This document shows positions 1 to 34,081 of a DNA stretch of 34,081 nt, one piece after another; positions within the stretch are counted from its first letter, which is position 1; each line of letters starts with the position of its first letter. The DNA is from an uncultured Flavobacteriaceae bacterium. Lineage in GTDB: Bacteria; Bacteroidota; Bacteroidia; Flavobacteriales; Flavobacteriaceae. The notes under the pieces were generated by a model. That model did not search any database. It saw only the letters and a program-made list of their open reading frames with translations, and was not told the origin of the DNA. A program made the translations under genes and the position numbers. The stretch spans positions 1 to 34,081 of the forward strand of contig CALLIG010000256.1 of the NCBI GenBank assembly GCA_938009735.1, given 5' to 3'.

Positions 1-450
1 GTTTTGAAAATACAAATCCCTGTAAAGAAAATGGATCAAGCTCTCGAAAGCTTGGAGTTCCACTTTCAAGATATCACCATGGAAAGCGCAAACTTGCTAT
101 TGGAGTGGGAGCAAAGCAGATTAATAATTTCGATTCGGGTAGATGAAAAAGAACAAATTGCGAAAGATATTATTCAAACGTTGGCTGGTCCTGATATTTT
201 TGATTACTACGCGGCAGCCTTGTACCTCCATGAAAATCAGACCGAATTGGAGCGCGCTTTGGAATATGTGCAGAAAGTTACCAAATCTCCAAAAGCCATG
301 TTTTTTGTAGTAACAAGAGAAGCTTTGATTTTACAGGACTTGGGAAAACCTGTAGAAGCTAAAAAAGTGGCGGAGCGTGCTCTGGAACTCTCTAAAAAAG
401 TGGACAATAAAGACTTTATTCGAATGAATTTAAAAATCATCAATCAGTAA
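1..450 (+). CDS. DUF2911-type protein, C-terminal part (cut by window edge)
   Basis: The frame is open to base 1, so this is the 3' end of a longer gene; the TTG at 4 is probably internal. The first ~50 visible residues (MDQALESLEFHFQDI, then LLLEWEQSRLIISI) resemble the DUF2911 domain common in Bacteroidetes, as I recall it. The remaining ~90 residues look helical and TPR-like (YAAALYLHENQTELERALEYVQKV, then a second A/L-rich pair), as in DUF2911 proteins with a helical tail. DUF2911 proteins are usually exported; the function is unknown and the signal peptide lies outside the window. A hairpin terminator follows 20 bases after the stop. The family call rests on recall of a short segment. 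Confidence 0.6.
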   Translation, partial: VLKIQIPVKKMDQALESLEFHFQDITMESANLLLEWEQSRLIISIRVDEKEQIAKDIIQTLAGPDIFDYYAAALYLHENQTELERALEYVQKVTKSPKAMFFVVTREALILQDLGKPVEAKKVAERALELSKKVDNKDFIRMNLKIINQ

Positions 451-470
451 ACGTACAGTTTACTAGTTGC

Positions 471-499
471 AACGCTCCGAGTTTTTAACTTGGGGCGTT
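471..499 (+). terminator. Rho-independent terminator after the DUF2911 gene
   Basis: Bases 471-483 (AACGCTCCGAGTT) pair with 487-499 (AACTTGGGGCGTT) as a 13-bp stem with two G-U pairs and a TTT loop. A T-rich run (500-508) follows. The position just past the stop at 450 fits termination of that gene. Confidence 0.75.
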
Positions 500-530
500 T
501 GCTTTGTTAAACAATAAACCCCCATATTTG
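498..530 (+). promoter_or_regulatory. Possible promoter of the serine hydrolase gene
   Basis: TTTG at 498-501 and CATATTTG at 523-530 (one mismatch to TAnnTTTG) are 21 bases apart, close to the spacing of Bacteroidetes -33/-7 elements. This would put the transcript start near 537, about 60 bases before the GTG start. It overlaps the preceding terminator. Inference from pattern only. Confidence 0.3.
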
Positions 531-596
531 TATGTTAGTGATATATGTGCTGTTCAACTTATAAAGCACACAACCAAATCGTATTAAATTTTATCT

Positions 597-1829
597 GTGG
601 GGAGATATAAAATTTTAGGAGGAGCAGTTCTTGTTTTAAGTTTACTTGTAATTATAGTCGTTAATACTAACGATAATGAAGTTCCGATTACAACAGATAC
701 TTCAGAAAAACATATAGTTAATGCAGCAACCAAAAAAGCGTATCAATTACGTAAAAAGAAATTGCATACTGCGTTTAAAACCTATTTTGATAAAGCAATC
801 AGATCTGGCGATATAGTCGGAGCTGGAGTAAGCGTAGTGGAGGGAGATTCTATTTTAATAACAACGGGATTCGGAAAAAGAAACATCAATACTAGAACTA
901 AAGTTGATGGAGAAACCGTTTTTCGATTAGGTTCACTTTCAAAAGGTTTTGGAGGTGTGTTAGCAGCGAGTGTAGAGACTCAAGGCAAAATTGACTTTGA
1001 TGATAAAGTCACCGATTACATTCCTGAGTTTCAATTGGGAGATGCAAGTAATACTAAAAAAATCAAAATCGGTCATATTTTATCGCATAGTTCAGGTGCT
1101 CCTTATCACAGTTTCACGAACCTTGTAGAGGCTAATTTATCAATGGCAAAGATTGCAGGTCGCTTTAATGAAGTAGTCGTACAGAGTGAACCGGGTCAAC
1201 AATATAGTTATCAGAATGCAATGTTTGCTGTAAGTCAAGTGGTTATGCAAAAAGCTACAGGACAAGACATTAAGACGTCTTTGCAAAACAGATTCTTTAC
1301 GCCTTTAGGCATGACGAGCATCTCCATGAATCATAAGGATTTAATGAATGCAGAAAATGTTGCGCTACCTCATACTCAAAGAAAAAACGGTTGGAAAAGT
1401 TTACCATTAAAAGATGGATACTACAATGCTGTTCTTGCAGGAGGCATTAACGCAAGTTCTTTGGATATGGCAAAATGGATGCGGTTTTTATTAGGTGGTA
1501 ACCCAGAAGTATTACCATTATCAACTATTGAAAAGGCATTTGCCCCTTTTATTGAAATTGATTACAACAACAAATATTACCAACGTTGGCCAGGTCATAA
1601 GCAATCGCACTATGGTTTCGGTTGGCGTATTCATACCTACCAAGAAAGTGCCAATGCCCAAGAAAAAACCATGTGGCATCATGGTGGAAGTGTCAATAAC
1701 TACAGAAACGAAATTGCATTATTTCCAGATACTGATATTGGTATTTGCGTGCTTTTAAATGGTAATTCTAGAATTGCACAAACTGTAATTCCGGACCTCT
1801 TTGAGCTGGTGAAAAACAGTTTGAATTAA
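597..1829 (+). CDS. Membrane-anchored serine hydrolase, beta-lactamase class C / PBP-like family
   Basis: 410 residues. An N-terminal hydrophobic segment (about residues 6-22) without an obvious cleavage site suggests a signal anchor facing the periplasm. The catalytic motifs of the beta-lactamase/DD-peptidase fold are present: SxxK at 113-116 (SLSK, nucleophile Ser113), YxN at 205-207 (YQN) and an HGG triad at 362-364 replacing KTG, as in class C-like esterases and peptidases. The start is GTG at 597: an in-frame TAA at 585-587 lies just upstream with no ATG between. The substrate cannot be read from the sequence; such proteins include esterases, D-aminopeptidases and peptidoglycan enzymes, and antibiotic resistance should not be assumed. 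The stop lies only two bases from the end of the convergent AraC gene. Confidence 0.85.
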   Translation: MGRYKILGGAVLVLSLLVIIVVNTNDNEVPITTDTSEKHIVNAATKKAYQLRKKKLHTAFKTYFDKAIRSGDIVGAGVSVVEGDSILITTGFGKRNINTRTKVDGETVFRLGSLSKGFGGVLAASVETQGKIDFDDKVTDYIPEFQLGDASNTKKIKIGHILSHSSGAPYHSFTNLVEANLSMAKIAGRFNEVVVQSEPGQQYSYQNAMFAVSQVVMQKATGQDIKTSLQNRFFTPLGMTSISMNHKDLMNAENVALPHTQRKNGWKSLPLKDGYYNAVLAGGINASSLDMAKWMRFLLGGNPEVLPLSTIEKAFAPFIEIDYNNKYYQRWPGHKQSHYGFGWRIHTYQESANAQEKTMWHHGGSVNNYRNEIALFPDTDIGICVLLNGNSRIAQTVIPDLFELVKNSLN

Positions 1830-1831
1830 CT

Positions 1832-2635
1832 TCAATCAAATTTTTTAATGTACTTATGCAGATGGCTTGCATCTGTGAACCCCCAATGAATTGCTACGGT
1901 CTCTTGAGTTTCATTCGAGTTTTTCAATTGTTTAATGGCGCCACCAACACGATATTTAAGTGCGAATTCAGAGAAGGAACTATGCATTAGTGCTTTAAAT
2001 GTGCTCCTGAATTTAGGAACGGACATACTACATGCAGAAGCTGCCTCCTGCGTTGAGATCAGTCTTTTTTCGTCAAAGACAAGTTTTAAGGCGTTTCGAA
2101 TATTCTTCTTGACTTGAAAATTGTTTTTGAACTTGGGTGCTATCCACGATTCCATTAATGTCAAAAGCACCTGAAAAAACTGTAGTTTAGCCCAATCTGG
2201 ATTATCGGATTTTTCGAATATCACTTTGGCTTTCTGGGCCAAATCAATCATTTGGGTTCGATTCTCCAAAGCTACTTTTGGCCTTAATTTTGGAGGGGAT
2301 TGGAAGGGTAAAACAATATTATGATTCAGTAATTTGTTCTTTGCAATATATTCTGGGTCCGTAATAAACACGACAACTTCACAAGGAGTTTCTAACAATT
2401 CGAAACCGTGTGGCTCCCAAACATCGCATAACCATACATCTCCAGGGCCGATTTCCATCTGGTAATCAAGATATTTCCTTTTCATGCGACCATTGATAAG
2501 AACGCCTAACTCATATTCGTAATGCATATCAAAAAAATGGTCTTTGATATCCAGGTGATTCCTAAGTATCACTTCTACAGGTTTGGTTTCATTTAAACTA
2601 AAATTAAAGCGCTGAAGGTCATATTCATCAATCAT
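1832..2635 (-). CDS. AraC-family transcription regulator with cupin sensor domain
   Basis: 267 residues. The N-terminal ~120 residues look like a cupin ligand-binding domain (MHYEYELGVLINGRMKR, GPGDVWLCDVWEPHGFE). The C-terminal ~75 carry two AraC helix-turn-helix units: ISTQEAASACSMSVPKFRSTF, then VAIHWGFTDASHLHKYIKKF. The protein stops right after the last helix (KKFD), without the usual G-x-TP-x-x-YR tail, so it is slightly short. It is divergent from the GH4 operon with 147 bases between, which suggests it senses a sugar and controls that operon and possibly itself. Repeats in the gap are candidate sites. Family call firm; the effector is unknown. Confidence 0.9.
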   Translation of the reverse strand: MIDEYDLQRFNFSLNETKPVEVILRNHLDIKDHFFDMHYEYELGVLINGRMKRKYLDYQMEIGPGDVWLCDVWEPHGFELLETPCEVVVFITDPEYIAKNKLLNHNIVLPFQSPPKLRPKVALENRTQMIDLAQKAKVIFEKSDNPDWAKLQFFQVLLTLMESWIAPKFKNNFQVKKNIRNALKLVFDEKRLISTQEAASACSMSVPKFRSTFKALMHSSFSEFALKYRVGGAIKQLKNSNETQETVAIHWGFTDASHLHKYIKKFD

Positions 2636-2641
2636 TGGATA

Positions 2642-2736
2642 ATTGCCATATTTTACATATTATGTGTAGTAATTTACAAGAATAAATGGATTGCCATAGT
2701 TTAAATTTGAACAAATTAATTTTCCATAGTGTTGAG
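2642..2736. repeat. Repeated TTGCCATA-type motif in the AraC/GH4 divergent promoter region
   Basis: Three direct copies: ATTGCCATATTTTACAT (2642-2658), ATTGCCATAGTTTAAAT (2690-2706) and the weaker TTTTCCATAGTGTTGAG (2720-2736). The first two agree at 15 of 17 positions and start 48 bases apart; the third agrees with the second at 11 of 17 and starts 30 bases later. AraC-type proteins often bind direct repeats, so these are candidate operator half-sites. The region must also hold promoters for both genes; a weak match (TTG at 2732-2734, then TATAG at 2756-2760) could serve GH4. Confidence 0.5.
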
Positions 2737-2782
2737 CAAATGGGCTATTAAAAGATATAGTCTTTAAAACAAATTATCCGTT

Positions 2783-4156
2783 ATGATAAAAATAGCATAC
2801 ATCGGAGCAGGAAGTTTACAATTCGGACCGATTATAGTTCAAGATATTTTGATGAGTACAACTTTGTGCGCAAATGGATTGGAAATTCATCTAATGGATA
2901 TTGAAAAAAGCCATTTAGACCATGTGGTAAAACATGGTGAATATGTAAATGAAAAGCTAAATCGAAAGGCGAAGATTATTGCTACTACAAATAGAGATGA
3001 GGCAATAAAAAATGCAAATTTTGTCATATGTGCTCTTGAAAAAGATCGTAATGTTTATTGGTCGCAAGATTTTCATATCCCCAGAAAATATGGATTTAAG
3101 CAAGTATACGGGGAGAATGGGGGAGTAGGTTCACTTTTTCACGCCTTACGAAATATAAAGGTGATTATGGATTTAGCTAGGACAATGGAAAAATTATGTC
3201 CGGATGCTATGTTGTTGAATTTCTCAAATCCAGAACATAAAATATGTGAAGCGGTAACACGCTTGACATCCATTAAAACGGTCGGTTTATGTCATGGCGT
3301 CTTTATGGGAAGAGAACAATTATCTGAATTACTAGATGTTCCTTTAACTGATTTGCAAACCAAGGCTTGTGGTATCAATCATTTTACTTGGTTTCAAGAA
3401 ATTATTCAAAAATCAACAGGAGAAGATCTTTATCCGAAATTACGTGAGATAGAACAAAAAGGGGACTGGTTGGCCAAATGGCATGAATTAGCTTTGGGTA
3501 GAATTCTTTTTAGACGTTTTGGCCAATGGCCGTCGCCGGCTTCCAATCATTACGGTGAATATATTCGTTGGGCTGAGGAATTTGTGATTCCGCAAGTTCA
3601 ATTTTTTTATGATCCGTATGACGGTCATCCTTGGGAAAACAATCAAGTTCCTGAAGGAGTGTATACCGTTGACCGTGTTGATTATGAGCGGGAATGGACC
3701 AAAGATTGGAGTAAAAAATTATTACCAGTTGGAAGCACCGAAGAAATACAATTAGAAAATGAAGACGGAAGCTTTAAGAGCTCTGGGGAGATAGCCACAC
3801 AAATTATGGAATCTGTAGTAAGCAATGAAAAACAATGGCTTGAGGCGGTGAATGTTCCGAATAAAGGGGCAATTCCGAATTTACCTGATGATTTGGTTGT
3901 GGAACTTCCTGCGTATTGTGATGCATCAGGTATTCAACCAGTAACTATGGAGCCTATTCCCGAAGGCATTGCCGCAACCATTCGTTTGCATGCTAGTATT
4001 CATCAATTATTGGTAGAAGCATATGATGAGCAATCGAAAGATAAACTGCTGCAGGCCATCTTAATAGAGCCAACAGTAAACTCGTATCGCAACGCTGTTG
4101 ATATGTGTCACGAAATGATGTCACTTCAAAAAGAGGTGCTTCCTCCACTAAACTAA
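2783..4156 (+). CDS. Glycoside hydrolase family 4, NAD- and metal-dependent alpha-glycosidase
   Basis: 457 residues, normal for GH4. These cytoplasmic enzymes oxidise the sugar at C3 with bound NAD+ and eliminate the aglycone. Visible: the Rossmann motif at 6-11 (YIGAGS) with the acidic residue of MDI (39), NFSNPE at 146-151, and the metal ligands Cys170 (in CHGV, 170-173) and His200 (in GINHF, 197-201). The CHGx form, as opposed to the variants of 6-phospho-glycosidases, points to a non-phosphorylated substrate, which fits the neighbouring symporter rather than a PTS. The symporter ATG follows the stop directly, so the genes are co-translated. The substrate is unknown; an alpha-galactosaminide or alpha-galactoside is suggested by the third gene. 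It sits opposite an AraC regulator. Confidence 0.9.
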   Translation: MIKIAYIGAGSLQFGPIIVQDILMSTTLCANGLEIHLMDIEKSHLDHVVKHGEYVNEKLNRKAKIIATTNRDEAIKNANFVICALEKDRNVYWSQDFHIPRKYGFKQVYGENGGVGSLFHALRNIKVIMDLARTMEKLCPDAMLLNFSNPEHKICEAVTRLTSIKTVGLCHGVFMGREQLSELLDVPLTDLQTKACGINHFTWFQEIIQKSTGEDLYPKLREIEQKGDWLAKWHELALGRILFRRFGQWPSPASNHYGEYIRWAEEFVIPQVQFFYDPYDGHPWENNQVPEGVYTVDRVDYEREWTKDWSKKLLPVGSTEEIQLENEDGSFKSSGEIATQIMESVVSNEKQWLEAVNVPNKGAIPNLPDDLVVELPAYCDASGIQPVTMEPIPEGIAATIRLHASIHQLLVEAYDEQSKDKLLQAILIEPTVNSYRNAVDMCHEMMSLQKEVLPPLN

Positions 4157-5986
4157 ATGCAGCTATTCCTTCAACTTCAAAATAATATATCTACAGGACT
4201 CGAATTCCTAGACTGGGCGGTCATAATCGGCTATATGCTGCTGTCAATTGGCATTGCTTTTTTTGTGGTAAAACAAAAGTCAAAGAATATCACCGATTTT
4301 TTCATTGCTGGGCGCAATTTACCTTGGTGGCTTTTGGGTACTTCGATAGCTGCCACCTGGTTTGCAACAGATGCTCCTTTAGCTGTTACCGCTTTGGTAA
4401 GAAGCAAAGGAATTTACGGCAACTGGCTATGGTGGTATTTGGGAGCAGGTATTATGATGATGGTTTTTTTCTATGCCAAATATTGGCGTAGAGCTGAGAT
4501 ATTGACTGATGCAGAAATGATTGAACTGCGGTATAGTGGTAAATCAGCGTCAGTACTTCGGGGGTTTACAGCTGCTTTCTTCGGAATTTTTAAAAACTGT
4601 ATTTCCATGGGATGGGTGATTCTAGCCATGCTTAAGTTTTCTAATATCATGCTGGGCTGGAGCGCTGAATTCGCTTTGGGAATAACCTTAACTTTTGCAC
4701 TAGTACACACCCTTACTTCAGGAATTAAAGGTGTAGTTATACTTGATATGCTTCATTTTTCGGCTGGAACCATAAGTACGATAATACTCGCAGTTTTAGT
4801 CATGATTGAAATTGGAGGACCAACAGAATTGGCGACACAGATTGCGGCAAGAGCAGACGCACCAGCAGGTGTATTAGATATGCTTCCTGATTTATCACAT
4901 ATAGGGTTAACCGAAATGATAGCCTTTGTATGCCTTATTGGGGTCTTGTGGCTCGGGCAGGCTCAAGGTGATGGCTACATTGTGCAACGCTTATTCTCAG
5001 CTAAAAATGAAAAGCACGCTATTAAAGCATCGCTATGGTTTGCTGTTGCCGGAGTGGTGATTTTGACCTGGCCATGGATTGTAGTAGGTCTGGGTTCAAT
5101 TGTGATTTTGCCCATTTCAGAAGCAACTCCAGCTTTATTAGCCGATCCTGAGTTAGCGTATCCAATGATGATAAATGCGGTGCTGCCAGCAGGTTTAAAA
5201 GGACTTTTGGTTGCAGCTTTTATGGCAGCCTTCATGAGTACGGTCGACACACATTTATGTTGGGGTGGTTCGTATATGGTGAATGATATTTACAAACGCT
5301 TTATTAATACTAAAGGCAATGATGGTCATTACCTATTTGTTTCTAGAGTTAGTATTGTTTTATTATTACTATTATCGGCAGCTGCAGCTTGGCAGATGGA
5401 CAGTATTGCTGGCGCATGGATTTACATAATCGAAATCATTTCTGGTATAGCTATAATTGTAATGTTGCGCTGGTTTTGGTGGCGTATTAATGCATGGTCA
5501 GAAATTACTAGTATGATATCAGCGCTGTTTTTCGCCAATGGTTTTTTGTGGATAAAATGGATGCATGACTTCGGATGGGTCAATGATACTATTTTGGCAC
5601 ACGTGAATGGCTGGTATGAAGATGATGTGGCGCTTATACGAGCAACGGTGATACTTATACTTTGCACCGTTATAAGTTTGATAGTCACTTTTGCTACTAA
5701 GCCCGTTGATAATGATAAACTGCTTTCGTTCTATAAAAAAGTACGACCGAAAGGTTGGTGGGGACCTATAGCTGCTCAAGTTCCTGAATTAGTTGATACT
5801 AGTAGTTCAAAAGATTCTTGGTTAGGTTTTGTTTTTGGTGTTATCTTTTTGAATAGTATATTGTTTAGTGTTGGACACTTGGTAATAGGAAATTATTCCA
5901 TCGCATTGGTATTGATGGTTATAGGAGGAATAACCGGTTGGCTGACATTGAAACTGGTCGACAAAGCAAAAACACAAGAAGCCTAA
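4157..5986 (+). CDS. Sodium:solute symporter (SSS family)
   Basis: 609 residues with about 14 hydrophobic segments, typical of the SSS family of sodium-coupled sugar and small-solute symporters in the inner membrane. Supporting motifs are the early ITDFFIAGRNLPWWLLGTS block and WLGQAQGDGYIVQRLFSA near residues 265-285. The start abuts the GH4 stop (TAA 4154-4156, ATG 4157) and the stop overlaps the next ATG by one base, so three genes form one translationally coupled unit. The likely cargo is the glycoside cleaved by GH4 or its sugar. Symporters do not phosphorylate, so if the product is to feed AgaI a kinase is needed, and none is encoded in the window. Confidence 0.9.
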   Translation: MQLFLQLQNNISTGLEFLDWAVIIGYMLLSIGIAFFVVKQKSKNITDFFIAGRNLPWWLLGTSIAATWFATDAPLAVTALVRSKGIYGNWLWWYLGAGIMMMVFFYAKYWRRAEILTDAEMIELRYSGKSASVLRGFTAAFFGIFKNCISMGWVILAMLKFSNIMLGWSAEFALGITLTFALVHTLTSGIKGVVILDMLHFSAGTISTIILAVLVMIEIGGPTELATQIAARADAPAGVLDMLPDLSHIGLTEMIAFVCLIGVLWLGQAQGDGYIVQRLFSAKNEKHAIKASLWFAVAGVVILTWPWIVVGLGSIVILPISEATPALLADPELAYPMMINAVLPAGLKGLLVAAFMAAFMSTVDTHLCWGGSYMVNDIYKRFINTKGNDGHYLFVSRVSIVLLLLLSAAAAWQMDSIAGAWIYIIEIISGIAIIVMLRWFWWRINAWSEITSMISALFFANGFLWIKWMHDFGWVNDTILAHVNGWYEDDVALIRATVILILCTVISLIVTFATKPVDNDKLLSFYKKVRPKGWWGPIAAQVPELVDTSSSKDSWLGFVFGVIFLNSILFSVGHLVIGNYSIALVLMVIGGITGWLTLKLVDKAKTQEA

Positions 5987-6684
5987 TGAATATCAACTAT
6001 TTTTCAACTTCCCAAACAATGAGTCGAAAGGCTGCGGATATTGTTCTTGCAGAAGTTAATCGGAATCCTGAATTATTACTTTGTGCTGCTACTGGGAATT
6101 CGCCAACAATGCTTTATCATCTATTGGCGGAAGAAAACCGAAAGCAAGAAGGATTGTTTAAAAGTACAAAAGTCATTCCTTTAGATGAATGGATTGGTTT
6201 GTCTACGTCCGAAGGTTCTTGTCACGAATACATTGATGAACATATTTTAAAACCGCTACAAATTTCAGAAGACCGTTATTTAGGTTTTAACAGGGATGCG
6301 GAAGATTTTGAAGATGAATGCGAACGCATACAAGAGCTGCTTATTCTCAAAGGTCCTATCGATGTATGTATTTTAGGACTAGGAAAAAATGGTCATTTAG
6401 GTTTTAATGAACCAGCAAATACGCTGCAATTACATTGTCACATTGCGAATTTAGCAACACAATCGCAAGAGCATAGTATGATTGGAAATAGCGGATCAAA
6501 ACCAACACAAGGACTCACCTTGGGGATGCAAGATATTCTATCAGCTAAAAAAATAATACTTCTAGTTTCTGGCAAGGAAAAGGAAGCTGCAGTAACACAA
6601 TTAATATCAGGCAACATCTCAAACGACTGCCCCGCAACTTTGCTTTGGAAACATGATAATGTGGATTGTCTTATTTTGAATTGA
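5986..6684 (+). CDS. agaI: AgaI-like galactosamine-6-phosphate deaminase/isomerase (NagB superfamily)
   Basis: 232 residues from the ATG at 5986, which overlaps the symporter stop by one base. A longer reading from 5938 would lie inside the symporter and is unlikely. The fold is NagB/6-phosphogluconolactonase: sugar-phosphate loop near 34-40 (AATGNSP), catalytic-base region PLDEWIG (Asp67) and LGLGKNGHLGFNEP (130-143) with His137 and Glu142. NagB has Asp where Asn135 stands here. That GKNGHLG-NEP form, plus CHI, HSMI and LTLGMQDIL further on, matches E. coli AgaI as I recall it, so galactosamine-6-phosphate is a better guess than glucosamine-6-phosphate. No deacetylase or kinase gene is adjacent. 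The physiological role of AgaI is itself debated in E. coli. Confidence 0.65.
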   Translation: MNINYFSTSQTMSRKAADIVLAEVNRNPELLLCAATGNSPTMLYHLLAEENRKQEGLFKSTKVIPLDEWIGLSTSEGSCHEYIDEHILKPLQISEDRYLGFNRDAEDFEDECERIQELLILKGPIDVCILGLGKNGHLGFNEPANTLQLHCHIANLATQSQEHSMIGNSGSKPTQGLTLGMQDILSAKKIILLVSGKEKEAAVTQLISGNISNDCPATLLWKHDNVDCLILN

Positions 6685-6751
6685 TGGCATTTAATAATTG
6701 TCAACTAACCGTAGCTGCAGATAACTACAGGTAATTTTATTAAATATTACG

Positions 6752-7183
6752 TTATTTAAGTCCAAGTTGCGGTAGTTCTTTTAACGAATGATAATTTAAT
6801 GCTGCCGCTATACATGTTTTTAAGGTGTCTTTTGGCACTTCTTCTTCTAGACCGAATAGAATGGCTCTGTTTTTCTCATAATTAAATGTATCTCCATAAA
6901 CTTCACGAAAGGTGGCTACCAATTTACTGGTGCATTTAAAATAGATGGCATATTGATTGGGGGTTTTAGGTTTCCAATCAATACGAATCGTGCTTCCTTT
7001 TTTTGCTAAATAGCTTGGTTCTCCCCATTTTAGGGTTTCTTCCAATGCTAAAACGGAATCATTTTCTTTAGCTGTTTCAACAATTAAACTTCGTAAAAAA
7101 TCAATTTTTGGCTGAATCTCCTTGGGATATGCTGCAAACTTACCTGCAACTCTGGGATCAGTTCTAATTTTTAGTTCGTTCAT
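6752..7183 (-). CDS. DUF1801-family protein
   Basis: 143 residues, cytoplasmic, no signal peptide. It has the DUF1801 layout: an N-terminal helix with the pattern YPKEIQPKIDFLRSLI, then EETLKWGEPSYL, a beta-rich centre (IRIDWKPKTPNQYAIYF) and the C-terminal CIAAALNYHSL. The WGEPSYL block is characteristic. No biochemical role is established for this family, though the fold is compact and frataxin-like. It is convergent with agaI across 67 bases and precedes nothing on its strand; the ABM-like gene lies 73 bases upstream on the same strand and the two could be co-transcribed. Confidence 0.75.
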   Translation of the reverse strand: MNELKIRTDPRVAGKFAAYPKEIQPKIDFLRSLIVETAKENDSVLALEETLKWGEPSYLAKKGSTIRIDWKPKTPNQYAIYFKCTSKLVATFREVYGDTFNYEKNRAILFGLEEEVPKDTLKTCIAAALNYHSLKELPQLGLK

Positions 7184-7256
7184 CAGTTGTCTTTTATTTA
7201 TTCAAAGTTATATTGATTGGCTGTCTTATTGTGTCAGGGGTTATTTTTTATTGTAT

Positions 7257-7559
7257 TTAATCAGCAAATACCTCATAATGTACTACCCTTTCAGGAAAAT
7301 CAATCAGATAGTTTTTGTCTTCAGGATAGTATTTTGCCTTTTCAAAATCAGTACCTGCAAAATTCTTAATTACCTCCATGTTTTTCCAAAAGGTAATTAA
7401 ATTGAAGTAGGCGTAGTTAGTATCAGTCCGATGTAAAAAAGTAAGTTTTATAAACCCGTCCGTTTTGGAATAGTCAGGAATCGCCTTCACTTTCATGAAA
7501 TCTGTATATTCTTTTAAGTGCTCAATTTTTGTTCTTCCTTTCCAAATTCTTGCTATCAT
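7257..7559 (-). CDS. Small ABM-like (dimeric alpha-beta barrel) protein
   Basis: 100 residues. The start MIARIWKGRTKIEHLKEYTDF, then FIKLTFLHRTD and YFNLITFWKNMEVIKNFAG, follow the antibiotic-biosynthesis-monooxygenase-like pattern of beta strand, helix and a second strand ending in TFWKN. Members act as small dimeric barrels, some as oxygenases or heme-degrading enzymes; most single-domain ones have no known role. No catalytic residues can be assigned here. Cytoplasmic. The same-strand DUF1801 gene follows 73 bases downstream. Confidence 0.65.
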   Translation of the reverse strand: MIARIWKGRTKIEHLKEYTDFMKVKAIPDYSKTDGFIKLTFLHRTDTNYAYFNLITFWKNMEVIKNFAGTDFEKAKYYPEDKNYLIDFPERVVHYEVFAD

Positions 7560-7705
7560 CTTGTTTAGAAATTTTAGTTTTTACCCTGTGTTTTTAAATT
7601 ATCACTAATTACAGGATTGAATCAAAATTAATATACTTTTATTTTAATTCTTGTCTTAAGCCTATATTAACACTACGAAGTACCAAATCGTTACTATTTA
7701 TAACA

Positions 7706-8050
7706 ATGCTTATCATGTATAAAAACACATTTCAAAAAGCTTTTTGCCTCATTGCGTTTCTTTTATTTAGTGGAAGCAATACAATTAATGCTCAATCCCC
7801 ATCAGCTGATTTAGATTCCATTACTGAAGATTCTTATCGTAGGATGCAAGAACGGCAGGCCGCAGAAAAGAAATCTGATAGCTTGTTAAAAAGCCAGTTA
7901 GAACTAGAAGTTGAAAGATTACATGTAGTAAAAAGGACATATTGGAATAACGCAATTGTCATTATTGTAATTGTTGGCGTAGTATTCGTTTATTGGTATA
8001 TCCGCAGAATTTCAAGAACTCGTGATAGCTCAAAAAGTAAGCTTTTTTAA
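7706..8050 (+). CDS. Small exported membrane protein of unknown function
   Basis: 114 residues, not recognised. An N-terminal signal peptide (about 10-30, ending INAQ) is followed by a charged, probably coiled-coil stretch (residues ~35-72, RMQERQAAEKKSDSLLKSQ) and one transmembrane segment near 77-98 (AIVIIVIVGVVFVYWYI), then a short basic tail. This predicts a type I topology with the coiled coil in the periplasm. The start could be the ATG at 7706 or the one at 7715. Its last 21 bases overlap the 3' end of the opposite gene. The 146-base gap upstream (7560-7705) is AT-rich and holds no other gene. Confidence 0.7.
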   Translation: MLIMYKNTFQKAFCLIAFLLFSGSNTINAQSPSADLDSITEDSYRRMQERQAAEKKSDSLLKSQLELEVERLHVVKRTYWNNAIVIIVIVGVVFVYWYIRRISRTRDSSKSKLF

Positions 8051-8473
8051 ATAATTGTCCCTTGCCTTTTTAATTGGAGCATATATTTCCGGAAAAATTT
8101 CATCAAACCTAAAGTGACTCGCTAGTTGAGGAAATCTCTTTCTAAGAGTTCTTTCTTTTAAGATTTTATCAGCGCGAAGCTCATCTGTAATTCGCATGGT
8201 TCTGAATAATTTCAGTATAAATTCTTCATCTATGCTACTTTTGTAGTTTTTTCCACAGGATAGAAACAATGCTTGATCTAATTTTTGCTCGGATTTCAAA
8301 GCGCAAAAATCAAGATTGCTTTGCTGAAAGGCTATGAGGCTATTTTGCCATTCCTTAACCTCTTTGCTATTTAATATTTGTTGTTTTAGCTTCGGATATT
8401 CTAGCACGGTTGATTCTTGTGAAAAACCAAAGAGAATATTAAGGAACAAGAAACTAAAGAGGTGAGTTTTCAT
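8030..8473 (-). CDS. Secreted hypothetical protein
   Basis: 147 residues, not recognised. A signal peptide is clear (residues 1-18, LFSFLFLNILFGFS, then QES), so the mature protein is periplasmic or secreted. The remainder is helical and Lys-rich with two cysteines (about 57 and 72) that could form a disulfide, and no catalytic motif. It converges on the preceding gene with a 21-base tail-to-tail overlap (8030-8050), leaving no room for a terminator between them. Confidence 0.65.
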   Translation of the reverse strand: MKTHLFSFLFLNILFGFSQESTVLEYPKLKQQILNSKEVKEWQNSLIAFQQSNLDFCALKSEQKLDQALFLSCGKNYKSSIDEEFILKLFRTMRITDELRADKILKERTLRKRFPQLASHFRFDEIFPEIYAPIKKARDNYLKKLTF

Positions 8474-8553
8474 AGCTCAATTTTAAAAAGAGCATCAAAT
8501 TTTGTTCCAAGATAGTAGTGGTGCTGTGGGTAATTGGTTTTTATTAAATAAAA

Positions 8554-8597
8554 CGGAGTCGAGATGCTTCCTATAAGGAAATACATTCTCGACTCCG
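8554..8597 (-). terminator. Terminator of the leucine operon
   Basis: CGGAGTCGAGA (8554-8564) pairs perfectly with TCTCGACTCCG (8587-8597) over 11 bp. Inside, TTCC (8568-8571) pairs with GGAA (8577-8580) around a TATAA loop. Read on the minus strand, the hairpin begins 26 bases after the leuB stop and is followed by a T-rich run, as expected for an intrinsic terminator. Confidence 0.85.
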
Positions 8598-8622
8598 CTT
8601 GAATTGTCAGTAGTAGTTTTAT

Positions 8623-9678
8623 TTAGATGTTAGCCGCTAGCCAATCACCAACTTTACTAGTCTTATAGGCTTTTGCTCCCTCAGATAAATCTTCAGTCAC
8701 AATTCCTTGAGCTAATGATTTGTTTACCACATCTCTAATTGCTTGTGCTTCAGCTGTCAAATTCATATCCTCAAAAAGCATAGCTGCAGAAAGAACCGTC
8801 GCTAAAGGGTTTGCGATATCTTTTCCTGCTGCCTGCGGATATGATCCGTGTATTGGCTCATATAAAGAAACTTTGCTTCCTACTGAAGAAGAGGGCATTA
8901 ATCCCATTGAACCTGCAATAACTGATGCTTCATCCGTAAGAATATCTCCAAAAAGGTTTGCTGTTATCATTACATCATACGAACTAGGCCATTGTACCAA
9001 ACGCATAGCAACAGCATCAATAAATTCGTAAGACACTTCTACTTCTGGATAGTCTTTTTCCATAGCTTGAACAGTCTCTCTCCAAAGTCTTGAAGATTCC
9101 AAAACATTTGCTTTATCAACACAACATAGTTTTTTAGAACGCTTCATTGCCATTTCAAATCCTTTTTTAGCCAAACGTACAATTTCATGACGTTCGTAGG
9201 TCATGGTATCAAAGGCAGTATTTCCGTCATCTTTTCTTCCACGCTCACCGAAATAAACACCTCCAGTTAATTCACGAAGGATGATTAAATCTGTTCCTTC
9301 TATACGTTCTCTTTTTAAAGGAGATTTATCAATTAAAGAAGGAAAAGTAAAGGTTGGCCGCACATTAGCAAACAAGCCTAACTTTTGACGCATTTTCAAT
9401 AAGCCTTGTTCAGGGCGCACCTTCGCAGTCGGATCATTATCAAATCTTGGGTGTCCAATAGCCCCGAATAACACAGCATCTGCATTTGCACAAACTTCAT
9501 GCGTAGTATCAGGATAAGGCTCTCCAACAGCATCAATAGCTGCAGCACCAGTCAAAGCCGGTTGCCAATTGATTTCGTGATTGTATTTTTTTGATATCGC
9601 ATCACAAACTTTTACAGCTTGATCGATTACTTCTGGTCCGATTCCGTCTCCGGCTAAAAGGGCAATGTTTAGTTTCAT
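8623..9678 (-). CDS. leuB: 3-isopropylmalate dehydrogenase
   Basis: 351 residues, full length. It oxidises and decarboxylates 3-isopropylmalate with NAD+ to 2-oxoisocaproate, the third step of leucine synthesis. Visible: LLAGDGIGPEVIDQAVKV at the N-terminus, LRELTGGVYFGERG (the substrate-binding stretch with the conserved Tyr), DKANVLESSRLWR, the metal-binding Asp region (GDILTDEAS) and the NAD loop PIHGSYPQAAGKDIANP. It is the last gene of the leu operon, 65 bases after the synthase gene, and is followed by a strong terminator. Confidence 0.97.
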   Translation of the reverse strand: MKLNIALLAGDGIGPEVIDQAVKVCDAISKKYNHEINWQPALTGAAAIDAVGEPYPDTTHEVCANADAVLFGAIGHPRFDNDPTAKVRPEQGLLKMRQKLGLFANVRPTFTFPSLIDKSPLKRERIEGTDLIILRELTGGVYFGERGRKDDGNTAFDTMTYERHEIVRLAKKGFEMAMKRSKKLCCVDKANVLESSRLWRETVQAMEKDYPEVEVSYEFIDAVAMRLVQWPSSYDVMITANLFGDILTDEASVIAGSMGLMPSSSVGSKVSLYEPIHGSYPQAAGKDIANPLATVLSAAMLFEDMNLTAEAQAIRDVVNKSLAQGIVTEDLSEGAKAYKTSKVGDWLAANI

Positions 9679-9708
9679 TCTTTATTTAGTTGTTCGTTAA
9701 TGGTTGAT

Positions 9709-9728
9709 AATTGTTAGTTGCAACAATT
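9709..9728. other. Hairpin in the spacer before leuB
   Basis: AATTGTT (9709-9715) pairs with AACAATT (9722-9728) around a six-base loop. There is no T run, so it is unlikely to be a terminator; it may affect mRNA processing or stability inside the leu transcript. The other two spacers of this operon also hold hairpins. Confidence 0.4.
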
Positions 9729-9743
9729 CACAAAGCCATTTGT

Positions 9744-11258
9744 TTAAATTATGTTTAGCATTTTTTCAGTTGCCTTTATGGCAGAAACTGTTTGATCAGA
9801 ATCAAGACCTCTTGAGGCAAATTCTTTTCCTTCTGATTCCCATGTGATGATTGTTTCACAAAGGGCATCTGAATTACTTCCTGGAGGAATACGTACAGCG
9901 TAATCAATCAAATTAGGTAATTCTACTTTCTGACTTTGATATATCTTACGAAGTGCATTCATAAAAGCATCATATTGACCATCTCCTGAGGCATTCTCCT
10001 CGTATATCTTTCCGTCGATCTCTAAAGAAAGGGTAGTGGAAGGCTGTAAGCCTTTCGCATGCGTTAGTACATATGATTTTACAAATACCTTTTGATGGTA
10101 ATCAGTCGCTAATACATCAGAAATGATATAGGGTAAGTCTTCTTTTGTAACACGCTCTTTTTTATCACCAAGCTCAATAATTCGAGCCGTAACCTTTTTG
10201 ATTTCATCATCATTCAAAGTCAAGCCTAGCTCTTGTAGATTCTTTTGAATATTGGCTTTACCAGACATTTTACCTAAGGCATATTTGCGCTTTCGACCAA
10301 AACGTTCGGGCATTAAATCACTAAAGTAAAGGTTGTTTTTATTATCTCCATCTGCATGAATTCCAGCTGTTTGCGTAAAAACACTATCGCCAACTATTGG
10401 CTTGTTTGAAGGAATACTTATCCCTGTAAATGCAGAAACCAATTTACTCACTTTGAAAAGGGATTTCTCATTTACTGATATTTGAACTTCAGGTAAAAAG
10501 TCATTGATAACCGCAATAGCACTTGCCATTGGCGCATTACCTGCGCGTTCACCCATTCCGTTTACAGTAAGGTGCAATCCGTGACAACCAGCTTTAACAG
10601 CTTCCATAACATTGGCAACTCCCAAATCGTAATCATTGTGACCATGAAAATCAAAATGCATTTTCGGATACCGTTGTACTATTTCAGAAATAAACGCAAA
10701 TGTTTCAGTATACGTTATAACACCTAATGTGTCTGGTAGTAATATTCTTTTTATGGGTTGTGTGGATAGAAAATCAAGGAATTCAAAAACATATTCCTTA
10801 GAGTTTCGCATACCATTACTCCAGTCTTCTAAATAGACGTTCGTTTGAACCCGCTGTTTTTTAGCCTGTTCTACTACTTTTTTAATAGCATTGAAATGCT
10901 GTTTCGGAGTTTTTTTTAGTTGGTGGGTAAGATGATTTAAAGATCCTTTAGTTAGTAAATTCTGGACCTTCGCGCCTGCTTTTTTCATCCATTCCAATGA
11001 GACACCTCCGTCCACAAAGGTCAATACTTCAATACGATCTAAATATTTTTCAGATTTTGCCCAAGAAGTAATTTGCTTTACTGCGTCTAATTCTCCTTGA
11101 GAAACCCGTGCTGATGCTACCTCAATACGGTCAACCTTTAACTCATCAAGCAATAGCTTGGCAAGTGTTAACTTTTCAGAGGCAGAAAATGATACTCCTG
11201 ATGTTTGTTCACCATCCCGTAGGGTGGTATCCATGATTTCAATGGTTCTTTTTTTCAT
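9744..11258 (-). CDS. 2-isopropylmalate / citramalate synthase family enzyme
   Basis: 504 residues from the ATG at 11258; a TTG at 11273 would add five residues but is less likely. The catalytic domain starts with EIMDTTLRDGEQT (pyruvate-family aldolase barrel; Arg and Asp of the active site) and holds the metal site FHGHNDYDLGVAN and the LTVNGMGERAGNAP block. The C-terminal ~120 residues form a LeuA-type allosteric domain (SGDGQYDAFMNALRKI). The FHGHNDYDL version resembles Leptospira citramalate synthase more than E. coli LeuA as I recall them, so it may condense acetyl-CoA with 2-oxoisovalerate (leucine) or pyruvate (isoleucine by the citramalate route). LeuCD and LeuB of the same operon could serve either path. 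Confidence 0.85.
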   Translation of the reverse strand: MKKRTIEIMDTTLRDGEQTSGVSFSASEKLTLAKLLLDELKVDRIEVASARVSQGELDAVKQITSWAKSEKYLDRIEVLTFVDGGVSLEWMKKAGAKVQNLLTKGSLNHLTHQLKKTPKQHFNAIKKVVEQAKKQRVQTNVYLEDWSNGMRNSKEYVFEFLDFLSTQPIKRILLPDTLGVITYTETFAFISEIVQRYPKMHFDFHGHNDYDLGVANVMEAVKAGCHGLHLTVNGMGERAGNAPMASAIAVINDFLPEVQISVNEKSLFKVSKLVSAFTGISIPSNKPIVGDSVFTQTAGIHADGDNKNNLYFSDLMPERFGRKRKYALGKMSGKANIQKNLQELGLTLNDDEIKKVTARIIELGDKKERVTKEDLPYIISDVLATDYHQKVFVKSYVLTHAKGLQPSTTLSLEIDGKIYEENASGDGQYDAFMNALRKIYQSQKVELPNLIDYAVRIPPGSNSDALCETIITWESEGKEFASRGLDSDQTVSAIKATEKMLNII

Positions 11259-11269
11259 TGTGCTAATAC

Positions 11270-11292
11270 TCAAGTAACTATAATTAACTTGA
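11270..11292. other. Hairpin in the spacer between leuD and the synthase gene
   Basis: TCAAGT (11270-11275) pairs with ACTTGA (11287-11292), with an 11-base AT-rich loop. Weak, and without a T run. Noted because each spacer of this operon holds such an element. Confidence 0.3.
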
Positions 11293-11312
11293 TTTGGGGA
11301 ATTTTGCTACAA

Positions 11313-11909
11313 CTATAAAGGAGTGCTTTTTGCGAACTCTTGAATATTTCCTTTGATGTTCAACAAATAGTCAATATCATCAAAACCATTCGTCATATTA
11401 TCTTTCTTGTAATCATTGATGTCAAAAGGTTCAGATTCTCCTGTTGCAAGAATGGTTACTTTTTGTTCAACAAGACTAACTTCAAATTCTGAATTCGGAT
11501 TCTTTTCTATCTCTGCATATATTTTTTGCAAGAAATCAGCACTCACCTGAACGGGTAAGACACCAATATTCAAACAATTACCTCTAAATATATCAGCGAA
11601 AAAGCTAGAGATTACACATCTAAATCCGTAATCATAAACCGCCCATGCAGCATGCTCTCTTGAAGATCCAGAACCAAAGTTTGCGCCACCAACAAGAATT
11701 TTTCCGCTGTATTTCGGATTGTTTAATACAAAATCTTCTTTTGGTGTATTGTCTTGGTTATAGCGCCAATCTCTAAAAAGATTATCACCAAAACCTACAC
11801 GCTCTGTTGCTTTTAAGAAACGAGCTGGTATGATTTGATCGGTATCTACGTTCTCTATCGGAAGTGGAACCGCTGTTGTTTTTAATGTTGTAAATTTATC
11901 GTATGCCAT
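11313..11909 (-). CDS. leuD: 3-isopropylmalate dehydratase small subunit
   Basis: 198 residues, normal for LeuD. It forms the isopropylmalate isomerase with LeuC. Visible: PLPIENVDTDQIIPARFLK near the N-terminus, and VGGANFGSGSSREHAAWAVYDYG, the swivelling-domain substrate loop with the conserved Ser-Arg. ISSFFADIFRGNCLNIGVLPV follows. It sits between leuC (53 bases upstream) and the synthase gene on the same strand. Confidence 0.97.
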   Translation of the reverse strand: MAYDKFTTLKTTAVPLPIENVDTDQIIPARFLKATERVGFGDNLFRDWRYNQDNTPKEDFVLNNPKYSGKILVGGANFGSGSSREHAAWAVYDYGFRCVISSFFADIFRGNCLNIGVLPVQVSADFLQKIYAEIEKNPNSEFEVSLVEQKVTILATGESEPFDINDYKKDNMTNGFDDIDYLLNIKGNIQEFAKSTPL

Positions 11910-11935
11910 TGTAAAAGTCGTTAGTAATTAGTGGT

Positions 11936-11953
11936 TAGTTGTTGGTACAACTA
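11936..11953. other. Hairpin in the leuC-leuD spacer
   Basis: TAGTTGT (11936-11942) pairs perfectly with ACAACTA (11947-11953) around a TGGT tetraloop, all inside the 53-base spacer. There is no U run on the coding strand. It shares the GTTAGTTG word with the leuB spacer. Confidence 0.45.
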
Positions 11954-11962
11954 GTCTAAAAT

Positions 11963-13378
11963 TTATGCGGTCTCCATTTCCATCAATTCCCTTGGATCTG
12001 TAACCTTTCCAGTAACCGCTGCTGCGGCTGCAACTAAAGGACTAGCTAATAAAGTTCTAGAACCTGGTCCTTGTCTTCCTTCAAAGTTTCGGTTTGAAGT
12101 ACTAACTGCTAATTTTCCAGGAGGTACTTTATCATCGTTCATTGCTAAACATGCCGAGCAACCTGGTTCGCGAAGTTCAAAACCTGCTTCCGTCAATATA
12201 TCAAGAATACCTTCTTCTTTAATAGCAGATTCTACTTGATGACTTCCTGGTACTAACCAAGCCGTAACATTGTCTGCTTTCTGCTTCCCTTTTACAATAG
12301 ATGCAAAAGCTCTAAAATCTTCGATTCTTCCGTTTGTACAACTTCCTAAGAAAACAAAATCAATAGGTTTTCCAATCATTGAATCCCCTTCGCCAAATTT
12401 CATATACTGTAATGACTTTTTATAGGTAGCCTCTCCACCTTTAACATCACTAGCATTCGGAATATCCTTAGAAATACCCATTCCCATTCCAGGGTTGGTA
12501 CCATAGGTTATCATTGGTTCAATCTGAGAACCATCAAAAGTCAATTCTTTATCAAATTCTGCTTCTTCGTCTGTATACAGGGTTTGCCAGTAATTCATTG
12601 CTGTATTCCAATCATCACCTTTCGGAGTGAATTCACGATCTTTTACGTAATGGAATGTTTTCTCATCTGGAGCAATCATGCCACCACGAGCACCCATTTC
12701 AATACTAAGGTTGCAAACGGTCATACGACCTTCCATGCTCATGTTTTTGAAAACATCACCAGCATATTCAACAAAATATCCGGTAGCACCTGAAGTGGTT
12801 AATTGTGATATTATAAAAAGGGCAACATCTTTCGGAGTAACTCCAAATTGTAAACCTCCTGTAATATTGATACGCATACTTTTTGGCTTCGGCTGCATGA
12901 TGCATTGTGTTGCCAATACCATTTCAACTTCAGAAGTTCCTATTCCGAAAGCAATCGCTCCGAAAGCTCCATGTGTAGAGGTATGCGAATCTCCACAAAC
13001 GATTGTGGCGCCAGGTTGGGTAATACCATATTCCGGACCTACAACATGTACGATTCCGTTTTTCTCATGACCTAAGCCCCAATAAGAAATACCATATTCA
13101 TTAGCGTTTTCTTCCAACATTCTCAATTGATTTGCTGAAAGTGGATCAGCAACCGGAAGATGTTGGTTAATTGTTGGTGTATTATGATCGGCCGTTGCAA
13201 AGGTCTTTTCAGGATGCATTACGCCAATACCTCTGCTTTTTAAACCTAAAAAAGCAACAGGGCTTGTTACCTCATGAACCATATGACGGTCGATAAACAA
13301 TACATCAGGACCGTTTTCAATTTGATGAACAACGTGTGAATCCCAAACTTTGTCAAATAGTGTCTTTTTTGCACTCAT
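11963..13378 (-). CDS. leuC: 3-isopropylmalate dehydratase large subunit
   Basis: 471 residues. With LeuD it interconverts 2- and 3-isopropylmalate using a [4Fe-4S] cluster. Cluster cysteines are visible in FLGSCTNGR and in [10 protein letters not shown]; other signatures are [41 protein letters not shown] and the C-terminal [20 protein letters not shown]. It is the first leucine gene of the run in this window. A perfect -7 motif lies 22 bases upstream. No ilv genes are adjacent in the window. Confidence 0.97.
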
Positions 13379-13399
13379 ATTCTTTCATATCTAAGCCAA

Positions 13400-13407
13400 C
13401 AAATCTA
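13400..13407 (-). promoter_or_regulatory. Possible -7 promoter element of the leu operon
   Basis: On the minus strand this reads TAGATTTG, a perfect match to the Bacteroidetes TAnnTTTG element, 22 bases before the leuC ATG. There is no clear TTG at the expected -33 position (the region reads TATTTCC), and a chance match in AT-rich DNA cannot be excluded. Confidence 0.4.
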
Positions 13408-13474
13408 ATGAAAGAAGGTGTTTTAAGGAAATACTACTGGTCTTAAATTACGACGTTCAACATAATTTCAAGTT

Positions 13475-13978
13475 TTAGTTATGAAAATCTTGCATGGTTG
13501 GTGGCCATGACGGAAGTTCTTCTTGGGCACGACTTAATAACAATTGTCTTCTTTGGATGTAAAATAGTTTGCCATAATACGCAGCAAGCAGAACTATTAG
13601 GAATATCAATGGCCTACTTAAATACGCATCAAAAAAGGAAATTTCTGCATTTTCAGGCAGTACAACTTTTGCACTATTAGTGATAATGTTCAATTGTTCT
13701 TTAGAAAGCGGAACATACATCCGTTGACTGTCAAGATATCCAACATATTCAGGTTCTCCATATGAATAGCCTAACCAAAGGAATTGTTTCTTAGTGTAAA
13801 TGCTACCAATGTCATAATAAGTGCCATCTTTTATTTGAAACTCTGGTATATTAGGCAATTCACGTACTCTTATTATTTTCTCTTTTGAACCAAATGGCAA
13901 CAGATTTTGAAGGGATTGGGCATTTGTTGGCACTTGAAATAAGATAACTAGTACGGTAATTAAAAGTGGAGTTCTCAT
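13475..13978 (-). CDS. Exported membrane protein of unknown function
   Basis: 167 residues, not recognised. A signal peptide (1-20, ITVLVILFQVPTNAQ) leads into a ~90-residue periplasmic region with aromatic clusters (DGTYYDIGSIYTKKQFLWLGYSYG cut here to its core) and one transmembrane segment near 119-138 (LIFLIVLLAAYYGKLFYI), then a short cytoplasmic tail. Upstream (14004-14030) is a palindrome that may be regulatory. It lies 96 bases before leuC on the same strand but has no evident link to leucine synthesis. Confidence 0.65.
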   Translation of the reverse strand: MRTPLLITVLVILFQVPTNAQSLQNLLPFGSKEKIIRVRELPNIPEFQIKDGTYYDIGSIYTKKQFLWLGYSYGEPEYVGYLDSQRMYVPLSKEQLNIITNSAKVVLPENAEISFFDAYLSRPLIFLIVLLAAYYGKLFYIQRRQLLLSRAQEELPSWPPTMQDFHN

Positions 13979-14003
13979 GGCTGTTCTTTTTAGTTGTTTC
14001 TAT

Positions 14004-14030
14004 AATTGATATCCCTTTCGAGTATCAATT
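14004..14030. promoter_or_regulatory. Palindrome upstream of the small membrane protein gene
   Basis: AATTGATA (14004-14011) pairs with TATCAATT (14023-14030), eight perfect pairs around an 11-base centre; T's follow on the plus strand. No plus-strand gene ends here, so it is more likely an operator or 5' UTR structure for the gene starting at 13978, or part of the recG 3' end. The rest of 13979-14122 shows nothing else. Confidence 0.3.
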
Positions 14031-14122
14031 TTTTACAACTATAAAAGTCTTAGAAATAAGAAGTATTTGAATAACCGCTTCTAGTGAAAATATAGTAACT
14101 GTTTACAGGGGTAGTGCAAAAT

Positions 14123-16228
14123 CTAACTAATATAATTCCAGATATTCTTATACTTCACCAATTGTGCATAAGCATGGCGAATGACTAAGTTTTCTGGTTT
14201 CTCAATGGATGGATCGTTTTTGAAGAGTTGGATAGCATGATATCGTGCCGTTTTTAAAATATCATTATCCTTAACGATATCGGCAATTTTAAGATTAAGA
14301 ACACCGCTCTGCTGTGTACCCATAATATCTCCTGGCCCGCGAAGTTTCAAATCAACTTCGGCAATTTCGAAACCATCATTGGTTCTAACCATCGTTTCTA
14401 ATCTTGTTTTTGCTTCAGCGGATAATTTATGACTAGTCATCAGAATACAGAAACTTTGATCAGCTCCACGACCAACCCGACCACGTAATTGATGCAATTG
14501 CGATAAGCCGAAGCGTTCGGCACTTTCAATAATCATTACCGAAGCATTAGGAACATTCACACCGACTTCAATAACCGTAGTAGCTACCATAATTTGTGTT
14601 TCGCCTTTTACAAAGCGCTCCATTTCAATGTCCTTATCGGCTGGTTTCATTTGTCCGTGTACGATTGAAATCTGATAATCAGGTAGGGGGAAATCACGAG
14701 CAATACTCTCATAACCATCCATCAGATCTTTGTAGTCTAAAGCTTCCGATTCTTGAATGAGAGGATAAACGACATACACTTGTCGCCCTTTTTTAACTTC
14801 ATCGCGAATAAATTGAAATACTTTCAAACGGTTAGAATCAAAACGATGAACCGTCTTAATTGCCTTTCTGCCTGGTGGAAGCTCATCAATCACCGAAATA
14901 TCTAAATCCCCATATAAACTCATCGCCAAAGTTCTCGGAATCGGAGTAGCCGTCATTACCAATATATGCGGTGGAAATTCATTCTTATGCCAAAGTTTAG
15001 AACGTTGTGCTACGCCAAAACGATGTTGTTCATCTATGATGGCAAGGCCTAAATTCTTGTATTTCACTTTGTCTTCTAAAAGGGCATGGGTGCCAATTAG
15101 AATCTGAAGTTCACCATTTTCTAATTGCTCATGAATAGGTTTACGAGCAGATTTTTTCACGGCACCAGTAAGAAGGGCACAGGTCACTCCTATATCTTTT
15201 AAAAGTTCGCTAACCCCTATGTAATGCTGATTTGCAAGAATTGCAGTAGGTGCCATTAAACAGGCTTGATAGCCATTATCTATGGCTAAAAGCATTGCCA
15301 TAACTGCAACTATGGTTTTCCCTGAACCTACATCTCCTTGAAGCAATCGATTCATTTGCGCATTGCTGCCTAAATCGTGGCGTATTTCTTTAATCACCCT
15401 TTTTTGAGCCCCAGTCAATTCAAAAGGAAGATGTTCCGAATAGAATTTATTAAAGAGCTCACCGACTTGATCAAAATTAAAGCCTTTGATTTTCTGCTTA
15501 TGAAGTATGTTTTTAGCAATCAGTTGCATTTGAATATAAAACAGCTCTTCAAATTTCAATCGAAACTGTGCCTTAGCCAGTAATTCTTGACTTTTTGGAA
15601 AATGAATATTCAATAAAGAATCACTTTTTGGTAGTAATTTGAGTTCATGTATCAAACCTTCAGAAAGCGTTTCTGTAAAGTTGCCCTTGGTCTCCATGAA
15701 CAACTGTTGAATCAATTTACTAACAACGCGATTCGTGATTCCGCGAGCGCTTAATTTTTCTGTGGAAGGGTAAATGGGCTGCATGAATACTTTAAGTCCC
15801 TTTTTATGGTCTTCAAGTGGTTCCATATCAGGATGAGGCATAGAGAATGTTCCGCTGTAAAAATTACATTTACCGAAAATCACATAAGGCGTATTCAGTT
15901 TCAGATTTTCACGAATCCATTTTTGACCACGAAACCAAACCAATTCCATTTTACCTGTATCATCAACAAAAGTGGCAACTAAGCGTTTTCCTTTCTTTTG
16001 TTCAATAGTTTTAAGGTTGATGATCTTACCAACAATCTGTACATCAGCGCTACTGCGTTGTAATTCACTAATCTTATAATACTTCGTTTTGTCTAAATAC
16101 CGATTAGGAAATAGATTCAATAGATCTTGATACGTATGAATGCCCAATTCTCCCTGTAAGGTTTCCGCCCGATTAGGACCGACACCTTTTAAATAGGTAA
16201 TAGGAGTCTGTAAGAAATTGCCATTCAT
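14123..16228 (-). CDS. recG: ATP-dependent DNA helicase RecG
   Basis: 701 residues, usual length. RecG remodels stalled forks and branched DNA. Order of parts: N-terminal wedge/OB domain (PITYLKGVGPNRAETL; VQIVGKIINLKTIEQKKGKR; VWFRGQKWIRENL), then the superfamily 2 motor with Walker A GDVGSGKT, DEQH box (IIDEQHRFGVAQR), TATPIPRTL, a helicase C-terminal domain with MVATTVIEVGVNVPNA and QLRGRVGRG, and the RecG tail (DLKLRGPGDIMGTQQSG). It is divergent from the M1 peptidase gene with 79 bases between. Confidence 0.97.
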   Translation of the reverse strand: MNGNFLQTPITYLKGVGPNRAETLQGELGIHTYQDLLNLFPNRYLDKTKYYKISELQRSSADVQIVGKIINLKTIEQKKGKRLVATFVDDTGKMELVWFRGQKWIRENLKLNTPYVIFGKCNFYSGTFSMPHPDMEPLEDHKKGLKVFMQPIYPSTEKLSARGITNRVVSKLIQQLFMETKGNFTETLSEGLIHELKLLPKSDSLLNIHFPKSQELLAKAQFRLKFEELFYIQMQLIAKNILHKQKIKGFNFDQVGELFNKFYSEHLPFELTGAQKRVIKEIRHDLGSNAQMNRLLQGDVGSGKTIVAVMAMLLAIDNGYQACLMAPTAILANQHYIGVSELLKDIGVTCALLTGAVKKSARKPIHEQLENGELQILIGTHALLEDKVKYKNLGLAIIDEQHRFGVAQRSKLWHKNEFPPHILVMTATPIPRTLAMSLYGDLDISVIDELPPGRKAIKTVHRFDSNRLKVFQFIRDEVKKGRQVYVVYPLIQESEALDYKDLMDGYESIARDFPLPDYQISIVHGQMKPADKDIEMERFVKGETQIMVATTVIEVGVNVPNASVMIIESAERFGLSQLHQLRGRVGRGADQSFCILMTSHKLSAEAKTRLETMVRTNDGFEIAEVDLKLRGPGDIMGTQQSGVLNLKIADIVKDNDILKTARYHAIQLFKNDPSIEKPENLVIRHAYAQLVKYKNIWNYIS

Positions 16229-16273
16229 GAAACGAATTTAGTGGTTCAATTTATCAAGTGCAATTGAAAGTGT

Positions 16274-16281
16274 TAAATTTG
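16274..16281 (+). promoter_or_regulatory. Possible -7 promoter element for the M1 peptidase/patatin unit
   Basis: TAAATTTG is a perfect TAnnTTTG match 27 bases before the ATG at 16308. A second candidate lies just downstream (TAGACTTTG at 16285-16293) with TTG at 16264-16266 about 18 bases before it. One of these probably starts the two-gene transcript. Confidence 0.4.
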
Positions 16282-16307
16282 GTCTAGACTTTGTAGTTCT
16301 TATTTAT

Positions 16308-18398
16308 ATGACAAGACATTTATTGCTATTAGTGATGTTTTTCTTCGGATGCATGACTCATGCTCAACATCAAGATAAGGTTGATTTTATTAAGGGAAAG
16401 ATTGGTCTAGAGCCATTACCAAAACTAAAACAAATTAAGGGTTCGGTCGAATATGAGTTTATAATTCTTAAAGATGTCGATTCTATCTTTTTAGACGCCA
16501 AGAATATGCAGTTTTCTTTAGTAGAATTGGATCATGAGAGTATTCAGTTCACCAATACTACTGATAGAATAATTTTAAAAAAATCTTTTAAAGAAGGAAG
16601 CAAACATAAATTGTTATTAAAGTTTAGTTGCACTCCAAAACAAACTGTTTACTTTTTAGGATGGGATGATAACATTGTTGGAAACGAACAGATTTGGACA
16701 CAAGGCCAAGGAAAGTACACGAGTCATTGGTTACCTAGTTTTGATTCTATGGAAGAGAAAGTAGAATTTGATATTACTATAATTGTACCTAAGCAACTGA
16801 ATGTAATTACGAATGGAAAGTTTAAAACAGGAAGTAGTAATCCATACAATGACACAGCTGCATGGCTTTATGACATGCGTCAACCAATGAGTAGCTATTT
16901 ATTATCGTTTGTAATCGGTAATTACGAAGAACAAAAACTAAAATCGGCTAGCGGAATCCCCATTGAAAATTATTATTATCCTCAAGACAGCTTAAAAGTT
17001 GAACCGACCTATCGATACACTAAAGAAATTTTTGATTTTCTAGAAGAAGAAATAGGCGTACCGTATCCATGGCAGAATTATAAGCAGATTCCGGTTCGAG
17101 ATTTTTTATATGCTGGAATGGAGAATACAACGGCCACCATTTTTTCTGATGGTTACGTAATCGATTCTACAGCCTTTGTTGATAAGAACTATGTGAATGT
17201 CAATGCACATGAAATGGCGCATCAATGGTTTGGGAATTTAGTTACCGAAATGAACGGGAACCACCATTGGCTGCATGAAGGCTTTGCGACGTACTATGCC
17301 CAATTGGCAGAAAAAGAGCTATTTGGAGATGATCACTATTATTGGAAATTATACAGCTCGTTAATTGCACTTCAAAACACCATAGAAATGGGCGAGGGGC
17401 AACGATTGACTGATCCTAAAGCAAGTAGCTTGGTCTTTTATGAAAAAGGAGCATGGGCCTTGTATGTGCTTAGAAATCAAGTGGGTGAAGTAGCTTTTAA
17501 AACAGGGCTTAAGAACTATCTCAATAAACACCAATTTAAAAATGTGACTATTTCAGATTTCCTGTTGGAAATCGAAACAGCAAGTGGTCAAGATTTATCA
17601 AATTTTAAAAAGGATTGGTTAGAAAACGAAGAATTACCAATTCAACTAGCAAAAGATCAATTACAGAAAGATTCAGAATCTTTAAAGCAGTTGTTCGCTA
17701 TGGAGAATGAATTTAAAGCAATAGAAAGTGATGATGTTGATTATGAAGCATATTGGAACAAGACAACCTCTGTCCATTTAAGAAAACATCTTTTAGAAAA
17801 TTATAATCGTGTATTACCAGAAGCGATATTTAGTGAAGCATTCGAGTCAGATACTATTCCTATCCGACAAGTACTCTCTCGAAAGATGGATAGTATTCCC
17901 AATTCACTTAAAAGTAAATATGAAACCTTGTTAGCTGATAATAGCTACGTTACCATAGAGAATGCTTTATTCAAGTTATGGTCAACATATCCCGAAGAAA
18001 AAGCAAAATACTTAGAACAAACTAAAGATGTTATTGGTCTCCCTAATAAAAACGTTCGCTTGTTATGGTTGACATTAGCAATAGTTACGAATGATTATAA
18101 TGCGAGAAAGACACAAGATTATTTTTTTGAATTAAGCGGGTATACATCCGAGCGATATGGTTCGGAGGTCCGTATGGGTGCCTTTCAATATTTGCATCAA
18201 GCAGTTGGTTTGAATAACGCTAGTTTAAAAAGTTTAATTAAGGCAACAACACATCATAGTTGGCAATTTAAAAAATTTGCTCGAAATTTAGTCGATGAGT
18301 TATTGAAAGATGCCGATTATGAAGTACGTTTGCAAGAAATAGCGAAAGAACTAAATGAAGAAGAAGTTCGTTATATAAATACAAAATTAGACAAGTAA
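16308..18398 (+). CDS. Exported M1-family zinc aminopeptidase
   Basis: 696 residues. The N-terminal signal (LLLLVMFFFGCMTHAQ) could be cut after HAQ (type I) or at the cysteine at 15 (lipoprotein), so it acts in the periplasm or at the envelope. The zinc site is complete: HExxH at 301-305 (HEMAH) and, 18 residues later, Glu324 in WLHEGFATYY. The upstream exopeptidase motif is AGMEN, which replaces GxMEN. The catalytic lobe is followed by a ~250-residue helical C-terminal part without known motifs. Shorter than E. coli PepN and nearer to the cold-active Bacteroidetes M1 enzymes. The next gene starts on the last base of its stop, so the two are translationally coupled. Confidence 0.93.
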   Translation: MTRHLLLLVMFFFGCMTHAQHQDKVDFIKGKIGLEPLPKLKQIKGSVEYEFIILKDVDSIFLDAKNMQFSLVELDHESIQFTNTTDRIILKKSFKEGSKHKLLLKFSCTPKQTVYFLGWDDNIVGNEQIWTQGQGKYTSHWLPSFDSMEEKVEFDITIIVPKQLNVITNGKFKTGSSNPYNDTAAWLYDMRQPMSSYLLSFVIGNYEEQKLKSASGIPIENYYYPQDSLKVEPTYRYTKEIFDFLEEEIGVPYPWQNYKQIPVRDFLYAGMENTTATIFSDGYVIDSTAFVDKNYVNVNAHEMAHQWFGNLVTEMNGNHHWLHEGFATYYAQLAEKELFGDDHYYWKLYSSLIALQNTIEMGEGQRLTDPKASSLVFYEKGAWALYVLRNQVGEVAFKTGLKNYLNKHQFKNVTISDFLLEIETASGQDLSNFKKDWLENEELPIQLAKDQLQKDSESLKQLFAMENEFKAIESDDVDYEAYWNKTTSVHLRKHLLENYNRVLPEAIFSEAFESDTIPIRQVLSRKMDSIPNSLKSKYETLLADNSYVTIENALFKLWSTYPEEKAKYLEQTKDVIGLPNKNVRLLWLTLAIVTNDYNARKTQDYFFELSGYTSERYGSEVRMGAFQYLHQAVGLNNASLKSLIKATTHHSWQFKKFARNLVDELLKDADYEVRLQEIAKELNEEEVRYINTKLDK

Positions 18399-19312
18399 TG
18401 AGAGCATTAGTTATATCAGGTGGTGGTAGCAAAGGAGCATTTGCCGGTGGTGTAGCACAATTTCTTATTCAAGAATCAGGTAATAAATATGATTTATTTG
18501 TTGGTACTTCAACAGGTAGTTTACTCATCTGCCACCTCGCTTTAGGTAAATTGGATAAAATAAAAGAGATCTACTCAAATGTCGATCAAAAAACCATTTT
18601 CAATAATTGTCCTTTTATAGTAAAAAAGAAACACGGTATTGATGAAATATCAATTAATCATTGGAGTGTATTAAAAAACTTTATTAAAGGTAAAAAAACC
18701 TTTGGCGAGAGCGAGAATCTAAGAAAGATGATTCGTGAAAGCCTTACCGTAGCTGAATACGAAGAACTTAGAGAAGGGCCGAATGATGTAGTGGTAACCG
18801 TTTCAAACCTTTCTTTAAACCAGGTTGAATACAAATCAATAATGGATTATACCTATGATGAATTCTGTGACTGGATATGGATTTCAGCTAACTATACACC
18901 TTTCATGAGTTTAGTTCGAAAAAACGGATCTGAATATGCTGACGGTGGTTTGGGTGCTATAGTTCCTATTGAAGAAGCTATATTACGTGGAGCAAGCTAT
19001 GTTGATGTTGTGGTTTTACATACTGAAATCAATTACATGAATCGAATGCCTTCTAGAAACCCGTTTGAACTACTTACAACGATGTTAAGTTTTATACTTG
19101 ATCGCGTAGAAAATTACAACATCCGAATCGGTAAATTAGTTGCTAATCAAAAAGATGCCATTATCAATTTGTATTATACACCGACGGTTTTAACCACAAA
19201 TTCTTTGATTTTTGATAAGGAGAAAATGACCCGTTGGTGGAAACGTGGTTATTTGTACGCTAAAAACAAAAATGAGGAAACAAACCCTATTCAGCCAAAC
19301 GAGCACGAATAG
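18398..19312 (+). CDS. Patatin-like phospholipase
   Basis: 304 residues, cytoplasmic (no signal peptide). The Ser-Asp dyad of patatin-family lipid acyl hydrolases is complete: the glycine-rich oxyanion loop SGGGSKGAFAGG at 7-18, the GxSxG elbow GTSTG at 36-40 (Ser38) and the DGG motif at 182-184 (ADGGLGAIVP). The start ATG overlaps the stop of the M1 peptidase gene by one base (18398), so they are co-translated. The substrate is not readable; these enzymes cleave acyl chains from phospholipids or neutral lipids. A weak hairpin follows downstream. Confidence 0.92.
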   Translation: MRALVISGGGSKGAFAGGVAQFLIQESGNKYDLFVGTSTGSLLICHLALGKLDKIKEIYSNVDQKTIFNNCPFIVKKKHGIDEISINHWSVLKNFIKGKKTFGESENLRKMIRESLTVAEYEELREGPNDVVVTVSNLSLNQVEYKSIMDYTYDEFCDWIWISANYTPFMSLVRKNGSEYADGGLGAIVPIEEAILRGASYVDVVVLHTEINYMNRMPSRNPFELLTTMLSFILDRVENYNIRIGKLVANQKDAIINLYYTPTVLTTNSLIFDKEKMTRWWKRGYLYAKNKNEETNPIQPNEHE

Positions 19313-19351
19313 ATTCAAGTTTTGAATGTTAAATGTTGAGTACTGAAAGGT

Positions 19352-19372
19352 TTTTAAGTTTATCACTTAAAA
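19352..19372 (+). terminator. Weak hairpin between the patatin gene and the convergent gene
   Basis: TTTTAAGT (19352-19359) pairs with ACTTAAAA (19365-19372). The stem is AT-only apart from one G-C pair and would be unstable. It sits in the 75-base gap between two convergent genes, so it could be a bidirectional terminator, but this is a weak call. Confidence 0.3.
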
Positions 19373-19387
19373 TTTGAAACTTCACTA

Positions 19388-19906
19388 TTACCAAAGCTCA
19401 CCAATCTCTTTCTTTACAAAAGCTAATGCAGTTGCCGAAGGATTTTGTTTATCCATCGTTTCAGTAAGTACATCTTCACGAAGTTTATCTGCAGAATCAG
19501 TTTCACTCATTCCTGCTTTTCGTATCATTTGAATGGTAGCGCTTTTTGCAGCTTTTATGACATTCCATAATTCGTCAGTCAAATAAATTTGCTGCGAAAG
19601 GTTATGTTCAAATTCAGTCTCTATACTTTTAATTAATAAGTTTTCGTAAGCTGATTTATCTGCTGATTTTGGTTTTACACGAAGTACCAAACTCGGTATT
19701 GCAATACGTTCTAAAAATAAGGCCATTCGCTCATAGGCTTGTAAGCGTATTGGTAAAGTGCTTGCTTGAGAATCTTTATGTAAAAGATATCTGCGTCGTC
19801 CTTCTTCATTATTGGTGTGCATTCTAAAAAAGTAGAACGCAACAGCTCCAGTTACAAGAGAAGGGATTAAGTATGCGAAAAGTTGAAAAACTTGATCTCC
19901 AGTCAT
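19388..19906 (-). CDS. Small membrane protein of unknown function (DUF7935-like)
   Basis: 172 residues. One transmembrane segment at about 6-26 (FQLFAYLIPSLVTGAVAFYFF), then a soluble helical domain facing the cytoplasm if the N-terminus is outside. A conserved-looking block LPIRLQAYERMALFLERI follows a RRRYLLHK stretch. I associate this pattern with a single-TM flavobacterial family of about 170 residues (DUF7935), but that is recall, not proof. No catalytic motif. The gene stands alone; the 196-base gap to the next gene (19907-20102) holds its promoter and that of the plus-strand lipoprotein. Confidence 0.6.
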   Translation of the reverse strand: MTGDQVFQLFAYLIPSLVTGAVAFYFFRMHTNNEEGRRRYLLHKDSQASTLPIRLQAYERMALFLERIAIPSLVLRVKPKSADKSAYENLLIKSIETEFEHNLSQQIYLTDELWNVIKAAKSATIQMIRKAGMSETDSADKLREDVLTETMDKQNPSATALAFVKKEIGELW

Positions 19907-20034
19907 TTTTTTGGTATTTGGTTACAGCAATTAGAACGTCGATTTATTTGAAAAAGTATACCCTAAGTAAAGTTCAAAAATATAAAGTGATTACGCGCTT
20001 TTACTTCTGATATTTAGGGTAATTGTTAACTCGG

Positions 20035-20048
20035 TTGTTATCTAACAA
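20035..20048. promoter_or_regulatory. Palindrome upstream of the SGNH-like lipoprotein gene
   Basis: TTGTTA-TC-TAACAA is a 14-base palindrome. An overlapping larger one pairs ATTGTTA (20022-20028) with TAACAAT (20043-20049). It is about 55 bases before the ATG at 20103 and could be an operator or a stress-promoter element. No protein can be assigned. Confidence 0.3.
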
Positions 20049-20102
20049 TATTGGTTTATTCAACCCCTTTTTATAAGTGACCTAATTTCAACCTTTTATC
20101 CT

Positions 20103-21179
20103 ATGAAAAAGTTCATTCTACTTTTTAATTTTACAATTTTATTTATTTTTTTTGGATGTTCAACTGATGCTCAAAATGATTTACGAGCTGCAATCGATGA
20201 AGAGGAAATTACAATTAATGATTCTAATGTAAATGATGATTCCGCGGAGGATTCTGATAATACAGATGAAACTGATGATACGGAAAGTGAAAATACTGGA
20301 GATCCACGAACAACTAATTTGCGGACCTTTATTTTTGGACATAGTCTCATTGTTCATGATCCACCTGCAATAGCAACACCAAGTAATGAAACAACAGTAC
20401 CACATTGGATGGCGGAGCTTTCAATGGCTGCTGATTATGAGTATGCGGTTTCAGGACAATACGGATTCCTACCACAGCATGCGAACTTGCCTCCAATAGC
20501 ACAATGGGGATTTGATAGGGCAGAAGGTGCTTGGGAGTCAGATACAGAAGCTTTTGGTGATGCGAATTTCAACAGTATTTTACTAACTGCTGGTAATTTT
20601 ATACAATATCAATCGGCAACTACTCCTTATGATGGCGATAATCCGAATAACGCTACTCCGGTAAGTGCAACATTAGAAATACTTGATTGGGTTGAACAAC
20701 AAGAACCAGGGACTTCAATATATATTTATGAAAATTGGCCTGATATGGCTGGATTTTTAAACAACGGAGTACCTGCTTCAGATACCGAATTTGCAAACTA
20801 TAATGATTACACATTAGGAGATTTTCATGATTGGTGGTTGGCTTATCATGAGACCGTTAAGCAAGAAAGACCTAATTTGAATATAAAAATGATTCCTGTA
20901 GGTCCAATCATTAGTAAATTGCTGACGGAAACCAATTTGTCAGAGATTCCCTTTTCGGAGTTATACGAAGATGATGCACCACACGGAAGACCTACAGTCT
21001 ACTTTTTAGCAAGTCTAGTGACTTACATGGCCATGTATGGCGAAGAGACTCCTGCTTCATATGAAGTGCCTAATACTGTTCATAGTATTGCAAGAGCAAA
21101 CTATGATGCTACCGTTACATTTATTTGGAATGAACTACAAAATTTTACTGATGCAGATGGGAACAGCTTGGTTTTTTAA
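20103..21179 (+). CDS. Exported lipoprotein, SGNH/GDSL-like hydrolase
   Basis: 358 residues. A lipoprotein signal ends at Cys19 (LFIFFGC), followed by an acidic Asp/Glu/Asn linker to ~68. The folded part begins TFIFGHSLIVH and matches the SGNH pattern in degenerate form: a GHSL block I with Ser81, a GN block near 164-165 (ILLTAGNF) and block V DxxH at 291-294 (DAPH, in EDDAPHGRPTVYFL). Spacing and order fit an esterase or deacetylase fold. The gene stands alone and converges on the degenerate OmpA gene with 16 bases between. Carbohydrate-ester or envelope targets are both possible. Its lipoprotein head resembles that of the GH16 protein in this window. Confidence 0.7.
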   Translation: MKKFILLFNFTILFIFFGCSTDAQNDLRAAIDEEEITINDSNVNDDSAEDSDNTDETDDTESENTGDPRTTNLRTFIFGHSLIVHDPPAIATPSNETTVPHWMAELSMAADYEYAVSGQYGFLPQHANLPPIAQWGFDRAEGAWESDTEAFGDANFNSILLTAGNFIQYQSATTPYDGDNPNNATPVSATLEILDWVEQQEPGTSIYIYENWPDMAGFLNNGVPASDTEFANYNDYTLGDFHDWWLAYHETVKQERPNLNIKMIPVGPIISKLLTETNLSEIPFSELYEDDAPHGRPTVYFLASLVTYMAMYGEETPASYEVPNTVHSIARANYDATVTFIWNELQNFTDADGNSLVF

Positions 21180-21195
21180 TATGCTGAGCTAAACA

Positions 21196-21963
21196 TTATT
21201 GTTTCAATTGCTCTTTTACCATCATATAAAATTCATCAAATTTCGGATGGATTTTAAGAACAATGCCTTCTTTTAAATTACCGTCTTTACCGGAAGCAGT
21301 AATTCGATCTGCAGGTATTTCAAGTCTTTGAAGTGCATTACTAATAGCTTTTGCTTGCTGTGCGGGTATATCTAAATCACCAGTCATACTTAAACCTTCA
21401 ATGGTAATTGCCATATTTGGGTTTGCAGTTAAAATTTGTCCGATCTTTTGAACCCATGGCTCTGCTTCAACACTAATCGTTGAACCAGTATCGCTTCCGA
21501 AAAGTGCACTCAAGCCCGAGGAGATTATCACCATTCCGTTCGAAACACCAATTTTAGCATTTTCACCTAAGGTTTGTTTGGCATTGGTTAATACCACAAG
21601 AGCTATAGAATCATTGCTGGCTATAGCATCGTTAATTGCCTTTAGCTGTTGTTCCTTATCGTTTAGGCTCTCCATGGCCATATTGAAGTTGCTTGAATTT
21701 TTAGTAGATACTTCAGTAAAACTAGTTAAGCTTTTCATTAAAGTTCTATTCGCATCTTGAAGTTCAGTTACTTGTGATTTATAAGATACTGATTCCGTTT
21801 GAGCTACTTTTTCTTTCTTGCGAGCATCTGTAACTTCTGAACTCACAGAATCTAGTTGCATTTTTAAAGTTGCTATCTCTGAAATTAATTCACTTTTTTT
21901 CTGAGCCTGTAATGCAGTAATACTTGAGCCGAGCAGTAAAACGAAGAGTAATTTTATTTTCAT
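21196..21963 (-). CDS. Degenerate OmpA-like periplasmic coiled-coil protein
   Basis: 255 residues. Signal peptide 1-20 (LLFVLLLGSSITALQAQ), then a long coiled coil (~22-95) and an OmpA_C-like end. It is clearly paralogous to the intact OmpA lipoprotein gene in this window: shared ESL..K..........NDAI...DS..L and LG, NGMVIIS/KGVVFVS, and the ends KFDEFYMMVKEQ and KIDQFYEMIEEG. But the peptidoglycan-binding GHTD...N..LS..RA and NRR residues are absent (it reads IEGLSMTGDLDIPAQQAKAI, and no NRR). It also lacks the lipid cysteine. So it probably does not bind peptidoglycan in the usual way. Last gene of the minus-strand run, 51 bases after the glutamate-synthase-like gene. Confidence 0.8.
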   Translation of the reverse strand: MKIKLLFVLLLGSSITALQAQKKSELISEIATLKMQLDSVSSEVTDARKKEKVAQTESVSYKSQVTELQDANRTLMKSLTSFTEVSTKNSSNFNMAMESLNDKEQQLKAINDAIASNDSIALVVLTNAKQTLGENAKIGVSNGMVIISSGLSALFGSDTGSTISVEAEPWVQKIGQILTANPNMAITIEGLSMTGDLDIPAQQAKAISNALQRLEIPADRITASGKDGNLKEGIVLKIHPKFDEFYMMVKEQLKQ

Positions 21964-22014
21964 ATAAATTAGAATTGGGGTTTAACTTTTTATAAATGCT
22001 GTAACAAAAATATA

Positions 22015-23589
22015 TTATTTAGCTGAAGAAGTGAAATTCTTGCCTCCTAAGTGCTCGCAGTCATATAGTTCTTGCATGCCATTGAAATCAACTAATGTTT
22101 TGTTATAACCATAGGTGGAACGCAAATTTCGGGTTAAATCAATGTCGTCTACGTTAACCTGAATATCATTCATACTAAATTGACAAGGGTGTTCGTATCC
22201 TGCTGCATGGGTAATTTCAATAAATTCTTTTCGAAAAGTTTTAAAATATTGAGCAAGCCTATCTGACTTTAAAGGTACATTGAGTCCGTTTTGTCTCCAT
22301 TTGCTTTGCGTTGCAATTCCTGCCGGACATTTATTTGTATGGCAAATTTGAGCCTGAATACAACCAATACTCATCATAGCTTCACGAGCAACATTAATAC
22401 AATCTGCACCCATAGCAAACGCCATTGCTGCTTTTGCCGGAAATCCTAATTTACCACTTCCTATAAAGACGATGCGATCTGTTAGATTTCTTTGTTGAAA
22501 AACTTTATACAAACTAGAAAAGCCGTAAACCCAGGGTAAGGATACATGGTCTGCAAACGATGGAGGAGCAGCTCCTGTACCACCTTCACCGCCGTCTACA
22601 GCAATGAAATCTGGCCCTTTGCCTGTTTTTTCCATAATTTCAGCTAGTTGCTCCCATTGGTCTAATTTCCCAATTGCTCCTTTGATTCCTACCGGTAAAC
22701 CAGTCGCTTCAGCAATCTCTTCTATTAATTTCATCAATTCGGTGACATTACTAAAAGCCTTGTGAGTAGCAGGGGAGAGGACATCCTTCCCAACTTCTAC
22801 ACCTCTAATTTTTGCAATTTCAGGAGTTATTTTTGCTCCAGGAAGTACTCCACCTTTTCCGGGTTTTGCACCTTGCGATAATTTGATTTCTATAGCTTTT
22901 ATACACGGATTCTCTTCCGTTAACTTTACCAGTTTTTCAATTGATAAATTACCATCCGAACTTCGCACTCCGAAATACCCTGTTCCGAAATGAAAAACGA
23001 CATCACCACCCTGCTTATGGTAGGGAGATAATCCGCCTTCGCCTGTGTTATGATAGGCATCAGCTTTTGCCACACCTATGTTCAAAGCTTTAATAGCAGC
23101 AGCAGACAAGGATCCAAAACTCATTGCAGAAACATTAATTACTGATGCTGGACGATATGGTTTTCTACGACCGTTGTATGCACCCATTATTTTAGCACAT
23201 GGAACAAAGTCTTTATGCAAATTACTTGGATGTCCTTCTGGAGTTTTATAAGCCATCATTTGGTTCTTGACAAAAATATGCTGGTGTGCATATATATCTC
23301 GATCAGTACCAAAACCTTCATAGTTATTCTCTTTTTTTGCAGATGCGTAAATCCAACCTCTCTCTATCCGATTGAAAGGAAGCTCTTCACGATTATTCGC
23401 CACAAAGTACTGCCGCATTTCTGGACCTATACTCTCTAACCAATACCGTAAATGACCCACAACTGGAAAGTTATGTGATATGGTATGTGACTTTTGTATA
23501 AAAACATCACGGAAGGCAACAAGTCCTAGAAAGCCTAAAACATAACCCCACCAAGGGACAATAGTGAAAAAGTTTAAAAATGATTCCAT
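22015..23589 (-). CDS. FMN-dependent glutamate-synthase-domain protein, membrane-anchored
   Basis: 524 residues. An N-terminal hydrophobic stretch (10-27, IVPWWGYVLGFLGLVAF) suggests a membrane anchor. The rest is the synthase (FMN-binding) domain of glutamate synthases in stand-alone form: SFGSLSAAAIKALNIG near 157-172, NTGEGGLSPYH, the KPGKGGVLPG loop, GADCINVAREAM and the three cluster cysteines Cys410, Cys416 and Cys421 (C-x5-C-x4-C, [3Fe-4S] type). The glutaminase part of GltB is missing, so it may not be a glutamate synthase as such; similar proteins are annotated GltB2-like. It follows a small membrane protein by 11 bases. Confidence 0.9.
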   Translation of the reverse strand: MESFLNFFTIVPWWGYVLGFLGLVAFRDVFIQKSHTISHNFPVVGHLRYWLESIGPEMRQYFVANNREELPFNRIERGWIYASAKKENNYEGFGTDRDIYAHQHIFVKNQMMAYKTPEGHPSNLHKDFVPCAKIMGAYNGRRKPYRPASVINVSAMSFGSLSAAAIKALNIGVAKADAYHNTGEGGLSPYHKQGGDVVFHFGTGYFGVRSSDGNLSIEKLVKLTEENPCIKAIEIKLSQGAKPGKGGVLPGAKITPEIAKIRGVEVGKDVLSPATHKAFSNVTELMKLIEEIAEATGLPVGIKGAIGKLDQWEQLAEIMEKTGKGPDFIAVDGGEGGTGAAPPSFADHVSLPWVYGFSSLYKVFQQRNLTDRIVFIGSGKLGFPAKAAMAFAMGADCINVAREAMMSIGCIQAQICHTNKCPAGIATQSKWRQNGLNVPLKSDRLAQYFKTFRKEFIEITHAAGYEHPCQFSMNDIQVNVDDIDLTRNLRSTYGYNKTLVDFNGMQELYDCEHLGGKNFTSSAK

Positions 23590-23600
23590 ATGTAAAAATC

Positions 23601-23918
23601 TTACTTGAATACTTTGAATAAATCAAAGATTACATAGATTGCTATTAATATTAAAACAATGTAAGCCAGTATTTTCCGAATAGGGTTTCTAAACTTTTCT
23701 TCAGATTTAGCATTGTCAATTTCTATGCTATTTTTAATACTGTTTGCTTTTTCAATATCTTCAATCCCAACAAAATAAACCCTTGAAGAAAAACTACTAT
23801 CCGCATTTGTCTTCGTAATTTCTCTAAAGGGCACTTCGTTTTTTATGAGTTCCTGTTCAAAAAATTGCGCAGGAAAAGGATAGCCCAAATCAGCAATTTG
23901 CTCGCTCAGTTTTTCCAA
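23601..23918 (-). CDS. Small DUF2007-like protein with C-terminal membrane anchor
   Basis: 105 residues. The N-terminal ~60 residues (YPFPAQFFEQELIKNEVPFREI and VYFVGIEDIEKANSI) look like the small ferredoxin-like DUF2007 type of putative signalling domain. The C-terminus is one transmembrane segment (residues ~83-100, ILAYIVLILIAIYVIF). It lies 6 bases after the M20 stop and 11 bases before the glutamate-synthase-like gene, so it belongs to that operon. The domain assignment is weak. Confidence 0.55.
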   Translation of the reverse strand: MEKLSEQIADLGYPFPAQFFEQELIKNEVPFREITKTNADSSFSSRVYFVGIEDIEKANSIKNSIEIDNAKSEEKFRNPIRKILAYIVLILIAIYVIFDLFKVFK

Positions 23919-23924
23919 TATTGT

Positions 23925-25202
23925 TTATTTACTATTCAAATAATCTAAAGTCATTTCAGTTAATGTTCTTAATCCAAGCTGCATCCCGCTGTCATCGATC
24001 AAAAAATCAGGAGTGTGATGAGGGAAAGATTCTGTGTTACCCGGAGTCATTCCACCCAAGAAAAAGAATATACCAGGAGCTTCTTTCTGATAATAAGAGA
24101 AATCTTCAGCGCCTGTAACTGCATTTTGTAATTGTACATTTTCAGCACCTGCAGTACGTTGCATGGTAGGCAACATTTGAGCTGTCAAATCGTGATCGTT
24201 AAATGTAATGTCTGTAGCCTCTTTAATTTCGCAAGTTGCAGATCCACCATATGCTTTGGCGATAGTTTCCACCATTTCAATCATACGTTTGTTCAATTTA
24301 TCTTTCATATCATAATCTAAAGTTCTTATCGTACCAATCATTTCAGCACTTTCAGGAATGATATTAAAGCGAACTCCACTATTGATTTTTCCAACCGTAA
24401 TAACTGCAGCTTCATTGGTAAGCTCAGTTTCACGACTAATAATCGTTTGTAAACCATCAATGATCTTGGCACTAATTAAAATTGGGTCTACACCAGACCA
24501 TGGTTGCGAACCATGACTTTGCTTTCCTTTTACTTTAATGGTAAAACTCTGTGCAGCAGCCATGATTCCTCCAGCTTTGTAACGAATTACGCCAACAGGA
24601 GTTTGAGAATTGATATGCAAACCGAAAATAGCATCTACTTTTGGGTTTTCCATAACCCCTTCTTTAACCATCATTAAAGCGCCACCTTCTTCACCTGGTG
24701 GTGGGCCTTCTTCTGAAGGTTGAAAAATGAACTTAACAGTTCCCTTTATTTTGTCTTTGTTTTTAGATAATACTTCTGCAACGCCCATTAATATTGCAGT
24801 ATGTGTATCGTGACCACATGCATGCATCACTCCAACTTTCTGACCTAAAAACTCTGAAGTAACAGTTGATTTGTATGGTAAATCATTACGCTCAATAACC
24901 GGTAAGGCATCAATATCTGCTCTTAAGGCTACAACTTTACCAGGTAGGTCTCCTTTTAAAAGGCCTACAACACCCGTATGTGCAACTCCAGTTTGCACTT
25001 CAATACCTAAAGATTTTAAATGTTTAGCAATTTTCTCTGCGGTTTTGAATTCACGATTTCCTAATTCAGGGTTTTGGTGAATATCTCTTCGCCAATCAAT
25101 TACTTTACCTTCAACAGCAGAATAGTCTTTTTCTAAATTTGGACCTTGTGCCATAGCGAAGTATCCGGAAAATAGCATTGCTGCTATGAGTACTTTTTTC
25201 AT
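23925..25202 (-). CDS. Secreted M20-family amidohydrolase
   Basis: 425 residues. Signal peptide 1-18 (MLFSGYFAMAQ), so periplasmic. The M20D-type (hippurate/N-acyl-amino-acid hydrolase) zinc site is visible: ALRADIDALP, MHACGHDTHTAILMG, EEGPPPGEEGGALMMV (catalytic Glu region) and GAEDFSYY near the C-terminus. The dimerisation domain lies between (VKGKQSHGSQPWSGVDPI). Such enzymes release amino acids from N-acyl or other conjugates. It lies between a secreted DsrE-like gene (16 bases upstream) and two small-gap genes, the second of them glutamate-synthase-like. Confidence 0.93.
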   Translation of the reverse strand: MKKVLIAAMLFSGYFAMAQGPNLEKDYSAVEGKVIDWRRDIHQNPELGNREFKTAEKIAKHLKSLGIEVQTGVAHTGVVGLLKGDLPGKVVALRADIDALPVIERNDLPYKSTVTSEFLGQKVGVMHACGHDTHTAILMGVAEVLSKNKDKIKGTVKFIFQPSEEGPPPGEEGGALMMVKEGVMENPKVDAIFGLHINSQTPVGVIRYKAGGIMAAAQSFTIKVKGKQSHGSQPWSGVDPILISAKIIDGLQTIISRETELTNEAAVITVGKINSGVRFNIIPESAEMIGTIRTLDYDMKDKLNKRMIEMVETIAKAYGGSATCEIKEATDITFNDHDLTAQMLPTMQRTAGAENVQLQNAVTGAEDFSYYQKEAPGIFFFLGGMTPGNTESFPHHTPDFLIDDSGMQLGLRTLTEMTLDYLNSK

Positions 25203-25218
25203 AATGAGTGTTCTTATT

Positions 25219-25761
25219 TTAAAATTTAATTAGTCTATAATCTTCGTCTTGTAATTGTATTAACGCGGTCATTGCAGAAAGTGATAATTGTACTCCTTCT
25301 ATCAAATCTTCACGAGGGTAACCTCTCGAAACAGAAGATTGTCCGCAAAAAATAATTTGTCCTCCAGCATCAATTAATGCTTTGATCAATTCTTGATTGG
25401 GGTTATCTGTACCATACTTCTTTTTGTAAGCATCATTATCAATAACATCTTTTGAAGCCTTGTTGTGAACTACCAAAGCAACTTTTAGATTTTTAGCAGG
25501 TACGCCACTTTGCGCATGCATATTAAAAAAACGAGCAGCTGTTTCTATACTCGCATTTACCCTATCATGACTATCTGGACTGTTCATAATATCAAAAACA
25601 GCTTTGTACTCTTTTTCAGGATTAACTTTAAAATCAGGATTTTCAATGGCCCAAACTTTACCATAGTCTTTAATGATGGGTCCGGTTTGCTTCTTTTGCG
25701 CAAACAAACTTGATTGAATAATAAGGATTGCTATAAGCAGAAAAAGGTATTTTATTTTCAT
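25219..25761 (-). CDS. Secreted DsrE-like protein
   Basis: 180 residues. Signal peptide 1-21 (LLIAILIIQSSLFA). The mature part has the DsrE/DsrF-like fold pattern: AARFFNMHAQSGVPAKNLKVALVVH, then LIKALIDAGGQIIFCGQSS with the single candidate active cysteine at 139, then a final helix (QLSLSAMTALIQLQDEDY). Cytosolic DsrE proteins pass sulfur; exported versions of this type are common in Bacteroidetes but have no settled role. First gene of the minus-strand run that goes on to the M20 gene, so the 97-base gap to the helicase gene holds its promoter. Confidence 0.8.
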   Translation of the reverse strand: MKIKYLFLLIAILIIQSSLFAQKKQTGPIIKDYGKVWAIENPDFKVNPEKEYKAVFDIMNSPDSHDRVNASIETAARFFNMHAQSGVPAKNLKVALVVHNKASKDVIDNDAYKKKYGTDNPNQELIKALIDAGGQIIFCGQSSVSRGYPREDLIEGVQLSLSAMTALIQLQDEDYRLIKF

Positions 25762-25858
25762 TCAATGTTGTTCTAGCTCTAAATATATTCAAATTCGCCA
25801 AAACCCCTGTACCATTGTTCATAATTATTGAAATGAAGTTTATAGAATAAGGGTAATT

Positions 25859-28234
25859 ATGGCTAAATTCACCATCCTAATTTATAACAATTTAAATACG
25901 CTTTTGGAGAATTTTATTGACCAGTTGAATGATGCCCAAAGGGCCCCAGTATTGCACAAAGATGGACCATTGATGGTTATTGCAGGTGCAGGATCAGGGA
26001 AGACTCGTGTACTTACTTTTCGTATTGCCCATTTGATGGAACAGGGCGTTGATGCTTTTAATATATTAGCATTGACTTTTACCAATAAAGCAGCACGCGA
26101 AATGAAAAAGCGTATTGCTGATATTGCGGGAGCTGCAGAAACTAAGAATTTATGGATGGGTACTTTCCACTCCGTTTTTGCTAAGCTGCTACGTTATGAT
26201 GGTGATAAATTAGGCTACCCAAGTAATTTCACAATTTATGATACCCAAGACTCGCAACGACTCATAGCTTCTATCATTAAAGAAATGGGTCTTGATAAAG
26301 ACATTTATAAATACAAACAAGTTCAGAACCGTATATCATCTTATAAGAATAGTTTGATTACCGTTAAGGCGTATTTGAATAATCCTGAGTTAGTAGAAGC
26401 GGATGCAATGGCTAAACGACCACGTATGGGAGATATTTACCATAACTATGTGGAGCGTTGTTTTAAAGCGGGTGCTATGGATTTTGATGATCTATTACTC
26501 CGCACCAATGAGCTTTTAAATCGTTTTCCAGAAGTTTTAGCAAAGTACCAAGAGCGTTTCAAATATATATTGGTTGATGAGTACCAAGATACCAACCACT
26601 CACAATATCTTATAGTCAAGGCCTTATCCGACAAGTATGAAAATATTTGTGTAGTAGGTGATGATGCCCAAAGTATATATTCTTTCCGTGGAGCGAACAT
26701 TAGTAATATTCTAAACTTTCAAAAAGATTATGATAATGTTGGTATGTACCGTTTGGAGCAAAACTATCGTTCCACAAAAAACATAGTAAATGCTGCAAAC
26801 TCCATTATTGCCAATAACACAGAGCAATTAGAGAAAGTAGTTTGGACATCTAACGATGACGGACCACCCATAATAATTCATCGCAGCCCTACGGATGCTG
26901 AAGAAGGGCGCTATGTTGCAAATTCTATTTGGGAAAACCGAATGCAACATCAAATGTCAAATGGCAATTTTGCTATTTTGTACCGAACCAATTCGCAATC
27001 AAGGGCGATGGAAGACGCACTTCGTAAACGTGATATTCCGTATCGTATTTATGGAGGATTATCTTTTTATCAAAGAAAGGAGATTAAAGATGTACTTTCT
27101 TATTTGCGCTTAGTCATCAATCAAAAAGATGAAGAGGCATTAAAACGTATTATTAATTTCCCGGCAAGGGGAATTGGAAATACTACTATCGATAAACTTG
27201 TAGTTGCTGCGAATCACTACGGGAGATCGATTTTTGAAGTCATTGAAAATATTGACAAGATTGATTTAAAAATCAATGCGGGTACCAAGCGAAAGCTGCA
27301 AGATTTTGTGACCATGATCAAAAGTTTTCGGATCATGAGTGATGGCACCGATGCTTTTACACTTGCTGAACATGTTTCAAAGAAGACCGGTATTCTTTTA
27401 GAGTTTAAAAAAGATGGTACGCCAGAAGGTATTGCCAAGATGGAAAATATCGAAGAGCTTTTAAACGGAATCAAAGATTTCGTAGAAGGTCAAAAAGAAT
27501 TGGATGGCGCTTCAGGTAATATCTCAGAATTTTTAGAAGATGTAGCACTAGCAACAGATTTAGATAAAGATACAGGCGATGATGACCGAGTTGCCTTAAT
27601 GACTATTCACTTAGCGAAAGGCCTTGAATTTCCATATGTTTATGTCGTTGGAATGGAAGAAGATCTTTTCCCTTCAGGCATGAGTATGAATACCAGAAGT
27701 GAACTAGAAGAGGAGCGAAGGTTGTTTTATGTAGCGCTGACTAGAGCCGAACAACAAGCATATTTAACCTATACTCAAAACCGATATCGCTGGGGTAAAT
27801 TAATTGATGCAGAACCAAGTCGATTTTTAGAAGAGATTGATGAGAAGTATGTGGAGAATTTAACTCCGATTGATACCGCGGCCTATCGCTATAAGCCACT
27901 TATTGATACTGATATTTTTGGTGAAGTAGATAAAAGCACGCTGAGACAAGTGAAACCAACAAGAGGCACACCTCCTTTGGTTGGTAAGCCTAATGAGAAT
28001 CAATTACGAAAACTTCGAAAACTAAAACCAGAAATAGCATCTCCGGTAGGTAATACGAATGTTATTGACCCTAATCTTGCTGTTGGGGTATTAGTTAATC
28101 ATACTCGTTTTGGTAGGGGCAAGGTGATTAATATTGAAGGAGTGGGTAATGATAAAAAAGCTGAAATTTTGTTTGATAAAGGTGATATTAAAAAGTTGTT
28201 ATTACGTTTTGCGAAACTCGAAGTTTTATCATAA
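25859..28234 (+). CDS. uvrD: UvrD/PcrA/Rep-type 3'-5' DNA helicase
   Basis: 791 residues, superfamily 1A. Motifs in order: Walker A GAGSGKT (43-49), LTFTNKAAREMKKRI, GTFHSVFAKLLR, LVDEYQDTNHSQY (Walker B), VVGDDAQSIYSFRGA, LEQNYRST, MTIHLAKGLEFPYVYVVGME and the ALTRAEQQAYLTY end. The C-terminal tail (HTRFGRGKVINIEG...LLLRFAKL) is the Tudor-like PcrA/UvrD domain that contacts RNA polymerase. The reading frame starts ATG at 25859; homologues usually begin near NFIDQLNDAQRAPV, so the TTG at 25904 is a possible true start. Role: repair and removal of blocks to replication. Which of UvrD, PcrA or Rep it is called is convention. Confidence 0.92.
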   Translation: MAKFTILIYNNLNTLLENFIDQLNDAQRAPVLHKDGPLMVIAGAGSGKTRVLTFRIAHLMEQGVDAFNILALTFTNKAAREMKKRIADIAGAAETKNLWMGTFHSVFAKLLRYDGDKLGYPSNFTIYDTQDSQRLIASIIKEMGLDKDIYKYKQVQNRISSYKNSLITVKAYLNNPELVEADAMAKRPRMGDIYHNYVERCFKAGAMDFDDLLLRTNELLNRFPEVLAKYQERFKYILVDEYQDTNHSQYLIVKALSDKYENICVVGDDAQSIYSFRGANISNILNFQKDYDNVGMYRLEQNYRSTKNIVNAANSIIANNTEQLEKVVWTSNDDGPPIIIHRSPTDAEEGRYVANSIWENRMQHQMSNGNFAILYRTNSQSRAMEDALRKRDIPYRIYGGLSFYQRKEIKDVLSYLRLVINQKDEEALKRIINFPARGIGNTTIDKLVVAANHYGRSIFEVIENIDKIDLKINAGTKRKLQDFVTMIKSFRIMSDGTDAFTLAEHVSKKTGILLEFKKDGTPEGIAKMENIEELLNGIKDFVEGQKELDGASGNISEFLEDVALATDLDKDTGDDDRVALMTIHLAKGLEFPYVYVVGMEEDLFPSGMSMNTRSELEEERRLFYVALTRAEQQAYLTYTQNRYRWGKLIDAEPSRFLEEIDEKYVENLTPIDTAAYRYKPLIDTDIFGEVDKSTLRQVKPTRGTPPLVGKPNENQLRKLRKLKPEIASPVGNTNVIDPNLAVGVLVNHTRFGRGKVINIEGVGNDKKAEILFDKGDIKKLLLRFAKLEVLS

Positions 28235-28278
28235 GTTAGATTGCTAGCTGTAAATTTCCCTAACTTTATCAAAAAAAA

Positions 28279-29169
28279 ATGAAAAAGTATAATTTTCTTT
28301 TCCTCACCTTTTTAATTGTCTTTTTTGGATGTTCCAGCTCAGATGGTCAAGATACTGTTGTTGCGATAGATCCTGATCCTACGCCAGCGCCAGAAACTCC
28401 TGTTGCTAAAGATCCAGATGATGCGGACTATTGGGACGCTGCAGAACTTGTATGGAGCGACGAATTTGATGGCACAACAGTTTCTGAAGATAATTGGGTT
28501 TTTGAAGATAGAGCAAGTGGTTGGGTAAATGATGAACTTCAAAATTATCAACCAGAAGGTAATACTGAAGTTGCAGATGGTATACTAAAAATTATTGCTA
28601 AAAAAAATGTGGATAACACTATTGAAGGTGCTTTCACTTCTGCGAGAATTAATAGTGTAAGGTCTTTCAAATACGGTAGGATGGAAATTCGGGCAAAAAT
28701 GCCCGATTATAAGGGAAATGGTCTTTGGCCAGCACTTTGGATGTTAGGAAACAATATCGAAACTGTTGGATGGCCTGCCTGCGGAGAAATAGATATAATG
28801 GAATATGTTAGTTTTAAATCTGACAAAACACATTCCTCTCTTCATAGTACGGCTAATAATCACACGAACGGTACAGAAATCACTTCCGGTGCTCTAGATT
28901 TAGAGACGATAGAAGAAGAGTTTCATAATTTTGGTTTGCTATGGTCTAGTAAGTACATCAAGTTTTATATTGATACTATTGATAACGTCGTGTTCATCTT
29001 TCGAAGACCAACAACCTATAATATCGATAGTTGGCCGTTTCAAAATAATTTTTACTTTATAATGAATGTTGCTGTCGGTGGAAGTTGGGGAGGACTTGAA
29101 GGTGTTGATTCAGAAAATTTCCCTGCAACTATGGAAGTTGATTATGTACGCGTTTATCAAGTGAAGTAA
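28279..29169 (+). CDS. GH16 beta-glucanase lipoprotein (laminarinase-like)
   Basis: 296 residues. A lipoprotein signal ends at Cys18 (LIVFFGC), followed by an Asp/Pro linker (DPDPTPAPETP). The GH16 jelly roll runs from ~52 to the end: LVWSDEFDG, LQNYQPEGN, YGRMEIRAKMP, GLWPALWMLG and the catalytic EIDIME at 170-175 (Glu170 nucleophile, Glu175 acid/base), then MNVAVGGSWGG and VDYVRVYQ. The WPACGEIDIMEYV form is typical of beta-1,3-glucanases acting on laminarin. It follows the helicase by 44 bases but is unlikely to share its function; a terminator follows. Lipid anchoring would hold it at the outer membrane. Confidence 0.93.
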   Translation: MKKYNFLFLTFLIVFFGCSSSDGQDTVVAIDPDPTPAPETPVAKDPDDADYWDAAELVWSDEFDGTTVSEDNWVFEDRASGWVNDELQNYQPEGNTEVADGILKIIAKKNVDNTIEGAFTSARINSVRSFKYGRMEIRAKMPDYKGNGLWPALWMLGNNIETVGWPACGEIDIMEYVSFKSDKTHSSLHSTANNHTNGTEITSGALDLETIEEEFHNFGLLWSSKYIKFYIDTIDNVVFIFRRPTTYNIDSWPFQNNFYFIMNVAVGGSWGGLEGVDSENFPATMEVDYVRVYQVK

Positions 29170-29185
29170 ATCGAATTAATCTATT

Positions 29186-29224
29186 AAAGGTCTCTTGAGT
29201 TTTAACTTGAGAGACCTTTTTTTT
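29186..29224 (+). terminator. Terminator after the GH16 gene
   Basis: Bases 29186-29201 pair with 29204-29219: ten Watson-Crick pairs (AAAGGTCTCT with AGAGACCTTT), two G-U pairs and four more A/G/T pairs near a TT turn. Eight T's follow (29217-29224). Classic intrinsic terminator. Confidence 0.9.
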
Positions 29225-29277
29225 ATAATCGTTATCTTAAATACATTTAACTTAGCATAGAACAATCAGTTAGTCCC

Positions 29278-29898
29278 ATGGCCGAATTCATCAAAATATA
29301 TGAAGAAAACCCAAACCCAAAAGCGGTTAAGAAGGTGGTTGATGTACTTCGTAAAGGTGGATTAGTGATTTATCCAACAGATACTGTTTATGGTTTAGGT
29401 TGTGACATTACAAATACAAAAGCTTTAGAAAAAATTGCTCGTATTAAAGGCATAAAACTTGAAAAAGCGAATTGGTCTTTTATATGTGCAGATCTTAGTA
29501 ACCTCTCTGTCTATGTTCGGCAGATCGACACAGCAACTTTTAAGATTCTCAAACGAGCATTACCCGGTCCTTATACTTTCATACTCCCGGGGAATAATAA
29601 TCTTCCTAAAGTTTTTAAAAAGAAGAAAACGGTTGGAATTCGTGTACCTGATAATTTGATTATAAAAACATTAGTCGAGGAATTAGGGAATCCTATTGTA
29701 TCTACATCTATTTATGATGAAGATGAACTTTTAGAATATACTACCGACCCAGAGCTCATTTTTGAAAAATGGCAAAATCTAGTTGATATTGTTATTGATG
29801 GTGGTTATGGTGATAATGTAGCTTCAACGGTTATTGATTTATCTAATGACGAACCAGAAGTTGTTCGCGAAGGTAAAGGTGATATTGATATATTTTAA
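29278..29898 (+). CDS. Sua5/YciO/YrdC-type protein (threonylcarbamoyl-AMP synthase family)
   Basis: 206 residues. The YrdC fold is clear: LVIYPTDTVYGLGCDITN near 30-48, ALPGPYTFILPGN, VGIRVPDN and STVIDLSNDEPEVVREGKGDI. The mid-section resembles E. coli YciO more than TsaC (IARIKGIKLEKANWSFICADLSNLS; ELGNPIVSTSIYDE). TsaC/Sua5 make threonylcarbamoyl-AMP for tRNA t6A; YciO is a paralogue whose role is less certain. If no other YrdC-domain gene exists in this genome it would be the t6A enzyme. It follows a terminator and ends at a bidirectional one. Confidence 0.85.
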   Translation: MAEFIKIYEENPNPKAVKKVVDVLRKGGLVIYPTDTVYGLGCDITNTKALEKIARIKGIKLEKANWSFICADLSNLSVYVRQIDTATFKILKRALPGPYTFILPGNNNLPKVFKKKKTVGIRVPDNLIIKTLVEELGNPIVSTSIYDEDELLEYTTDPELIFEKWQNLVDIVIDGGYGDNVASTVIDLSNDEPEVVREGKGDIDIF

Positions 29899-29903
29899 AA
29901 CAT

Positions 29904-29931
29904 AAAAGGTGTGCCAATAGGCACACCTTTT
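29904..29931. terminator. Bidirectional terminator between the YciO-type gene and the OmpA gene
   Basis: AAAAGGTGTGCC (29904-29915) pairs perfectly with GGCACACCTTTT (29920-29931) around an AATA loop. T-rich flanks exist on both strands. It lies between two convergent genes (stops at 29898 and 29956) and would serve both. Confidence 0.9.
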
Positions 29932-29955
29932 ATTAATTTTTGACGCTGTAATTAA

Positions 29956-30810
29956 TTATTCATTAATCGCAGGATCTTTCATTCCTTCTTCAATCATTTC
30001 ATAGAACTGATCAATTTTTGGAAGAACAACGATTCTAGTTCTTCTGTTTTTAGATTTTTCAGTAGATGAAACCGGCACATATTGAGCTCTTCCGGCTGCA
30101 GTCATACGTTTTGGATCTACTCCATAATCGTTTTGTAAAATACGAACTACAGCTGTAGCACGTTTTGTACTTAAATCCCAGTTGTCTAATAAAACACCAC
30201 CTGCAGTATAAGGCACATCATCGGTATGACCTTCAACCATAAATTCGAAATCTGGCTTATTATTGACTACCTGAGCAACTTTGCCTAGAACTGTTTTAGC
30301 TTTGCTCATGATGTTATAGCTACCGCTGCTAAATAATAGTTTGTCAGAGATAGATACGAAAACTACACCTTTCTCTACGCTAATTTCAATATCCTCATCA
30401 TCTAAATTACCCAAAACACCTTTTAAACTCTGAACTAAAGAAAGGTTTACAGAGTCTCTTCGTGTAATTGCGTCATTTAACTTACGAATAGTTAAATCTT
30501 TCTCTTGAAGACTTTCTAATGACTTCTCTAAGTTCTCAGCTCCTTTAGTAGTCAATGTGGTCAAATTCCCCATATTGTTAATCAACTCTTGATTATTTGC
30601 CTTTAAAAAAGAGTTTTGGTCTTCTAATGTCTGTAATCTTGAAGTAGCAGTTGCCTTTTCTTCTAAGCAGTCATTAAGTTTAACCGTTGCGGAGTTCAAT
30701 AAATCCTGTGATTCTTTAGCCTTAGCCTCTAATTCTGCATATTTCTTTTGTGATACACAAGAGGATAACAAAAATGTTGCTCCTAATACACCTAAAATGA
30801 TTTTTTTCAT
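29956..30810 (-). CDS. OmpA-family lipoprotein
   Basis: 284 residues. Lipoprotein signal with cysteine at 18 (FLLSSC), a coiled coil from about 22 to 120, then a complete OmpA_C domain: FEFMVEGHTDDVPY, WDLSTKRATAVVRIL, a GVDPKRMTAAGRAQYVP block and KSKNRRTRIVVLP. The Asp and the second Arg of these motifs bind diaminopimelate of peptidoglycan, so it likely links outer membrane and cell wall. It is the intact relative of the 21196-21963 gene. The 94-base upstream gap is AT-rich and probably holds its promoter. Confidence 0.93.
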   Translation of the reverse strand: MKKIILGVLGATFLLSSCVSQKKYAELEAKAKESQDLLNSATVKLNDCLEEKATATSRLQTLEDQNSFLKANNQELINNMGNLTTLTTKGAENLEKSLESLQEKDLTIRKLNDAITRRDSVNLSLVQSLKGVLGNLDDEDIEISVEKGVVFVSISDKLLFSSGSYNIMSKAKTVLGKVAQVVNNKPDFEFMVEGHTDDVPYTAGGVLLDNWDLSTKRATAVVRILQNDYGVDPKRMTAAGRAQYVPVSSTEKSKNRRTRIVVLPKIDQFYEMIEEGMKDPAINE

Positions 30811-30904
30811 AATACTGTTACTTATTAATTATTTATTATTTGTTCATTGGTTTTAGTACCCTAAAATTATACAAAAAAGTGCTAGGGTGTTTTTATAATT
30901 TGAG

Positions 30905-31906
30905 TTAATCTTTTACTAATGCAGTAAAATCACTCTCTTGATGTACGAAGTGAGACCAAACAATGGACTTCGTAACATAGTATTTTAATATAAAATTAGC
31001 TTTTTCCCGTTTCCTATACATTTTTCTAAAATGCCTATAAAAGCTTAAATGCGCCTTTAAAATAGCGAAAAAATGCTTAAATCTTAATTGAAATACGAAG
31101 CGAATTGCCGCTACCGCATCTAAGACCAAACGTATAAATATAATTAAAAAGGCCTTCCTTATCGGTAGGTTTTTGGTAATAGAGAACAAAGAATTTCTAA
31201 AATTTAAATACGTTTTCTTAGGATTCATGTTGCTCAATGTTGATCCACCTAAATGAAATACTTCAGAAGTACCTACATAAAATACTTTATGACCAGCATT
31301 TTTTGCTCTCCAACATAAATCGACTTCTTCTTGATGTGCGAAATAATCTTCATCAAATCCAGCTACTTCATTAAAAACATCACTTTTAATAAACATGCAT
31401 GCACCTGTCGCCCAGAAAATTTCCTTTATATCGTTGTATTGACCTTGGTCTTTTTCTAGTGCTTGAAAAATTCGCCCTCTGCAAAAAGGATACCCCAATT
31501 GATCAATAAATCCGCCAGCGGCACCAGCGTATTCAAAATGATCTTTCTGTTTTAAATCTAATATTTTGGGCTGTATGATTGAGACTTCTGGTAATTCATT
31601 AAAAGCCTTTTCTATAGGGGTAAGCCAGTTTTTTGTTACTTCAACATCTGAGTTTAAAAGACAGAATATATCAGCCTTAACATGCTTTAACGCATCATTA
31701 TATCCTTTGGCGTAACCACCATTAATTGAATTTTGAATTATTTTTATGGATGGATAATTTGTTTTAATAAATGCGACCGATTCATCAGTAGAAGCATTGT
31801 CTGCAACATAGATATCCGCGCCTTCAGAATATTGAATAACCGATGGAAGGTAACTACTTAAAAGTTCCTTTCCATTCCAATTTAATATGACAACAGCTAT
31901 ACGCAA
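30905..31906 (-). CDS. Family 2 glycosyltransferase
   Basis: 333 residues. GT-A fold with IAVVILNWNGKELL at the start, the nucleotide-binding VADNASTDESV, NGGYAKGYNDAL, the metal-binding NSDVEV and FLLNSD-like strand, and IFWATGACMFIKSDVF; the acceptor-side GFDEDYFAHQEEVDLCWRAKNAG is typical of rhamnosyl-like GT2 enzymes. A C-terminal hydrophobic or amphipathic stretch (~250-275) suggests membrane association. It is in one unit with the nuclease-fold gene 12 bases upstream. No other polysaccharide genes surround it, so the acceptor is unknown. Confidence 0.9.
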   Translation of the reverse strand: MRIAVVILNWNGKELLSSYLPSVIQYSEGADIYVADNASTDESVAFIKTNYPSIKIIQNSINGGYAKGYNDALKHVKADIFCLLNSDVEVTKNWLTPIEKAFNELPEVSIIQPKILDLKQKDHFEYAGAAGGFIDQLGYPFCRGRIFQALEKDQGQYNDIKEIFWATGACMFIKSDVFNEVAGFDEDYFAHQEEVDLCWRAKNAGHKVFYVGTSEVFHLGGSTLSNMNPKKTYLNFRNSLFSITKNLPIRKAFLIIFIRLVLDAVAAIRFVFQLRFKHFFAILKAHLSFYRHFRKMYRKREKANFILKYYVTKSIVWSHFVHQESDFTALVKD

Positions 31907-31918
31907 AACGATGACAAA

Positions 31919-32365
31919 TTAACGTTTAAAATCAGGAATATCCTGTAGAAAAGAATACTTTTCTTGAACAAAATCCATTTTGCAATAAAAATGCTCAAGG
32001 CCGTTGGTTACCATTAAGTAATTTGCCTTTAGATTCATATTATACTGTGCAATTTGATCAAAAGTGGTTTGACTAATTTTGATTTCAGGTGCTTTGCATT
32101 CGAATAAAATTTCTATGGAACCATTTGAATTGAATACAACGACATCATATCTTTTTTTCATGCCATTAATATTCAATTGCTTTTCAACATTAATAAGGCT
32201 TTTCGGGTAATTTTTAACAGCAATTAAATAATGTACAAGATGTTGACGCACCCATTCTTCGGGTTGTAAAACCACAAATTTTTTGCGTATGACATCAAAA
32301 ATATGGACTTTATTTTCGCTATTTTTGAAACGAAAGTTATAGACCGGAAAGTTCAGCGGTAACAT
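31919..32365 (-). CDS. Small PD-(D/E)xK nuclease-fold protein (HsdR N-terminal-like)
   Basis: 148 residues. The centre carries KRYDVVVFN, then IEILFECKAPEIKIS: an Asp followed by E-x-K, the metal-binding core of the HSDR_N/PD-(D/E)xK fold. A conserved WVRQHLVHYLI helix precedes it and AQYNMNLKANYLMVTNG follows. It resembles the widespread stand-alone type I restriction R N-terminal domain proteins of Bacteroidetes. There is no helicase, methyltransferase or specificity gene here, so it is not a restriction system; the role is unknown. It is divergent from holA with only 26 bases between and precedes the glycosyltransferase by 12. Confidence 0.85.
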   Translation of the reverse strand: MLPLNFPVYNFRFKNSENKVHIFDVIRKKFVVLQPEEWVRQHLVHYLIAVKNYPKSLINVEKQLNINGMKKRYDVVVFNSNGSIEILFECKAPEIKISQTTFDQIAQYNMNLKANYLMVTNGLEHFYCKMDFVQEKYSFLQDIPDFKR

Positions 32366-32391
32366 GTCACAAATTTGATGATTTTTTTTGG

Positions 32392-33393
32392 ATGGATGAA
32401 GTAAAACAAATAGTCAATGATATTGCAAGTGGGAATGTAAAGCCCATTTACCTATTGACGGGGGAGGAGCCTTACTACATAGACCAAATCGCTTCATATA
32501 TTGAGAAAAACGTCCTTCAGGAAGAAGAAAAAAGTTTTAATCAAATGGTTCTTTATGGTAAAGATGTTACGGTAGAAGACATTGTTTCGAACGCCAAACG
32601 ATACCCTATGATGGCTGAACGTCAGGTGGTTATTGTAAAAGAAGCACAGCATTTAGCACGTTCAATTGATAAATTGAGTTCGTACGCAGAAAATCCGCAA
32701 TTGACTACTGTTCTTGTGTTATGTTATAAGTATAGCAAATTTGACAAGCGTAAAAAAACATATAAGCTCATTAAGAAAAACGGTGTTTGTTTTGAAAGTA
32801 AGAAGCTGTATGAAAATAAGGTCGCTGATTGGATTCGTAGAGTACTGCAAGGCAAAGGGTATAAAATCACACCGAAGGCAGCCAGCTTACTTGTTGAGTT
32901 CTTAGGAACCGATTTGAGTAAAATTAATAACGAACTCGAGAAACTAAAATTAGTGCTTTCGAAAGAAAAAGAAATTACTCCATTAGATATTGAAGAGAAT
33001 ATCGGAATTAGTAAGGACTATAACAATTTTGAACTTAAGAAAGCAATAGGGGAGCGCAATGTGGTGAAAGCCACACGAATTATGAATTATTTTGCCCAAA
33101 ACCCCAAAGACAATCCTTTTGTGGTTACCGTAACTTTGTTGAATACTTTCTTCACTCAGTTGCTAAAGTATCATGGAATGAATGATCATAACCCCAAAAG
33201 TGTTGCAAGTGCATTGGGGATCAATCCTTATTTTGTTGATGAGTTTAGAATAGCAGCTAAAAACTACCCCATGAAAAAAGTGAGTTCTGTGATCTCAAGT
33301 CTCCGAGAACTAGATCTTAAAGGAAAAGGTGTAGGTTCTGCGAATATTTCTCAAGCTGATTTATTAAAAGAACTTCTTGTAAAGGTCATTTAA
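32392..33393 (+). CDS. holA: DNA polymerase III delta subunit
   Basis: 333 residues. HolA is the wrench of the sliding-clamp loader. Visible: the N-terminal IYLLTGEEPYYIDQIASYIE, the KRYPMMAERQVVIVKEAQ stretch typical of HolA, the LLVEFLGTDLSKINNELEKL helical block and the C-terminal domain with KGVGSANISQADLLKELLV. Start ATG at 32392; ATG at 32396 is out of frame. The 26-base gap to the divergent gene must hold parts of both promoters. It converges on the DoxX gene with 26 bases between, and no hairpin terminator was seen there. Confidence 0.95.
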   Translation: MDEVKQIVNDIASGNVKPIYLLTGEEPYYIDQIASYIEKNVLQEEEKSFNQMVLYGKDVTVEDIVSNAKRYPMMAERQVVIVKEAQHLARSIDKLSSYAENPQLTTVLVLCYKYSKFDKRKKTYKLIKKNGVCFESKKLYENKVADWIRRVLQGKGYKITPKAASLLVEFLGTDLSKINNELEKLKLVLSKEKEITPLDIEENIGISKDYNNFELKKAIGERNVVKATRIMNYFAQNPKDNPFVVTVTLLNTFFTQLLKYHGMNDHNPKSVASALGINPYFVDEFRIAAKNYPMKKVSSVISSLRELDLKGKGVGSANISQADLLKELLVKVI

Positions 33394-33419
33394 AAACACC
33401 TTAGTATTTCTACATATTT

Positions 33420-33797
33420 TTATTTACGGTCGATACTAAATTTACCAGGACCCAAAAGAATGATGGAAATGAAAAATACCAAATATAGTAGTGCCTTTTC
33501 TTTTGTGCCAAATGGGTCTTCACCATGAACTAATACTGCTGCTACTAACATAGTAATAGCTGAAGGAATGGCGACCCAACGGGTTTTAAAACCGATAATT
33601 AATAAAATAGGACAAATGAATTCTCCGAGTACGGCAAGAAATAATGACGGTGCAGCACCAATACCAATGGGATCACCAAATTCAAAATTACCATTGATTA
33701 ACTTTTGAAATTTAGGAAGACCGTGTGTTAGCATCATTAGTGCTGGTAGAATTCTCAACACAGCTAAGCCAATATCTTTAAGTAGGGTATTTTTCAT
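33420..33797 (-). CDS. DoxX-family membrane protein
   Basis: 125 residues from the ATG at 33797; a TTG at 33821 gives an 8-residue longer form that is less likely. About four transmembrane helices. DoxX signatures: ILPALMMLTHGLPKFQKL near the N-terminus, LGEFICPILLIIGFKTRWVAIP and MLVAAVLVHGEDPF. Members are small inner-membrane proteins linked to redox or quinone roles; the function here is not known. The aminotransferase gene lies 44 bases upstream on the same strand. Confidence 0.85.
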   Translation of the reverse strand: MKNTLLKDIGLAVLRILPALMMLTHGLPKFQKLINGNFEFGDPIGIGAAPSLFLAVLGEFICPILLIIGFKTRWVAIPSAITMLVAAVLVHGEDPFGTKEKALLYLVFFISIILLGPGKFSIDRK

Positions 33798-33841
33798 TTG
33801 TAGGTATTTGGATTTATACAAAAATATTAATTTTTCTAAAA

Positions 33842-34081
33842 CTATGACAAAATACTTTGAATAGCTTTAACCAAAATATCTGCGTCAGTATTGGTAAATG
33901 AAAGTGGTGGCTTTATCTTTATTACATTATCATAAGGGCCGTCGGTGCTCACAAGTATAAATTGCTTTCTTAGTCCATTTTTTATTTTTGATGCTAGTTG
34001 TGTTCCTGGTTTCCCATCGTCATTAAGTATTTCTATCCCTAAGAATAAACCACTTCCTCTAATATCAGCAAGCTCAGAATA
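33842..34081 (-). CDS. Class III aminotransferase, C-terminal fragment (cut by window edge)
   Basis: 79 residues and a TAG stop (33842-33844) on the minus strand; the frame is open to the window edge. Reading from the edge: YSELADIRGSGLFLGIEIL, then FILVSTDGPYDNVIKIKPP, then a helix ending QSILS. The DIRGSGLFLGIE and TDGPYDNVIKIKPPLSF blocks are those of the PLP-dependent class III aminotransferases near AGXT2 and ethanolamine-phosphate phospho-lyase. The active-site lysine lies outside the window. Some flavobacterial relatives carry an extra N-terminal kinase-like domain; whether this one does cannot be seen. Confidence 0.88.
   Translation of the reverse strand, partial: YSELADIRGSGLFLGIEILNDDGKPGTQLASKIKNGLRKQFILVSTDGPYDNVIKIKPPLSFTNTDADILVKAIQSILS

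Follow-up and report, generated by a model that had tools for sequence, protein, structure and literature searches.

The window analysed here, the whole 34,081-nucleotide stretch from an uncultured marine Flavobacteriaceae bacterium, contains a run of five ORFs, all on the minus strand and separated by gaps of 16, 6, 11, and 51 bases. In the direction of transcription they code for an exported DsrE-family protein (DsrE; 180 aa, 25219..25761), an exported M20D-type amidohydrolase/carboxypeptidase (M20; 425 aa, 23925..25202), a small orphan protein with a TTG start (105 aa, 23601..23918), a glutamate-synthase-FMN-like protein (hereafter the synthase; 524 aa, 22015..23589), and an exported OmpA-C-like paralogue (255 aa, 21196..21963). 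An earlier note had described the same run; its coordinates, strand, and gap lengths were found to be exact, and this spacing is compatible with the single transcript that it proposed. Its labels were upheld in part: the DsrE, M20, and glutamate-synthase FMN assignments were supported by profile matches above the cut-offs, the OmpA match was sub-threshold, and the ORF labeled DUF2007-like had no Pfam match. Upstream of the run lies a divergent gene for a UvrD/PcrA-type helicase (25859-28234). The convergent ORF downstream (20103-21179, plus strand) codes for a 358-aa protein that is lipoprotein-like by eye; a Pfam search of this protein gave no match, and a relative at 72% was present in only two (L001, L005) of the 70 related loci described below, within flanks of at most 10 kb. 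At the other end of the window, ORFs of GH4-type glycosidase, sodium-solute symporter, and glucosamine-6-phosphate-deaminase type (named by eye) stand in a row on the plus strand (2783-6684), with an AraC-type ORF (by eye) on the opposite strand at 1832-2635.

DsrE matched PF02635 at 67.7 bits, against a Pfam cut-off of 22.7, and a signal peptide was recognized by eye. Motifs were examined in alignments of sequences from the related loci, the window included, leaving out those that covered less than 80% of the query. Of 32 aligned sequences, 31 had the cysteine of the CGQ[ST] segment and one had a gap there, and the GQ was found in all 32; the conserved cysteine of DsrE-family proteins has a catalytic role. 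No sequence relative of DsrE was found among solved structures (PDB, E ≤ 0.1). M20, for which a signal peptide was also seen by eye, matched PF01546 (131.6 bits) and PF07687 (51.8 bits) in Pfam and TIGR01891 in NCBIfam (365.9 against a cut-off of 153.75); its match to the CpsA equivalog of NCBIfam reached 412 bits and lay under the 500-bit cut-off. Relatives in the PDB were 4ewt, 1ysj, 1xmb, and 6slf, with YxeP, ILL2, and an acyl-glutamine aminoacylase among them. The metal motif, HACGHD, was present in all 58 aligned M20 sequences.

The synthase matched PF01645 at 271.9 bits (cut-off 20.4). This was its sole Pfam match in 524 aa at E ≤ 0.01, neither a class-II glutaminase nor a GltB3 domain being matched, which agrees with the earlier description of a synthase domain without a glutaminase part. 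Since it lacks that part, the enzyme would need ammonia or a separate amidotransferase. A search of solved structures aligned residues ~151-465 with the large chains of GltS, three cysteines coinciding, and the [3Fe-4S] motif C-X5-C-X4-C was found in 69 of 69 aligned sequences. Because the DsrE cysteine, HACGHD, and C-X5-C-X4-C are conserved, these three proteins look functional. One N-terminal hydrophobic/membrane segment was identified in the synthase by eye, and by the positive-inside rule, likewise applied by eye, its FMN domain should face the cytoplasm, whereas DsrE, M20, and the OmpA-like protein carry export signals, these too recognized by eye. This weakens the suggestion that the genes serve an envelope redox system.

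The match of the OmpA-like protein to PF00691 (22.1 bits) was under the cut-off of 27.2. It aligned at 26% identity with a paralogue encoded outside the run (29956..30810, minus strand), which was used for comparison; in this protein the OmpA-C segments are retained, and its N-terminus looks lipobox-like by eye. Both HTD and NRR-TR, the peptidoglycan-binding Asp and Arg segments of the OmpA family, were missing in the OmpA-like protein and in five aligned orthologues and were present in three paralogues, that at 29956-30810 included. The OmpA-like protein would be a derived paralogue, and its sequence does not suggest peptidoglycan binding.

Related loci were also scanned for the pattern TTG-N17-23-TAnnTTTG, which is the Bacteroidota -33/-7 consensus, and expected numbers were obtained from mononucleotide shuffles. 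Since an exact box occurred upstream of the OmpA-like gene in 11 of 36 loci against 0.5 expected, this gene may have its own promoter in the relatives concerned, namely Zobellia (five boxes), Arenibacter (three), and Cellulophaga (three); none was found in Maribacter. Clustered as they are in three genera, the eleven boxes do not count as independent cases; the distance between the OmpA-like gene and that of the synthase is ~2.4 kb in the Cellulophaga loci, three in number. In the window, the OmpA-like gene has a -7-like box with no matching -33. The pattern was found upstream of 0/31 DsrE, 0/57 M20, and 2/70 synthase genes (0.6 expected for the last). As a first gene needs a promoter, the lack of any hit upstream of DsrE indicates that the scan is insensitive.

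For the small ORF, a Pfam search up to E = 10, whose HMMER filters drop most weak matches, returned nothing, and it did not match the DUF2007 profile (PF09413); a genuine DUF2007 member is encoded elsewhere in the same genome (G000:C264). Its single-sequence AlphaFold model (mean pLDDT 73.5, pTM 0.45) had a helix-strand-strand-helix order, a likeness to DUF2007 in the order of elements only; the C-terminal helix is long and by eye would span the membrane. A Foldseek search of the PDB with this model returned nothing at E ≤ 0.001, and the best resemblance, to the PII-like PstA/DarA, was not significant (E 0.1, TM-score 0.38). The "DUF2007-like" label would be a fair guess at topology, the modeled protein being DUF2007/PII-like at best.

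Homologues of the small ORF were scarce. Searches of the 70 synthase-encoding loci and of the 58 relatives did not detect it (E ≤ 0.001 in both), so that its own genome was the only one among 59. A single convincing homologue, with 38% identity over nearly the full length, was found among 396 other genomes of the family (G419), and a class-wide search (395 genomes, two-row profile, overlapping sets) gave, besides the own genome, only a weak match with a stop (G982). Four matches at E 0.03-0.06 in the 59-genome search, together with G348 from the family search and G982, were dismissed as chance because they were weak and each contained at least one in-frame stop. The existence of a full-length homologue suggests that the small ORF is probably a real gene. 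In G419 the homologue is flanked by permease-type and triose-phosphate-isomerase-type ORFs (named by eye), and of the fifteen window queries none besides the small ORF matched in the surrounding 15 kb. These surroundings bear on the idea of a membrane-bound PII/DUF2007-like regulator that has been co-opted to act on the synthase-like enzyme encoded beside it. Such a role would suit the gaps of 6 and 11 bases on either side of the ORF and the slight likeness to PstA/DarA, but it is hard to reconcile with the only convincing homologue lying among unrelated-looking neighbours and with a single-sequence model that finds no match at the Foldseek threshold, and we hold it to be very unlikely.

We consider the small ORF a near-private, lineage-specific gene that was inserted between M20 and the synthase, and probably a recent arrival there. 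Signs of a mobile-element origin were looked for without success: no relative was found in plasmid or phage collections (E ≤ 0.01) nor in IMG/VR by peptide patterns, which reach close relatives only, and the DNA on either side (window 23400-24150) showed no direct repeats. M20 and the synthase are separated by a 501-codon open frame in three Psychroserpens loci (L046, L049, L050); this junction seems to accept insertions.

Conservation of the neighbourhood was studied in 70 loci chosen for encoding the synthase and scanned with fifteen window proteins in flanks of up to 10 kb; loci with short flanks were dropped from the counts (three on the M20 side, <1.5 kb; three on the OmpA side; four for DsrE, <2.2 kb). 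M20 was located upstream of the synthase within the flank in 57/67 loci, at no more than 700 bases in 51 of these 67. DsrE was present in 31/66 loci, every time beside M20, and M20 occurred without DsrE in 25/66. The OmpA-like gene followed the synthase within 300 bases in 30/67. The gene for DUF7935, part of no proposed system, served as a control; it was found downstream within the flank in 59/67 loci and at ≤700 bases in only 21/67, a distance count on which the OmpA-like gene bears, since it often sits between the synthase and DUF7935. The larger block is thus syntenic in general: retention of M20 is not exceptional, and its closeness to the synthase is. In some Aquimarina loci, L035 and L045 among them, UvrD is ~3.3 kb off and DsrE, M20, synthase, and DUF7935 remain packed. 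Two copies of M20 were observed upstream of the synthase in L041 and L036 (an uncultured Dokdonia and another flavobacterial MAG) and also in G025.

A set of 59 genomes (the own genome and 58 relatives) was examined with hand-picked orthologues; paralogues of greater distance, synthases of 44% identity for instance, were set aside. Orthologues of DsrE occurred in 18 genomes, of M20 in 27, of the synthase in 28 (two of them incomplete, G028 and the contig-end fragment G001), and of OmpA in 17. Since four of the five ORFs have orthologues in many genomes, the run exceeds chance. DsrE adjoined M20 in 18/18 genomes and the synthase adjoined OmpA in 16/16; M20 adjoined the synthase (<1 kb) in 22 of the 23 genomes with both. 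Conservation across genomes, which the note had proposed as a check, held for these pairs and not for the set, the full five-gene order being seen in no other genome examined (70 related loci, 58 relatives, 396 family genomes).

The pairwise adjacencies would also suit another explanation, according to which DsrE, M20, and the synthase form a true Flavobacteriaceae operon for the salvage of acyl-amino acids or peptides: M20 would free amino acids outside, the synthase-like enzyme would process them or their nitrogen inside, and DsrE would handle periplasmic sulfur/redox. Tight co-directional packing is kept across genera, M20-synthase gaps being 4-25 bases (stop codon included) in G018, G020, G021, G025, G030, G032, and G034, which represent several genera other than that of the window, and the near-constant adjacency of M20 and synthase and their short distances in the loci point the same way. 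The same genome set, however, contains four genomes with M20 and no synthase ortholog and five with the synthase and no M20 ortholog. In the congener G011 the two are on separate contigs, where ~39.8 kb of contig extends below M20 with an M48-type ORF (by eye) next to it, and the synthase is ~0.5 kb from a contig end; in G024, M20 and OmpA are 126 bases apart and the synthase is missing from its place between them. The frequent lack of DsrE beside M20 in the loci argues against the operon as well.

A survey of 296 genomes of the phylum, with thresholds that left out more distant paralogues (E ≤ 1e-150 for the synthase, ≤ 1e-120 for M20, ≤ 1e-10 for DsrE), detected orthologues of the synthase in eight genomes, of M20 in 86, and of DsrE in 35. 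Synthase and M20 were both present in seven and adjacent in five, all of the window's family; in the two genomes outside the family (G607, G668) they were on different contigs. The separation is clear in G607, whose contig continues for 148 kb past the synthase in the direction in which M20 would be expected; it is not certain in G668, a draft in ~360 pieces. DsrE stood beside M20 in 5/35 genomes, all in-family, and many of the others had the two on different contigs of drafts. At the threshold used, 79 of the 86 genomes with M20 lacked a synthase ortholog, again contrary to the operon, which we regard as rather unlikely. A functional link of DsrE, M20, and the synthase within the family may nevertheless exist, given the short gaps across genera, a closeness beyond that of the DUF7935 control, and the packing in Aquimarina. 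Several pairs were thus found apart, in the 59 genomes and in the phylum, and the expectation that the genes stay together in relatives was not borne out.

The 70 loci also revealed a variant of RecG. In Maribacter luteus (L008:16291-18828) and in an Allomuricauda MAG (L022:16024-18561), RecG is interrupted in frame by ~135-145 extra residues, at nearly the same position in both, between ...QRSKLW and PPHILVMTATPIPRTL. The two insertions match DUF559 (cut-off 20.6), one at 113.7 and the other at 118.5 bits, and by eye their ends are rich in Pro and Gly. Two strong RecG pieces were seen only in these two of the 70 loci, and the RecG of the window is without the insertion. It looks like a mobile in-frame domain and deserves separate study.

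The proposal that the five genes form one system was rejected: the adjacencies in the 59 genomes do not follow it, their order recurs in none of the genomes examined, and the small ORF, undetected in the 70 loci and the 58 relatives, was found once elsewhere. The observed gene content, conservation, separations, and missing motifs make it likely, in our judgement, that the run is part of a conserved flavobacterial neighbourhood with a DsrE-M20 core, into which a lineage-specific orphan was inserted, and not a five-part machine. The order of this neighbourhood would be the UvrD helicase, then DsrE, M20, synthase, and OmpA-like protein, and then DUF7935, patatin, M1 peptidase, and RecG. As to transcripts, compartments, and activities, we infer that DsrE and the exported M20 form a two-gene unit, probably co-transcribed; that M20 likely acts outside the cytoplasm, where it would cleave N-acyl-amino acids or remove C-terminal residues, as its family suggests; and that the synthase is probably tethered to the membrane on the cytoplasmic side and works there, independently, as an FMN/[3Fe-4S] oxidoreductase on amino acids. 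The boldest conjecture, that a near-private, small membrane-anchored PII/DUF2007-like protein, inserted between the exported amidohydrolase and a synthase that is membrane-tethered and glutaminase-free, regulates a family-specific acyl-amino-acid salvage operon, seems to us scarcely credible. Tight same-strand spacing can mix old neighbours with a newcomer, and therefore reading the five genes as a unit would mislead. A literature search covering titles and the starts of abstracts, with few subscription papers, found no description of the five-gene set. The DsrE-M20-synthase group is a modest lead to the role of the flavobacterial form of the synthase, since the titles and abstract starts found assign this form no function.

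Compared with known proteins, the small ORF resembles DUF2007 (PF09413) in the order of elements of its model. The OmpA-like protein, set against OmpA C-terminal domain proteins, aligns with the paralogue at 29956-30810 but lacks HTD and NRR-TR. M20 shares the profile match and HACGHD with M20D amidohydrolases (TIGR01891; YxeP, ILL2, N-alpha-acyl-glutamine aminoacylase), and differs from them in its export signal, recognized by eye. Stand-alone FMN glutamate-synthase-like proteins have been named in many bacteria: one is listed as the match of MgsC, one of the three subunits of N-methylglutamate synthase (PMC6237917), and another is a Staphylococcus aureus marker gene (PMC9502308). From mgsABC in the description of PMC6237917 the five-gene run differs in having no amidotransferase or GltB3-like gene. 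The synthase and the stand-alone PF01645 family have in common the PF01645 region, the C-X5-C-X4-C motif, and the lack of a glutaminase part, and the synthase is set apart from these members by an N-terminal part in which a hydrophobic segment was recognized by eye.
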